DNA from: an uncultured Acidobacteriia bacterium | Lineage (GTDB): Bacteria; Acidobacteriota; Terriglobia; Bryobacterales; Bryobacteraceae | Length of the DNA: 54,907 bases | Direction of reading: 5' to 3' | Assembly: GCA_903900705.1 (NCBI GenBank) | Contig: CAIUOG010000013.1 | Coordinates: 1-54,907 of the forward strand | In this document: positions 1 to 54,907 of the stretch, piece after piece | Numbering within the stretch: the stretch's first letter is position 1 | How the letters are laid out: each line of letters starts with the position of its first letter | Made by a program: the position numbers and the translations under genes | Notes under the pieces: model-generated | What the model was told of the DNA's origin: nothing | Seen by the model: the letters and a program-made list of their open reading frames with translations, nothing else | The model's database searches: none

Positions 1-480
1 ACCATCCGGCTGGTGGCGGGCAAACCGGCTATGGTGATTGAGCACAGCCTGCAAAACACCGGTACCAGGGCCATCGCGGCCAGCACCTACAACCACAATT
101 TCCTCTCGCTCGATTCAAAACCGGCCGGCCCGGGCTATTCCATCTCATTCCCCTTCGCGATTCAGCCGAAGAACCCCGATCTGCGTTCGCTGGCCGATAT
201 CACCGGCAAACAGATCCTCTATAAGCAGCAACTCAAAGGCGAGGATCGCGTGATGACGCTGATCGAGGGCTACGGCAAGACTGCCGCTGATTACGATTTC
301 CGCATTGAAAGCAAACAGGCCGGCGCCGGCATACATGTATCCGGCGACAAGCCGCTTTCGCGCTCCATGCTCTGGTCCATCCGCGCGGTGGCGTCTGTGG
401 AACCGTACGTCGATATCAACATCCGGCCCGGCGAGACCTTCTCCTGGAATATTAACTACGAGTTCTATGAGTTGAAATAG
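1..480 (+). CDS. Mutarotase-like protein, C-terminal part (partial)
   Basis: The reading frame is open from the first base of the window, so only the C-terminal ~159 residues are seen. The segment is beta-rich with an early Tyr-Asn-His-Asn stretch, and resembles the distal half of galactose-mutarotase-like beta-sandwich proteins. No catalytic residue can be assigned. The stop lies 4 nt before the ATG of the next gene, so the two are probably co-transcribed. The family call is inference from fold-like sequence character; 'conserved hypothetical protein' is the safe name. Confidence 0.5.
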   Translation, partial: TIRLVAGKPAMVIEHSLQNTGTRAIAASTYNHNFLSLDSKPAGPGYSISFPFAIQPKNPDLRSLADITGKQILYKQQLKGEDRVMTLIEGYGKTAADYDFRIESKQAGAGIHVSGDKPLSRSMLWSIRAVASVEPYVDINIRPGETFSWNINYEFYELK

Positions 481-484
481 AGCC

Positions 485-1477
485 ATGAAAGCCGCTCTTC
501 TCCACTCGCCGGCGCCCGTGGCGCAGAGTCCTCTGCGTATTGCCGACGCGCCCCGTCCGGAACCCGGCCCCGGCCAGGTTCTGCTCCGCGTGCGCGCCTG
601 CGGCGTCTGCCGTACGGACCTGCACGTGGTGGAAGGCGAACTCCCGCCGCGCCGCAGCCCGCTGATTCCCGGCCACCAGATTGTCGGCGAGATCATCGGC
701 GGCGACCGGGGCGTGTTGGCGCTCGGGACCCGCGTGGGAGTTTCCTGGGTCGGCGGCACGGATGGCGACTGCCCGTATTGCCGCCGCGACCTCGAAAATC
801 TCTGCGATTCCCCAGCCTTTACCGGCTACACGGTGGATGGCGGCTACGCGGAATACGCACTCGCCCGCACTGATTTTGTCTTCCCCCTGCCGGACGCTCT
901 GGACGATCTGCACGCCGCGCCGCTGCTGTGCGCCGGCATCATCGGGTTCCGCAGCCTGCGCGTGGCGGGTGTGCAGCCTGGCGACAACGTCGGGTTGTTT
1001 GGCTTCGGCTCTTCCGCCTCGCTGGCCATCGCGATTCTGCACCACTGGAACTGCCGTGTTTATGTTTCCACGCGGGGCGAATCGCATCGCAAACTCGCGG
1101 CCTCGCTCGGCGCCGGGTGGGTGGGAGATGAGACGGCCAGGCCGCCTGTGGAACTCGACAGCGCCGTGACCTTCGCGCCCAGCGGAGATGTGGTGGTGGC
1201 GGCCCTTTCGAGCCTTCGCAAAGGCGGCATCGTGGCCATCAACGCCATCCATCTGGACCGCATGCCGCAGTTCGATTACGACTCGCTGCTGTGGGGCGAG
1301 CGGCAAATCCGCAGCGTCGCCAACATGACCCGTGCCGACGCCCGGGATTTTCTCGATCTCGCCGGACGTATCGGGCTGCGCCCGCGTGTGACCACGTTTT
1401 CACTCGATCAGGCAAACGAAGCGCTGCAGGCGATTAAAGCGGATTCGGTGAATGGTTCCGCGGTGATTGTGCCGTAA
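485..1477 (+). CDS. Zinc-dependent alcohol dehydrogenase family protein
   Basis: 330 residues, a medium-chain dehydrogenase/reductase. The N-terminal GroES-like domain has the catalytic-zinc motif Gly-Val-Cys-Arg-Thr-Asp (about residue 38) and Gly-His in PGHQ. A Rossmann domain begins around residue 165 (GLFGFGSSASLA). It resembles the TIGR02822 group of NAD(P)-dependent alcohol dehydrogenases. The structural-zinc loop (about residues 93-109) shows only three cysteines, DGDCPYC and ENLC; the position usually holding the first Cys is Asp. It starts 4 nt after the upstream gene. Substrate unknown. Confidence 0.85.
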   Translation: MKAALLHSPAPVAQSPLRIADAPRPEPGPGQVLLRVRACGVCRTDLHVVEGELPPRRSPLIPGHQIVGEIIGGDRGVLALGTRVGVSWVGGTDGDCPYCRRDLENLCDSPAFTGYTVDGGYAEYALARTDFVFPLPDALDDLHAAPLLCAGIIGFRSLRVAGVQPGDNVGLFGFGSSASLAIAILHHWNCRVYVSTRGESHRKLAASLGAGWVGDETARPPVELDSAVTFAPSGDVVVAALSSLRKGGIVAINAIHLDRMPQFDYDSLLWGERQIRSVANMTRADARDFLDLAGRIGLRPRVTTFSLDQANEALQAIKADSVNGSAVIVP

Positions 1478-1488
1478 ATCTGCCGCGC

Positions 1489-3276
1489 CTAACCGTTCTG
1501 CTTCGCTTCCAGTTCCGCCCAGCGCGCGTAGAGTTGATCCACCACGTCCTGCGCGGCATCCATTTCCTCCACCGCGCGGGTCAGCCGTGTTGGGTCTGAG
1601 GTCACTTCCGGTTGTTCCAGCTGAGTCCGCTTCTCATCGAGCACTTCCTCGGCCTTCAGGACGAGGCCTTCCATCTCCTCGTATTCCCGCGCTTCCTTCC
1701 ACGAAAGCTTCTTCTTCGAAGGCGCGGGCGCGCCCGCGGAGTCCTTGCGGCTATCAGCCTTCGGCGTCGACTTCTTCTGCGAATTCGCCTGTTCCCACTG
1801 CGACAGCTCGGCGAAGAACTCCACTTTCCCCTCGGCATTCATGGCGAGCAGCAGGGAAGACAGCCGGTCCAGCAGATAGCGGTCATGCGTCACCAGAACA
1901 ATGCAGCCCGGAAAGCCGGACAGGTTGTCTTCCAGCACTTCCAGCGTGGGAATGTCCAGGTCGTTCGTCGGCTCGTCCAGCAGCAGAATATCCGCCGGCT
2001 GCAGCATCAGGCGGGCGATGTGGACGCGCGCGCGTTCGCCACCCGAAAGCCTGCCGATGGGCAGATCCAGCTGATCCTGCCGGAAAAGAAAGCGCGCCGC
2101 CCAGCCCGCCACATGCTGCTGACGGTCCTGAAAAATAATCGTGTCGCCATCCGGCGCGAGCGCGCGCCGCAGCGGCGTTTCGGGATCGATATTGTCGCGG
2201 TTCTGTTCGAAATACGCGATGCGAAGGCCTTCGGCGCGGCTCACCTCGCCGCCGTCATTCGGAATCTCGCCCGCCAGGATGCGCAGCAGCGTTGTCTTGC
2301 CGGAACCGTTGGAGCCCAGCACGCCCAGCCGCGTTCCCGGCCCGAGCGTGAACGTCACCTTCTCAAACAGGAGCTTGTCGCCCATGCTTTTGGAAACCTG
2401 CTCGCAGTGGATCAGCCGCTTGGTCTGCCGACCGGTTGCGGCGAAATCCACCACCGCGGTACCCTTCTGATTGCGTTCGGTAACGTCCGCGAGCTTGTCC
2501 TGGAGTTCGAACGCATCGGCGATGCGGGCTTTCGATTTTGACGTCCGCGCCTTCGCGCCACGCCGCAGCCATTCGATTTCGCGATCCACCAGGTTCGCCA
2601 GCGCATCCTGCTCGCGCTGCTGCGCCTTCAGGAATTCACGGCGCTTTTCGAGAAAGCGGCTGTAGTTCCCCGTCGCGGTAAAAAGGCCCAGTGGATAAGC
2701 GCGGTTGATTTCCGCCACGCGAGTCGCAACGTTTTCGAGGAAGTACCGGTCGTGAGTGACAAACACCGACGCGAACGTGGAGGAATTCAGCAGCTTTTCC
2801 AGCCACAGAATACCCTCCACATCCAGATGGTTCGTCGGTTCGTCCAGCAGCAGAATGTCCGGCTTCGTCGCCAGCGCCTCGGCAATGGCGAGGCGCTTTT
2901 TCCAGCCGCCCGATAACGTGCCGCTTTCCGCCTCGGGGTCCGGAAAGGCGACGCGGCTGATGATCTTCGAGACCTCGATATCGCGATCTTCAGTGTCCGG
3001 CGCGGCCGCCGTAATTACCTCCCGAATGGTGGCGGTCTTGTCAAAGACCGGATCCTGCACCACCATGGAAAGCCGCACGCCCTTGCGCACGGAGACAATA
3101 CCGTTGTCCGCGGGCATCAGGCCGCCCAGAATCTGCAGGAAGGTGGACTTGCCCGCGCCGTTGGGGCCGATGATGCCCATACGGTCTTCATCGTGCAGGC
3201 TGAGGGCGATACCGGTAAAGACGGTGCGCGCGCCAAACGATTTTTCGAGCGAATCGCAGGTTAAGAGAACTGGCAT
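1489..3276 (-). CDS. ABC-F family ATPase (Uup-like)
   Basis: 595 residues with two ABC ATPase domains on one chain and no membrane segment, the ABC-F layout; members act on ribosomes or translation. Walker A is GPNGAGKS at 37-44, the signature LSGGW at 121-125, Walker B ILLLDEPTNHLD at 141-152, with an Arg/Lys-rich linker (about 215-260). The second domain has GSNGSGKT, LSGGE and LLLDEPTNDLD. A Lys-rich linker and coiled-coil tail at about 500-595 fits the Uup branch. Start ATG at 3276. It converges on the alcohol dehydrogenase with an 11-bp gap. Confidence 0.92.
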   Translation of the reverse strand: MPVLLTCDSLEKSFGARTVFTGIALSLHDEDRMGIIGPNGAGKSTFLQILGGLMPADNGIVSVRKGVRLSMVVQDPVFDKTATIREVITAAAPDTEDRDIEVSKIISRVAFPDPEAESGTLSGGWKKRLAIAEALATKPDILLLDEPTNHLDVEGILWLEKLLNSSTFASVFVTHDRYFLENVATRVAEINRAYPLGLFTATGNYSRFLEKRREFLKAQQREQDALANLVDREIEWLRRGAKARTSKSKARIADAFELQDKLADVTERNQKGTAVVDFAATGRQTKRLIHCEQVSKSMGDKLLFEKVTFTLGPGTRLGVLGSNGSGKTTLLRILAGEIPNDGGEVSRAEGLRIAYFEQNRDNIDPETPLRRALAPDGDTIIFQDRQQHVAGWAARFLFRQDQLDLPIGRLSGGERARVHIARLMLQPADILLLDEPTNDLDIPTLEVLEDNLSGFPGCIVLVTHDRYLLDRLSSLLLAMNAEGKVEFFAELSQWEQANSQKKSTPKADSRKDSAGAPAPSKKKLSWKEAREYEEMEGLVLKAEEVLDEKRTQLEQPEVTSDPTRLTRAVEEMDAAQDVVDQLYARWAELEAKQNG

Positions 3277-3289
3277 TGTGGATAGGTTT

Positions 3290-4546
3290 TCAGCGATGGA
3301 GTTCGATGGCGACCGGGTCGCTCTCGGCGTTATTGTCGAAAAGGCTCACGGCGGCCGGCCCCGGTTCCAGACCTGCCGGCAGCAGGGCGTTGATCTGGCC
3401 GGATGCCAGGTCGTGCCAGATGGCCGGTAATTCCGTGCCGTTCAGCCGCAGCTTCGCGCCCTTCCGCGCGTTGGGCGACCAGACGGAAATGCAGCTGTCC
3501 TGGCCGACGCGGATCCGCAGATCTTCAAAAGTCTTGCCGTCCGCCACGCGCGTCATGTTGAGACGTGAATCGCGGGCGCCGGGCTGCGGTTCCGGGTTGT
3601 CGACGCCGATGCGAACCGGCAATCCCTCGTTGAGGCGCGCCTCATGCCAGCCGCGCGCCAGGCCGGGCGGCAGTTTCGCGGTGCACTGCGTCGGCGTGGT
3701 GTGGATCGGCCGGGTCGCGAACGGCCCGATGCGCGGATAAAGCGGGCCTGCAAAGGGCGCGAAATAGAACGTCACGTAATCATCGGCCTGTGACGAAAAG
3801 CTGTGATCGTGCGTGTTCGCGTTCTCAATGCACACGATTTCCGGGGCGGCGTTTTGCAGCTGTTCGGGCAGCCAGTGCCGGTAGCCTGTCACATGAGCGC
3901 GTTCACCCAGCGCGCTTTCGAAATCCACGCGGGCAAAGCCTGCCGTCCGGCAGAAGGCCATCAGGCAAGAGGCATTCGGGCCCACCCAGTTGTCCAGTTG
4001 TCCGCGCAGTTCCGTGGTCTCGTAATACTCCATAACGGGCAGCGTGGCAGGGTCGGGGTCGCTCACGAAAGACTCAATGCAGGCGAAGTCCCGCGTCATC
4101 CCGCACACGTTTTCAAGCGCCAGAATCGGGTGCTTCACATGGTAGAGCACGCCCAGGAACAGCACGATATCGAACGTGCCCACATCACGATGCGTCAGGC
4201 GGCAGATATCGGCAACGTGGTAATCGATCTTCGATCCCAGTATGCTCTTCGCTTCCAGCAGGCGCGTGCTCTTTGTGGAATCCACCGCCAGCACCTGTGC
4301 GCCGCGGCGTTCCATTTCAAAGCTGAACCAGCCATCCCACGCGCCGATATCCAGCACGCGTTTGCCGCGCAGGTCCCGCGGAATATGGAACTGATCCACC
4401 CTTCGGCGCAGTTGTTCCACGCTCTGATGGCCGGGAATTACCGCGCCGTCCGGCAGTTCAATGCTGTGATACCAGCCGAGCTTCGACAGCCGCTCGATCT
4501 GCCGCCGGCTTTCGGCGATCACCTCGGGGTTCCGGGCTTCGCTCAT
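3290..4546 (-). CDS. CmoB-like SAM methyltransferase with TIGR03437/IPT-like C-terminal domain
   Basis: 418 residues. Residues ~5-230 form a class I SAM methyltransferase: motif I VLDIGAWDGWFSFEMERRGA, acidic AVDST after strand 2, and LFLGVLYHV, as in the DUF1698/CmoB-like group. The N-terminal CmoB region is absent, so a tRNA role cannot be assumed. The last ~150 residues are a beta-sandwich-like segment containing RLNGTELPAIWHDLASGQIN followed by ALLPAGLEPG, which resembles the TIGR03437 module common in Solibacteres. Its ATG overlaps the stop of the ttcA-like gene (ATGA), so the two are translationally coupled. Confidence 0.75.
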   Translation of the reverse strand: MSEARNPEVIAESRRQIERLSKLGWYHSIELPDGAVIPGHQSVEQLRRRVDQFHIPRDLRGKRVLDIGAWDGWFSFEMERRGAQVLAVDSTKSTRLLEAKSILGSKIDYHVADICRLTHRDVGTFDIVLFLGVLYHVKHPILALENVCGMTRDFACIESFVSDPDPATLPVMEYYETTELRGQLDNWVGPNASCLMAFCRTAGFARVDFESALGERAHVTGYRHWLPEQLQNAAPEIVCIENANTHDHSFSSQADDYVTFYFAPFAGPLYPRIGPFATRPIHTTPTQCTAKLPPGLARGWHEARLNEGLPVRIGVDNPEPQPGARDSRLNMTRVADGKTFEDLRIRVGQDSCISVWSPNARKGAKLRLNGTELPAIWHDLASGQINALLPAGLEPGPAAVSLFDNNAESDPVAIELHR

Positions 4547-5343
4547 GCGTTCTGCAGGACGGGCAGCAGCGCCGAACCGGTCCGGATCACTTCTTCTTCC
4601 TGCTCGCCATCGAGATCCAGATAGCGCGTGTCGAGCAGCCTGCCGTGGTTCACATTGCCCATGGCGGAAAGGATGTTTTCGCGCAGATGCGGGGTTTCCC
4701 GTTCCCAGTCCGCGATGGCTTCGCGGATGCCGCGCCGAACCGTGCCTGTACGCAGCGAACAGCCGCAGGGGACCACCGGCAGGCCTTTCGCCTCCACCCA
4801 GCCGCGCGTCAGTTCCTCGTTTACATAAACCAGCGGGCGGATGAGCCGGAAGTCCTTTTCCTTCGAATACGTCACAGCCGGCAGCGCGCTCAGGCGGCCC
4901 GTGTACATGATGTTTCGGAGCAGCGACTCGCAGAAGTCATCCGCGGTGTGGCCAAAGGCGATCACATTGCAGCCGAGCCCGCGCGCGATCTGATACACCG
5001 CGCGGCGTCGGAACCGGCTGCACATGTCGCAGCCATGGTCGGGTTGCTCTTCGAGCAGACGGAGCGACGGATTATCCGTGAAGTATGTCCATTCGACGCC
5101 CAGTGACCGGATGTATTCCCCCACCGCTTCCACCGGCGCCAGGAACTTGCCCTGCTCCACCGTGAACGCGCACACGGAGAACCGCACCGGCGCCTTCTTC
5201 TGCAGCAGCAGCAGAGCTTCGAGCAGCGTGACGGAGTCTTTGCCGCCGGAAACGGCCACGGCGATGCGGTCGCCTTCACGAATCATCTGAAAGCGATGAA
5301 TCGCCTCGCCGACCTTCCGCAGCAGCTGTTTTTCGAGATCCAC
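4543..5343 (-). CDS. ttcA: TtcA-like tRNA 2-thiocytidine synthetase family protein
   Basis: 266 residues, ATP pyrophosphatase family. The PP-loop SGGKDS is at 32-37, the CxxC pair at C105/C108 (HGCDMCSRF), GHTADD at 131-136, and a C-terminal cysteine motif VPCGCS (C193, C195). In TtcA three cysteines hold a [4Fe-4S] cluster used to thiolate C32 of tRNA; the residues here fit that chemistry. The C-terminal cysteine spacing differs from E. coli TtcA, so another thiolation target is possible. It is the first gene of a two-gene unit with the methyltransferase downstream. Confidence 0.8.
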   Translation of the reverse strand: MDLEKQLLRKVGEAIHRFQMIREGDRIAVAVSGGKDSVTLLEALLLLQKKAPVRFSVCAFTVEQGKFLAPVEAVGEYIRSLGVEWTYFTDNPSLRLLEEQPDHGCDMCSRFRRRAVYQIARGLGCNVIAFGHTADDFCESLLRNIMYTGRLSALPAVTYSKEKDFRLIRPLVYVNEELTRGWVEAKGLPVVPCGCSLRTGTVRRGIREAIADWERETPHLRENILSAMGNVNHGRLLDTRYLDLDGEQEEEVIRTGSALLPVLQNA

Positions 5344-5362
5344 TATCTACCAGATTAGCGGA

Positions 5363-6565
5363 TCAGCGCATGGAAGCCGGCAGACCGGCGGTCAGATCCA
5401 GGTTCCGGCGGTAGTTGCGGGCATCGGGTTTGCGCTCCGGGTCGCGGATGATCAGCGGCACGTTGGTTTCGTAGACGGAGCCGTGCGAGCGGTAGTTGGC
5501 GTCGAGCGCCTCGGTTTCGTGGTCCAGATTGCCGAACACCGTCTCGCGGTTGCCGGTCACCACCAGGTCGCCGATGCGTTCGGGCATCAGGTCGAAGGCC
5601 TTTGCCGCTTCGGCGCGGTTAAGCACCTGCTCCACGCCTGCCAGTTTCCCGATCACGTCCCGCACGCGTTTTTCATCGCCCGGCGAGCGCAGATACACCC
5701 ACGCGATGCCGCCCAGCCCCAGGTGATGTTTCGGATATCGGTCGCGCTCGGCCGAGATCGCAAGCCGCAACGGAACACCGCGTGCGGCGCAGGCCTTCTC
5801 CAGATCCCACGCGCTGGTTTTGTGGTTCATGCCATGGTCGGCCGATAGGTAGAAGGCGGCATCCGGCGCGGTGTGGGCCGCTTCCGCGAGTCTCTCATCA
5901 ATGCCCGCCAGATGCGCCAGAGATTCCGGCGCGGTCTCCGGGTGCATGTGCATCGGGTAATCCGTGGTGTGGACGTAGAGGATGTCGAGGTCCGGACGGG
6001 TCGCCAGCTGATCCACCACAACCTTCCAGAGCCAGAGGTTGATTTCAGCGCTGTAGATGGGCGGCGCTTCTCCGTAACGCTTCACCAGTTCGGGCGAGGG
6101 CGTCTCCGCGGCCACCACCAGGGACGCGCCCGCGGGCAACAGGGACGCCGTCTTTTTCTTGCTGGTGAACAGCCCGGATTTGAGGCCGCGCCGCGCGGCC
6201 TTCTCGAAGAGCGTGGGCGCGAGCAGCATCCGGCGGTCTTCCATGAAGTCCTCCTGGCCGGTCTCGCGGTTAAACCAGGAATTTCCCGTAATGCCGTGGA
6301 TTGACGCGGGAACGCCGCAGCAGATGGACGCGTTGTTCGTATTGGTGACGGCCGGCATCTGACCTTTTACCCGAGCCATGATGCCTTCCGATGCCCATCT
6401 CTTCAGCGTGGGCATCGGCGAGGCGTCGTAGTATTCAAGCCCAAAGCCGTCCATCATGATGACGACTTTGCGGCGTTTGCGCGTCTGTCCGTAGAGATGC
6501 AGCGCGGCCGCGCCAGGCGCGAGGCGCAGCAGTTGACGGCGATTCATCCAGACCTTGCTGTTCAC
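5363..6565 (-). CDS. Alkaline-phosphatase-fold hydrolase, phosphonoacetate hydrolase-like, Tat-type leader
   Basis: About 400 residues. The metal site begins MMDGFG (D39). The nucleophile region is PAVTNTNNASICCGVP (Thr74 the likely nucleophile), followed by HGITGNSWFNRETGQE; later metal ligands lie in HTTDYPMHMHP and SADHGMNH. This order and wording match phosphonoacetate hydrolase (PhnA) better than generic nucleotide pyrophosphatases. An N-terminal Asn-Arg-Arg-Gln-Leu-Leu with an Ala-rich stretch suggests Tat export. A GTG at 6565 overlaps the upstream stop (GTGA); an ATG at 6547 would put the twin Arg nearer the N-terminus. Substrate uncertain. Confidence 0.75.
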   Translation of the reverse strand: MNSKVWMNRRQLLRLAPGAAALHLYGQTRKRRKVVIMMDGFGLEYYDASPMPTLKRWASEGIMARVKGQMPAVTNTNNASICCGVPASIHGITGNSWFNRETGQEDFMEDRRMLLAPTLFEKAARRGLKSGLFTSKKKTASLLPAGASLVVAAETPSPELVKRYGEAPPIYSAEINLWLWKVVVDQLATRPDLDILYVHTTDYPMHMHPETAPESLAHLAGIDERLAEAAHTAPDAAFYLSADHGMNHKTSAWDLEKACAARGVPLRLAISAERDRYPKHHLGLGGIAWVYLRSPGDEKRVRDVIGKLAGVEQVLNRAEAAKAFDLMPERIGDLVVTGNRETVFGNLDHETEALDANYRSHGSVYETNVPLIIRDPERKPDARNYRRNLDLTAGLPASMR

Positions 6566-8391
6566 CAGATGTACTCTTTCGCGTGATCCCGTTTGTCGTA
6601 GCCATCCAGCACGTGGACGACGCGAAGCTTCTTCATCGTCACCGGCGACAACTGGCCGATCGGGATATAAACAATGGTCCTGCCGAACCGGGCCGCAATG
6701 TTTCGAAACACTGTGCGCGGGGGCTTCGCCGCCACATAGACCACGTACTTCTGCACGGAATAGTCGAGCCCGGCCAGCAGCAGCCTTTCGGCCTTCGTCT
6801 CCGCGAAATCGTAGTCCGGGTCGGCCCAGACGTCATACATGCGGCGCGCCGGCAGGCTCATCAGAAAGCCGCCGTATTCGGCCCGGCCAATGCCCGGCCC
6901 CACCAGGTGGTCGAACGGGAAAGTCGAGTAGAAAGCCATGTCGCTTTCGTTCTGGTGCTCGCCCAGCCATGTGGTCATGTAGTTGTACCGGCCATCGCGG
7001 TCGTCGTCAAAGATCACAATCACTGATCCGACATCCCCGTGAATCTTCTGCATGTTGCGCACGAAGATCTTCCCCTCATGCCAGTTTCGAATGGTCTCCC
7101 GGATGTCGATCCCGTCGAGCAGCGAGGCCGTGAAGGGCTCAATCGTGGCCCGTTCCTCCGACAGCATGCTCTTGCTCTTTTTCTTCAGGAAGCGCCCGAA
7201 TTCCTCAATCACAATGTCTTCCGGCGGATAAGAACAAATGCTGTTGCCATTCAGTTCCGCGGCCCACTCCCCGGGAACTTTCTCTTTCTTCCGTTTTTTC
7301 AGCCCGAAACTGCCCATGCGCCGCTTGGTACTGGGCAGCCGGCGACGCAGACGAATCCGCCGCGTCTTCAGCCAGACCTCATTGCCGGAAATATTCACGG
7401 TTTCGAGGTCATTGGAAGTCTGCTGCGCCGCATAAGCAGTCGCCACTTCCCAGACTTCCCACGCATAGTTCTCGTCCACAATTGACCGCGCCGCGATGGT
7501 GATGTCATAAAGGCTCGCGGCCAGATCCTGATTCAGCAGCGCCAGGTTCCGGCTGTAACGCGCCAGCAAACGCCGCTGCCAGGCCTGAATCTTCTCGCCT
7601 GTGCTGACTTCATAGGCGACCTCCGCCTCGCGCAGCAGCGCCAGTTGCACCTTGCGGCGGTCCGGGCAAACCAGGCCTTCCCTCGCCGCTTCATAGCGCT
7701 CCTGCAGAAACGGATATTCGAGCGTGATCTCGCCCAGGCATTCCGGATGCGGATTCACCAACTGCAGTTCTTCCCGCCTCCGCCGCACCGGTTCGGTCTG
7801 CGGCGTCTCCATGGCGTCCAGCAGCGGATCCAGCATATTGAGCGAAACCACCACCATCGCATTCAGGGAAGGGTCGGCTCCCTGCAGTTTCCACGCAATG
7901 CCCGCCGCGAATTCCTCAATCTGCGGCGTGCGTTCCTGCGGGTAGACGCGATAGGCCTCCACGTACTGATCGAGCCGGATGGCAGTCAGCGAATACGTGT
8001 CCGGATAGGTGTCGTGGATGTGCGGCCGCTCCGTGGAATCGGGGTCCGCAAACACCACCTGCGCGCCAATCTCCTGAGCGGTCCGGATGGCTTCCACAAA
8101 GGGATCGGCCGGTTCCACCGGCACATAGACCGTGTCTTCGCGCTCGTTGTAGAAGATGACGGAGATCTCCGGCAGTCGCCGCACGGCGTCCAGATAAACC
8201 TCTTCGAGCGTCGCCGGAAGTTCCACCGCGACGACATCGGGGCGGCGCTCCAGAATCTGCCGCCGGACCTCCATGGCGAACTCGATCTTCCCGGGGACAA
8301 CGGGCACATAGTGGAAGCGTCCCCGGTCCAGGGTTGAAAAGCTGCTGAAATCCGGGAAATCAGGAATTGACGGGCCGGGGTCTCCGGACAT
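6562..8391 (-). CDS. Large uncharacterised protein coupled to MoxR ATPase
   Basis: 609 residues, function not recognised. The start is set at ATG 8391 because GAGGAGG lies 9 nt upstream, inside the 3' end of moxR; an earlier in-frame ATG at 8451 lacks this. Residues ~20-130 alternate strands and helices with RPDVVAVELPATLEEVYLDA, loosely like TraB/ChaN/DUF5682-type proteins. The middle is Arg/Lys-rich (RIRLRRRLPSTKRRMGSFG). The C-terminal ~200 residues contain VIVIFDDDRDGRYNYMTTW and may be a second domain. No signal peptide or membrane segment is seen. It overlaps both neighbours, so it is likely a partner or client of the AAA+ ATPase. Confidence 0.8.
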   Translation of the reverse strand: MSGDPGPSIPDFPDFSSFSTLDRGRFHYVPVVPGKIEFAMEVRRQILERRPDVVAVELPATLEEVYLDAVRRLPEISVIFYNEREDTVYVPVEPADPFVEAIRTAQEIGAQVVFADPDSTERPHIHDTYPDTYSLTAIRLDQYVEAYRVYPQERTPQIEEFAAGIAWKLQGADPSLNAMVVVSLNMLDPLLDAMETPQTEPVRRRREELQLVNPHPECLGEITLEYPFLQERYEAAREGLVCPDRRKVQLALLREAEVAYEVSTGEKIQAWQRRLLARYSRNLALLNQDLAASLYDITIAARSIVDENYAWEVWEVATAYAAQQTSNDLETVNISGNEVWLKTRRIRLRRRLPSTKRRMGSFGLKKRKKEKVPGEWAAELNGNSICSYPPEDIVIEEFGRFLKKKSKSMLSEERATIEPFTASLLDGIDIRETIRNWHEGKIFVRNMQKIHGDVGSVIVIFDDDRDGRYNYMTTWLGEHQNESDMAFYSTFPFDHLVGPGIGRAEYGGFLMSLPARRMYDVWADPDYDFAETKAERLLLAGLDYSVQKYVVYVAAKPPRTVFRNIAARFGRTIVYIPIGQLSPVTMKKLRVVHVLDGYDKRDHAKEYIW

Positions 8392-9202
8392 AGCGCAAAG
8401 CCTCCTCACCCAGCGTCTGCACAACGGCCATTTCCAGCGCGAGGCGTTCATGTTCGCGGCTGGTCGCCAGACTCTTCAGCTTGATCGCATAGCGGGCGAT
8501 GTTGATGCCGTCGCGGACGCTGTAGCGCTCGTCGGCGGCATGGGCCTGCTCCAGAAAATTCGTCACGTATTCCAGGATTTCGTTCTCGGCGAAGGGCAGA
8601 TTTTCCTTCAGAATCAGGAATTCCTCATCCTTTTCCGGGAAGTCGATCAGGATTTGCGGCTGCAGGCGCGAATGAATGTACTCGGGCAGTTCGAACGTGG
8701 AGGCGTCGTCATTCATCGTGGTAACCAGACGGAAGTTCGGATGCGCTTTGATTTTCACGCCCGCCACAATGCTTTCCACATAACGGCGATTATCCAGCAG
8801 CGGCGCCAGACTCGCCCAGCTCTTCTCGCTCATGCGATTCCCTTCATCCAGAATCGCGATTCCGCCCATCACCATGGCGCTCACCAGCGCGGAGCCCACA
8901 TACCGCAGCCGGCCCTCGCCTTCAATCACAGGCGTTACCAGCAGATCTTCCGGGCGCGTGTCCAGCGTGGCCTGCATGATGTAAACATCGCGGCCCATGC
9001 GTTTGGCCGCCGCATAAGCGAGCGTGGTCTTCCCCACGCCAGGCTTACCGATCAGCCGCGGGCTCATGGGGATGTCGGTTTCCGTCACCACCATCCACGC
9101 CGCCAGCAACTGCCGCATCAGTTCTTCCTGCCCCACCCAGCGCACAGTCAGTTCGTCCGGATGCGCCAGATGCAGAATTACGCCATCGATTTCAACGTTC
9201 AC
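8360..9202 (-). CDS. MoxR/CbbQ-type AAA+ ATPase
   Basis: 280 residues. Walker A GKPGVGKT at 52-59, Walker B GGIAILDE at 113-120, sensor 1 in LVTTMNDD, and a likely arginine finger in HSRLQPQ. These fit the MoxR/CbbQ/NirQ/GvpN branch, hexameric chaperone-like ATPases that remodel or activate partner proteins, usually together with a VWA-domain protein. No VWA gene is present here; the partner in the same unit is the 609-residue unknown. The annotated start is GTG at 9202. The 3' end holds the ribosome binding site of the next gene. Confidence 0.88.
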   Translation of the reverse strand: MNVEIDGVILHLAHPDELTVRWVGQEELMRQLLAAWMVVTETDIPMSPRLIGKPGVGKTTLAYAAAKRMGRDVYIMQATLDTRPEDLLVTPVIEGEGRLRYVGSALVSAMVMGGIAILDEGNRMSEKSWASLAPLLDNRRYVESIVAGVKIKAHPNFRLVTTMNDDASTFELPEYIHSRLQPQILIDFPEKDEEFLILKENLPFAENEILEYVTNFLEQAHAADERYSVRDGINIARYAIKLKSLATSREHERLALEMAVVQTLGEEALRYVRRPRPVNS

Positions 9203-9264
9203 GCTTCAACCCACATATTCACACTCGATTGTAACGGCAGCCAGTCGGGAAGCGAGGAGCGACG

Positions 9265-10389
9265 CTACTGAAGCTTCATCAGCGGATCGCCGATCACCAC
9301 GTTCATCCAGCTCAGCCCGGGAATCCCCATATAGAAGCTTTCCGCCAGGTTTCGCCCCGAATAATAAGCAGGCAGCACGAATTCCGGCCTCGGGCAGTAA
9401 CTCAGATAGGGTTCATCCACCTGTGCGGACACGCCGGACGCGCCCTCGTGAATGTAATCCGCCGCCATCGATTGGGGCGACCCCGCGTATGAAGATTCCT
9501 TATCGTTCCACTTTCCGCGCAGTTCCCAGGTGTCCGGCGGCTTGCGGAACGTGCGCCCATTGGTGGAGACGAATTCCGTGGCAATCGCGCCCGGCAGCCA
9601 TTCGAAATGCAGAAAGCGGTGCTGCCGGTCCGTATCGTTTGAACCCCAGCTCGCGTAGCCAATCACGCCCTTCACGTTCTCAATCACCTTCGCCGTCTCA
9701 TCCAGCACCAGGCGGTCTTTGGGCAGCAGCAGAGCCGCGTTCCGAAGCCACTGGTTGCCCTCGTTGTTCTCTTTGGCCTTCAGATCGATCACGAACTTTC
9801 CAGTGTTCTTCGCCAGCAGCGCCCGGTCCACCAGCGCTTTCATATCGGCCATGTTGTAGCCATCCAGGCGGGTCACCAGATAGATCGGGAACAGAGAATG
9901 CCGGAACGGCGTATCGCGCTGGCGGAAGAAGGGATTCGGCACCGGCCCCGCCACCGGCAAGGTCGCGCCGCGCATTTTCGAATAGAGCAGCGTGAGTTCG
10001 GAATCCACCGAGGCAGCCTCGCTGGCCAGCGCCTCGCCCGGGCCCAGCACGCGCAAAGGTACGCCCGAAGTCAGCACGATGTACAGAATCTTCTCGCGCA
10101 GCCCGTGTGTTTTGAGGAACTCCGCAACCGGGGTTTCGATGTCTTTGAGGTATTGCGCGCGCGTGATCTTTTCATCCGGCTTCGTGTCCAGATTGCACAC
10201 GTTGGCCAGCGGGATACCGCGCCGCTTCACGTAATAAGCGCCGATCTCGCGCGACGGCAGGGACTGCCTGTTCACCACCACCAGCACCTGATCGGTGGAT
10301 TGCGCCCGCGCCGCCCCTGCCGCGAGCACCAGCAGTGTCGCGGCAGCGTTACTGAATCGTCTTGAGGAACGCCACAATCGCCTCAGCAT
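9265..10389 (-). CDS. TIGR03790 family secreted protein
   Basis: 374 residues with a signal peptide (Ala/Leu-rich, ending GAARAQ near residue 30). The body matches the TIGR03790 family of unknown function seen in Solibacter and myxobacteria: VLVVVNRQSLPSREIGAYYV, then LYIVLTSGVPLRV, GYASWGSND and a C-terminal GDPLMKL. Its start at 10389 overlaps the end of the cytochrome c gene by ~40 nt, suggesting one transcript. No catalytic mechanism is established for the family. Confidence 0.85.
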   Translation of the reverse strand: MLRRLWRSSRRFSNAAATLLVLAAGAARAQSTDQVLVVVNRQSLPSREIGAYYVKRRGIPLANVCNLDTKPDEKITRAQYLKDIETPVAEFLKTHGLREKILYIVLTSGVPLRVLGPGEALASEAASVDSELTLLYSKMRGATLPVAGPVPNPFFRQRDTPFRHSLFPIYLVTRLDGYNMADMKALVDRALLAKNTGKFVIDLKAKENNEGNQWLRNAALLLPKDRLVLDETAKVIENVKGVIGYASWGSNDTDRQHRFLHFEWLPGAIATEFVSTNGRTFRKPPDTWELRGKWNDKESSYAGSPQSMAADYIHEGASGVSAQVDEPYLSYCPRPEFVLPAYYSGRNLAESFYMGIPGLSWMNVVIGDPLMKLQ

Positions 10390-10777
10390 CTTCCTTCTTC
10401 AGGTTATACGTCGGCATCGGGGAACCGGCTTTGCCCCCGCGCGGGCTCTTACCTGTTACCAGGAAGTTGATCATTCCCTCGTCGTTCCAGCGCTTCCAGA
10501 CCGCTCCGTTGGGCGTAATATCCGGCGCGGCCGACTTCCAGCCCGTAACCGGAGCCGCCGGCATCACGCTGATGGTTGAACCCTTCATCCACTGCGACCG
10601 GATGTAGGCGCCGTTGTCCATTTTCGGCGTGTGGCAATCCTGACAGCGAGCCACTTCTTCCGCCAGATACTTCCCGCGGGTGATCACCGCATCGTCCTGT
10701 CCGAAGGCGAGCAGCGCGAACACGGCGAGGCCCGCTATGGCGGCAAGGGCAAACCGGAGCTTATACATGGAATCCAT
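10349..10777 (-). CDS. Class I cytochrome c, membrane-anchored or secreted
   Basis: About 142 residues from ATG 10777 (an ATG at 10798 is also in frame; 10768 is a further option). An N-terminal hydrophobic segment KLRFALAAIAGLAVFALLAF is a signal peptide or anchor. A single heme site CQDCH follows, with a likely Met axial ligand in GSPMPTY and a closing helix (AEAIVAFLKTIQ). A periplasmic electron carrier. It is divergent from the lysR gene across a palindrome-rich gap and is followed by the TIGR03790 gene. Confidence 0.85.
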   Translation of the reverse strand: MDSMYKLRFALAAIAGLAVFALLAFGQDDAVITRGKYLAEEVARCQDCHTPKMDNGAYIRSQWMKGSTISVMPAAPVTGWKSAAPDITPNGAVWKRWNDEGMINFLVTGKSPRGGKAGSPMPTYNLKKEDAEAIVAFLKTIQ

Positions 10778-10818
10778 GCTATCCCTTATTCTTCCCACGG
10801 CGCAAATTCCTCATTTGG

Positions 10819-10832
10819 TAGACTGGGGTCTA
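10819..10832. promoter_or_regulatory. Inverted repeat, possible LysR box
   Basis: Perfect TAGAC-TGGG-GTCTA between the divergent cytochrome c and lysR genes. Spacing and T...A ends fit the loose T-N11/12-A pattern of LysR-type operators. It is the natural candidate for autoregulation and control of the cytochrome gene. No binding evidence. Confidence 0.4.
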
Positions 10833-10834
10833 AA

Positions 10835-10852
10835 TTAGGTTGGTCGCCCTAA
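10835..10852. promoter_or_regulatory. Second inverted repeat in the lysR/cytochrome intergenic region
   Basis: TTAGG and CCTAA arms separated by 8 nt, starting 2 nt after the first palindrome. It could be the activation half of a LysR site pair; function inferred from position only. Confidence 0.3.
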
Positions 10853-10888
10853 ACGCACCTCGGCCACCTGATCGGGCAGCACGCAAAC

Positions 10889-11812
10889 ATGGATTTCGAT
10901 CAGATCCACACATTTCTCGAAATCGTGCGCCTGAAAAGCTTTTCAAAAGCGGCTCAGACGTGCTACAGAACGCAGCCGGCAATCTCCGCGCAGATCCGGC
11001 AGCTGGAGCACGAACTGAAGGTCGAACTTTTCGAGCGCTTCGGGAGCAGGATTTCGCTGACCACCGCCGGCCGCCTCTTCGCGCAGTACGCGGAGCAGAT
11101 TCTCGACCTGCGCAAACAGGCCCAGAACGCTCTCAACGAACTCGAATCGTCACCGCGCGGGGAACTCGTCATCGCCGCGAATGAGGCCACCTGCATCTAC
11201 GTTCTGCCTTCCGTCTTTGCGGAATATAAAGACCAGTTTCCCGGCGTCCAGCTCCAGGTGAACCGTTCCTACGGCTCCCGCGTGGTGGAAGCCGTGATGG
11301 AAAACGTGGCGGATTTCGGCCTCACCCAGCTTCCGGTGGGGGAAAAACGCGTGCAGATAGTGGATATCTACCGCGATGAGATTCATTGCGTGGTTCCGGC
11401 CGGCCATCCGCTCGGTTCTCTCGAACGGGTGAACTGCGAAGATCTTTTGCCCTATCTGCTTCTGCTGCCGCAGTCCGGCATGACCCGCAGCCGCCTCAAC
11501 TCCTGGTTTGAAAAAGTGGAGGATGATATTCAGATCTCCATGGAACTCGATTCCAGTGAGACCATGAAGCGCTTCGTCGAAGCCGGCCTGGGCATCAGCT
11601 TCCTCGCCGCTTCCAATTGCCGCGAGGAAGTGCGAGCCGGCATTCTGAAATCAATTCCGCTCGGCCCGGAACCCATGGTCCGCAAACTGGGCCTCATTTA
11701 CCGCAAGGACAAAGCCCTCTCCAAAGCCGCTCTGGGCTTCATTCAGGTGATCCTGCAGCACTTCGGTTCACAAACCAGCCCGGTCCGGTCACCAGGAGTC
11801 ACTGTCAGCTGA
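10889..11812 (+). CDS. LysR family transcriptional regulator
   Basis: 307 residues. The N-terminal winged helix-turn-helix (about 1-62) reads MDFDQIHTFLEIVRLKSFS, AAQTCYRTQPAISAQIRQLE, LFERFG. A periplasmic-binding-protein-like effector domain spans ~90-290. Family members bind as tetramers upstream of a divergent gene and respond to a small inducer. Divergent from the cytochrome c gene and upstream on the same strand of the formate dehydrogenase genes, so it could control either; in Cupriavidus-type fds clusters a LysR protein (FdsR) has that role. The link here is inference. Confidence 0.92.
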   Translation: MDFDQIHTFLEIVRLKSFSKAAQTCYRTQPAISAQIRQLEHELKVELFERFGSRISLTTAGRLFAQYAEQILDLRKQAQNALNELESSPRGELVIAANEATCIYVLPSVFAEYKDQFPGVQLQVNRSYGSRVVEAVMENVADFGLTQLPVGEKRVQIVDIYRDEIHCVVPAGHPLGSLERVNCEDLLPYLLLLPQSGMTRSRLNSWFEKVEDDIQISMELDSSETMKRFVEAGLGISFLAASNCREEVRAGILKSIPLGPEPMVRKLGLIYRKDKALSKAALGFIQVILQHFGSQTSPVRSPGVTVS

Positions 11813-11822
11813 CGGGTTCATT

Positions 11823-12281
11823 ATGCTCTGCCCGAAGTGCTTTGCGGAATTCGAGTCCGGGGCCCGCTCCTGTCCGGAGTGCGGCGTACAACTTTTCCGC
11901 AACGTCTCCGGCATCATGAAAACATCGTCTGTCATGATTGCCGAGGGCGAGGAGCAGACCTTCTACCGTTCCGTGCGGGATGTTCCCGAACCTCTGCGCT
12001 CCCGCCTGATCGAAAGCACCCACGGCGCTAACTCCGGCACCATCGTAATAGCGGACCGCGCCGGAAAAGACCAGATCACGCAGGTCATCGCACGCCGTGA
12101 AAACGCGAAGGAACGCGCCGCCGCCCGGGAAATCGAAGCGCCTGTCGTGGAGCCGCCCGCCCCTGCCTGGCACGCCTTTATGGATCGTTCTTTCCTGGGT
12201 CTCGGCCTCACCGTCTGGGCGGGAATCTTCCTTTTCCTTTGCGCTCTCTCGCTGATCATCTCTGTATTTTTCTGGAAATAA
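11823..12281 (+). CDS. Zinc-ribbon protein with C-terminal membrane anchor
   Basis: 152 residues. An N-terminal zinc ribbon has C3-x2-C6 and C17-x2-C20 (MLCPKC, SCPECG). A polar, helix-prone middle of ~95 residues is followed by one transmembrane helix near residues 124-149 (FLGLGLTVWAGIFLFLCALS). This tail-anchored layout places the ribbon in the cytoplasm. It starts 10 nt after lysR. Function unknown. Confidence 0.75.
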   Translation: MLCPKCFAEFESGARSCPECGVQLFRNVSGIMKTSSVMIAEGEEQTFYRSVRDVPEPLRSRLIESTHGANSGTIVIADRAGKDQITQVIARRENAKERAAAREIEAPVVEPPAPAWHAFMDRSFLGLGLTVWAGIFLFLCALSLIISVFFWK

Positions 12282-12320
12282 ACGGTTGCTTCGCGTTGCC
12301 GCGAAAGCGTCGCTACTTGA

Positions 12321-12326
12321 TAGAAT
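12321..12326 (+). promoter_or_regulatory. -10-like box TAGAAT, leaderless rfbD start
   Basis: TAGAAT is followed by exactly 6 nt and the TTG start at 12333. The predicted +1 is therefore the first base of the start codon. No ribosome binding site lies between. A weak TTGCCG at 12296-12301 has a 19-nt spacer. Confidence 0.45.
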
Positions 12327-12332
12327 CTCGGT

Positions 12333-13196
12333 TTGAAGAAGAAAATTGCAGTTTTCGGCGCCTTCGGCCAGCTCGGGGTGGAGTTGTGCGCGGAACTTGA
12401 GCGCCGCGGCTATCAGGTATGCGCTTTTGAGCGGGCGAAGCTCGACGTCACCAGCGCCGAGCAGGTGGAACGGGCCATCGCTGAAATTGACCCCTTCGCC
12501 GTCTTCAACGCCGCCGCCTACAACATGGTGGATGTGGCCGAACGCGAACCCCTTGCCGCGCTCGAAGCCAACGGCCTCGCGGTGCGCAACCTCGCCCTGG
12601 CCTGCCGTCAGAGTGACGCCCGCCTGGTACACTTCTCCACGGACTACGTCTTTGACGGAACCCTTGGACGGTCTTATGTGGAGACCGACGCAGTGCATCC
12701 CCTCGGCGCTTATGCCGTCTCAAAGCTGGTCGGCGAGCTCTATGCGCAGGCCTACTCCGAACGCGCCATCATCGCCCGCACTTCAGGCGTCTTCGGCGTG
12801 GGTGCGCTGAAGACCGCGCGCGGCAACTTCCCGGAGACTATGCTGCGCCTTGCCAAAAGCGGCAAACCGCTCCGCGTCGTGGAAGATCACGTGGCCTCCC
12901 CCACCTACGCCCCGGCGCTCGCGAGCCGCTCCATTGACCTGCTGGAGAAAAATCTCTCCGGTGTCTTCCACATCGGTGGCGGGGAAGCCATTTCGTGGTT
13001 CGATTACGCCAAACTCATCTTCGAAAAGGCCGGTCTCGACGTGGAGGTGCAGCCCACCAACGAACGCGAGTACCGCACGGCGGCCCGGCGGCCGAAATTC
13101 TCCGCGCTCGATAACGCCCGCATGCGCGAATGCGGTATCCAGCCCATGCCGCCGCTGGCGGATACCGTGGCTGCTTACCTCGCTGACCGGGGATAG
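12333..13196 (+). CDS. rfbD: dTDP-4-dehydrorhamnose reductase family protein
   Basis: 287 residues, extended short-chain dehydrogenase. The nucleotide-binding loop GAFGQLG is at 9-15, FSTDYVFDG follows the central sheet, and the catalytic YAVSK has the expected Tyr-x3-Lys. It makes dTDP-L-rhamnose from the 4-keto intermediate in cell-surface polysaccharide synthesis. No rfbA/B/C genes are nearby, so it is isolated from its pathway. The start is TTG at 12333, the codon that places the Rossmann motif at the usual distance and fits the leaderless box upstream. Confidence 0.88.
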   Translation: MKKKIAVFGAFGQLGVELCAELERRGYQVCAFERAKLDVTSAEQVERAIAEIDPFAVFNAAAYNMVDVAEREPLAALEANGLAVRNLALACRQSDARLVHFSTDYVFDGTLGRSYVETDAVHPLGAYAVSKLVGELYAQAYSERAIIARTSGVFGVGALKTARGNFPETMLRLAKSGKPLRVVEDHVASPTYAPALASRSIDLLEKNLSGVFHIGGGEAISWFDYAKLIFEKAGLDVEVQPTNEREYRTAARRPKFSALDNARMRECGIQPMPPLADTVAAYLADRG

Positions 13197-13213
13197 GTTT
13201 TTTCACGAGGGTA

Positions 13214-13219
13214 TAGAAT
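13214..13219 (+). promoter_or_regulatory. -10-like box TAGAAT, leaderless fds start
   Basis: TATAGAAT ends 6 nt before the GTG at 13226, so transcription could start on the start codon itself. The TAG inside the box is also the in-frame stop that prevents an earlier start. A GAGG at 13207-13210 is too far upstream to serve as a ribosome binding site. Confidence 0.45.
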
Positions 13220-13225
13220 AAAGCC

Positions 13226-15106
13226 GTGCTGCAGGCCCTGCACGCCCTTCAGAACGAATTCGGGTTCATAGACGAGCAGACCATCCCGCTGCTCGCGAAA
13301 GAGTTCAACATTTCTGAAGCCGAAGTGCACGGCGTCATCAGCTTCTATCACGATTTCCGCCGTTCCCCGCCCACCGGGCGCGTTCTCAAAGTCTGCCGTG
13401 CCGAAGCCTGCCAGGCCAACGGAGGCGAAAAGCTCTTCCAGCACCTGCAGACGCTCTCCGGCCTGACCGTCGAACCGGTCTATTGCCTGGGGAACTGTGC
13501 ACGCGGGCCTTCCGCGCTGATCGACGGACAACTCCACGGAGACCTGACTGCGGAAAAGGTGGCCTCCATCCTGTCCGGCGCGGTCACCGCGAAGCCCCAA
13601 CCCGCCGCGCTCCATCCGCAAAACCCGCCACAGCAGGTTTTCCTTTCGCAGGATGCGGCGTCGCAGTCCGCCGGTTCCGAAGCCGTGGCGGCGGCCCTCG
13701 AAGCCCTTGGCATCCACCCCATCCGCACCGGAACGCGCGGATTGCTCTGGCTGGAACCTCTGCTCGAAATCGAGACAGACGAAGGCCGCATCGCGTACGG
13801 TCCGGTCACCGCGGGGGACGTTCCCTCCATCCTCTCCGGCACTGCCCCCCATCTCTGCCACGGCATCACCCAGGAAGTCCCCTGGCTGAAGAAGCAAACC
13901 CGCCTCACCTTCGCGCGCTGCGGCGTCACAGATCCGCTGAGCCTCGCGGACTACCTCGCCTCCGGTGGTTTCGAAGGGCTGGAGAAAGCAAAGACGCTCT
14001 CGCCGGATGACATTGTGCAGCAGGTCATCGATTCCGGTCTGCGCGGCCGCGGTGGCGCGGGCTTCCCCACCGGCATCAAATGGCGTACGGTCCTGCAGCA
14101 GCCTGAACCACAGAAATTCATTGTCTGCAATGCCGACGAAGGCGACAGCGGCACCTATGCCGACCGCATCCTCATGGAAGGCGACCCGTTCCTGCTGATT
14201 GAAGGAATGCTGATCGCCGCCCGCGCGGTGGGCGCGAACTACGGCTACATCTATCTCCGCTCGGAATATCCGCACGCGCACCGCGCCGTGCGCCGCGCCA
14301 TCGAAATCGCCCGCGCCGCTGGTTATCTGCATCCGGAAACGTTCGATCTCGAAGTCCGCCTCGGCGCGGGCGCGTACATCTGCGGCGAGGAAACGGCGCT
14401 GCTCGAATCCCTGGAAGGCCGTCGCGGCCAGGTCCGTCCCAAACCCCCGCTGCCCGCCATCGAAGGGCTGTGCGGGAAGCCGACCGTCATCAACAACGTC
14501 CTGTCCCTCGCCGCCGTCCCCACCATCCTCGCGAAAGGCCCGGTGTTCTATCGCGATTTCGGCTCCGGTCGCTCCCGTGGCACGCTCTCGATTCAACTCG
14601 CCGGGAATATCAAATATGGCGGCCTGGTCGAAGTGCCCTTCGGGCTCACGCTGCGCGAGGCCATCTTTGAATTCGGCGGCGGTACCCGGTCCGGCCGCCC
14701 CGTCAAAGCTGTGCAGGTCGGCGGCCCCCTCGGCGCGTACTTCCCCGCATCCCTGCTCGATACCCCTCTCGACTACGAGGCCTTCGCCGAACGGAAAGGC
14801 CTTCTCGGCCACGGTGGCGTGGTGGTCTTTGACGATACCGCGGATCTCGCCCGGCAGGCCCGTTTCGCCATGGAGTTCTGCGCCCTCGAAAGCTGCGGCA
14901 AATGCACGCCCTGCCGCATCGGTTCCACCCGCGGCGTCGAGGTGATCGACCACATCATCGCCAATCACGACCGCGCCCGGAACCTCGCACTCCTCGATGA
15001 CCTCTGCGAACTCATGACCGACGGCTCTCTTTGCGCCATGGGCGGGCTCACCCCCATCCCCGTTCAAAGCGCTCTGACCCATTTCCCGGAGGATTTTTCC
15101 CGATGA
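13226..15106 (+). CDS. Fused FdsG-FdsB (NuoE-NuoF) subunit of NAD-dependent formate dehydrogenase
   Basis: 626 residues. Residues 1-120 are a NuoE/FdsG domain with [2Fe-2S] ligands C57, C62, C87, C91. A linker (120-150) leads into NuoF/FdsB: FMN/NADH site RGRGGAGFPTGIKW (~272-286), NADEGDSGTY, and [4Fe-4S] ligands C557, C560, C563 with C603 in LCAMGG. It passes electrons from FdsA to NAD+ via FMN. The first helices usually seen in FdsG are missing: an in-frame stop at 13214 allows nothing earlier than GTG 13226. Its stop overlaps the fdsA ATG (ATGA). Confidence 0.9.
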   Translation: MLQALHALQNEFGFIDEQTIPLLAKEFNISEAEVHGVISFYHDFRRSPPTGRVLKVCRAEACQANGGEKLFQHLQTLSGLTVEPVYCLGNCARGPSALIDGQLHGDLTAEKVASILSGAVTAKPQPAALHPQNPPQQVFLSQDAASQSAGSEAVAAALEALGIHPIRTGTRGLLWLEPLLEIETDEGRIAYGPVTAGDVPSILSGTAPHLCHGITQEVPWLKKQTRLTFARCGVTDPLSLADYLASGGFEGLEKAKTLSPDDIVQQVIDSGLRGRGGAGFPTGIKWRTVLQQPEPQKFIVCNADEGDSGTYADRILMEGDPFLLIEGMLIAARAVGANYGYIYLRSEYPHAHRAVRRAIEIARAAGYLHPETFDLEVRLGAGAYICGEETALLESLEGRRGQVRPKPPLPAIEGLCGKPTVINNVLSLAAVPTILAKGPVFYRDFGSGRSRGTLSIQLAGNIKYGGLVEVPFGLTLREAIFEFGGGTRSGRPVKAVQVGGPLGAYFPASLLDTPLDYEAFAERKGLLGHGGVVVFDDTADLARQARFAMEFCALESCGKCTPCRIGSTRGVEVIDHIIANHDRARNLALLDDLCELMTDGSLCAMGGLTPIPVQSALTHFPEDFSR

Positions 15107-17889
15107 CCGCCTTGCCCGGCATCACACTCGAAATCGACGGCAAACCGGTCACCGTCCGGCCCGGCACTTCCGTTCTGAACGCTGCAACCGAAGCCGGCAT
15201 CCACATCCCGAAACTCTGCGCCACGGCCTCGCTCAAACCCTTCGGTTCCTGTCGTCTGTGCCTCGTCGAAATCGAAGGCCGCCGCGGCACGCCCGCCAGC
15301 TGCACCACGCCCGTTGAACAGGGCATGCGCGTCACCACCCAATCGCCACGCCTCGCCAGACTCCGGCGCGGCACGATGGAACTCTATATCTCTGACCACC
15401 CGCTCGACTGCCTCACCTGCGCCGCCAACGGCGATTGCGAACTGCAGGATATGGCCGGCATTGTTGGTCTCCGCGAAGTGCGCTACGGCTATTCCGGCGC
15501 GAATCACCTCGAAGCCGCCAGGGACGAATCAAACCCCTACTTCACATTCGACCCCGCGAAGTGCATCGTCTGCTCCCGCTGCGTGCGCGCCTGCGAGGAA
15601 ATCCAGGGCACCTTCGCGCTTACCATCGAAGGCCGCGGCTTCGCCTCGAAAGTCGCGCCCGGCAACCGGAGCTTTCTCGATTCCGAATGTGTCTCCTGCG
15701 GCGCGTGCGTGCAGGCCTGCCCCACGGCCACGCTGATGGAAAAGACCGTCATCGAACACGGCCGGCCCGAACACAGCGTCCTCACCACCTGCGCCTACTG
15801 TGGCGTCGGCTGCACGTTCGAGGCAGAGTTGCAGGGTACTCAGGTGGTCCGTATGACGCCCTATGCGGATGGCAAGGCGAACCACGGCCACTCCTGCGTC
15901 AAGGGCCGTTTCGCGTGGGGCTACGCCACGCATAAAGAGCGCGTCCTCCGCCCCATGATCCGCGCGAAGATCACAGATCCCTGGCGCGAAGTCACCTGGG
16001 AAGAGGCGCTCGCCCACGCGGCCGGCGAGTTCCGGCGCATTCAGCGCGAGTATGGCAACGGCGCCATCGGCGGCATCACCTCCTCCCGCTGCACCAATGA
16101 AGAGACGTTCCTTGTGCAGAAGATGATCCGCGCCGCCTTCGGCAACAACAATGTGGATACCTGCGCCCGCGTCTGCCATTCGCCCACCGGTTATGGCCTG
16201 AAAACCGCCTTCGGCACCTCCGCCGGCACGCAGGATTTTGATTCCGTGGACCAGGCCGACGTCATCCTGGTCATCGGCGCAAACCCCACCGACGCGCACC
16301 CCGTCTTCGCCTCCCACATGAAGCGTCGCCTTCGCGAAGGCGCGCGCCTGATTGTGGTGGACCCCCGCCGCATCGATCTCGTCCAAACCCCGCACGTCCG
16401 CGCCACCCACCACCTGGCCCTGCGGCCCGGCGCCAACGTGGCCGTCATCAACGCGCTGGCGCACGTCGTGGTTACGGAAGGCCTGCTCAACGAGGCCTGG
16501 GTTGCCGCCTACTGTGAGACCGCCACCTTCGAACAGTGGCGCGGCTTCGTTTCCGAAGCCCGCAACTCTCCGGAAGCCACCGAACATCTCACCGGCGTAC
16601 CCGCCGCTGAACTCCGCGCCGCCGCCCGGCTTTACGCGAAGGGCCCCCAATCCGCCATCTACTACGGGCTCGGCGTCACGGAACACAGCCAGGGCTCCAC
16701 CATGGTGATGGGCATGGCGAACCTCGCCATGGCTACCGGCAACCTGGGCCGCCCCGGTGTGGGCGTCAATCCGCTGCGCGGCCAGAACAACGTGCAGGGC
16801 GCGTGCGACATGGGCTCGTTCCCGCACGAATTCTCTGGCTACCGCCATGTTTCGGAAGACGACACCCGCCACCTCTTCGAGGCCGCCTGGGGCGTCACTC
16901 TGCAAAACGAACCGGGCCTGCGCATCCCCAACATGCTGGACGCCGCAGTGGACGGCAGCTTCAAAGGCATCTACATCCAGGGCGAAGACATCGCCCAGTC
17001 AGACCCCAACACCCGCCACGTCACCACCGGCCTCGCCGCCATGGAATGCGTGGTCGTGCAGGATCTCTTCCTCAACGAGACCGCCAGCTACGCGCACGTC
17101 TTTCTGCCCGGCTCCACGTTTCTCGAAAAGGACGGCACTTTCACCAACGCCGAACGCCGCCTCGGTCGCGTCCGCAAAGTCATGCCCCCCAAAAACGGCA
17201 TGGCCGATTGGGAGATTACGCTCGCCCTCTCCGCCGCGCTCGGTTACCCGATGCACTACAGCCATCCCTCCGAGATCATGGATGAGATCGCCCGCCTCAC
17301 GCCCACCTTCGCCGGCGTGAGCTATGAAAAACTCGATCGCCTGGGCAGCGTGCAGTGGCCCTGCAATGACAATGCGCCCGAAGGCACCCCCATCATGCAC
17401 ATCGGTGGCTTCGCACGAGGCAGGGGACGCTTCATGATCACCGAATTTGTCCCCACGGAAGAACGCGCCACGCCGCGCTTCCCGCTGCTGCTCACCACGG
17501 GCCGCATCCTGACGCAATACAACGTGGGCGCGCAGACCCGCCGCACCGCGAACGTGGTCTGGCATGAGGAAGACCGCCTCGAAATCCACCCGCATGACGC
17601 CGAATACCGAGGCATTCGGGACGGCGATCTGGTCGCCCTCACCAGCCGCGCCGGGGAGACGACGCTCCACGCCCGCGTGACCGAACGCATGCAGCCCGGC
17701 GTGGTTTACACCACCTTCCATCACCCGGAAACCGGCGCCAACGTGGTCACCACCGAGTTCGCCGACTGGGCCACCGATTGCCCGGAATATAAGGTGACCG
17801 CCGTGGAAGTGCGGAAGACGAATCAGCCGTCAGACTGGCAGCGCCAATACGCGGCAACGCGGGCGGAGACGACCGGTATCCAGCCATGA
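15103..17889 (+). CDS. fdsA: NAD-dependent formate dehydrogenase catalytic subunit
   Basis: 928 residues from ATG 15103, chosen because GGAGG at 15088-15092 precedes it and it overlaps the upstream stop. Order: plant-type [2Fe-2S] ferredoxin (5-80), His-Cys cluster region (HPLDCLTCAANGDCELQ), two [4Fe-4S] motifs (CIVCSRCVRAC, CVSCGACVQAC), the Moco-domain [4Fe-4S] beginning C230 (CAYCGVGC), and the molybdopterin/bis-MGD domain. The active-site segment CARVCHSPTG has Cys358 where some formate dehydrogenases use selenocysteine. It oxidises formate to CO2 at Mo or W. Confidence 0.95.
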   Translation: MTALPGITLEIDGKPVTVRPGTSVLNAATEAGIHIPKLCATASLKPFGSCRLCLVEIEGRRGTPASCTTPVEQGMRVTTQSPRLARLRRGTMELYISDHPLDCLTCAANGDCELQDMAGIVGLREVRYGYSGANHLEAARDESNPYFTFDPAKCIVCSRCVRACEEIQGTFALTIEGRGFASKVAPGNRSFLDSECVSCGACVQACPTATLMEKTVIEHGRPEHSVLTTCAYCGVGCTFEAELQGTQVVRMTPYADGKANHGHSCVKGRFAWGYATHKERVLRPMIRAKITDPWREVTWEEALAHAAGEFRRIQREYGNGAIGGITSSRCTNEETFLVQKMIRAAFGNNNVDTCARVCHSPTGYGLKTAFGTSAGTQDFDSVDQADVILVIGANPTDAHPVFASHMKRRLREGARLIVVDPRRIDLVQTPHVRATHHLALRPGANVAVINALAHVVVTEGLLNEAWVAAYCETATFEQWRGFVSEARNSPEATEHLTGVPAAELRAAARLYAKGPQSAIYYGLGVTEHSQGSTMVMGMANLAMATGNLGRPGVGVNPLRGQNNVQGACDMGSFPHEFSGYRHVSEDDTRHLFEAAWGVTLQNEPGLRIPNMLDAAVDGSFKGIYIQGEDIAQSDPNTRHVTTGLAAMECVVVQDLFLNETASYAHVFLPGSTFLEKDGTFTNAERRLGRVRKVMPPKNGMADWEITLALSAALGYPMHYSHPSEIMDEIARLTPTFAGVSYEKLDRLGSVQWPCNDNAPEGTPIMHIGGFARGRGRFMITEFVPTEERATPRFPLLLTTGRILTQYNVGAQTRRTANVVWHEEDRLEIHPHDAEYRGIRDGDLVALTSRAGETTLHARVTERMQPGVVYTTFHHPETGANVVTTEFADWATDCPEYKVTAVEVRKTNQPSDWQRQYAATRAETTGIQP

Positions 17890-18092
17890 CCATCGAAACC
17901 ATGGTGCACAACGCCAACCAGATTGCGGCCTTCTTCAGCAGCTACCCCCGCGAAGAGGCCGTCGCCGCTGTGGAAGACCACCTTCGCAAGTTCTGGGAAC
18001 CACGCATGCGCATACAGATCCGGGAATACGCGGCAGCGGGCGGCGCGGGGTTAACGGAATTGGCCGGTGCCGCCATCCGACGACTAACCTAG
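17886..18092 (+). CDS. fdsD: Formate dehydrogenase delta subunit
   Basis: 68 residues, overlapping fdsA by ATGA. Matches small FdsD proteins: MVHNANQIAAFFSSYP, then EAVAAVEDHLRKFWEPRMR. FdsD is needed for a stable, active complex in characterised soluble enzymes. It closes the unit; the FdsC/FdhD sulfurtransferase that often lies between or after is not in the window and would have to be encoded elsewhere. Confidence 0.9.
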   Translation: MTIETMVHNANQIAAFFSSYPREEAVAAVEDHLRKFWEPRMRIQIREYAAAGGAGLTELAGAAIRRLT

Positions 18093-18162
18093 CGCGCGAT
18101 CCTCATTCCCCATTCCCTGCAACCCCTGACCCGCTTCTCCCGTCTCAACTAACTCCGGTCAC

Positions 18163-18168
18163 TATCAT
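18163..18168 (+). promoter_or_regulatory. -10-like box TATCAT, leaderless TonB-like start
   Basis: TATCAT (5 of 6 matches to TATAAT) lies 6 nt before the TTG at 18175. This spacing favours TTG 18175 over the downstream GTG 18193 as the start. Confidence 0.45.
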
Positions 18169-18174
18169 TAAAAC

Positions 18175-18537
18175 TTGGGAATCTCTACCACCGTGCGATC
18201 TCTGTCCATACTTCTGGCGCTCGCCTTCACCGCCTTCGCTCAGACCGCCGAACCGGTCGTCCCCATGGGCCCCGGCGTCACGCCGCCGCGCGTCACGCAA
18301 CAGGTCCAGCCGGAACACCCGGCCAAAGGCTTCCGCATCTCCGGCACCGTTCTTGTGAGCCTGGTCGTCTCCTCCGAAGGCGTGCCCACAGAGGTGCGGG
18401 TCGTCAAATCCCTCGAAAAGGAAATCGACCAGAGCGCCGTCGAAGCGGTGAAGAAGTGGCACTTCGATCCCGCCAGAAAAGATGGCCAACCGGTCGCCGT
18501 CAAAGTCACCGTGGAAATCCGTTTCCACGACATGTAA
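18175..18537 (+). CDS. TonB C-terminal-domain protein with signal peptide or anchor
   Basis: 120 residues. A hydrophobic leader (SLSILLALAFTAFAQ) precedes a TonB C-terminal domain: GTVLVSLVVSSEGVPTEVRV, then DQSAVEAVKKWHFDPARKDGQPV. Such short TonB proteins are typical of Acidobacteria, which also carry many TonB-dependent receptors (one is at 48602). The long Pro-rich spacer of classical TonB is absent, so energy transduction across the periplasm is not certain. GTG at 18193 is an alternative start. Confidence 0.85.
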   Translation: MGISTTVRSLSILLALAFTAFAQTAEPVVPMGPGVTPPRVTQQVQPEHPAKGFRISGTVLVSLVVSSEGVPTEVRVVKSLEKEIDQSAVEAVKKWHFDPARKDGQPVAVKVTVEIRFHDM

Positions 18538-18540
18538 CCG

Positions 18541-19644
18541 CTACCGCAGCGCCGCCAGCACCCGCTGGATCATCCCATCCATCGCCGAATTCTCATACCA
18601 GTGCCAGACGATCACGATATCGTGATCCGGATCAATCCAGATGCAGTTCGACCCGTTCCCCAGCGCCATGAAACTCGTCGTCGGCCCGCTCGGCCACTGC
18701 TTTTGCTTCGTATTCAGCCACCACAGATACCCGTAGTCCGGACCATGTGCGCTCGGCTGCACCGCTTCCCGCAGCCACTTCTCCGAAATAATCCGCTTCC
18801 CGCCCCAGCGGCCATGGTTCAGAATCAACTGGCCGAACCGCGCGAGATCCTCCGAATTCATCCACAACCCGCCGCCCCACCGCGTGCCGCCACTTACGGA
18901 AAACAACTGCTTCCCGCCAATCTCCACCGCCGAATTTCCATACGGAACCCAGCGCCACTCGCCCGACGCGCCAATCGGATCCATGATCTCCGTCTTCAGC
19001 ACATCCGGCATCGATCGCCCGAATAACCGCAGCAACGACAGCGAAAACCGGTTGATCCGCACGTCGTTGTACTCATAAAACGTGCCCGGCTCCTGAATCG
19101 CCCGCAGCTTCCGCTCGCCCGCGCCAAACGCCTCATGCCCCACGAAATCGGCGTTCTTGCCCCACATCGCGCCTTCCCACTCGCTCTCCTGCTGCAGGTG
19201 GTTTTTCCACGTGATCTTCGCATTGTGCGGCGAATCGTAACCACCGTCGTGGATATATTTCGCCACCGGATCATTCACGTCTTTGATCAGCCCGCGATCC
19301 ACCGCCAGCCCGGCAATGGTGGAAAGAAAGCTCTTCGCCGCGCTGTAGACCGGATCGTTCGCATTCGTATCCCCGAACGTCGCCGCCACAAAACCGTGCC
19401 GCAGGATGATGCCATTCGTCGCCGCGCGCGACTTCGGCACAGGCCCCAGTGGCAGGCCGAACGTGCGCACCTGGTCTTTTTCGAAATCCCACTTGCTGCC
19501 ATGCGCCCCGGCATACTCCACCGCGGCCTGCAGTTTCGCCGCGTCAAACCCCAGTTCACCCGGCGCCTTACGATCCAGCGGCTTTTGTGCCGCCAGTGCG
19601 CCGGCCAGAGTCGCCAGCGCGGCAATCAAACGAAGAGGACGCAT
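18541..19644 (-). CDS. Serine hydrolase, beta-lactamase class C family
   Basis: 367 residues from ATG 19644 (an in-frame ATG lies at 19656). Signal peptide MRPLRLIAALATLAGALAAQ. The SxxK nucleophile motif is in VYSAAKSFLSTIAG, the Tyr-x-Asn motif in YEYNDVRIN, and a late HGPDYGYLWW region follows. Secreted class C-fold enzymes include esterases and D-Ala-D-Ala peptidases; the substrate is unknown. Convergent with the TonB-like gene (3-bp gap). A TATGAT box lies 7 nt before 19644. Confidence 0.85.
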   Translation of the reverse strand: MRPLRLIAALATLAGALAAQKPLDRKAPGELGFDAAKLQAAVEYAGAHGSKWDFEKDQVRTFGLPLGPVPKSRAATNGIILRHGFVAATFGDTNANDPVYSAAKSFLSTIAGLAVDRGLIKDVNDPVAKYIHDGGYDSPHNAKITWKNHLQQESEWEGAMWGKNADFVGHEAFGAGERKLRAIQEPGTFYEYNDVRINRFSLSLLRLFGRSMPDVLKTEIMDPIGASGEWRWVPYGNSAVEIGGKQLFSVSGGTRWGGGLWMNSEDLARFGQLILNHGRWGGKRIISEKWLREAVQPSAHGPDYGYLWWLNTKQKQWPSGPTTSFMALGNGSNCIWIDPDHDIVIVWHWYENSAMDGMIQRVLAALR

Positions 19645-19651
19645 GCAGATC

Positions 19652-19657
19652 ATCATA
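19652..19657 (-). promoter_or_regulatory. -10-like box TATGAT before serine hydrolase
   Basis: TATGAT on the minus strand lies 7 nt before the ATG at 19644, close to the leaderless spacing seen elsewhere. It supports 19644 as the start rather than the ATG at 19656. Confidence 0.35.
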
Positions 19658-19682
19658 GCCGCCCGTAGAAGGCGCTGCCCCG

Positions 19683-19688
19683 TATAAT
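19683..19688 (+). promoter_or_regulatory. -10 box TATAAT before cyclophilin gene
   Basis: Perfect TATAAT. It overlaps the ATG at 19687, so that codon is unlikely to be the start; +1 near 19695 would leave a 10-nt leader before ATG 19705. No recognisable -35. Confidence 0.45.
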
Positions 19689-19704
19689 GCGGAACAGCAT
19701 ACTC

Positions 19705-20307
19705 ATGAGGTTCGCCGCCACTCTGATCCTGTTCGCCGCTCTGGCGAACGCGCAGTCCGGGAAGCCACTTAAGCCCGGGCTCTACGCCGTCTTTGATACC
19801 TCCATGGGCTCATTCACGACGGAACTCTATGAGAAATACACGCCCAATAATGTGGCGAATTTCGTGGGTCTCGCCACCGGAACCCGCGCCTGGTATGACC
19901 CGAAAATGAAGGCCATGGTGAAGCGCCCGCTCTTCAACGGCATCACCTTCCACCGCGTGGTTCGCGAGCAGATGATTCAGTTCGGCGACCCCACCGGTCT
20001 GGGGAGCCACAACTGCGGCTTCACTCTCCGTGATGAGTACCTGCCCGGCCTCATGTTCGATCGCCCCGGTCGCCTCGCCGTGGCCAACACCGGCAAGCCC
20101 GATTCCGGCGCATGTCAGTTCTTCGTCACCGACGAGCCCATCCGCCAGTGGAACAACAACTACACCATCATCGGCCAGATTGTTGAAGGCCAGGACGTGG
20201 TGCACAAAATCAACTCCGTCCGTACCGATGGCGAAAAGCCCCGCGAACCCGTCATTCTCAACAGGGTCTTCATCCGCCGCGTCCTGAAAGACTCACCGGC
20301 CAAATAA
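19705..20307 (+). CDS. Secreted cyclophilin-type peptidyl-prolyl isomerase
   Basis: 200 residues from ATG 19705. Signal peptide MRFAATLILFAALANAQ, then a cyclophilin domain: FNGITFHRVV with the catalytic Arg, MIQFGDPTG, PGRLAVANTGKPDSGACQFF and the Trp-containing IRQWNNNYTIIGQIVEG. Catalyses cis-trans isomerisation of X-Pro bonds, here in the periplasm. The upstream ATG at 19687 sits inside a TATAAT box. The 3' end overlaps the convergent SGNH hydrolase gene by 15 bp. Confidence 0.9.
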   Translation: MRFAATLILFAALANAQSGKPLKPGLYAVFDTSMGSFTTELYEKYTPNNVANFVGLATGTRAWYDPKMKAMVKRPLFNGITFHRVVREQMIQFGDPTGLGSHNCGFTLRDEYLPGLMFDRPGRLAVANTGKPDSGACQFFVTDEPIRQWNNNYTIIGQIVEGQDVVHKINSVRTDGEKPREPVILNRVFIRRVLKDSPAK

Positions 20308-21579
20308 GGTCTTCAGGTCCACGCTGCCCGCCATCGCCTGATAGCCCGCGCGATTCGGATGCAGTCCGTCCCCCGGGCCGCCCGTCGAACTGGACGGCTT
20401 GTACTCTGCCCGCAGCGCGCCCGTTGCCGGGTCCACCGTCGCTGCATCGAAATCCGCCACGGCGTCGAACACCCCGCCATGCCGGATGAACTCGTTCACC
20501 AGCTTCCGGCGCGCATCCACATCCGCCGTTCCCGCCGCGGCCGTGCTGTTCAGCGCCGAAGTTACCGTCGCGCCGATCACCCGGATGCCCTTCGCGTGCA
20601 TCCGCTCCACCCCCGCCCGCAGCCCCGCAATCACTTCTTCCGCCGACGCCTTCGCCGCGCTCAGATCGTTAATCGCCTCCAGCCAGATCACCGTATTGAC
20701 GCCCGAAAGCGACAGCACATCGCGCTCCAGCCGCTCCAGCGCGGAAGGCCCGCCGCCAATCGGTTTCGCCTTGTCGTAATGCGCCGGCCCGACCACCTGA
20801 TTGCCGCCGATCCCCGCATTCACCACCACCGCCTTCGGTGTCCGCATCGCGAGGAAATCCGGCCAGCGATCATCGCCATTGATCGTCGAATTCGTGCCGT
20901 CCGTAATCGAATCGCCGAACGCCACAATCACCTTCGTCTCCGCGGGAGCCATCATCTCCACGGCATCGAGGAAATACCAGGACGTGGTCGTAAACGGGAA
21001 GGAGTCCGCGCCCTCTTCCGCGCCGTGTGAACCCGCGCCCGGCCGTGTCAGATACGAAGTCTGCATCGCCTTCGCGTGCCATGTCATGGGGCCCGAAGCC
21101 CCGCCCACATGGAAGCTCACCGCCAGCTTCCGCGCCGCCAAATCGCCCTGCCGCGGCGCGTCTCCCTCACGAAGCACCACGGGATCAGACCATGCCAGTT
21201 CCCCGGGCGCAACCGTCACGCTGTCTTTGCCCTGGAACTTCACCGGGCGATTCGTACCGGCCAGCAGACTCCCCGCCGTCGCGTGCACCCCCACATAAAC
21301 CCCGTCAAACGTCACCGGCTTCGAGCCAAACACGTTCGACAAACGAAACCGCGCGCGGCTGCCCCGGATGCCCGGTTTCACAATCAGCCGGAACGTCTGG
21401 TCGTTCGCCTGCGCGCCCGGCAGCAGCGCCTGCAAATCGGGCTGCGCCACCGCGTTCCCCGTCGGATACGGCCCGTGTGAGGAGCCTTCCCACGCCGCCA
21501 CCCACTTGTCCGCCGCCAAAGCATTCAGCGCCAAGGCATTCAACGCCAGCGCGCACGCCAGCAATCCAGTCCGCTTCAA
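20293..21579 (-). CDS. Secreted SGNH/GDSL hydrolase
   Basis: 428 residues from TTG 21579, which overlaps the amidase stop (TTGA) and has GAGGGGAG just upstream; an open frame extends further but lies inside the amidase gene. The signal peptide contains a duplicated Leu-Ala-Leu-Asn-Ala unit. The SGNH core is in the second half: block I VIVAFGDSITDG, block II AGIGGNQ, block III LEAINDLS, and catalytic DGLHPNRAG. The N-terminal ~190 residues form a beta-rich accessory domain, as in secreted acetyl/aryl esterases acting on plant polymers. Third gene of a coupled trio. Confidence 0.87.
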   Translation of the reverse strand: MKRTGLLACALALNALALNALAADKWVAAWEGSSHGPYPTGNAVAQPDLQALLPGAQANDQTFRLIVKPGIRGSRARFRLSNVFGSKPVTFDGVYVGVHATAGSLLAGTNRPVKFQGKDSVTVAPGELAWSDPVVLREGDAPRQGDLAARKLAVSFHVGGASGPMTWHAKAMQTSYLTRPGAGSHGAEEGADSFPFTTTSWYFLDAVEMMAPAETKVIVAFGDSITDGTNSTINGDDRWPDFLAMRTPKAVVVNAGIGGNQVVGPAHYDKAKPIGGGPSALERLERDVLSLSGVNTVIWLEAINDLSAAKASAEEVIAGLRAGVERMHAKGIRVIGATVTSALNSTAAAGTADVDARRKLVNEFIRHGGVFDAVADFDAATVDPATGALRAEYKPSSSTGGPGDGLHPNRAGYQAMAGSVDLKTLFGR

Positions 21580-22904
21580 CTTGCTCTCCCCTCTTCGAAC
21601 GCCTGCGCCATCCGCAGCAGGCCCCACTCGTCCCGGTGCCGGCCCACAATCTGAATCCCCACCGGCAGGCCTTCTTCCGAAAGCCCGCAGGGCACGGACA
21701 CGGCCGGGCATCCGGTTGTCGAGATGTAATAGCAGCTCTTCATCCAGTCGATGTAGGTGTTCAGCTTCACGCCGTCAATTTCGGTCGGATAAGGCGTCGT
21801 CACATCGAAGGGCAGTACCTGGCTGACGGGCAATACAAAGAACTCGTACCGCTCCAGAAAGCGCCGCATACGCTGCTCAATCTCCACCTGCTTCACCAGC
21901 GCCGCGCCCACATCCGGCGCGGAGAGTTTCCCCGCCTCTTCCAACTCCCACAGAATGGAATCTTTCACCAGGTCGCGATTCCGCCGCAGCAGCGCGCCCA
22001 GCTTCACATCCCGGCTCCAGAGGCGCAGGGTCTTAAACGTTTCGTCCACCCCGAACCAGCTCGGCTCCGCCTCTTCCACCACGCAGCCCAGGCTTTCGAA
22101 AACCCGCCGCTGCGCGTTCGTGATGGCGCGGACCCGCGGGTCCACCGGCACATTCCCTCCCAGATCTTTCCACCAGGCGATGCGGACCCCCTCAAAGCCC
22201 CGGCGCGGCATCGAAACGGCCTGGCCGGAGAGCACCGGCCACAGCAGCGCCACATCCGCCACCGTGCGGCCCATCGGCCCTTCCACCGCCATCGGCCCCC
22301 ACTCCTCCGGAACCGCCGGAGCCGAGGGTCGCAGCCCCACCACACCACAAAAGCTGGCCGGATTCCGCAGGCTGCCGCCCAGATCGCTGCCATCCGCCAG
22401 CGCCGCCATCCCGCGCGACAGCGCCACCGCGCCGCCGCCCGTACTGCCGCCGCACGTCTTCGTCAGGTCATAGGGGTTCAGCGTCGCCCCGAAAACCTCA
22501 TTAAACGTTTGCGACCCGGCCCCGAACTCCGGAGTATTCGACTTCCCCAGCGTAATCGCTCCCGCCGCCCGCATCCGCGAAACCAGCGGCGCATCCGCCT
22601 CCGGTACGAAGTCTTTGAAGATCCGCGAACCCCAGGTGGTTCGGATACCCTTCGTGGGCTGCAGATCCTTGTGCACCACAGGCAGGCCATGCAGCGGACC
22701 CAACGCCTCCCCCCGCGCCTGCGCCTCATCCGCCTGCGCCGCCCACGCCAGCGCCTTCTCCGCCACCAGCGTCACAACCGCGTTCAGCACCGGGTTTTCC
22801 TGTTCGATCCGTTCGAGATGCGCCATCACCGCATCCCGCGCCGAAAGGCTGCCCGCGCGGATTTCCCGCGCCATCTCCACCGCGCTCAGGTCGCAGATGC
22901 TCAC
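21576..22904 (-). CDS. Amidase signature family enzyme
   Basis: 442 residues from GTG 22904, which overlaps the upstream stop (GTGA). Amidase signature triad: Lys in PVVHKDL, cis-Ser in GGSTGGGAVALS and nucleophile Ser in GSDLGGSLRNP. Hydrolyses an amide; GatA-like lengths fit, but no gatB/gatC lie nearby, so a catabolic or detoxifying amidase is more likely. No signal peptide, so cytoplasmic, unlike its two secreted neighbours. Confidence 0.9.
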   Translation of the reverse strand: MSICDLSAVEMAREIRAGSLSARDAVMAHLERIEQENPVLNAVVTLVAEKALAWAAQADEAQARGEALGPLHGLPVVHKDLQPTKGIRTTWGSRIFKDFVPEADAPLVSRMRAAGAITLGKSNTPEFGAGSQTFNEVFGATLNPYDLTKTCGGSTGGGAVALSRGMAALADGSDLGGSLRNPASFCGVVGLRPSAPAVPEEWGPMAVEGPMGRTVADVALLWPVLSGQAVSMPRRGFEGVRIAWWKDLGGNVPVDPRVRAITNAQRRVFESLGCVVEEAEPSWFGVDETFKTLRLWSRDVKLGALLRRNRDLVKDSILWELEEAGKLSAPDVGAALVKQVEIEQRMRRFLERYEFFVLPVSQVLPFDVTTPYPTEIDGVKLNTYIDWMKSCYYISTTGCPAVSVPCGLSEEGLPVGIQIVGRHRDEWGLLRMAQAFEEGRAS

Positions 22905-23788
22905 TTCTTCAGATACCCCAGATCCCGCATCCATTCCTGCAGTAGTTCCGGCCAGCGCGATTCGGGCATCGATGCGAATTCCGGCGTGCGGCCGGTCATC
23001 CCCACCCCATGCCCGCCGCGACGGAAGATATGGAGGTCGGCCGTCATGCCCGCTTTTTTCACGGCCAGATAATACTCGGCGGCGGCCACGGAAAGGTTGT
23101 CATCGCTGTTGACGAAAATGAATGTGGGCGGCGCGTCTTTCGCGATGGGCCGCTTCCAGTTCGCAATGCCCGGATAGCCCAGCACCGCGAAATCCGGCCG
23201 GGAACTGAAGCGCTCCACCGGGTCGGCCGCCCCCGCGTTCCCCGCGTCAAACTGATTCGCCGCCAGCGCCGCGAGGTAGCCACCGGCCGAAAAGCCCATC
23301 ACGCCAATCCGGTTCGGGTCGCCACCCCATTCCTTCACCCGCGACCGCACCAGCCGCACCGCCCTCTGCATGTCGGCCAGCGATTCCACGTCGGCCTTGT
23401 AAGTGGACCCCTCGGCTTTCTCCAGCCGGCTCTTCAGCACGAACGCCGCCACCCCGGCCGCCTGTAGTTTTTGCGCGACCAACTCGCCTTCCAGATCGAC
23501 CACCAGATACTTGTGCGCACCACCCGGAGCGATGATAAACGCCGCCCCCGTGGCCTTGTCACGGGCCGGAAGATAGGCAGTGAGCGTGGGTTTGTGGATA
23601 TCGGTCACCCGGTGGAACGCATCCGGCGTCGCCCCTTCGATCCATTGTTCGGGAGCCGTCTTCCCCTCCGACCCCGGCGCGCCATTCGGCCACAGCACAA
23701 TGGTCGTCCCCTTCATGTCGTAGGGCGTCGACGCGCCGAACATCGACCATGCGGACAGCAAAATCAGAAAGGCAGCCGGAATTCGCAT
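22901..23788 (-). CDS. Secreted alpha/beta hydrolase (acetyl-esterase-like)
   Basis: 295 residues from ATG 23788, which gives a clean signal peptide (MRIPAAFLILLSAWSMFGAS); the open frame runs further upstream without a better start. The oxyanion-hole region is IIAPGGAHKYL, the nucleophile elbow GFSAGG, the acid in VNSDDNLSV and the base in RRGGHGVG. It resembles acetylxylan-esterase-like members of the family. First gene of the esterase-amidase-SGNH unit. A TAAGAT box lies 7 nt before the start. Confidence 0.87.
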   Translation of the reverse strand: MRIPAAFLILLSAWSMFGASTPYDMKGTTIVLWPNGAPGSEGKTAPEQWIEGATPDAFHRVTDIHKPTLTAYLPARDKATGAAFIIAPGGAHKYLVVDLEGELVAQKLQAAGVAAFVLKSRLEKAEGSTYKADVESLADMQRAVRLVRSRVKEWGGDPNRIGVMGFSAGGYLAALAANQFDAGNAGAADPVERFSSRPDFAVLGYPGIANWKRPIAKDAPPTFIFVNSDDNLSVAAAEYYLAVKKAGMTADLHIFRRGGHGVGMTGRTPEFASMPESRWPELLQEWMRDLGYLKK

Positions 23789-23795
23789 GCGATCT

Positions 23796-23801
23796 ATCTT
23801 A
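23796..23801 (-). promoter_or_regulatory. -10-like box TAAGAT before esterase operon
   Basis: TAAGAT on the minus strand, 7 nt before ATG 23788. Fits the TANNNT pattern of near-leaderless starts in this window. Confidence 0.35.
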
Positions 23802-23843
23802 TCGGGAAGGCAAACAATTCGGGCGTGCCGTAACGGGAAAATC

Positions 23844-23877
23844 CAGCAAACCAAATCGACCTTCCGGGGGTTTGCTG
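23844..23877. repeat. 9-bp inverted repeat next to transposase remnant
   Basis: CAGCAAACC and GGTTTGCTG, perfect arms with a 16-nt loop, ending just before the transposase fragment. It may be an eroded IS end or a hairpin in the esterase upstream region. Confidence 0.35.
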
Positions 23878-23883
23878 TCACTG

Positions 23884-24140
23884 ATGCGGCGGCGCCGGAA
23901 GAATCTCAGCCCGGAGCAGTGGGTGAAGCTGGGGCACTTTGAAGCCTATCCGGTGCTGGGGGAGATTTACCGCTTTAAACAGAGACTTTGTGATCTGTTG
24001 TTGATCCGGCACCGGACCAGGAAACAGTGCGGGAAACTGGCGCCCCGATTCCTGCGGGCAATCCATGCGTTGCGGGAGGCAAATCATCAGCCGACAGGCC
24101 CGCGGCTTCCGCAACTTCGAAAATTAAAGAATGCGGGTCA
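23884..24140 (+). pseudogene. ISL3-family transposase remnant
   Basis: A short frame keeps ENLS-like KNLSPEQWVKL, EAYPVLGEIYRFKQRLCDLL and KLAPRFLRAIHALREAN, the pattern of the C-terminal third of ISL3-type transposases. The N-terminal catalytic part is absent and the frame runs into unrelated sequence after ~80 residues. It lies just outside the left att repeat, so it predates or neighbours the island at an insertion hotspot. Family call from motif wording only. Confidence 0.55.
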
Positions 24141-24181
24141 AGGTATTATGTGGCCAGGAATTCGGGGCCGAAGAAGGAGTT

Positions 24182-24229
24182 TGGTGCACCCGGCCTGATT
24201 CGAACAGGCGACCTTTTGCTTCGGAGGCA
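24182..24229. repeat. attL: 48-bp copy of tRNA-Arg 3' part
   Basis: Identical over 48 bp to 30819-30866, from the encoded CCA end through the T-arm into the anticodon stem-loop. The rest of the tRNA is missing, so it is not a functional tRNA. It marks the left boundary of the element. Confidence 0.92.
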
Positions 24230-24260
24230 GTAAAGCACGAACAATCAATAACTTAGCGGG

Positions 24261-24290
24261 ATTGTGGCCTGTTGTGGCGCATTGTGGTAA
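24261..24290. repeat. Three phased 10-bp direct repeats beside attL
   Basis: TTGTGG at 24263-24268, 24273-24278 and 24283-24288, exactly 10 bp apart, so all face the same side of the helix. They lie 34 bp inside attL. This is the arrangement of arm-type integrase or excisionase binding sites; the assignment is inference. Confidence 0.55.
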
Positions 24291-24314
24291 GTTGTTCGCG
24301 TGGAACAACTTACT
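24288..24314. repeat. Perfect 11-bp hairpin beside attL
   Basis: GTAAGTTGTTC, 5-nt loop GCGTG, GAACAACTTAC. Overlaps the last phased repeat by one base. No T-tract follows in either direction, so a Rho-independent terminator is unlikely; a protein-binding palindrome or structured single strand is possible. Confidence 0.6.
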
Positions 24315-24369
24315 TGCATTCTGCCGTTCGGAGCGCGCAAACGTGATTAAAGGCGATGTGCGGCGCGTA

Positions 24370-24388
24370 GGCACAAATCTGGGCACAC
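24370..24388. repeat. 19-bp motif shared with right end (left copy)
   Basis: GGCACAAATCTGGGCACAC, identical to 30732-30750. It contains two GGCAC units 12 bp apart. Either an integrase arm site or a scar of a related integrase gene's 3' end. Confidence 0.5.
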
Positions 24389-24612
24389 ATGAACGGGATC
24401 TAGTCATGAGACCAGCCTTCTCGCTACTGCTGGCGGCTTCCTTAACAGCGCTCGCTGTTTGCCGGGCAAACCAATCAACAATAGGCCCCACAAAATCCCA
24501 CACGCTTGGAACTCGCCCACATGCGGCTCCGACGGCTATGGACACGTTATCTAAAGTCATGATTCGGCATCGTGCGCGGACCCGTTAGAATCAGGACGGA
24601 GTGGTGTGGCAT

Positions 24613-25419
24613 ATGAGACGATCCATCGGTGTGGCTTGCTGCGGAATCGCGTTCGCCTTCGCGGCGTTCGGCCAGGCTTCTGAGAACTCAAAGCCTCCAA
24701 TGACTCCAAAGAACGCCGCGAAGTCCACGACCGGCCCGTCGCCGAGGACCTCTGCCAGGCCTGGAGTAGTTTCGGGCAAGGTCTTTGCGATCACCGCTGG
24801 CGGAGACATTAAGCCCGCTCGTCTGGCAACTGTGTTCCTCATCTACAGTTCGATTGACATTCTCAAGGCGTGGTACGACGGTCTGAGCGCGGCGCGCACT
24901 CTTTACTTGAGTCAGCTTAAGGACCCTGAGGGGTTCACGAAAGCGAAGCTGGAGGATTACGAAGAGGATGCCTCGTTCTTGGGTGCGCTCCCTCCGGCGA
25001 CGCGAGACCGATTGGTGGCGCTGTACACGGCGGATCTTGACGCACAGATTTTGATGGCTCACGAGACATCCGATATAAAAAGAGACCTTGTCGAACTTGC
25101 TGCCAAAACCCGTTTTGAGCAGTTCCGGTGGAACGATGAGACCATGTGCAAGCGGGACTTGTTGAACTACGAAATGGCGCTGGCCGGAGTCCGCAAGTGG
25201 CGATGGGATCACAAAGAGTGGGATCAGTTCGTGGCTGGCAAGGCGGATGAGGACGGACAATTCAAGGTAGCCGTTCCACGCGCGGGGAAGTATTTGCTGT
25301 TTGTGCGGGGGCGTGCAGGATTCAACGAAGCCTTCTGGAGCGCGGAGGTCGTCGTTGCCGCCGGATTGGAAGCGGCCGTCAAACTCGGCCAGCCCGAGAA
25401 AGCGTGCCTTGTTCCATAA
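24613..25419 (+). CDS. Secreted protein with regulatory-like beta-sandwich split by a helical insert
   Basis: 268 residues from ATG 24613, preceded by GGAG about 10 nt upstream; a GTG at 24601 is in frame. Signal peptide to ~residue 25 (GIAFAFAAFGQ). After a Pro/Ser/Thr-rich linker, GVVSGKVFAITAGGD starts a carboxypeptidase-regulatory-like strand set that resumes at GKADEDGQFKVAVPRAGKYL; ~120 helix-rich residues (Asp/Glu/Arg-rich) are inserted between. Not recognised as a known enzyme. It is the only clear cargo gene of the element. Confidence 0.65.
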   Translation: MRRSIGVACCGIAFAFAAFGQASENSKPPMTPKNAAKSTTGPSPRTSARPGVVSGKVFAITAGGDIKPARLATVFLIYSSIDILKAWYDGLSAARTLYLSQLKDPEGFTKAKLEDYEEDASFLGALPPATRDRLVALYTADLDAQILMAHETSDIKRDLVELAAKTRFEQFRWNDETMCKRDLLNYEMALAGVRKWRWDHKEWDQFVAGKADEDGQFKVAVPRAGKYLLFVRGRAGFNEAFWSAEVVVAAGLEAAVKLGQPEKACLVP

Positions 25420-25639
25420 CCCTCAGATAACGGTCCTTTTCGCACTCCAACTGGATTGACGGTCGAAGCCTCAGCCCGTCTCTCATGTTGCCGAAGGCGC
25501 GGACACACACCAGCACTTGCGAGCGTCAGAGAACATTGATGGTTAGAATTGTTTGTGGCCGCCTAGCTCGACGGGGCGAACGCCGGTTTCCCTGACCGGC
25601 TGGCGGCTATACCACTTCAAGGGAATCGCAGAGGGAGCG
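25420..25639. other. Intergenic region with a structured RNA-like segment
   Basis: 220 bases between the cargo gene and the next gene. Apart from the paired segment at 25558-25607 no other feature is evident. Confidence 0.5.
25558..25607 (+). ncRNA. Compact two-stem structure, tRNA-like fragment or leader RNA
   Basis: An outer stem GCCGCC (25558-25563) pairs perfectly with GGCGGC (25602-25607) and encloses a 6-bp hairpin GCCGGT/ACCGGC (25582-25587 with 25595-25600) with a 7-nt loop TTCCCTG. TAGCTCGACGGGG between the stems looks like a tRNA D-arm, and the loop like an anticodon loop with CCC, but no T-arm or acceptor can be completed. It ends 32 nt before the next gene's ATG. It could be a decayed tRNA or a regulatory leader. 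Confidence 0.4.
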
Positions 25640-26560
25640 ATGGCTGAGCAACCCGAAAATCAAATCGACCCGGAAGTACTAGCGCTTGAGCCGGATGGAC
25701 TGCCGAATAGTTCCGGGAAATCTCGTGGTGTCCATCCCGCTTGGCGCGGGGATGCCGAGGACACCGTAAACAACCCCTGTGCTGTCCTTCTGCCTGTGAT
25801 CGGTTTAAGGAAACAGGCTATTGGCAAGTTGCGCGGGGACACGAAGTGCATCGTTCTGAAAGAACTTCCGCAAACGAAAGACGACGTTGCCCGTTGCCTT
25901 GAACCAGCGCTCTCCGAATACGCGAGAACCTTGTTCGACGCCGGAGCTGAAGAGAAGCTTCGCGCGCTCGTTCCGGGAGATGGCCCGACCTCTTACAAGA
26001 GTTGGCTCACGGGGGAGTGCTTGCCCGCTGTTCTCGATGACATTTACTCCGCTGTCGATGGCCAGTTTTTGATCGCCGTTTCTCGCATCATGGAAGCCAT
26101 CCCCGAATCACACGGAAAAACCGAGGCGACGCGGCGGGCGCTGGCTGGAGTGCTGACATGGTGGGTCTTTGGGTCGGAATTGATGTCAGATTTGAAACAC
26201 GGCCTAGAGCTTGCCCTCGAAGACCGAAGCCTTTACTGGGAAGGCGAATGCGAAGCGCGAGTTGCATCCTGGCATCGCGGCGCGGCTAATGGTGAACTGG
26301 AAAAGACTGCGGAGGTGGTGGTAGTCAAACGGCGGCGCGGGCGGCCTGTCAAGATATCTGACGAAGTCAAGGACGCGGCGCAGTCGGCGAAGGATTCCGG
26401 CACGAACCGAGACGCGGCCATAATACTTTACGACACTCATTACCCAAGTCCGCAGCAGGTGAAGAACACTCCGACCATCCTGCGAGCACACCGGCAGAAG
26501 AAGGAAAAGTCCGCCGCTTCAGTTCGCGGCGAGCGGAAGCCCAGCAAAACCAAGGGCTGA
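25640..26560 (+). CDS. Element-encoded protein with C-terminal HTH-like region, function unknown
   Basis: 306 residues from ATG 25640, with GAGGGAG a few nt upstream. The N-terminal ~220 residues are mixed alpha/beta, not recognised. The C-terminus has a basic KRRRGRPVK AT-hook-like motif, then DAAQSAKDSGTNRDAAIILY and QQVKNTPTILRAHRQKK, plausible as a helix-turn-helix, ending Lys-rich. A DNA-binding or replication-accessory protein of the element is the likeliest role, but this is inference. Confidence 0.65.
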   Translation: MAEQPENQIDPEVLALEPDGLPNSSGKSRGVHPAWRGDAEDTVNNPCAVLLPVIGLRKQAIGKLRGDTKCIVLKELPQTKDDVARCLEPALSEYARTLFDAGAEEKLRALVPGDGPTSYKSWLTGECLPAVLDDIYSAVDGQFLIAVSRIMEAIPESHGKTEATRRALAGVLTWWVFGSELMSDLKHGLELALEDRSLYWEGECEARVASWHRGAANGELEKTAEVVVVKRRRGRPVKISDEVKDAAQSAKDSGTNRDAAIILYDTHYPSPQQVKNTPTILRAHRQKKEKSAASVRGERKPSKTKG

Positions 26561-26574
26561 AAAATTCCGATTTA

Positions 26575-26586
26575 TTCGGTACCGAA
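26575..26586. promoter_or_regulatory. 12-bp perfect palindrome upstream of HTH gene
   Basis: TTCGGTACCGAA, 54 bp before the HTH gene start. Size and position suit an operator, possibly autoregulatory. Confidence 0.35.
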
Positions 26587-26627
26587 GAGTGATTTTTTCA
26601 GTAGCAATTATTCATCCGTTCAGGCTT

Positions 26628-26633
26628 TAGCTT
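26628..26633 (+). promoter_or_regulatory. -10-like box TAGCTT, leaderless HTH start
   Basis: TAGCTT (TANNNT pattern) ends 6 nt before ATG 26640; no ribosome binding site lies between. Confidence 0.35.
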
Positions 26634-26639
26634 GAACTC

Positions 26640-26870
26640 ATGAACAACGTATCGTTTCCACACCAAACGCAAAGCAACGCCAAGCTGTATCTCTCAGACG
26701 TTGAGGTTGCCCGGTACCTCAATATCTCGGTTGCGACAATTCGCCGGTGGCGCTTGAACGGCGCGGGCCCTCGCTTTCGCAAGATCGGTGCATGTGTTCG
26801 TTATGGCATCGCGGATCTCGAAGCCTACATTGCGAAATCGCCTTCCGGCGGCGAGCGGGGGGCGGCGTAA
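26640..26870 (+). CDS. Small helix-turn-helix protein, AlpA/excisionase-like
   Basis: 76 residues. MerR/Xis-type helix-turn-helix: YLSDVEVARYLNISVATIRR followed by WRLNGAGPRFRKIG and VRYGIADLEAYIA. In integrative elements such proteins act as excisionase or as activator of the integrase. Here it is the first gene of a run leading into the replication genes, 4 nt before the CHC2 gene. No separate xis is seen, so it is the best candidate. Confidence 0.82.
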   Translation: MNNVSFPHQTQSNAKLYLSDVEVARYLNISVATIRRWRLNGAGPRFRKIGACVRYGIADLEAYIAKSPSGGERGAA

Positions 26871-26874
26871 TCCG

Positions 26875-27591
26875 ATGCCGCAAAAGAAAGGGCCCGCTGG
26901 CGGCAGGCCCGAACTTCAGAAAGCCAATCCTGTAGTTATTTTTGCATGGGTCCCGGCGGCGCGGGAAGCCATTCGCAGCGCGGCGCGGATCGAGACTCAC
27001 GCGGAGCGGGCGGGCTTCCGGAGGGGACGCGGCGGGCGCTGGCACTGCGGCGTTCACGCGGACAAAAATCCGAGTTGCTCGATTCGCGGCGGGCTCATTC
27101 GCTGCTGGGTCTGCAATCAGGCGTGGAACGTGATTGACCTTGAGATGCTCGCGACGGGCGCGTCATTCCTTGAATCCCTCCGCACGCTGGCGGCGGAATA
27201 CGGCCTTCCGGCGGGCGCGGTGAGCACCGACCCTGCCGAGGCGCAGCGCGCGGCGCTGGCGCGCCTTGAGTTGCCCGCAGCGAAGCGCTTTCAGCGGGTA
27301 TTGATCAACCTGACGGACGAACTCCTGGACACCTTGAAGGCGGGGCTGTTCGATCCACTGCTGCCCGCACCGGAAGAAGGCGAAATCCGTTCACTTGAAG
27401 TGCTTCGCCAAACCATCATGGATGCGGCAGACAGCGCGCTGGTCCACGAGTACCGCATCTGGCGGGACAGGTGGCCTGCGACCGTTGCGGCGCTAGTCCA
27501 AGTGGCGAAATGTCGCGAGAAAGCCGAGCAGCGGGCGCTGGCTGAATTTATGGCGAGGCTCGAACGGATTCCTCAGAAGGCGGACGCATGA
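26875..27591 (+). CDS. CHC2 zinc-finger (DnaG-type) protein, primase-like
   Basis: 238 residues from ATG 26875, 4 nt after the HTH gene. Residues ~50-90 carry a DnaG-type zinc finger: WHCGVHADKNPSCSI, then LIRCWVCNQAWNVIDL (Cys-x2-His ... Cys-x2-Cys). No TOPRIM domain follows; the C-terminal ~140 residues are helical. Either a split primase whose catalytic part is elsewhere or a replication-initiation accessory protein. Overlaps the ATPase gene by ATGA. Confidence 0.78.
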   Translation: MPQKKGPAGGRPELQKANPVVIFAWVPAAREAIRSAARIETHAERAGFRRGRGGRWHCGVHADKNPSCSIRGGLIRCWVCNQAWNVIDLEMLATGASFLESLRTLAAEYGLPAGAVSTDPAEAQRAALARLELPAAKRFQRVLINLTDELLDTLKAGLFDPLLPAPEEGEIRSLEVLRQTIMDAADSALVHEYRIWRDRWPATVAALVQVAKCREKAEQRALAEFMARLERIPQKADA

Positions 27592-28613
27592 TGACTGATC
27601 AATTCCCCGATATCGAACAGCTGTTGTCCGAGGCGCACCAGGCACTGGAACCCTCAGAGCATCTTCAGGAACGCGCGGTTCCGGTGATGACGACGGCGGC
27701 GCAACTGTACGCCACGGAACCCGTCGAACTCCGTCCGATCTTGTTGGATGACACGAAGAAAAAGGGCGTGCTCTGGGATGGCCTCACGCTCATGTTCGCG
27801 AAGCCGAAAGCCGGAAAAAGCTGGCTGGCCTTGCAAGCGTCGATTGCCGTTGCCGGTGGGCCAGGTATCAATGGGCTATCGGCAGTGGAAACCGGGCCGG
27901 TGATCTATGCGGCGCTCGAAGAACCGCCTTCCCGAACCGCACAGCGCATGAAGCTGTTGGCGCGACAGGGCGCGTGGTGCTCGAACCTGCACTTTGTCTA
28001 TGACCTGCTTCCATTGCTGGGCGGCGGGGCGGAACAACTCGAAGCGGCGATCTCGACCGTGAAGCCGAGGATGCTGGTGATCGACACCCTCACGGCAGCG
28101 ATTAAGGGCGGCGGCGCGAAGAACTCCGACGTTTTCAGAAGCCAGTACGCCGAGGTGACGCGCGTCCGCAAGATTGCGGAAGAGAATCATATCGCGGTGA
28201 TCCTCATCCACCACAGTCGCAAGGGCAGCGGCTCGGACGGCGCAGTTGAAGCCGTGGCAGGCACCGGGGGCATTGCGGCGGCGGTGGACTGTCTGTACTA
28301 CCTGAAACGGAAACCGGAAGCCGAGGCAACGCTCGAAATTATCGGGCGCGAATCCGAGGAAAGCACCTGGGCGCTGAAGTTGGGGCAAAGTCCGTTCGGG
28401 TGGGAGTTTTTGGGCGATGACGCTGAACACTTCCTGACCGGCGAACGGAAGGAACTCCTGGCGGTACTTCGCGAGGACGGGGGCATGAGTCCAGCGGCGC
28501 TGGCCGGTGAACTGGGCAAGCCGAGGCCAGCGGTCCGGATGCTGCTGAAGCGAATGTTGGAAGATGGGCAACTCCGGAAAGCTGGCGGGAAATACTATCC
28601 CTCTCTCTCTTAA
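27588..28613 (+). CDS. RecA-fold ATPase (AAA_25/RepA helicase-like)
   Basis: 341 residues. Walker A-like AKPKAGKSWLA near residue 75, Walker B MLVIDTLTAAI, then VILIHHSRKGSGSDGAVEAV, the pattern of hexameric RepA-type helicases and AAA_25 proteins. The C-terminal ~60 residues look like a winged helix (GGMSPAALAGELGKPRPAVRM). With the CHC2 protein it makes a minimal helicase/primase-style pair, suggesting that the element can replicate when excised. Confidence 0.82.
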   Translation: MMTDQFPDIEQLLSEAHQALEPSEHLQERAVPVMTTAAQLYATEPVELRPILLDDTKKKGVLWDGLTLMFAKPKAGKSWLALQASIAVAGGPGINGLSAVETGPVIYAALEEPPSRTAQRMKLLARQGAWCSNLHFVYDLLPLLGGGAEQLEAAISTVKPRMLVIDTLTAAIKGGGAKNSDVFRSQYAEVTRVRKIAEENHIAVILIHHSRKGSGSDGAVEAVAGTGGIAAAVDCLYYLKRKPEAEATLEIIGRESEESTWALKLGQSPFGWEFLGDDAEHFLTGERKELLAVLREDGGMSPAALAGELGKPRPAVRMLLKRMLEDGQLRKAGGKYYPSLS

Positions 28614-28721
28614 AGTTACAGCGTTACAGAGAGAGAAAAAGAAAGAAACAGTGAATGAATATAGGCACACGGACACCTGTAACCCGCACGGATAGGCGGG
28701 CGAGTGTAATGCCCGTAACGG

Positions 28722-28738
28722 GTGTGACACCGTCACAC
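28722..28738. repeat. 7-bp perfect inverted repeat
   Basis: GTGTGAC, 3-nt loop ACC, GTCACAC. It abuts the shorter palindrome at 28712-28722. Candidate protein-binding site within the possible origin region. Confidence 0.45.
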
Positions 28739-28893
28739 ACGGCACAGCAGGGCGAGTTATGTCCGGGTCAACGTCACGAGTCGGGTGAACATCCGGCGGC
28801 AAAGTTGTGCCTATAAAAACACGCGCGTACCGTTTGGCAGTCTTAACAGATGACCGCTTTGTGGGTTTCCATTAAGTCCTTTGTTTGCAATGA

Positions 28894-28921
28894 CAATACT
28901 TTATCTGTAGAATTAGTATTG
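28894..28921. promoter_or_regulatory. Operator-like inverted repeat over the recombinase -35
   Basis: CAATACT (28894-28900) and AGTATTG (28915-28921), perfect 7-bp arms 14 nt apart. The right arm runs into the TTGACA at 28919, so a bound protein would block the promoter. A second -10-like TAGAAT (28908-28913), 17 nt after TTGCAA (28885-28890), lies between the arms. Confidence 0.5.
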
Positions 28922-28947
28922 ACAGTGATGCTTTACTCAGGCATAAT
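28919..28947 (+). promoter_or_regulatory. Consensus promoter of the serine recombinase, leaderless
   Basis: TTGACA (28919-28924), 17-nt spacer, CATAAT (28942-28947). The predicted +1 is 28954, the A of the ATG, so the mRNA would have no leader. Confidence 0.65.
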
Positions 28948-28953
28948 CAGGGT

Positions 28954-29619
28954 ATGCAAAAGGCGTTCGCGTATCTCAGAGTTTCCGGCCAGTCTCAAGT
29001 TGCCGGCGACGGGTTCACCCGGCAGCGGGCGGCAATCAAGGCATACGCGGCGGCGCACGATATCAAGATCACTCGCGAGTTTCGGGAGGAAGGCGTTTCG
29101 GGCACGGTGGAGAGCATGAACCGGCCCGCGTTCTCCGAGATGATGACCGCGCTTCACGGCAACGGCGTTCGCACTGTACTGATAGAACGGCTGGACCGAC
29201 TCTCCAGGGACGTGGTGACTCAGGAAATCACGATTCGCGACATGCGGCGCTACGGGTTCTCTATTGTTTCAGTCGCCGAACCGGACCTGATGGAAAACGA
29301 TCCTTCGCGCAAAGCGTTCCGTCAGATGATGGGTGTTTTTGCCGAATTTGAGAAAGACACCATCGTAGCGAAGTTGAGGGGCGCACGGATGCGGAAGCGG
29401 GCTCAGGAAGGCCGCTGCGAGGGGCGGAAGCCCTACGGACACTTCGAGGGTGAGGGCGCGGTAATTGAGCGCATGCGGGCATTACGGGCCGAAGGGCTGG
29501 GCTTCGACAGAATCGCAGCGGCGATGAATGCGGAAGGTATCAAGACGCGGACGCGGGGCCGCTGGCACGGCGTGATGGTGAATCGGATTCTCAAGGCATC
29601 GGAAGAGAAGGGAGTATAA
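28954..29619 (+). CDS. Serine recombinase (resolvase/invertase family)
   Basis: 221 residues. Catalytic domain: AFAYLRVSGQSQ with nucleophile Ser11, the basic loop LIERLDRLSRDVVTQE, the long E helix (FAEFEKDTIVAKLRGARMRK) and a C-terminal HTH (GLGFDRIAAAMNAEGIKTR...WHGVMVNRIL). Size fits a resolvase or invertase rather than a large serine integrase. Stop is 4 nt before the tyrosine integrase ATG, so both recombinases are probably made together. It could resolve multimers of the excised circle. Confidence 0.9.
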   Translation: MQKAFAYLRVSGQSQVAGDGFTRQRAAIKAYAAAHDIKITREFREEGVSGTVESMNRPAFSEMMTALHGNGVRTVLIERLDRLSRDVVTQEITIRDMRRYGFSIVSVAEPDLMENDPSRKAFRQMMGVFAEFEKDTIVAKLRGARMRKRAQEGRCEGRKPYGHFEGEGAVIERMRALRAEGLGFDRIAAAMNAEGIKTRTRGRWHGVMVNRILKASEEKGV

Positions 29620-29623
29620 GGCG

Positions 29624-30802
29624 ATGGGAGTTTACAAACGCGGAGGGACGTATTGGTTCCGGTTCGTCTGGAACGGTGAGACGATTCGGGAATCGGCAAA
29701 GACGGGCAACAAGCGGACGGCTGAGCAGATCGAGGCGGCTCGGAAGACGCAGTTGGCGAAGGGTGAAGTCGGTATCCGTGACCGGGCACCCGTGCCCACT
29801 TTCGCGGAGTTCACCAAACGTGACTTGGTGCCGCATATCGAAGCCCGCTTCGCTGAAAAGTCTTCGACGCGGGCTTACTATCAGGTCCAATTGGGGCACC
29901 TGACCGCGTATTCAGCGCTGGCGGGGACAAGGCTTAGCGATATTTCTTCGGAAGTTGTGGCGGGTTTTATCGAGACTCAACGCCAGGCGGGGTATGAGAT
30001 ATCGAGCGTCAACCGTGCCTTGCAGGTCCTTCGGCGCGCATTCCATCTTGCGGTGGATTGGGGAAAGGTGGACAAGGTTCCGACGAAGATTGCACTGGTA
30101 CCGGGTGAGCGGCGGCGGGAACGGGCTCTGTCTGGTGACGAGGAATCGGCTTACCTGAAAGCGGCGGGCGAGATCGGCGACTCAATCATGGAAGCTTACG
30201 GCAAAGCGCTGGAAGGCATCCGTGCGCGGCAGCGTGGCGAACAGCCACAGAATCCACAGGACCCGTATCTGCTGCGCGATGTTGCCGTCGTGCTTCTGGA
30301 TTGTGGCTTACGTCCAGAAGAATGCCATCGCCTTCGTTGGGAGCACTACCGGGGCGATACGATCTATATCCCGCACGGCAAGACTGTGAACGCCCGACGC
30401 GAGATTCCGTTATCGGCGCGGGTATGTGAGGTTCTGAAGAGTCGGAGGGGGGAATCGCCTTGGGTATTCCCAGCTTTGACCGCGAGCGGGCACATGGAGC
30501 AGTCCACCCTGAAGCGGCAACATGATAAGGCGTGCAAGCTGGCGAAGGTCCCGATCTTCGTACCCTACACCTTCCGGCATACTTGCCTGACCAGATGGGC
30601 GCGAATATTGGATCCATACACGCTGGCATATCTCGCGGGGCACAGCGACTTTGGGACTACCCGGCGGTACGTTCACCCGAATCTCAACACTGCGCGCGAG
30701 GCGCTCGAACGCGCCCGAGTGGCACAGGGTGGGCACAAATCTGGGCACACTCCAGAACGGCGTAGTGACGCCGAACCGGGCATTATCCGTGCAATCGCTT
30801 GA
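29624..30802 (+). CDS. Tyrosine-type site-specific integrase
   Basis: 392 residues. An arm/core-binding SAM-like domain covers ~60-160. Catalytic domain: Arg in LLDCGLRPEECHRL, Lys in IPHGKTVNAR, His-x-x-Arg in FRHTCLTRWA, second His in LAGHSDFGTTRR and the Tyr nucleophile in RYVHPN. It recombines attP with attB in the tRNA-Arg gene. The gene ends 16 bp before the attR core, and a 19-bp motif in its 3' end recurs near attL. SD-like run AAGGCG before the ATG. Confidence 0.93.
   Translation: MGVYKRGGTYWFRFVWNGETIRESAKTGNKRTAEQIEAARKTQLAKGEVGIRDRAPVPTFAEFTKRDLVPHIEARFAEKSSTRAYYQVQLGHLTAYSALAGTRLSDISSEVVAGFIETQRQAGYEISSVNRALQVLRRAFHLAVDWGKVDKVPTKIALVPGERRRERALSGDEESAYLKAAGEIGDSIMEAYGKALEGIRARQRGEQPQNPQDPYLLRDVAVVLLDCGLRPEECHRLRWEHYRGDTIYIPHGKTVNARREIPLSARVCEVLKSRRGESPWVFPALTASGHMEQSTLKRQHDKACKLAKVPIFVPYTFRHTCLTRWARILDPYTLAYLAGHSDFGTTRRYVHPNLNTAREALERARVAQGGHKSGHTPERRSDAEPGIIRAIA
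30732..30750. repeat. 19-bp motif shared with left end (right copy)
   Basis: Identical to 24370-24388, inside the integrase 3' end. GGCAC occurs at 30721, 30732 and 30744, about one helical turn apart, consistent with arm-type sites overlapping the coding sequence. Confidence 0.5.
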
Positions 30803-30818
30803 AGGGGAAAAGGTTAGC

Positions 30819-30866
30819 TGGTGCACCCGGCCTGATTCGAACAGGCGACCTTTTGCTTCGGAGGCA
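30819..30866. repeat. attR: 48-bp repeat within intact tRNA-Arg
   Basis: Identical to 24182-24229. Here the repeat is part of a complete tRNA gene, so integration kept the tRNA functional. Confidence 0.92.
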
Positions 30867-30895
30867 AACGCTCTATCCAGCTGAGCTACGGGTGC
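30819..30895 (-). tRNA. tRNA-Arg (anticodon CCG)
   Basis: 77 nt with encoded CCA. Acceptor GCACCCG pairs with CGGGTGC; D-arm GCTC/GAGC; anticodon stem TTTGC/GCAAA with loop CTCCGAA, anticodon CCG reading CGG; T-arm GCCTG TTCGAAT CAGGC. Minus strand, with the 3' half used as the integration site of the element. Confidence 0.96.
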
Positions 30896-30973
30896 GCGCT
30901 TTCCAATTCTAACGCATTTCCCCTCCCGCTGCGAATACCATGGAGGGAACTCCTGAAAACCGCCAACGCCACC

Positions 30974-32122
30974 ATGCGCTCCGCCATCACCCTCCTCTTC
31001 CTCGCCGCCACCCTCGCTCTCGCCGCGGACCCGCCCTTTGGCGACAACATCCGCCTTCGCGGCTCCCTCGATAACTCCCGCCGCACCTTCGAACAAACCA
31101 AACGCGGCACCGTCGCCTTCCTCGGCGGCTCCATCACAGAGATGAATGGTCACCGCCCCATGGTGATGGAACTCCTCAAAAACCGCTTCCCGGACACCCA
31201 GTTCACCTTCATCGGCGCCGGCATCAGCTCCACCACCTCCATCACCGGAGCCTTCCGCCTCGACCGCGACGTTCTCTCCAAAGGCCCCGTCGACCTCCTC
31301 TTCGTCGAGTTCGCCGTCAATGACGATCAGGACGGCCACTACACCCGCGAGCAGTGCATCCGGGGCTTCGAAGGCATCGTGCGCCACGCCCGCCAGGCAA
31401 ACCCTCTTACCGATATCGTCACTACCTACTTTGTGAACGAACCGATGCTCGCCACCCTCGACGCGGGCAAAGTCCCCCTCACCATCGAAGCGCACGACGC
31501 CGTGGCGCGGCACTACGCCGTCTCCAGCCTCAATCTTGCCCGGGAAGTCTCGCAGCAGATCCGCCAGGGCGGACTCACGTGGAAAATCTACGGCGGCGTG
31601 CACCCCGCCACGGCCGGCAATGCGATTCAGGCGGCGATGGTGGCCGAACTTCTCGCCCGCGCCTGGGCGTCCCCTCCCGGCCCCGCCACACCCCATGCCA
31701 TTCCCGCGCCACTCGACCCCCTCAGCTTCTCGAAAGGCCGTTTCATCGACCCTGCCCAGGCCACCATCCGCTCCGGCTGGACCCTCGGCATCCCCGACTG
31801 GAAAGCCCTCCCCGGCAGCAAGCGCGAGCGCTTCACTTCCGTCCCGCTGCTCTCGGCTTCAACACCCGGTGCGGAACTCTCTCTCGCCTTCGAAGGCACG
31901 GCCATCGGCGCGTTCATCCTGGCGGGTCCCGATGCCGGCGTCGCGGAAGCCAGTATCGATGGCGGCCCCTTCCGCAACATCGAACTGCTCCACGAATACA
32001 GCAAAAACCTGCACTACCCGCGCACGGTCCTGTTTGCGGACGACCTGAAACCAGGCGCCCATCGCCTGACCCTGCGCGTCACACGCGGCGCCATGCGTAT
32101 CCTGCGGTTCACCGTCAATTAG
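30974..32122 (+). CDS. Secreted SGNH hydrolase with C-terminal beta domain
   Basis: 382 residues. Signal peptide MRSAITLLFLAATLALA. SGNH core: GTVAFLGGSITE (block I), GAGISSTTS (block II), FVEFAVNDD (block III), and GGVHPATAG with the catalytic His. The C-terminal ~140 residues are beta-rich (GTAIGAFILAGPDAG), as in carbohydrate-esterase-type SGNH proteins. Likely deacetylates polysaccharide outside the cell. It overlaps the convergent porin gene by 4 bp and starts just after the tRNA. Confidence 0.85.
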   Translation: MRSAITLLFLAATLALAADPPFGDNIRLRGSLDNSRRTFEQTKRGTVAFLGGSITEMNGHRPMVMELLKNRFPDTQFTFIGAGISSTTSITGAFRLDRDVLSKGPVDLLFVEFAVNDDQDGHYTREQCIRGFEGIVRHARQANPLTDIVTTYFVNEPMLATLDAGKVPLTIEAHDAVARHYAVSSLNLAREVSQQIRQGGLTWKIYGGVHPATAGNAIQAAMVAELLARAWASPPGPATPHAIPAPLDPLSFSKGRFIDPAQATIRSGWTLGIPDWKALPGSKRERFTSVPLLSASTPGAELSLAFEGTAIGAFILAGPDAGVAEASIDGGPFRNIELLHEYSKNLHYPRTVLFADDLKPGAHRLTLRVTRGAMRILRFTVN

Positions 32123-33417
32123 CGAAACGAATACTGCTGGAAAATATAGAAGTACCGCGGATTGATGTGCGCCGTGGCGGCGTCCACGAACTCGCCCCTG
32201 AAGAAGTGTCCGAACCCGCCCCCGAACGTGTGCGCGCCCCATTTATAGGTCGCGAACAGGTCCGCCTCCTGCCCCACATGCGTCCCCGCCGTTCCCTTCG
32301 CTGAGATGGCAATCGACCCGCCCTGGCTGTTGTACAACGCATCCGTCGCGCTGTAGAGCCACTCGTTCGTGTACATGAAGTTCAGCGCGAAAGGCTTCGT
32401 CACATAGAAGCTCTCCAGACTTTTCAGCGTCTTCAGATTGCGCCAGCCAAACAGATCCTCATGCCCGAACTTGTCATGGTTCGCCGGGGAAAGCTGGTCG
32501 AACGTGCCGCTGCCCGCCTGCGCCGGTTTCGTGCCGGAGGCCAGCTTGTACTCCACCGACAGGCTCGCCGCATGCCCGCCCACAGACGTCTTTTCCGTCA
32601 GACCCGCAAACCATGCAAATGCCCGCTGCTGCTTCAGGCCCGCGTGCCCGCCCTGGCCCACGCCCTCCAGGCTGTAGGAAAGTCCGCCGCTCAGGGGCCC
32701 ATAGACCCTCCCGCCGAAACTGTTGGTCCCCAGCGTTCCCGCGCCGGTCCAGCCGCCGATCTTATTCTGCGAATGGCGCAGCACATAGGCCTCCGCCACC
32801 GCGCCATGCCCCAGCCCCGAAAACGTCTCGTAAGTGCCCCAGATCCGCTCCCCCAGGTCCGGCACATTGAACTGATCCGGCAGGATTTTCACCGGAGAAA
32901 GCATCAGCACCTCCAGGCGCGTCTTCGCGGTCCGGTAGTACACCTTCCCCAGGTCATAGGTCTTTGAAACGTTGCTCCACTGCGGGGAGCCGATCAGCCG
33001 GGATTCCCCGTAGTCCTGCATCTGCCGACCGAAGAGCGCGCCAAAACCCGTCTTTCGCTGTCCAAAGAGATCGACGTAGGCCTCGTGCAGATCCATCGTG
33101 TCGCGGATCGTATTCGGCGCCACCACGCCGTAGAAAGGCACGCGCGAATCCTGCCCCATGGCGGAAAACGTGAGCCAGTCCAGCAGGCGGAACTGCGCGC
33201 CCACCCGGATTCGGCTCAGCATGTCCTGCTGATTCACCGCCTTGCCGAACGTCACGCCATATTTCTCTTCCCAGCGGGTGCGCTCCTCGAACGTGAACCT
33301 TAGCCGGTTACCGGTGGCCCTGGAAACCTGCTCATTCAGGGATTGAGCGGGGTCCTGCTGCGCCAGACCTGCGCCGCACAGAACCAGACACAAAGGGAGC
33401 CGGGAAACGAACTTCAT
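32119..33417 (-). CDS. Alginate-export-like outer-membrane beta-barrel
   Basis: 432 residues. Signal peptide MKFVSRLPLCLVLCGAGLAQ. The remainder alternates short amphipathic strands with Tyr/Gly/Asn-rich turns and ends with an aromatic (QQYSFR), typical of a barrel. FTFEERTRWEEKYG and DLHEAYVDLFGQ resemble the alginate-export (AlgE-like) family common in Acidobacteria. Ligand unknown; a role in export or uptake of an anionic sugar is inference. TAGAAT lies 10 nt before the ATG. Confidence 0.75.
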   Translation of the reverse strand: MKFVSRLPLCLVLCGAGLAQQDPAQSLNEQVSRATGNRLRFTFEERTRWEEKYGVTFGKAVNQQDMLSRIRVGAQFRLLDWLTFSAMGQDSRVPFYGVVAPNTIRDTMDLHEAYVDLFGQRKTGFGALFGRQMQDYGESRLIGSPQWSNVSKTYDLGKVYYRTAKTRLEVLMLSPVKILPDQFNVPDLGERIWGTYETFSGLGHGAVAEAYVLRHSQNKIGGWTGAGTLGTNSFGGRVYGPLSGGLSYSLEGVGQGGHAGLKQQRAFAWFAGLTEKTSVGGHAASLSVEYKLASGTKPAQAGSGTFDQLSPANHDKFGHEDLFGWRNLKTLKSLESFYVTKPFALNFMYTNEWLYSATDALYNSQGGSIAISAKGTAGTHVGQEADLFATYKWGAHTFGGGFGHFFRGEFVDAATAHINPRYFYIFQQYSFR

Positions 33418-33452
33418 CAGTGTCGTGATTCTACACGACAGGCGCTTCGGCC

Positions 33453-33914
33453 CTACCGGAAATCCATCTCCGGAGGCCAGCCCGTAGCGAGCAGGCTCTT
33501 GATCGCGCTTTTGCGCCGGGGCGCAATCATGTTGCTGCCGGAGACAAAATTGAACCGCTCCCGCAGCATCTCCGCAATGCCGCTCGCCTGGGACCGCGGC
33601 CCGTGCAGCCGGTCATGCCGCAGCGTACAGGCAAAAATCACCGCATTGCCGGACACCTTCGCCAGCCGCATGCCACCCGCACTGCCACCTTCCGGCACCC
33701 AGAGAAACGTGTAATCCGCCTTTTCTTTGTCGTCCACAATCGTGAACGGAATCTGCGCCTTGTCGAACGCCGTCCCCAGCAGCGCACTCAGTCCGCTGGA
33801 CGAATCGATATAGAGCTTCGATCCGGCTTCAATCCTGTCCGAAGGCGGCGTCACCGCGAACAACCCGGACATCCACCCCAGCGCGAGCACAGCCGCGGAA
33901 ACAACACGTCTCAT
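33453..33914 (-). CDS. Secreted hypothetical protein
   Basis: 153 residues from ATG 33914 (frame extends upstream without a better start). Signal peptide RRVVSAAVLALGWMSGLFA. The mature part begins GSKLYIDSSSGLSALLGTAF and has KADYTFLWVPEGGSAGGMRL, a small alpha/beta domain seen in uncharacterised acidobacterial proteins. Divergent from the topoisomerase-helicase fusion. No function assigned. Confidence 0.6.
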   Translation of the reverse strand: MRRVVSAAVLALGWMSGLFAVTPPSDRIEAGSKLYIDSSSGLSALLGTAFDKAQIPFTIVDDKEKADYTFLWVPEGGSAGGMRLAKVSGNAVIFACTLRHDRLHGPRSQASGIAEMLRERFNFVSGSNMIAPRRKSAIKSLLATGWPPEMDFR

Positions 33915-33920
33915 ACCCGC

Positions 33921-33926
33921 ATTGTG
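33921..33926 (-). promoter_or_regulatory. -10-like box CACAAT, leaderless start of secreted hypothetical
   Basis: CACAAT on the minus strand, exactly 6 nt before ATG 33914. The same hexamer and spacing precede the cupin gene. Confidence 0.35.
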
Positions 33927-34003
33927 GTGGAGTTTCCGCCCGCGCTCAAGATTGACCTTGGATATATGTCCAAAGGCATGCCCCCCCGCCGTATGCCACC
34001 CAC

Positions 34004-34009
34004 TAAAAT
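34004..34009 (+). promoter_or_regulatory. -10-like box TAAAAT, leaderless start of topoisomerase-helicase fusion
   Basis: TAAAAT lies 6 nt before TTG 34016, so +1 would coincide with the start codon. No ribosome binding site precedes the TTG. A GTG at 34031 is the alternative. Confidence 0.45.
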
Positions 34010-34015
34010 GGTGCA

Positions 34016-37000
34016 TTGAGTAATACCGCAGTGGAATCCGGGGCCGTGGCCGTTCTGGCCGAGAAGCCCTCAGTCGCGCGTGACATCGCGAAGGTCCTGG
34101 GCGCCAATACTCGTGGGGACGGCTATCTCCACGGCAACGGTTATATCGTCACGTGGGCCATCGGCCACCTCGCCTCGCTCGCCCAGCCCCACGAAATCCA
34201 TCCCCAGTGGAAAGTCTGGCGCAGGGACACGCTCCCCATGCTGCCCAAAGAATGGCCGCTGGTGGTCTACGAAAAGACCAAAGACCAGTTCGAGGTTGTC
34301 CGCAAAATCCTCTCCTCCCCCCGCGTGGGCCGCGTCATCTGCGCCACGGACGCCGGCCGCGAAGGCGAACTCATCTTCCGCTACATCTATGAAGCAGCGG
34401 GCTGCAATAAACCCATCAGCCGCCTCTGGATTTCATCCCTCACCCCCGAAGCCATCCGCAAAGGCTTCGACACCGTCAAACCCGGCAAGGACTACGAACC
34501 TCTGGCCGACGCCGCCCGCGGCCGCAGCCGCGCCGACTGGCTTGTCGGCATGAACCTCTCCCGCGCCTACTCCCTCACCTATGGCCCCGAACTGAGCGTC
34601 GGCCGCGTCCAGACGCCCACGCTCGCCATGGTCGTCGAGCGCGAACTCGCCATCCGCCGTTTCGTCCCGGAGGACTACCTCGAAGTCCTCGCCACCTTCC
34701 GCCCCACCGGACGCCCCGAAGCCGAGGCCTACCGCGGCGCCTGGGTTCGCGACGTCGAAGACATCCAGAAATCCGGCCGCCTGCCCGCCGATGGCGAAGA
34801 GGCCCGGCAGATTGTCGACCGCGCCCGCACCGGCTCCGCCGCCATTGAATCCGTTAAAGCCGAAACGCAGCGCATGAGCCCACCGCTGCTCTATGACCTG
34901 ACCGAACTCCAGCGCCACGCCAACCGCCTCTTCGGCTTCAGCGCCCAGAAGACGCTCGACGTCGCTCAGGTTCTCTACGAACGCCACAAACTGCTCAGTT
35001 ACCCGCGTACTGATAGCCGCCATCTCTCGCAGGACGTCGCCGGAACCCTGCCCCGCATCGTCCAGACCATCGCCGGTCCCTACAAAGACCTGCTCGCCCC
35101 CGGCACCGGCGAAAAGCCGCTCAGCCGCAAGTACGTGGACGACACCAAAGTAAGCGACCACCACGCCATCATCCCCACCGTGACCTCGCCCGACCGCGTC
35201 GACCTTTCGCCGGACGAAGCAAAGCTCTACGACCTCGTCTGCCGCCGGCTGCTCAGCTGCTGGCATGACGACCACATCTGGAACGTCACCACCGTCATCA
35301 CCGCCATCACCAACGCGGCGCTCATCGACCGCTATTATTCCTCCGGCAAAGCGATCCAGCAGGTGGGCTGGAAGGTTCTCGACTTCCAAACCGAAAAGAA
35401 GAAGGCCGCCAAAAAAGCCAGGCCCAAAGCCGGTGAAGACGATGCGGTTGCCGATGACGAACAGGCGCTCCCCGCCGGCCTCGCGCGCGGCCAGGCGCAG
35501 GATGTTCTCGACGCTGAATCCATTCGCAAAAAGACCCGGGCGCCGAAGCGCTTCACCGAAGGCACCCTGCTCACCGCCATGGAAACGGCCGGGAAGACGC
35601 TTGACGAAAAAGAGCTGTCGGACGCCATGAAAGAGAATGGCCTCGGCACCCCGGCCACCCGCGCCTCCATCATTGAGGTACTTCTCAAACGCGAATACAT
35701 CGTTCGCAACGCGAAGAATCTGGAGGCGACCGACAAGGGCATTCACCTGATTGAGGTGGTGCACCCGGAAGTCAAAAGTCCGGCCATGACCGGCCAGTGG
35801 GAAGCCTATCTCAAGCGGATCCAGCGCGGCGAAGCCCAGCTGGATCCCTTCGTTCAGGGCATCGAAGGCTACGTGCGGGACGTCATCGGGAAGGTGGGCC
35901 AGCTCCCCGCCGCGCCTCGCAATGGCCGGAACAATGATGCCCCGCAAACAGCTTCCCTGTCGGCGTCGTCAGCCTCCGCCACCGCGGGCATGCAGTCTCC
36001 GTCCCGGGCGGCCTCTCCCGCCAAACTACCCGCTGCCGAAGCCCCCGTCGCTCAGCCCGGCGAACCGCTCGACGCCCTGCTGCACCGCGCGTTCGGCTTC
36101 GCCTCCTTCCGCGCCAACCAGGAGGAAGTCTGCCGCACCGTCATCGAAGGGCGTGACGCTCTGCTCGTCATGCCCACCGGCGCCGGCAAGTCGCTCTGCT
36201 ACCAGTTGCCCGGCCTCGCCCGCGGCGGTACCACCCTGGTGATCAGCCCGCTGATCGCTCTCATGGAAGACCAGTTCGCCAAACTCCGCGAGCGCGGCTT
36301 TGCCGTCGAATGCATTCATTCCGGTCGGGATCGCGCCGCCTCCCGCCAGGTCTGCATTGACTATCTGAACGGCAAGCTCCAGTTCCTTTTCATCGCACCG
36401 GAACGGCTCCGCGTGCCCGGCTTTCCGGAAATGCTGGCGAAGCGCAAGCCCACCCTCATCGCCATCGACGAAGCGCACTGCATCTCCCAGTGGGGGCACG
36501 ATTTCCGCCCGGATTACCGGCTGCTCGGCGGCTACCTCCCCACCTTCCGCCCCGCGCCCGTCATCGCCCTCACCGCCACCGCCACCGCCGTCGTCCAGCA
36601 CGACATCTGCAACCAGCTCGGCCTCGATCACCAGGCCAGCTTCATCCACGGCTTCCGCCGTTCCAACATCGCCATTGAAGTGGTGGAAACCAGCCCCTCC
36701 CAGCGTCCGGACCTCGCGAAGGAACTCCTTTCCGATCCCGACAACCGCCCCGCCATTATCTACACCCCCAGCCGCAAGCAGGCCGAGAGCGTCGCCGCCC
36801 TGCTCGCCGGCGAATTCTCCACCGCCGCCTATCATGCCGGGCTCGATGCCGACCGCCGCCGTCGCGTCCAGGACGGCTTCCTCAGCGGCAAACTCGAAGT
36901 CATCGTCGCCACCATCGCCTTCGGCATGGGTATCGACAAAGCCAACATCCGTTCCGTGATTCACACCGCTCTGCCTGGCAGCATCGAGGCGTACTATCAG

Positions 37001-38155
37001 GAAATCGGCCGCGCCGGCCGCGATGGCGAACCCAGCCGCGCCATCCTGATGCACTCTTACGCCGACCGCCACACCCACGACTTCTTCTTCGAGCGCGACT
37101 ACCCCGACGTCAAACTCCTCGACCAGATCTTCAGCCGCCTCCGCCCCGACGCACAGCCCCGCGACTTCATCGAAAAGCAAAGCCGCGTCCCCGCCGATGT
37201 CTTTGAAAAGGCTCTCGAAAAGCTGTGGACCCACAGCGGCGTCATCATCGACGCCTCCGATAACCTGACCCGCGGTGGCCCGGAATGGCGCGATTCCTAC
37301 ATCGCCCAGGGCGAGCAGAAGCAGTCCCAGGTAGAGGCCATCATCCGCTACGCCCAGAGCAGCCAGTGCCGCATGTCCAGCCTGGTGAACCACTTCGGCG
37401 ACACCACGGACAGCAGGAAGCCCTGTGGTATCTGTGATTTCTGCGCCCCGGAAAGCTGCATCGCCCAGCGCTTCCGCGCCGCGACGGACGTGGAGCAGGC
37501 TCTCGCCCGCCAGGTGATCGACGCCCTCCGGATGAACAGTCGCTCGGTCGGCAAACTCCACACCGAACTCTGCGATAAGAACGGCATCGACCGCGATGGT
37601 TTCGAGGAACTGGTGGGCGCCATGGCCCGTCTCGGTATCGTCAAGCTGGCCGATTCCGTCTTTGAGAAGGACGGCAAGACCATCCCGTTCCGCAAGGCCA
37701 GCCTTACCCGGGACGCCGAATACCTCGACGAAGACTCGCCCCTCGAACTCACCATCCGGGAGGCTGCGCCTGTCTCCGGCAAGAAGTCCCGCAGCCGCAA
37801 AAAGACGGCCACGAAACCCGCATCGAAAACTGGGGCGAAAAAGGCGAAGACCAGTCCCTCTCACAAATCCGCGCCCGTCCAGGACGATTTCGGCATTACC
37901 GAAGCGTCTGCCCCGCAGCCGGATTCACCCGCCGCACTCATGCTCCGGGAATGGCGTCGCGCCGTGGCGAAAAAGCAGGGCGTCCCCGCCTTCCGCATTA
38001 TGTCCGACCGTGTCCTCAACGCCATTGCCGAAGATGAGCCGCAAACGGCTGCGGACCTGCTCGCCATCCCCGGCATCGGCATCAAGGCGGTGGAGAAGTA
38101 CGGCGCCCAGATCTATCGCATTCTCAACCAGGCGCGCGGCCAGACTTCCGCGTAA
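34016..38155 (+). CDS. Topoisomerase III-RecQ helicase-HRDC fusion
   Basis: 1379 residues. Residues ~8-640 are a complete type IA topoisomerase III: TOPRIM (VLAEKPSVARDIA; ATDAGREGE at ~110-118) and catalytic Tyr329 in LSYPRTDS. A Ser/Ala/Pro-rich linker (~645-685) joins RecQ: Walker A PTGAGKS at 720-726, DEAH 818-821, motif VI YYQEIGRAGRDGEPSRA, and zinc site C1118, C1137, C1140, C1143. A Lys-rich linker (~1255-1290) precedes an HRDC domain (1310-1376). The two enzymes together resolve double Holliday junctions. There is no stop or frame break across either junction. Confidence 0.95.
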   Translation: MSNTAVESGAVAVLAEKPSVARDIAKVLGANTRGDGYLHGNGYIVTWAIGHLASLAQPHEIHPQWKVWRRDTLPMLPKEWPLVVYEKTKDQFEVVRKILSSPRVGRVICATDAGREGELIFRYIYEAAGCNKPISRLWISSLTPEAIRKGFDTVKPGKDYEPLADAARGRSRADWLVGMNLSRAYSLTYGPELSVGRVQTPTLAMVVERELAIRRFVPEDYLEVLATFRPTGRPEAEAYRGAWVRDVEDIQKSGRLPADGEEARQIVDRARTGSAAIESVKAETQRMSPPLLYDLTELQRHANRLFGFSAQKTLDVAQVLYERHKLLSYPRTDSRHLSQDVAGTLPRIVQTIAGPYKDLLAPGTGEKPLSRKYVDDTKVSDHHAIIPTVTSPDRVDLSPDEAKLYDLVCRRLLSCWHDDHIWNVTTVITAITNAALIDRYYSSGKAIQQVGWKVLDFQTEKKKAAKKARPKAGEDDAVADDEQALPAGLARGQAQDVLDAESIRKKTRAPKRFTEGTLLTAMETAGKTLDEKELSDAMKENGLGTPATRASIIEVLLKREYIVRNAKNLEATDKGIHLIEVVHPEVKSPAMTGQWEAYLKRIQRGEAQLDPFVQGIEGYVRDVIGKVGQLPAAPRNGRNNDAPQTASLSASSASATAGMQSPSRAASPAKLPAAEAPVAQPGEPLDALLHRAFGFASFRANQEEVCRTVIEGRDALLVMPTGAGKSLCYQLPGLARGGTTLVISPLIALMEDQFAKLRERGFAVECIHSGRDRAASRQVCIDYLNGKLQFLFIAPERLRVPGFPEMLAKRKPTLIAIDEAHCISQWGHDFRPDYRLLGGYLPTFRPAPVIALTATATAVVQHDICNQLGLDHQASFIHGFRRSNIAIEVVETSPSQRPDLAKELLSDPDNRPAIIYTPSRKQAESVAALLAGEFSTAAYHAGLDADRRRRVQDGFLSGKLEVIVATIAFGMGIDKANIRSVIHTALPGSIEAYYQEIGRAGRDGEPSRAILMHSYADRHTHDFFFERDYPDVKLLDQIFSRLRPDAQPRDFIEKQSRVPADVFEKALEKLWTHSGVIIDASDNLTRGGPEWRDSYIAQGEQKQSQVEAIIRYAQSSQCRMSSLVNHFGDTTDSRKPCGICDFCAPESCIAQRFRAATDVEQALARQVIDALRMNSRSVGKLHTELCDKNGIDRDGFEELVGAMARLGIVKLADSVFEKDGKTIPFRKASLTRDAEYLDEDSPLELTIREAAPVSGKKSRSRKKTATKPASKTGAKKAKTSPSHKSAPVQDDFGITEASAPQPDSPAALMLREWRRAVAKKQGVPAFRIMSDRVLNAIAEDEPQTAADLLAIPGIGIKAVEKYGAQIYRILNQARGQTSA

Positions 38156-38169
38156 AATGAAGACTCCCT

Positions 38170-38694
38170 ATGGCCGAACTCGAAATCCACCACGAAGTTG
38201 AACACCATGACGCCGCCGGCAAGGTCATCGGCGTCGTCGCCTCGATCCTCGCCGTCCTGCTGGCCGTTGTGACTATCGTTTCTCACCGCGCCCACACCGA
38301 AGGTGTGCTGCTCAAGTCGGACGCCAATGACCAGTGGTCGTTCTACCAGGCAAAGAAAATCAAGTTCCACAACCTTGAGCTCGGTGAGGATCTTCTGAAC
38401 GCGATGCCTGTCCGGACTCCCAACGCGGACAAGACACTCGAAAAGTACGCCTCCGAGAAAAAACGCTATCAGAAGGATGCCGATGAGGCGCAGGCAAAAG
38501 CCAAGGAAATCGAAAAGGAATCCGCGCTGGTGGAGGCAAAGGGTCTCCGCTATGACTTCGGCGAAGGCCTGCTCGAAATCGGACTCGTGCTGACCTCGCT
38601 CTATTTCATTGCGAGGTCAAAGATCTTCCCGGTAGTCGGCATCATTAGCGCCACCGCCGGCATTATTATCGCCCTGACGGGATTCCTGATGTAA
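38170..38694 (+). CDS. DUF4337 family membrane protein
   Basis: 174 residues. One transmembrane helix at ~20-38 (VIGVVASILAVLLAVVTIVS), a soluble middle with Lys/Glu-rich coiled coil (KKRYQKDADEAQAKAKEIEK), and two helices at the C-terminus. This matches DUF4337 proteins of unknown function. TAAAAT at 38153-38158, at the end of the preceding gene, would give a very short leader. Abuts the convergent gene with no gap. Confidence 0.8.
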   Translation: MAELEIHHEVEHHDAAGKVIGVVASILAVLLAVVTIVSHRAHTEGVLLKSDANDQWSFYQAKKIKFHNLELGEDLLNAMPVRTPNADKTLEKYASEKKRYQKDADEAQAKAKEIEKESALVEAKGLRYDFGEGLLEIGLVLTSLYFIARSKIFPVVGIISATAGIIIALTGFLM

Positions 38695-39468
38695 CTAAAA
38701 CGGTACGCGCCGTACCGGGGTAGTCAAACCGCCCGCCTTGGTTGCCTGAGCGGGCCCGGGTCCGTCGGAGTAATGGCCCGATCCCGCGCTCGCCGTGAAA
38801 TTCACTTCCGCCGCCGCAAACACCAGAGGACGGTCCAGCACCATCTCGATGGTGCTGCCTTTTGCCAGAACCGCATCCGGCCCCCGTGTCAGCAGCACGC
38901 CCGCCAGGCCCGCCGCCGCGCCCGCCGCCCCGCCAATACCGGCTCCCATGCCCGAATGTCCGGCCGCCGCGCCCGCAATTGCCCCGATGGAGGCTCCGGC
39001 CGCCGCGCCCTCTCCCACCGTCTTCGCGTCTCCGCCCTTGTTGGAGTCGCCCTTGATCATGCCTTCTTTTTTATCGAGCTTCTCATTGCCGCGGGCATCG
39101 ATTCCGCCCACGCGCGACTTGAATTCCCGGGTAACGCCATTGGGCAGCGTGATCGAATCGAACCGGACATATAACTCACCCCGGCCCTTCACCCTTCCCG
39201 GGCGCTTCACTTCGGTCACCGTTCCGGTCACGTAGCTGCCGGGCGGGATCACAATGTGGTTGTGAATCACAATCGGGAACACCGTTTCGAGGTAGATGCG
39301 GTCTCCGGCGGACGAGTGTTTGGTGCTCACACTGTTGATCAGCCCCAGCGCAATGCGCGTGCCCGTTTCCACCGTGTAGCCGAGGGGCGTCGAAGCCTCC
39401 TCCTGTGCGGAAAGCAGGGAAGCCATGAGAAAGAGGCCCAAACCGAACGCCGGCAATCGTGAACGCAT
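38695..39468 (-). CDS. Secreted VirB10/TrbI-like beta-domain protein with glycine zipper
   Basis: 257 residues. Signal peptide (FGLGLFLMASLLSAQ). GTRIALGLINSVSTKHSSAG and VIHNHIVIPPGSYVTGTVTE resemble the beta domain of VirB10/TrbI-like proteins, but without a type IV system nearby. Residues ~150-195 are Gly/Ala repeats (GEGAAAGASIGAIAGAAAG), a glycine zipper that may insert in a membrane. Probably an envelope protein; exact role unknown. Confidence 0.6.
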   Translation of the reverse strand: MRSRLPAFGLGLFLMASLLSAQEEASTPLGYTVETGTRIALGLINSVSTKHSSAGDRIYLETVFPIVIHNHIVIPPGSYVTGTVTEVKRPGRVKGRGELYVRFDSITLPNGVTREFKSRVGGIDARGNEKLDKKEGMIKGDSNKGGDAKTVGEGAAAGASIGAIAGAAAGHSGMGAGIGGAAGAAAGLAGVLLTRGPDAVLAKGSTIEMVLDRPLVFAAAEVNFTASAGSGHYSDGPGPAQATKAGGLTTPVRRVPF

Positions 39469-39532
39469 AAGAATCTGTTCCTATTGTAGATTCAAACGCG
39501 CGCGTCCGGTTTTGGGTTTCCGCGCGGCGGGT

Positions 39533-40366
39533 TCAGTTGCTGGCTACAGGCGGCGCGCTGGCGATTGCCGGCAGAATGATCTGCGGCGAACTGATCAGGC
39601 TCCCGAATGCCACGCGTATTTCCGGGTTTGCCGGCAACGTATCCGGCAGCTTCAGATTGATCTGGTACAGCCCGGAAAACCCTGGCGCCAGGCCGGCATA
39701 AAGAATGTTCGGCGCGGGCACCGCCACTCCGCCGAGCATCACCTGCATTTGTGCCGCAGCCACAATCTTCGCCGCAAACTGCGCGAGGCGACCCGTCTGC
39801 GTGTCCGGCGTCACCCGGCCCAGGCCATCGGCAAACAGGACAATAATCTCCCCCGCCTGCGCCGGCGCCGCGGCCGATATCAGCGCGCCGCTCAGATGCG
39901 TTGCAATCGCCACATTTCCATTCCACGGGAAAAGGCCCGGCGACGTCGCGTTCAGCTGAATTTGCACCGACGGACCGGCCGCGCCCTGCCGGACCACTTC
40001 CACCGTCACCGTGCCGGCCCTCAGATCATAGGGCACCACAAAGTTGATCTGGCCCGGAGATATGAAGAACAGGCTGGCGAAAAAGCCGTCCACCAGCACC
40101 GAAACACCGTCGAGTGACGTGGGCAGAATAGACCCCGGCTGTGCCGAAGCGACCGTGGCAATCGTGTTGAAAGCCAGATTTGCCCCGTAAATCGTCGCCA
40201 GACAATTGGGCGCAAGAGCCTCCGCCGTCTGCGTGGCGCTATTGACAATGCTGCTTGTCGTGTAGGTCGGATAGGTGGTCACGGCCGCGGTCGCCGGCAA
40301 GGCCAGAAACACGCACCCGAGCCAGTATGTGGACAATCCGAATCTGCCTCGCCAGACTGAACGCAT
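39533..40366 (-). CDS. TIGR03437 family secreted protein
   Basis: 277 residues. Leader to ~residue 28 (LGCVFLALPATAA). The body shows the Solibacter TIGR03437 pattern: SIVNSATQTAEALAPNCLAT, VLVDGFFASLFFISPGQINF, ATSPGLF, GEIIVLFADGLG and PDTLPANPEIRVAFG. The domain usually ends long adhesin- or NHL-repeat-like proteins; here it stands nearly alone. Function unknown, probably cell surface. Confidence 0.88.
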   Translation of the reverse strand: MRSVWRGRFGLSTYWLGCVFLALPATAAVTTYPTYTTSSIVNSATQTAEALAPNCLATIYGANLAFNTIATVASAQPGSILPTSLDGVSVLVDGFFASLFFISPGQINFVVPYDLRAGTVTVEVVRQGAAGPSVQIQLNATSPGLFPWNGNVAIATHLSGALISAAAPAQAGEIIVLFADGLGRVTPDTQTGRLAQFAAKIVAAAQMQVMLGGVAVPAPNILYAGLAPGFSGLYQINLKLPDTLPANPEIRVAFGSLISSPQIILPAIASAPPVASN

Positions 40367-40443
40367 AGGATGACATCTCCATTCTGGGCAATTGGAGCGG
40401 CATATGCCATTCCTCCGGCCGAAAGTGGGGAGGTATTCCTGCT

Positions 40444-41265
40444 CTACTGCGTTGGTGCTAGCCCGCCCGCTCCCCAGCGCTCCAGCGTCGTCACCCCTTC
40501 ACCCAGCGCATGTACCGTGGCCGCCGTCCGGTAGCCTGTTTTCGTTTGCCCGATTTCCACCGAAATATACCCGAAGAACCAGCCCTCCACGTATTTCGCG
40601 TTCCCCCGAAGATGCCCGCCCGCGCTCGGCAGCGACAGGTACTCCACGCCGTCCAGCTTGTAATGCAGCAGTTCATGAACATGTCCCGCGATCACAAACT
40701 GCACGCCATACTGCTTCGCCAGTCGCTGCAGAGGGAAGTCCGGATTGTGCAGGACCACATTGAAAATCCACCCCGGCCGGTGCGAAACGATGAATTTCAC
40801 CGGCTGCGCCGCGTGCGCTCTCAGGTCGTCTTCCAGGAACGCCATCTCGGCATCGGAAAACTGGTCGGACCGGCTGTTGTCCAGCACCGTAAAGTGCGCC
40901 GGTCCCCGGTCGAAACTGTAGTGCGGCGCATGACCCGTATACTGCGTAAACAGTTTCTCGGACGTTGCCGACCAGATGTCATGGTTGCCCGGAGCGGGAA
41001 ACAGCGGGATGCCGCGATACGGTCGCAGACTGTCCATCACCGTCTGCCATTCGGCGTCGGCCGTGGCATCGTTGAGCCCCTGAATCGTATCACCCGCCGA
41101 AACCACAAACTCCGGCTTTTCCGCCGCTACGGCCTTCCAGACCTGCTCATACACCCCCGGCTGCGTCTCTCCCGTCCGGTCGCCCAGCAGGACAAAGCGC
41201 AGCGGAGCAACGCCGCCGGCGGTCACCGGAATCGCGATCAGAATCAGGAGAGTTTTCAGTCGCAA
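40444..41265 (-). CDS. Calcineurin-like metallophosphoesterase, secreted
   Basis: 273 residues. Metal-binding motifs in order: FVLLGDRTG, VSAGDTIQG, PAPGNHDIW, VSHRPGW and IAGHVHELLHY. A leader (LKTLLILIAIPVTAGGVA) suggests export. The start is TTG at 41265; TATACT lies 9 nt before it. Phosphomonoester or diester substrate unknown. Upstream of the TIGR03437 and VirB10-like genes on the same strand. Confidence 0.85.
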   Translation of the reverse strand: MRLKTLLILIAIPVTAGGVAPLRFVLLGDRTGETQPGVYEQVWKAVAAEKPEFVVSAGDTIQGLNDATADAEWQTVMDSLRPYRGIPLFPAPGNHDIWSATSEKLFTQYTGHAPHYSFDRGPAHFTVLDNSRSDQFSDAEMAFLEDDLRAHAAQPVKFIVSHRPGWIFNVVLHNPDFPLQRLAKQYGVQFVIAGHVHELLHYKLDGVEYLSLPSAGGHLRGNAKYVEGWFFGYISVEIGQTKTGYRTAATVHALGEGVTTLERWGAGGLAPTQ

Positions 41266-41345
41266 CTGCCAGCCAGTATAGCGGCTTCCAAATGCGACAG
41301 AACTCTTACAAAGACCGCCGGAAAACCCTGATAGCCTGGAATAGG

Positions 41346-42218
<873 letters not shown>

Positions 42219-42238
42219 GTCCCGCTCATCCGGAGCGC

Positions 42239-42244
42239 TAATCT
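42239..42244 (+). promoter_or_regulatory. -10-like box TAATCT, leaderless histidine kinase start
   Basis: TAATCT fits TANNNT and ends 6 nt before ATG 42251. Weak as a sigma-70 box; listed because of the exact spacing. Confidence 0.25.
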
Positions 42245-42250
42245 GAACTC

Positions 42251-43144
42251 ATGATCGGTAGCGGCCGCAGGAAGTCGATCATCTTCTTTATCGCGCTCGG
42301 CATCGGCATGATCGTCGTTGCGTTGCTGCTCTATCTGGGCGGCATCGTGCTGGATTGGCGGGCCGGCGTGCGCCTCTTCTTCGGCATTCTGCTGCTGGCC
42401 GTGATCATCGCGGGCGTGGTTCTCAACACCATCTTTCTGGTGCGGGAAATCCGACGCAATGAACAGCACGACGCGTTTATCAACGCCGTGACGCATGAGC
42501 TCAAGACGCCCATCGCTTCCATCCGCCTTTACGCCGAAACCCTGCAAACGCGCTCCGTCGATGAAGCCAAGCGCAAGGAGTTCTACCGCATCATCCTGCA
42601 GGACAGCGACCGCCTGCTCTCCACCATCGAACAGATTCTGCGCACCGGCCGCATTGGCGCAAACTCGAAACCGCCCAACATCTCACCTCTGAACCTCTCC
42701 GATATCGTGGCCGAATGCGCCTCCCGCGCGCGGGTGCTGCATAACATCCCGAATGAGGCCATCGTCTGCGAAACGGCAGGCCAGTTGCAGATTCTGGGCG
42801 ATCTCGACGAAGTCCGCGCCGCCGTCTCCAATCTGCTCGACAACGCCGTCAAGTACTCCGGAGCCAACGTCCAGGTGCTGGTGGCCACCGCGCGGGAGGA
42901 TGAGAAATACGCGTCCGTCCGCGTGACGGATAATGGACCCGGGATTCCGGAGACTGAACTGAAGCGCATCTTTAAACGGTTCTATCGCATGAGCGGCCCT
43001 CTTGCGACCCGCGTCAAGGGCACTGGTCTGGGGCTGTTCATCGTGCGTTCCGTCGCAAGGCGGCATGGTGGAAAAGCCTGGGCCGAGAGCCCCGGGCCGG
43101 GACGCGGCAGCACCTTCGTCCTCCAGTTCCCCCTGCAAAAATGA
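42251..43144 (+). CDS. Sensor histidine kinase
   Basis: 297 residues. Two transmembrane helices (~9-33 and ~42-65) with almost no periplasmic loop, so it probably senses within the membrane or through a partner. H box VTHELKTPIAS with His82, N box NLLDNAVKYSG, G1 DNGPGIP, F box FKRFYR and G2 GTGLGLF. Its stop overlaps the regulator's ATG (ATGA). Placed just after the desaturase, a membrane-state sensor is plausible but unproven. Confidence 0.92.
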   Translation: MIGSGRRKSIIFFIALGIGMIVVALLLYLGGIVLDWRAGVRLFFGILLLAVIIAGVVLNTIFLVREIRRNEQHDAFINAVTHELKTPIASIRLYAETLQTRSVDEAKRKEFYRIILQDSDRLLSTIEQILRTGRIGANSKPPNISPLNLSDIVAECASRARVLHNIPNEAIVCETAGQLQILGDLDEVRAAVSNLLDNAVKYSGANVQVLVATAREDEKYASVRVTDNGPGIPETELKRIFKRFYRMSGPLATRVKGTGLGLFIVRSVARRHGGKAWAESPGPGRGSTFVLQFPLQK

Positions 43145-43881
43145 AACGAATTCTGGTGGTGGAAGACGAGCAGCACCTCGCCGAGGGGCTCCGGTTCAAT
43201 CTCGAACAGGAGGGCTATGAGGTGCAGGTGGTGGATAACGGCGAATCCGCGCTCGCCCTGCTTGTCGGCGCGGCCCGCGTGTCGTATGACATCGTTGTTC
43301 TCGATGTCATGCTTCCCGGCATCAGCGGTTTCGAAGTCGTGTCCGAAATGCGGCGAGAAGGCCAGTACGTTCCCACCCTCATCCTCACCGCGCGCGGTCA
43401 TTCCCAGGATGTATTACAGGGCTTTGAATCCGGCGCGGACGATTATCTCACCAAGCCGTTCGAACTCGAAATCCTCATCGCTCGCATTCGCGGATTGCTC
43501 CGCCGCGGCGAATGGCTGCGCCGGTCCCTCCCGAAAGTCCAGCCCCCGGCCGAGACCGAGGACTCGTTCACGTTCGGTGAGAAGTCTGTCTATTTCGATC
43601 TTCTTGAACTCCGCGTCCGCGACCAGATCTTCCCGCTCACGCTCATGGAAATGAATGTTCTGCGCTATCTCATCTCACGCGCCGGCAAGCCGGTTTCGCG
43701 CGGCGAGATGCTGGAGGAAGTCTGGGGACTGCGCGAGGATACCGATACCCGCGCTCTCGACAACTTCATCGTCCGTCTTCGCAAGTACATTGAAGACGAC
43801 CCCGGCAAGCCCCGCCACCTGCTCGCGGTCCGCGGCGTCGGTTACCGCTTTGTTGCCGTGCCACCGGAGCAGACCAGCTAA
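43141..43881 (+). CDS. OmpR-family response regulator
   Basis: 246 residues. Receiver domain with phospho-acceptor Asp55 in VVLDVMLPG, conserved Lys in YLTKPFE and Thr in LILTARG. A C-terminal winged helix (~145-240: LTLMEMNVLRYLISRAGKPV, RLRKYIEDD, RGVGYRF) binds DNA. Cognate partner of the kinase it overlaps. Confidence 0.94.
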   Translation: MKRILVVEDEQHLAEGLRFNLEQEGYEVQVVDNGESALALLVGAARVSYDIVVLDVMLPGISGFEVVSEMRREGQYVPTLILTARGHSQDVLQGFESGADDYLTKPFELEILIARIRGLLRRGEWLRRSLPKVQPPAETEDSFTFGEKSVYFDLLELRVRDQIFPLTLMEMNVLRYLISRAGKPVSRGEMLEEVWGLREDTDTRALDNFIVRLRKYIEDDPGKPRHLLAVRGVGYRFVAVPPEQTS

Positions 43882-44124
43882 CGCGGTTGCCGGAGCCCAT
43901 CACAAAATCCGCGCGCGTCTCCGCGACCTCCCGTCCACCGGTTTTTCTGCCAGACCTCCCCGCCACGCGTTTCCATGGCGTACCAGGTCTGTGACGGTGA
44001 ATGGAAATACCGCGCGGGTTCCCAGGCTGCGGCTGGCAATTTTGGGATGGCGGGCGGCGCACGGGGTTTCCGCCGCCTGCGTCGGCAGCGCCATTACGAG
44101 AAGGAACTGGAGCACCCGGCGCAT
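43882..44124 (-). pseudogene. Decayed cytochrome-c-type gene fragment
   Basis: The frame starting at ATG 44124 has a signal peptide (MRRVLQFLLVMALPTQAAE), then PCAARHPKIA, which reads as a CxxCH heme site with the second Cys changed to Arg (TGC to CGC). About 15 residues later the coherent sequence moves to another frame: YFHSPSQTWYAMETRGGEVW, the wording that follows the first heme in acidobacterial multiheme/TPR cytochromes. It stops at 43882. Lost heme Cys, frameshift and truncation argue for a pseudogene. Confidence 0.5.
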
Positions 44125-44144
44125 GAAACCGGCAATCTATCAGG

Positions 44145-44150
44145 CACAAT
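44145..44150 (+). promoter_or_regulatory. -10-like box CACAAT, leaderless cupin start
   Basis: CACAAT ends exactly 6 nt before GTG 44157. No ribosome binding site lies between. Confidence 0.35.
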
Positions 44151-44156
44151 AGTTGC

Positions 44157-44525
44157 GTGAACCCCAACGCCATTACAGCTTTTGATACCGCGGCTCTCCC
44201 CTGGGAAGAACGGTGGAACGAACACCTCGGTAAGATGCTTTATCGCAAGAATCTGGTGGAGGATCCCGAGACCGGCGCGGAAATCCGCATCGTGAAATAC
44301 CCTGCCGGAGTCATCAACAGCCGCCACGTACACACCTGCGCCCATGGCATGTACGTCATCGAAGGCACGCTCGTCACCCACGCCGGCACCTTCGGCCCCG
44401 GCAACTTCGTCTGGTTCCCCACCGGCATCGAAATGGAACACGGGGCAACTGCGGAGACGGACGTGGTGGTCCTGTTCATCACCAACCGCAAATTCGACAT
44501 CCACTACCTGCCGAAGCCCGAGTAG
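44157..44525 (+). CDS. Small cupin-domain protein
   Basis: 122 residues from GTG 44157. Cupin motif 1 with metal ligands in INSRHVHTCAHGMYVIEG, motif 2 around GPGNFVWFPTGIEMEHG. Single-domain cupin, similar in size to acetylacetone-cleaving or anti-ECF cupins; no specific activity can be named. It lies 16 nt before the proline dehydrogenase gene. Confidence 0.85.
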   Translation: MNPNAITAFDTAALPWEERWNEHLGKMLYRKNLVEDPETGAEIRIVKYPAGVINSRHVHTCAHGMYVIEGTLVTHAGTFGPGNFVWFPTGIEMEHGATAETDVVVLFITNRKFDIHYLPKPE

Positions 44526-44541
44526 CCTATCATCAAGACGG

Positions 44542-45456
44542 ATGCCGCTGCGCAGCACGCTCCTCTACCTCTCGCAACAGCCGGGCTTCCGTCACTGGGC
44601 GGAAACCTCCCCGCTCGCCCGTGGACTCTCCTCCCGGTTTATTGCGGGGAACACGCTGGAAGAGGCTCTCACCGTGTGTAAGAAGATCCGCGGCGAAGGC
44701 ATCAGCGCCACGCTCGACTATCTCGGCGAGAACGTACAGTCCCTCGCCGAGGCCGCCGTCTGCCGCGACATGTATCTTCGTATGCTCGCCGGTCTCCGCG
44801 ATGCCGGCCTCGAACCCAACGTCTCCCTCAAACTGACCCAGTTCGGGCTCGATTTCTCCACCGAAGCCTGCGAGCAGAACGTTGCAGCCCTCGTGGAAGC
44901 CGCCGCTTCCTCCGGTGGCTTCGTCCGCATCGACATGGAGTCCAGCGCCTATACCGAGCGCACTCTGGGCATCGTCCACCGCCTGCACGCGCGCTACGGA
45001 GCCTGTGGAACGGTCATCCAGTCGTACCTGCGCCGCAGCGCCGCGGACGTGGAAGCGCTCATCGCGAATAGCATCCGCGTCCGCCTCTGCAAAGGTGCTT
45101 ATCTCGAACCCGCCAGTGTCGCCTTTCCGCACAAGTCCGAGGTGGACCGTACCTATCGCGAACTCGCCGAACGCCTTCTCACCGCCGGAACGTACCCCGC
45201 CATCGCCACGCATGACGAACCCATGATCGAACGCCTGGAGCGTTTCGTCACCAACCACGGCATCGCCCGTGACCGCTTCGAATTTCAAATGCTGTACGGC
45301 ATCCGTCGCGACCTGCAGACGCGCCTCATCGAAGATGGCTACCGCCTGCGCCTTTACGTTCCCTTCGGCGAGGCCTGGTATCCCTACTTCATGCGGCGGC
45401 TCGCCGAACGCCCCGCCAATTTGCTGTTCCTCGCGCAGAATCTCTTCCGCCACTGA
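44542..45456 (+). CDS. Proline dehydrogenase (monofunctional)
   Basis: 304 residues from ATG 44542; the frame extends into the cupin gene but the family starts near here. PRODH barrel motifs: VSLKLTQFGLDF, VRIDMESSAYTERTL, TVIQSYLRRS, VRLCKGAYLEP, and the C-terminal LRLYVPFGEAWYPYFMRRLAE that contacts substrate and FAD. Oxidises proline to pyrroline-5-carboxylate, passing electrons to quinone. No P5C dehydrogenase gene is adjacent. The next gene's ATG follows with no gap. Confidence 0.92.
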   Translation: MPLRSTLLYLSQQPGFRHWAETSPLARGLSSRFIAGNTLEEALTVCKKIRGEGISATLDYLGENVQSLAEAAVCRDMYLRMLAGLRDAGLEPNVSLKLTQFGLDFSTEACEQNVAALVEAAASSGGFVRIDMESSAYTERTLGIVHRLHARYGACGTVIQSYLRRSAADVEALIANSIRVRLCKGAYLEPASVAFPHKSEVDRTYRELAERLLTAGTYPAIATHDEPMIERLERFVTNHGIARDRFEFQMLYGIRRDLQTRLIEDGYRLRLYVPFGEAWYPYFMRRLAERPANLLFLAQNLFRH

Positions 45457-46044
45457 ATGCACGAGTTCGTTACCATCGTCTCCGGCCTGCCGCGCTCCGG
45501 CACCTCGCTCATGATGCAGATGCTGGCCGCCGGCGGGATGCCCGTCCTCACCGATGGCGTCCGCGCCGCCGATGAAGACAATCCGCGCGGCTACCTCGAA
45601 TTTGAGGCCGTCAAACGCACCAGGCAGGACCCGTCCTGGCTCACTTCGGCCCCCGGCAAAGCCGTCAAAATGGTGTATCTTCTGCTGCGCGACCTGCCAC
45701 CAGAGCACCAGTACCGCGTGATTCTGATGCACCGCGATCTCACCGAGGTTCTCGCCAGCCAGCGCGCCATGCTGCGGCGTCTGGGCAACCCGGGCGCGGA
45801 CCTCAGCGATGCCCAAATGGCTTCGCTTTTTCGAGTGCAGCTGGAGGCCACCACCGCCTGGTTGCGCGGCGCCCCCGGCTTCCGGCTTCTCGAAATCCGG
45901 TATCACGACTGCCTGCGCGACCCCGCCCGCGCCGCCGCGCAGGTCAACGCCTTTCTCGGCGGACTCCTCGACGAAACCGCTATGGCGGCCGCAGTCGATC
46001 CGGCTCTTTACAGGCGCGTCAATATCAATGCGGAACTATCGTAA
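45457..46044 (+). CDS. Sulfotransferase-like protein (short)
   Basis: 195 residues. The N-terminal TIVSGLPRSGTSLMMQMLAA is a PAPS 5'-phosphosulfate loop; a 3'-phosphate-binding stretch is likely in VILMHRDLTEVLASQ. Shorter than typical sulfotransferases (250-300), lacking much of the substrate lid, so acceptor and activity are uncertain. Directly abuts proline dehydrogenase. Its 3' end overlaps the convergent alpha-galactosidase gene by 37 bp. Confidence 0.78.
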   Translation: MHEFVTIVSGLPRSGTSLMMQMLAAGGMPVLTDGVRAADEDNPRGYLEFEAVKRTRQDPSWLTSAPGKAVKMVYLLLRDLPPEHQYRVILMHRDLTEVLASQRAMLRRLGNPGADLSDAQMASLFRVQLEATTAWLRGAPGFRLLEIRYHDCLRDPARAAAQVNAFLGGLLDETAMAAAVDPALYRRVNINAELS

Positions 46045-48173
46045 TCGCCCGACAGCCGCACCGTGATGCCGTTCTCCATCAGATACGCACCGCTGTAATC
46101 CATGGTGCCCATCAGCCCCAGGATCTGCACGCGGTACGTGGCCCTGGCGTCCAGCCCGGCCAGGCGGATCGCCGGCGCGGGACGCTGGTATTGCTGCGAA
46201 TGCAGGAAGGCGAAAAGCACGGCCTGACCGCCATCCCGCGCCACATACTCATTCGCCGTCACCTCGCCCTGCTGCGGCGAAAGCAGCCGGTAGAGATTGC
46301 CTTCCTGTACCGTCGGCCTGATGCTCTTGTAAGCCGCAATCATCTCCGTTGCCAGCTTCTCGTCCGCCGCGCTGAACTTGTTCAGGTTCGACCCCACGCC
46401 CAACGCTCCCTGCATCGCCACCAGAAACCGGTACTTCAGCGGCGTGCTGCGCCCGTTCATGTTCGGTACATCCGTCACCCAGGCGGACATGATCTTCGGC
46501 GCATAAATCTGGCTGAACCCGTACTGAATCCCCAGGCGGTCGAAAGCCTCAGTGTTGTCGGAGGTCCACACCTCATCTACCCTCTGCAGAATCCCCAGAT
46601 CGATGCGCCCGCCGCCACCCGAACACGACTCGATTTCCAGCTGCGGATGCTTCGCCCGCAACCGGTCCATAATCTCGTAAACGTTCTTTGTATACCGTAT
46701 CCACAGTTCTTTCGGCTCCGCCACATTCTCCCAGCCAGGTTCCGCGAACGGCCGGTTCATATCCCACTTGAAATAGCGGATCGGATACTGCGTCGCCAGC
46801 TTGTCCAGTACGGTGAAGATGTATTCCTTCACATCGTTCCGCGCCATGTTCAGCACCAGCTGGTTGCGCAGTTCACTGCGGGGCCGGTCGCCGGAATGCA
46901 TCGCCCAGTCCGGATGCGCGCGGTAAAGGTCGCTGTCCGGGTTGATCATCTCGGGCTCCACCCACAGCCCGAAATCCATCCCGAGGGAATTCACATACTT
47001 CGCCAGCGGTTCGAGGCCGTTGGGAAACTTCTGGGGATTCACTGTCCAGTCGCCCAGCCCCGCCTTGTCGTTGTTCCGCTTGCCAAACCACCCGTCATCC
47101 ATCACAAACAGTTCCACGCCCAGCTTCGCTGCCTTCTCGGCCAGCGCCCGCTGTCCCGGCTCATCCACCGCAAACGTGGTCGCTTCCCACGAGTTGTATA
47201 GCACCGGGCGCAGCCGCGATTGCAGGCCGTGCGGCAGAATATCGGTCAGTTCAAACCGGTGCATCCGGCGCGACATCCCGCCAAACCCGTCCGCCGCATA
47301 CCCGCCATAAAACGGTGGCGATTCCAGCGATTCCCCCGGCTTCAGCGGCTGCGCGAAATCGAAGGTATTCAGCCCGCCCGTCACCCGCACCTGCGAATAC
47401 GGCGTCTGCTCCACCGCAATCCGCCAGTTGCCGGACCACCCCAGCGCTCCGAACCACACCCGTCCGGTTTCTTCCGAGGCCGAGCCGTCGTCAATCGCAA
47501 ACCACGGATTGAAGTTGTGGCTTGTATGGCCCTTCCGGCTCTCCAGAACCTTCGTGCCCGTGTGGATGGCCTCCCGCGTCAGCTGGCTCTCCGCCGCCCA
47601 CCGCCCCGTTACATAAGACAGCCGGTAGCCCTCGCCGTGCGGTACGCTCCATGTGCCGGACTGCATGCTCTCCACATGGATCTCCTGCTTCGATTTGTTG
47701 AGCAGCACCGCGGATTTGCGTATGATGCCCTCCGCTCCGTACACGTGATAGTTCAGCGTGACGAAGATATCGTCGCTGAGGTCTTTCATCACGATCTTCA
47801 GGTCGTCTCCCGTAATGGCGTGCGCGCTGTAATGCAGCACCAGTTCACGCTGGCCATTGGCGCGCGTGATCTTCACGGAAGGCTCCAGATAACGCGTGCC
47901 GCCCCACCCGGGAAACTCCTCGCGGATATTCGATTGCGCAGGGTCGAATGATGATTGCCCCCGCCCGCCGGTCGCGCCGGCGATATCGGCAATGCGCCAC
48001 ACCGGTCCGCCCCAGTAAAGCGTTTCCAGTTCCCCGCGCGGATTCACTCCCAGCGCGTAGGCGCTCGAATCGGTGTGCAGGAGCCAGACTTTCTTTTGTT
48101 CGGAGTATTCGATGCGGGTCTGTGCCAACAGGACAGGCGCGGCCAGAAGGAGGAAGCAGCTACGGAGACGCAT
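46008..48173 (-). CDS. GH36 alpha-galactosidase, secreted
   Basis: 721 residues. Signal peptide RSCFLLLAAPVLLAQ. N-terminal beta-supersandwich (~20-310), then a TIM barrel with nucleophile Asp471 in FKWDMNRPF and acid/base Asp539 in SDNTEAFDR; LFVMDDGWFGKRNN and CSGGGGRIDLG are further hallmarks. Cleaves alpha-1,6-galactose from plant oligosaccharides. TACAAT lies 9 nt before the ATG. Close to a TonB-dependent receptor, fitting extracellular sugar scavenging. Confidence 0.95.
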   Translation of the reverse strand: MRLRSCFLLLAAPVLLAQTRIEYSEQKKVWLLHTDSSAYALGVNPRGELETLYWGGPVWRIADIAGATGGRGQSSFDPAQSNIREEFPGWGGTRYLEPSVKITRANGQRELVLHYSAHAITGDDLKIVMKDLSDDIFVTLNYHVYGAEGIIRKSAVLLNKSKQEIHVESMQSGTWSVPHGEGYRLSYVTGRWAAESQLTREAIHTGTKVLESRKGHTSHNFNPWFAIDDGSASEETGRVWFGALGWSGNWRIAVEQTPYSQVRVTGGLNTFDFAQPLKPGESLESPPFYGGYAADGFGGMSRRMHRFELTDILPHGLQSRLRPVLYNSWEATTFAVDEPGQRALAEKAAKLGVELFVMDDGWFGKRNNDKAGLGDWTVNPQKFPNGLEPLAKYVNSLGMDFGLWVEPEMINPDSDLYRAHPDWAMHSGDRPRSELRNQLVLNMARNDVKEYIFTVLDKLATQYPIRYFKWDMNRPFAEPGWENVAEPKELWIRYTKNVYEIMDRLRAKHPQLEIESCSGGGGRIDLGILQRVDEVWTSDNTEAFDRLGIQYGFSQIYAPKIMSAWVTDVPNMNGRSTPLKYRFLVAMQGALGVGSNLNKFSAADEKLATEMIAAYKSIRPTVQEGNLYRLLSPQQGEVTANEYVARDGGQAVLFAFLHSQQYQRPAPAIRLAGLDARATYRVQILGLMGTMDYSGAYLMENGITVRLSGDYDSSALILTRL

Positions 48174-48197
48174 TCTGCGTCAATTGTATGCCCGCGC

Positions 48198-48605
48198 TTA
48201 CAGCACCGCGCGGAACCGCAGCGCCTGCCGCACCACGCCGCCCGGCAGATGATGCACGCGGGTCACGCGCAGATGGAACTCGTCCGGATCCACTTGCCAC
48301 CGGTCTTCGAGCAGCCGCTCTTTCCCGCTCACCATCGAACGGGTTTCAAGCACCAGATCCTCGCCATCCCAGTGCGCCGAAATCAACCGCGGCCTGCCGA
48401 GAATGGAGACTTCCACGCTCTCCGCGCCGATCACCAGCTTCCGTTCCACCGTGTTGTCGCCATTTGAATCAATCTGGTGCGTCACTACCCGGAAGTCCGG
48501 CTCGCGATGTTCAATCACATCCTGCCGGAACTTCGGCTCCGGCAGATAGCCGAACTCGCTCTCGCCCCTAATCAGCTTCCACGTGCCTGAAAAGTTCGGC
48601 CTCAA
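48198..48605 (-). CDS. Small lipocalin-like protein
   Basis: 135 residues without signal peptide. Starts RPNFSGTWKLIRGESEFG, a lipocalin-like first strand (Gly-x-Trp), followed by about eight predicted strands. Common in Acidobacteria as an uncharacterised family. Its ATG overlaps the TonB receptor stop (ATGA), so its expression follows the receptor. Ligand unknown. Confidence 0.65.
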   Translation of the reverse strand: MRPNFSGTWKLIRGESEFGYLPEPKFRQDVIEHREPDFRVVTHQIDSNGDNTVERKLVIGAESVEVSILGRPRLISAHWDGEDLVLETRSMVSGKERLLEDRWQVDPDEFHLRVTRVHHLPGGVVRQALRFRAVL

Positions 48606-51367
48606 TATGCCAGCCTGATCTGCAGTTCCAGACGGCGGTTATTCGCAGCCTCAGAGAACCCCTCGCCATTCGGCGTTCCGGCCATCTGATTGGAACGCCC
48701 GAACAGTGGCGAACTGATGTTCCCGATAATGGGCCCCTGGTTGGTGTGGTTGAACAGATTGCGCATGCTCATGGCTACAGTCAGATTGTACTTTTTCGGC
48801 GTGGAGGGCTGATTGAACAGGCCCCGGTTTCCCGTGGGCGCTGCAAGGGCCGGTCCCGCCGAGGGTCCGGAATCGCGCGACGACCGCACAGCCCCGCTGC
48901 CCGCGCCCTTCTCCGGACCAAAGCCCCACGTCCGGCCCACGCGCAGATTGAACATCACGATATCCGGACCGCGCCCGTAATTGCGGGGCACCAGCTTCTC
49001 GCTTGCCACCGGATTCGGATCGAGCAGCCCGTAAGCCGTCCGGATAACGCCTGGCAGATTTGGATCCGTCGCAAACCCGGGCCGCGCCGTGAACAGCGTC
49101 GTCCCATACAGATCCTGCCCCGTCGTGATGTTAAACGGTGCGCCCGATTGCAGCGTGAACAGAGGATTCAGCCGGATTCCGTACCGCAGATAAATCGTGC
49201 CGCCCACCAGAAAGCGATGCCGGATGTCCGTGGCCGCCGGGCCATACTCGCCCGCATAGTTGTAGGGGTTTGCCGGTGAAGTACCCAGGCCATCCGCACT
49301 GCTCCGGGCGCGGTTCAGCGTGTAATAACCAAACAGCGAAATGCCCGCGCTGAGCTTCGAATTCACATTCGCGATCACCTGATTCTGGTTGTAGATACCA
49401 GACGAACTCATCAGGAAGATCGGGCCCGCCGTGCCGAACGGATGCGTCAGCGGCGGGTTGATATCGAGCGTGCGCAGCACATGCACCCCGTGCGAATTCG
49501 TGTACGTCACCGCCAGCGTTGTGTTCGCCGGCAACTGTCTTTCAAGCGTGAGCGCCGACTGCAGAATATAAGGCGCGCGCAGTTGCCGGTCCGCTTCCTG
49601 CACGGTCTGCGACGTACGGTTCGCCGCCAGCGTGGCCAGCGAGGGAATGGCCGGATAGAACGTCGGATTCGTCACCACATACTGCTGCTGCACCTGCCCG
49701 TTGTAGCGGTCCGCCGTGAGCGTATTCGCCAGCGCGAACCGGTCGTAGAAAAGCCCCACCCCGCCGCGAACCACCGTTTTGCCCTGCTTTTTGCCGTTCA
49801 CTCCCGGCGCCCACGCAAACGCGATGCGCGGAGCTATATCGCGCCAGTCATGAATGTTCGTCTGGTTCTCATAGCGCACGCCGAGGTTCAGCGTCAGATT
49901 CTGCCGCAGCTTCCAGTCGTCGCCAAAAAAGAACGCGGCATCAAACTGGTGTACCGCGAGACCCGGTTGGCCGCCGCTGATGGAAAACTGCGACGGGATG
50001 CCGAGCTTGTACTGCGCGAGGGATGAGAACGTGTACGTTCCGTTGAAGTTCGAGGGGGAATTGCTGTCATCCGTCTGCGCCCGCAGTCGCGTGCCGAACC
50101 GGAAAAAATGCTTCGCATGCAGGATCGACGTGTAGTTCTGAAACTCGTAGCTGTCCTGCACATCGGAACCACGGCTCGTCGTTGCGCCGCCGCCGGTGAA
50201 CGCGCCCAGTACCTGAATCACCGGCGCGATGGTGTTGCCCATTGTCGTCAGGTCAGACCGGAAGAACTGGAAGCGCGTCTCATTCACCAGCGTGCCGTGG
50301 ATGGAGGTCTCGATGATCTGCGCGGTATCGAAGTTGTGCAGGTAATGAATGCCGCGCGAGATCAGATCGAAGCTGCCGATCCCGCCGTCTTTGATTTCCG
50401 CCCGCGTGTACAGATAGCGCACGCCCAGCGTATTGTTGTCATTCAGTGTGTAGTCCACATGCGGGCCCACCAGGATATGGCGCTGTGGCGTGGTGATCAC
50501 GCTCGAAAAGGCCGTGGGATTCTGCGACGCCGGGTCCGCAATCACGGCGTTCGTGATCGACCCGTTGTTCACGGCCTGATACTCCAGGTCCGACGTGAAC
50601 GAACTCTTTTTCGTCAGCGGACCGCTCAGGCTGTTCTCCGTCTCCTGCAGCAGAAGCGGAGCCTTCACCGCGGAATACGGGTTGCGCGAGTTCCATCTAT
50701 CGGTGCCCAGGTTGTACCCGATGGATCCGTGAAACTTGTCTGACCCCGGCTTGGTGAAGATCTCAATCCGCCCGTACCCCAGCTTGTCGTATTCCGGCGT
50801 GAACGGATTGGAATTGATGCGGATCTCGCGAATGGATTCCTTCGGCGGCAACTGGCCCCCGCTGAAACCATCCACGAAAATCGCGCCGCCGCTCGGCCCC
50901 GCGGACGGTCCCGCCAGAGCCTCGAGATCGGCCTGCAGATCCGCCGGATCGTCTGAAAGCGCGTCCAGATCTTCGCCTTTGATGATGGTCGCGCTGGCGT
51001 TGTTCGACGCTTCCGTACTCAGCGCCGGGCCCACGTTGTCGGTTACCGTCACCTGCTGGGCGTTCGCCGCCACCCGCAGTTGCAGGTCCAGGGAATTTGC
51101 GCCCGCATGCAGGCTGACCATCACGGCCGCCGGAGTTGCCAGTGCCGGGGCTGTTGCTGTAACCGAGTAGTCACCCGCCGCGAGCGCCGTAAACGAATAC
51201 ACGCCATCCGCGCCGGAAATCGCCTTCTTCGTGCCCGCCTTCGCCGCCAGCGTGACCGTGGCTTTCGGCACGACCGCGCCCGATTCATCCGTTACATGGC
51301 CGGTCAGAGCGGCGCTTTGTGCAAAAACAAGCCTTGTGAAGAGAGCAAATGCAATGATTGTCCGCAA
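48602..51367 (-). CDS. TonB-dependent receptor with N-terminal carboxypeptidase-regulatory-like domain
   Basis: 921 residues. Leader RTIIAFALFTRLVFAQ, a CarboxypepD_reg-like domain (ALTGHVTDESGAVVPKATVT, GVYSFTALAAGDYSVTATAP), a plug (~105-210) and a barrel ending LELQIRLAY. This Oar-like layout is typical of Acidobacteria. It imports large or scarce ligands with TonB energy. The TTG start at 51367 is as annotated by frame; the true start is uncertain by a few codons. Substrate not deducible; GH36 lies downstream. Confidence 0.92.
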   Translation of the reverse strand: MRTIIAFALFTRLVFAQSAALTGHVTDESGAVVPKATVTLAAKAGTKKAISGADGVYSFTALAAGDYSVTATAPALATPAAVMVSLHAGANSLDLQLRVAANAQQVTVTDNVGPALSTEASNNASATIIKGEDLDALSDDPADLQADLEALAGPSAGPSGGAIFVDGFSGGQLPPKESIREIRINSNPFTPEYDKLGYGRIEIFTKPGSDKFHGSIGYNLGTDRWNSRNPYSAVKAPLLLQETENSLSGPLTKKSSFTSDLEYQAVNNGSITNAVIADPASQNPTAFSSVITTPQRHILVGPHVDYTLNDNNTLGVRYLYTRAEIKDGGIGSFDLISRGIHYLHNFDTAQIIETSIHGTLVNETRFQFFRSDLTTMGNTIAPVIQVLGAFTGGGATTSRGSDVQDSYEFQNYTSILHAKHFFRFGTRLRAQTDDSNSPSNFNGTYTFSSLAQYKLGIPSQFSISGGQPGLAVHQFDAAFFFGDDWKLRQNLTLNLGVRYENQTNIHDWRDIAPRIAFAWAPGVNGKKQGKTVVRGGVGLFYDRFALANTLTADRYNGQVQQQYVVTNPTFYPAIPSLATLAANRTSQTVQEADRQLRAPYILQSALTLERQLPANTTLAVTYTNSHGVHVLRTLDINPPLTHPFGTAGPIFLMSSSGIYNQNQVIANVNSKLSAGISLFGYYTLNRARSSADGLGTSPANPYNYAGEYGPAATDIRHRFLVGGTIYLRYGIRLNPLFTLQSGAPFNITTGQDLYGTTLFTARPGFATDPNLPGVIRTAYGLLDPNPVASEKLVPRNYGRGPDIVMFNLRVGRTWGFGPEKGAGSGAVRSSRDSGPSAGPALAAPTGNRGLFNQPSTPKKYNLTVAMSMRNLFNHTNQGPIIGNISSPLFGRSNQMAGTPNGEGFSEAANNRRLELQIRLAY

Positions 51368-51412
51368 ACCTCATTCTCCGGCACCTCACTGAAGAATGCC
51401 TGAAACCGGCAT

Positions 51413-52327
51413 TTACGCGAGGATGGCGTCAATTTCGGCCAGTTCCGCCGCGGACATCTCCCACCCCGTCGCAGCCGCGTTCTCCTTCACCTGCGCCACA
51501 CTCTTCGCCCCCGCAATCACAGAGGACACCACGCCCCGCGAGGCCAGCCAGGAAACGCCCAGTTCCAACAGCGAATGCCCGCGTTGCTCCGCAAAAGACA
51601 GCAGCGACTCCACCTTTTCGAGGTTGGCCTCCGTGAACATCGAAGGCCCGAAGCCGTCCTTCGCCCTGCTGCTTTCCGGCAGCGGCTGACCCTTGCGGTA
51701 CTTCCCGCTCAGCAGTCCGTTCGCCAGCGGGAAATACGGCAGAAAACCCACTTCAAGCCGCGCGCATTCCTCCAGCACGCCCTGTTCCGGCTCGCGATGA
51801 AAAAGGCTGTAATTGTTCTGCACGCTGACGAACTTCGCCGCGCCCGCGCCCACCGCCGCGGCGGCCTCGCGCAACTGCTGCACCGAAAAATTCGAGCAGC
51901 CGATCTCGCGGACCTTACCCTCTTTCACCAGGTCATCCAGCGCGCCTAAGGTATCCGCAATCGGCGTCGCCTCGTCCGGACGGTGCAACTGATACAGGTC
52001 GATATGATCCGTCCGCAGCCGCCGCAGGCTGGCCTCGCACGCCTGTTTCACATACGTCGGGCTGGCCCCCGCCAACCCCTCGCCCATGCTCAGTCCGAAC
52101 TTGGTGGCCAGCACGATGCGATTGCGGCAGTCGCCCATCACCTCGCCCAGATACTCTTCGCTCTGTCCGGCGCCGTAGAAATCAGCCGTGTCGAAAAAGT
52201 TGATCCCCGCGTCGAGCGCGGCGTCCACAACCTCCCGCGTGGCGTCTTTCCCCACCCGCCATCCGAAGTTGTTGCAGCCGAGCCCGGCGAGGGATACGTT
52301 GAGTGATCCGATCTTTCTGTGTTCCAC
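51413..52327 (-). CDS. Aldo/keto reductase
   Basis: 304 residues from GTG 52327, the codon giving the canonical N-terminus (HRKIGSLNVSLAGLGCNNFG); it lies 4 nt after the SPFH gene stop, with AGGGGA directly before it. Catalytic tetrad: Asp in FFDTADFYG with Tyr, Lys in VLATKFG, His in LYQLHRPD. NADPH site near SVIAGAKSVAQVKEN. Reduces carbonyls; substrate unknown. Confidence 0.9.
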   Translation of the reverse strand: MEHRKIGSLNVSLAGLGCNNFGWRVGKDATREVVDAALDAGINFFDTADFYGAGQSEEYLGEVMGDCRNRIVLATKFGLSMGEGLAGASPTYVKQACEASLRRLRTDHIDLYQLHRPDEATPIADTLGALDDLVKEGKVREIGCSNFSVQQLREAAAAVGAGAAKFVSVQNNYSLFHREPEQGVLEECARLEVGFLPYFPLANGLLSGKYRKGQPLPESSRAKDGFGPSMFTEANLEKVESLLSFAEQRGHSLLELGVSWLASRGVVSSVIAGAKSVAQVKENAAATGWEMSAAELAEIDAILA

Positions 52328-52331
52328 TCCC

Positions 52332-53270
52332 CTACTGTAATGGACCCGCCCCTGAAGCACCCACCCCCGGCGTCCTGCCCAGCGTACTGGTGGCCAGCAT
52401 CCCGCCGAGCCCCATGGTTTCCACCGCCGAGGAAGGCACAATCACCATCGCGCCCTTTTCCTTGATCGCTTCATACAGCATGTTCATCGCCCGCAAATGC
52501 AGCGCAATCGGGTTGTCCTGATACACCAGCGCCGCCTCGGCGAACTTCGCCGAAATTTCCGTCTCCGCCGTGCCCAGGACAATGCGCGCCTGCCGTTCCC
52601 GCTCCGCCTGCGCCTGCCGCGACATGGCATCTTCCAGCGCCGCCGGAATGTGCACGTCCCGGATCTCAACCGACTGCACCGTGATGCCCCACGGATTCGT
52701 CTTCGAATCCAGAATCCGCTGCAGTTCCTTGCCCAGCATCTCGCGCTCCGTAATCATCTGCGCCAGTTGATGCCGCCCGATCGATTCCAGCAGCGCCGTC
52801 TGCGCGCTCATCTGCACCGCCTCCCCGAAATCCGACACTTCGAGGATGCACTTTTCCGCGTCCCAAACCACCCAGAACACAATCGCGACCACATTCACCG
52901 GCACCGTATCCCGCGTCAGCGCCGATTCCGCCGTCACATTTGTCACCCGGATACGCTGATCCACGTACCGGCTGATCTTCTCCACCACCGGCGTCACGAA
53001 ATAGAGGCCCGGTCCGCGCAGCCCCTTGTACCGCCCAAAGCGCAGCACCGCCGCCTTCTCCCACTGGTCCGCCACCTTGATAGCGAACAGCAGATACACT
53101 CCCACCAGCGCCAGCACCACAAAAAACGCCGGTTTATTGGTGAGAGCGGCGAGCCCGCCGCCCAACACCATGGAAAACACGAAGGCCACGGCGCCTTCCG
53201 TGCTGACGATTTCACGGGGGCTGTTCGAAATCCCGCGCGAAATTCCTGAACCCACAAATCCTGTTATCAT
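52332..53270 (-). CDS. SPFH/Band 7 (stomatin-like) membrane protein
   Basis: 312 residues. Two hydrophobic stretches (~28-45, ~48-66), then an SPFH domain (EKAAVLRFGRYKGLRGPGLY, VDQRIRVTNVTAESALTRDT) and a helical tail (RQAQAERERQARIVLGTAETE). Organises membrane microdomains as oligomers. No NfeD-type protease partner is adjacent. Strong SD GGAGG before ATG 53270. Downstream of the GntR regulator. Confidence 0.92.
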   Translation of the reverse strand: MITGFVGSGISRGISNSPREIVSTEGAVAFVFSMVLGGGLAALTNKPAFFVVLALVGVYLLFAIKVADQWEKAAVLRFGRYKGLRGPGLYFVTPVVEKISRYVDQRIRVTNVTAESALTRDTVPVNVVAIVFWVVWDAEKCILEVSDFGEAVQMSAQTALLESIGRHQLAQMITEREMLGKELQRILDSKTNPWGITVQSVEIRDVHIPAALEDAMSRQAQAERERQARIVLGTAETEISAKFAEAALVYQDNPIALHLRAMNMLYEAIKEKGAMVIVPSSAVETMGLGGMLATSTLGRTPGVGASGAGPLQ

Positions 53271-53295
53271 GCTTCGCCTCCTTAGTGACGAATGC

Positions 53296-53664
53296 TTACT
53301 GCCCGAACTGCGTCAATGCTTCCTGTAAATCCTGTACCGTAAAACCCTCACGCCCCGCCCTCGCGACAAACTCGCCCACCAGCTGATCCAGCTTTTGCCG
53401 ATGTTCGCTTTCGCTGCGTTCCACTACCTCATTCGTCAGAAACGTACCTGTCCCCTGATGCGTGGTCAGCACGCCCGTCAGTTCGAGTTCGCGGTATGCC
53501 CTGACGACTGTATTCGGATTCACCTTCAGGTCCACCGCCAACTGCCGTACCGTGGGAAGGCGCTCTCCCGGTCCAATCGCGCCCGAGGCACGCGCCGCAT
53601 GCACCTGATCGATGATCTGGCGATAGACCGGAACGCCGCTTTGGAGATCCAGCTGGAAATTCAT
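53296..53664 (-). CDS. GntR-family regulator, YtrA type
   Basis: 122 residues. Winged HTH (~10-78: GVPVYRQIIDQVHAARASGA, ERLPTVRQLAVDLKVNPNTV) followed by a short dimerisation helix instead of a ligand domain, the YtrA layout. YtrA genes usually precede ABC-transporter genes; here an SPFH gene follows 25 nt later. GAGG precedes the ATG. A palindrome upstream is a likely operator. Confidence 0.9.
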   Translation of the reverse strand: MNFQLDLQSGVPVYRQIIDQVHAARASGAIGPGERLPTVRQLAVDLKVNPNTVVRAYRELELTGVLTTHQGTGTFLTNEVVERSESEHRQKLDQLVGEFVARAGREGFTVQDLQEALTQFGQ

Positions 53665-53678
53665 CTCTGCCTCACAAT

Positions 53679-53690
53679 TGTATTAATACA
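53679..53690. promoter_or_regulatory. Palindromic operator candidate for the GntR regulator
   Basis: TGTATTAATACA, a perfect 12-bp palindrome 14 bp before the gntR start, with ACTAGT (53698-53703) and GTTAAC (53702-53707) close by. YtrA proteins bind such AT-rich palindromes and repress their own unit. Confidence 0.5.
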
Positions 53691-53759
53691 CCAGTACACT
53701 AGTTAACACAAGCAATAAATTTTGGGTTCGATTGTGCGAGTTTCGGAATCCAACAAGCA

Positions 53760-54907
53760 ATGCCTGTAGAGCCGGAACGTGTCCGGTGCCTGAACACCGC
53801 GTCCCTCCGTCCGGGTGCGCGCTTTGTCTTGTATTGGATGCAGATGAACCGCCGCGTGGAATCGAACCATGGGTTCGTTTATGCGTCTGAACTGGCAAAC
53901 CGCCACAAGCTTCCTCTGCTGGTTTATGAGGGCCTGACCTGCGCCTATCCGCACGCCAATGACCGTCTGCACCAGTTCATTCTGGAAGGTGTTCCGGACA
54001 CCGCCGCCGAACTCGCCCGCCGCAACGTCGGCTATTTCTTCTACCTGCGAGCCACGGGGCAGCACCAGGACGACCTGCTTTACCGCCTCGCCCAACATGC
54101 GCTCTGCGTGGTGACGGACGACTATCCCACCTTCATCGCCACCGTCAACAACAGCCGCGTTCCGGCGAAGGTGGGCGTGCCTTATTACGTGGTGGATTCC
54201 AGCTGCATCGTGCCCATGAGCGTGCATGAAAAGCGGAACTATGGCGCTTACACCATTCGTCCGAAGATCAAACGGGAACTGCCGAAGTACCTCAGGCCGG
54301 TTGAGCCGTCTTCGGTGGAGCGTCCCTGGCGTGATGAGATTCTGCCCGCCGAACTGCGCGCCCTCCGCACCGAAGTCACCCCGTCGAATATCCCGGCTCT
54401 GGTGGCCGGCTGCGAGATTGATCACCGCATCCGACCGTCTCTCAGCTTCACGGGGGGCTATGCGGCTGCCCGCAAACACCTCCGGCTCTTCCTGAAAGAC
54501 AAGCTGTCCCGTTACGCGAAAGACAGCAACCAGCCGGCGAAGCGCGCCACCAGCGACCTCAGTCCGTCCCTTCACTTCGGCCACATCTCATCGCTCGAAA
54601 TGGCGCTGGCGGTCCGGGACTACGCGGCCGAACACCAACTTATCGCCGAAGAGTTTCTGGAAGAGCTGATTGTCCGCCGCGAACTGGCCTTCAACTTCGC
54701 CCGCTTCACCCCGAATCCGGAGTCGCTCAGCGTCGTGCCCGACTGGTGCCACCGCACCATGGAGAAGCACGCCTCCGATCCGCGCCCGTTCCTCTACGCC
54801 CCCGAACAGCTCATCGCCGCCGAGACCCACGACGAACTCTGGAACGCCACCCAGCGGGAGATGCTGCTGCGCGGCAAGATCCACGGCTACTACCGGATGT
54901 ACTGGGG
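53760..54907 (+). CDS. phrB: Class II deoxyribodipyrimidine photolyase (partial)
   Basis: 382 codons from ATG 53760, open to the window end, so the C-terminus is missing. Class II (PhrII) pattern: RVRCLNTASLRPGARFVLYW, MQMNRRVESNHGFVYASELA, KLPLLVYEGL, FTGGYAAARKHLRLFL, LSPSLHFGHIS and ELIVRRELAFNFARF. It splits UV-induced cyclobutane pyrimidine dimers using FADH- and light. Divergent from the gntR gene across ~95 bp. About 70 residues are expected to be missing. Confidence 0.93.
   Translation, partial: MPVEPERVRCLNTASLRPGARFVLYWMQMNRRVESNHGFVYASELANRHKLPLLVYEGLTCAYPHANDRLHQFILEGVPDTAAELARRNVGYFFYLRATGQHQDDLLYRLAQHALCVVTDDYPTFIATVNNSRVPAKVGVPYYVVDSSCIVPMSVHEKRNYGAYTIRPKIKRELPKYLRPVEPSSVERPWRDEILPAELRALRTEVTPSNIPALVAGCEIDHRIRPSLSFTGGYAAARKHLRLFLKDKLSRYAKDSNQPAKRATSDLSPSLHFGHISSLEMALAVRDYAAEHQLIAEEFLEELIVRRELAFNFARFTPNPESLSVVPDWCHRTMEKHASDPRPFLYAPEQLIAAETHDELWNATQREMLLRGKIHGYYRMYW

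Follow-up and report, generated by a model that had tools for sequence, protein, structure and literature searches.

Work on RecQ helicases and topoisomerase III (topo III) usually treats them as separate proteins with added helpers. The locus described here raises the question of whether both enzymes can be made as one polypeptide, and, if so, what their covalent connection does.

A single open frame carries topo III and RecQ domains

The window (the whole stretch of DNA that was analysed, 54,907 nucleotides) comes from an uncultured bacterium. An earlier note, made from the sequence alone, described one uninterrupted frame of 1379 codons on the forward strand, and we found that this frame is indeed open. 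TTG 34016 is without a Shine-Dalgarno-like sequence and GTG 34031 and GTG 34046 are in-frame alternatives, so the start is uncertain; the choice changes at most 10 residues of the protein. The features are as follows.

34016..38155, + strand: topo III-RecQ-HRDC fusion gene (1379 aa plus stop; start TTG 34016 or GTG 34031/34046; homologous single frames elsewhere)
34049..34438, + strand: Toprim domain, aa 12-141, with Glu16, Asp112 and Glu116 (Pfam; 90-frame alignment)
34493..35854, + strand: type IA topoisomerase core, aa 160-613 (Pfam; NCBIfam topo III models above cut-off)
35000..35002, + strand: codon of active-site Tyr329 (conservation; alignment to the equivalent motif of E. coli topo III)
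35876..36091, + strand: flexible tether, aa 621-692 (low predicted confidence, near-neutral; 37-389 aa in relatives)
36113..36595, + strand: RecA lobe 1 (DEAD), aa 700-860 (Pfam)
36173..36193, + strand: Walker A, PTGAGKS, aa 720-726 (sequence; conservation)
36467..36478, + strand: DEAH box, aa 818-821 (sequence; conservation)
36713..37027, + strand: RecA lobe 2 (Helicase_C), aa 900-1004 (Pfam)
37109..37273, + strand: predicted extra winged-helix-like unit, about aa 1032-1086, before the zinc hairpin (AlphaFold2)
37310..37444, + strand: RecQ zinc site, aa 1099-1143, with Cys1118, 1137, 1140 and 1143 (Pfam; conservation)
37472..37705, + strand: predicted RQC-type winged helix, about aa 1153-1230 (AlphaFold2; fold match)
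37808..37915, + strand: second disordered linker, about aa 1265-1300 (selection analysis; AlphaFold2)
37943..38122, + strand: HRDC domain, aa 1310-1369 (Pfam; AlphaFold2)

Pfam matches to Toprim (12-141), Topoisom_bac (160-613), DEAD (700-860), Helicase_C (900-1004), RecQ_Zn_bind (1099-1143) and HRDC (1310-1369) all exceeded their cut-offs, which confirms the C-terminal HRDC that had been claimed for the same chain. Tyr329, the Walker A and DEAH motifs and the four-Cys zinc site lie where the earlier note placed them, and a comparison with 18 diverse fused proteins revealed that all are invariant except Ala723 of Walker A. Read from this conserved open frame, topo III and RecQ appear to be physically joined on one chain.

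Both halves resemble known enzymes

The topoisomerase half passed the topo III family models PRK07726 (680.7 bits; cut-off 597) and TIGR01056 (587.4 bits; cut-off 515.75). It aligns almost end to end with E. coli topo III, covering residues 5-611 of 653 and ending about 40 residues short, and the eight best PDB matches of its model are all E. coli topo III (TMt 0.79-0.87). E16, D112 and E116, which we take to be the Toprim acidic residues, and Y329, presumably the active tyrosine, are identical in every aligned fused row with letters there. The second Asp of the DxDxE motif is missing (DAGRE). It is also missing in 64 of the 65 rows that carry a stand-alone label, although seven of these 65 are cut by a contig end or broken and so may not be stand-alone genes. 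Where we take the decatenation loop of E. coli topo III to lie, the alignment has a segment of about the same length, which may be its counterpart.

The RecQ half passed the RecQ family model TIGR00614 (395.9 bits; cut-off 219.8) and missed the cut-off of the RecQ equivalog TIGR01389 (486.2 bits versus 640.2). Its AlphaFold2 model (pLDDT 89.5) resembles the catalytic cores of bacterial RecQ best (TMt 0.72-0.73) and BLM next. HRDC is common but not universal, being absent from four closed fused frames elsewhere. AlphaFold2 predicts that the tether is disordered and that the RecQ module holds two winged helices, neither of them in the first description of the locus: one follows lobe 2 and precedes the zinc hairpin (about 1032-1086), and the other is of the RQC type (about 1153-1230).

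The fusion occurs in two bacterial phyla

How widespread the fusion is had been left as an open point. Fused frames were found across dozens of genomes in two phyla. As lower bounds rather than a census of all genomes, the single frame is present in at least 28 of the 41 genomes of its own order (own genome counted), 10 of the 396 sampled from its phylum, 43 of the 59 in the Corallococcus family and 2 of the 61 in a planctomycete family. It is also present on the complete chromosome of Nannocystis poenicansa (NZ_CP114040). The same joined protein in two bacterial phyla suggests a real natural machine that is worth testing.

A search for separate topB and recQ genes in the source genome (99.87% complete) showed that nothing besides the fusion scores over cut-off as a topo III or as a RecQ. 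Nor did the matches listed for the order's 41 genomes include a complete stand-alone topo III; their type IA matches comprised the fusion, topA-like genes (about 27-33% identity to the query) and two partial topo III-like frames. Also among the matches listed, nine of the 41 genomes (five of them less than 85% complete) had neither half of the fusion clade and no complete topo III; these had other RecQ-family genes only (none at E <= 1e-45 in one, G027). The 1:1 stoichiometry proposed earlier stands for each chain, but 14 of the 28 fused genomes of the order have additional RecQ-family genes.

The flanking genes are unrelated by Pfam, and an operon or neighbour logic was rejected: of nine neighbours, two have a counterpart in the closest relative (L012), one has a weak match in an unrelated locus (L168), and none has a match in the other loci, most of which have short flanks; no conserved DNA-repair neighbours were seen around the loci compared, again with short flanks. 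A mobile or viral origin was likewise rejected: 35 viral loci, picked up by scanning with RecQ motifs, matched the RecQ part alone, and 80% coverage of the fusion protein was not reached by any phage record or by any of the 5000 plasmid records listed.

The enzyme halves are conserved and the tether drifts

We aligned 90 fused frames, including two partial copies (L042 of L077 and L047 of L078) and eight frames open at the locus end. Tyr329, Gly722, Gly724, Lys725, Ser726, the DEAH box and all four Cys show no variation wherever letters are present (two rows have none at Tyr329 and four have none at each Cys), and G722, G724, K725, S726, DEAH, Q995, R999 and R1002 are present in 90 of 90. Module omega was 0.00-0.18 in 10 of 11 computable pairs and up to 0.34 in the eleventh, while linker omega ranged from 0.15 to 1.24 and was at least 0.41 in eight of nine computable values. 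As judged from these values, both enzyme halves are under purifying selection while the linker drifts.

The reading that best fits these data, and a probable one, is a one-chain RecQ-topo III "dissolvasome" held together by the tether. Several results weigh against it: the low count of 10 of 396 in the phylum draw, the nine genomes of the order with neither half, the RecQ score below the TIGR01389 cut-off, the absence of shared DNA-repair neighbours in the short flanks, the Shine-Dalgarno-like stretches near the linker described below, and the low pTM of the joined model. A different view is that the protein works as an integrated machine, in which, as in reverse gyrase, the helicase lobes contact the topoisomerase and control its gate, and ATP hydrolysis controls strand passage directly instead of only providing single-stranded DNA. 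Three Acidobacteriaceae speak for it: in these, topo III is fused to the first RecA lobe alone and the motor motifs are destroyed, yet the motor-dead lobe is under selection (omega 0.13-0.17 versus 0.51-0.63 for the linker), so that it seems to work for the topoisomerase and not as a motor. We tentatively propose, as a possible but doubtful extension, that RecA lobe 1 is an allosteric part of the topoisomerase docked on the topo III gate, which would make the fusion a machine of coupled strand passage; some Acidobacteriaceae would then have turned the lobe into a motor-dead regulatory domain kept for this alone. The lobe evidence comes from three close relatives, however, and the long tether lacks conservation and is predicted to have little order. 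The AlphaFold2 model of a joined topo-RecQ construct reached a pTM of only 0.55 and came with no error map between domains, and thus it shows no topo-RecQ interface.

Nor does the comparison with reverse gyrase favor direct gating. Reverse gyrase likewise joins an SF2 helicase-like module and a type IA topoisomerase on one chain, but in the opposite order; the fusion puts the topoisomerase first, its motor is of the RecQ family with a zinc site, RQC and HRDC, and its tether is long and loose. The reverse gyrase model TIGR01054 scored 100.5 bits against a cut-off of 471.7. The earlier claim that order and helicase type both differ is supported. A passage of one review calls the helicase domain of reverse gyrase RecQ-like and suggests a role in recombination (PMC8185306). 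Overall, an integrated machine of the reverse gyrase kind is unlikely.

Trees indicate one fusion followed by losses

On another view, adjacent topB and recQ genes lost the stop between them, each half works alone and the covalent link is functionless. The near-neutral linker is consistent with this, as are two Listeria records (H1 and H2) in which topo III and RecQ matches are close but separate genes, and the placement of RecQs that lack a topoisomerase. The RecQ tree was built from 114 of 136 deduplicated rows. In it, 27 rows of RecQ that lack a topo half are nested among fused RecQs, and an exclusive fused-RecQ clade was rejected (p-AU 3.4e-6) in a 66-row test made once the first tree was known, with groups fixed by gene structure. 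These same-clade stand-alone RecQs, from Acidobacteriaceae and others, share about 46-58% identity with the RecQ half over long stretches but are missing the topoisomerase half.

Other evidence argues against a functionless link. Two phyla retain the frame even though linker length and sequence change freely. In the topB tree (97 of 158 rows; near-copies and most clostridial topB excluded), 24 of 24 stand-alone rows fall on one side of a single branch (support 99; SH-aLRT, quick trees, as throughout) and all fused rows on the other, so none of the 24 lies inside the fused clade. Gene fission was rejected at both inspected breaks between the halves: one, in G026, sits in an N-containing assembly gap between poly-C and poly-G, and the other, in the metagenome-assembled L120, is a frame slip. 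We consider a functionless link improbable. Together, the trees indicate a history of one fusion and then losses of the topoisomerase half, the number of which is uncertain because starred branches force so few changes (in the RecQ tree of 114 rows only 6 for "fused" and 3 for "single", and 2 in the tree of 66 rows).

That the frame is an assembly or sequencing artefact, or yields two proteins by internal initiation, is highly improbable: artefact is ruled out by the same frame in many independent assemblies including NZ_CP114040; the linker, where a stop or frameshift would have spoken against a fusion, keeps its frame in dozens of species; and although 38 of 90 frames hold an in-frame ATG or GTG behind a Shine-Dalgarno-like stretch in or beside the linker, which makes separate translation of the RecQ half conceivable, no internal RecQ start is conserved across the 90 (the most shared ATG column has 6).

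A probable tethered dissolution enzyme

The earlier note went further and suggested that decatenation is obligately helicase-linked. This is not supported, given the long, variable, near-neutral tether, the pTM of 0.55, the nested topo-less RecQs and the lineage with a motor-dead lobe. Under the one-chain dissolvasome that we favor, the RecQ module, of a family with 3'-5' polarity, would bind branched or stalled DNA and unwind or branch-migrate it, exposing single strands. The tethered topo III would then cut one strand at Tyr329, pass another through and reseal it, so that double Holliday junctions, hemicatenanes and converging forks would be undone without crossovers. The main role of the tether would be to hold the topoisomerase near the single-stranded product of the helicase. 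Within its own genome, the fusion protein would be the sole source of topo III and of RecQ activity that was found.

The same two enzyme families make up E. coli TopB and RecQ, Sgs1-Top3-Rmi1 and BLM-TOP3A-RMI, and these systems probably share their substrates with the fusion. They are separate proteins, whereas the fusion is one covalent chain, and its RecQ, unlike theirs, carries the extra predicted winged-helix-like unit. The eukaryotic dissolvasome includes an OB-fold Rmi subunit. Part of PMC8191776 describes the RecQ-topo III dissolution pathway. Full-text searches, judged by title and abstract opening, returned no paper on a topo III-RecQ fusion; most subscription papers were outside their scope, and this silence is thus weak evidence of novelty.

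A natural single-chain enzyme that fixes its partners may offer a compact system for double Holliday junction dissolution and single-molecule work. The lineage also provides natural controls: RecQ halves on their own, a topo half carrying a dead lobe, and linkers that span 37-389 residues. Beside reverse gyrase, the fusion would be a second example of an SF2 helicase and a type IA topoisomerase on one chain, with the two halves in reverse order.

A topoisomerase III–RecQ–HRDC fusion in one open frame

Positions 34016-38155 of the forward strand form an open frame of 1379 codons without interruption, in which Toprim, the type IA core, two helicase lobes, the RecQ zinc domain and HRDC follow one another, each above its Pfam cut-off. 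This confirms the earlier note, which had read topoisomerase III (topo III), RecQ and HRDC in a single frame. The fusion passed the NCBIfam topo III models (680.7 and 587.4 bits) and the general RecQ model (395.9 bits), and fell under the cut-off of the strict RecQ equivalog model (486 versus 640). Sequence alignment of the topo half covered residues 5 to 611 of the 653 in E. coli topo III; in the RecQ half the motor aligned with E. coli RecQ, with the zinc site in a second, weak stretch. A phage-type integrase gene (29624-30802) lies a few kb upstream; closer to the fusion are genes for a DUF4337 protein, an alginate-export-like protein and a GDSL lipase.

The earlier note had proposed a check for separate topB and recQ genes. 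The genome (99.87% complete) encodes two type IA topoisomerases, the fusion and one other that is 28% identical and taken as topA, and the fusion is its only RecQ over the cut-off (next best, 58 bits). The same fused frame is present in G009, from the genus to which our genome belongs. Searches of open-access papers turned up none on a topo III–RecQ fusion, which falls short of proof of novelty; the architecture is probably already in domain databases.

Predicted structure of the fusion

AlphaFold2 modelled the RecQ half (48 aligned sequences) with a pLDDT of 89.5 and a pTM of 0.78, and Foldseek ranked bacterial RecQ cores first and BLM second among known folds. Features of this model are as follows.

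Module residues ~357-411, window 37109-37273, forward strand (aa 1032-1086): predicted extra winged-helix-like unit, between RecA lobe 2 and the zinc hairpin
After this unit: zinc hairpin, from AlphaFold2 secondary structure
Module residues ~478-555: predicted RQC-type winged helix
Module residues 590-625: low-confidence stretch
Module residues ~630-703: HRDC

The insert may be older than the fusion, because lobe 2 and the zinc site are also far apart in several other stand-alone RecQ-like proteins: the aligned interval spans 113-135 residues there, compared with 50 in one short RecQ, while a further five rows were too short to judge. When residues 8-1160 were modelled together (40 sequences; pLDDT 84.4), the best structural matches were to E. 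coli topo III (TMt 0.79-0.87). This model gives no relative placing of the two halves, since its pTM was 0.55 and tether residues 633-674 scored under 50.

Distribution of the fusion

Among the matches listed, 28 of the 41 genomes of the order Bryobacterales (phylum Acidobacteriota), our own included, have a one-frame fusion, which a contig end interrupts in G005; in one (G026) the fusion is broken at an assembly gap, three have the RecQ half only (G036-G038) and nine have neither half of the fusion clade. Those three (loci L070-L072) belong to one genus, have a fused-clade RecQ half, and their sole type IA topoisomerase match is topA-like. No complete stand-alone topo III was among the matches listed for the 41 genomes, which include two partial topo III-like frames (G020:C100 and G040:C165). 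The fusion is the sole RecQ at E <= 1e-45 in 14 of the 28 fused genomes. In Acidobacteriota, loci L092 and L093 hold stand-alone topo III frames of ~1063-1065 aa, with ~400 residues beyond the topo core.

A draw of 396 genomes from the phylum, including our own, gave 113 with any match at E <= 1e-95. Ten have a one-frame fusion (our own, G045, G061, G095, G102, G192, G216, G374, G389 and G408). In two the halves sit on different contigs (G286, G416), and two more encode a truncated form (G281, G321). In the Corallococcus family, frames were called by open-frame length, and for fetched loci also by alignment: 43 of 59 genomes have a one-frame fusion, some cut by contig ends, four contain just pieces of it or its halves on different contigs, and 12 lack any match at E <= 1e-100. 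The fusion also occurs in one planctomycete family, in 2 of the 61 genomes examined, and, among the matches listed, on the complete chromosome of Nannocystis poenicansa and in MAGs recorded as Polyangiaceae, Competibacteraceae and 'Geobacter'. In two Listeria plasmid-collection records (H1, H2), matches to topo III and RecQ lie near each other, and H2 annotates them as separate genes; such an arrangement could be a source of a fusion.

Conservation and history

Across 90 fused frames, 23 conserved positions showed one exception in total, at His382. HRDC is present in 81; five of the other nine frames are cut at the locus end, and four are closed (L088, L109, L113 and, from Nannocystis, L263) and lysine/arginine-rich near the end. 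Omega was 0.00-0.18 in 10 of 11 close pairs for the topo, RecA, insert, zinc/winged-helix and HRDC modules wherever computable, with many values saturated in more distant pairs; the eleventh pair (L254/L256) reached 0.34. The linker, which is rich in P, A, G, S and R and varies in length from 37 to 389 residues, gave nine omega values from 0.15 to 1.24, eight of them at least 0.41, with one pair saturated and one identical there.

The RecQ tree placed 68 fused, 27 stand-alone, two broken and two contig-cut rows in a single clade (support 100), in which stand-alone RecQs are nested among fused ones, for example 17 of a family taken as Acidobacteriaceae (f4; 100). A topology that confines all fused RecQs to a clade of their own was rejected (p-AU 3.4e-6). 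In the topB tree, one branch (99) separates all 24 stand-alone rows from 64 fused, three truncated, two broken and four contig-cut rows. With many deep branches weakly supported, the simplest history suggested by these trees is a single fusion that was then inherited, probably with some transfer, and that lost its topo half several times.

A motor-dead RecA lobe and the probable role of the tether

Three Acidobacteriaceae loci encode topo III followed by the first RecA lobe only, each stopping at the same position.

L037, 1387-4080: topo III and motor-dead RecA lobe 1
L038, 1444-4068: topo III and motor-dead RecA lobe 1
L118, 2-2626: topo III and motor-dead RecA lobe 1

All seven topo residues checked are intact; the lobe has lost the DEAH, TATAT and SPLIALMEDQ motifs, and its Walker A is altered. 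Omega was 0.07-0.09 for topo, 0.51-0.63 for the linker and 0.13-0.17 for the lobe, the last indicating purifying selection on the lobe. The pseudo-lobe thus appears, in this small sample of three close relatives, to be selected for something other than motor work. A separate RecQ is also present in all three genomes, with a 52% match over the entire RecQ half; the two placed in the tree fall in the clade that contains the fused RecQs.

In the established biochemistry of the RecQ–topo III pair, branch migration is driven by the helicase, with strain relief and hemicatenane unlinking by the topoisomerase (PMC8191776). The earlier note's 'obligate' coupling to the helicase finds no support, because each function is kept in nature without its partner. 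The loose tether makes a tightly geared machine less likely, although the pseudo-lobe keeps that reading alive. Most likely, the loose tether would hold the topo gate close to the single strand exposed by the motor.
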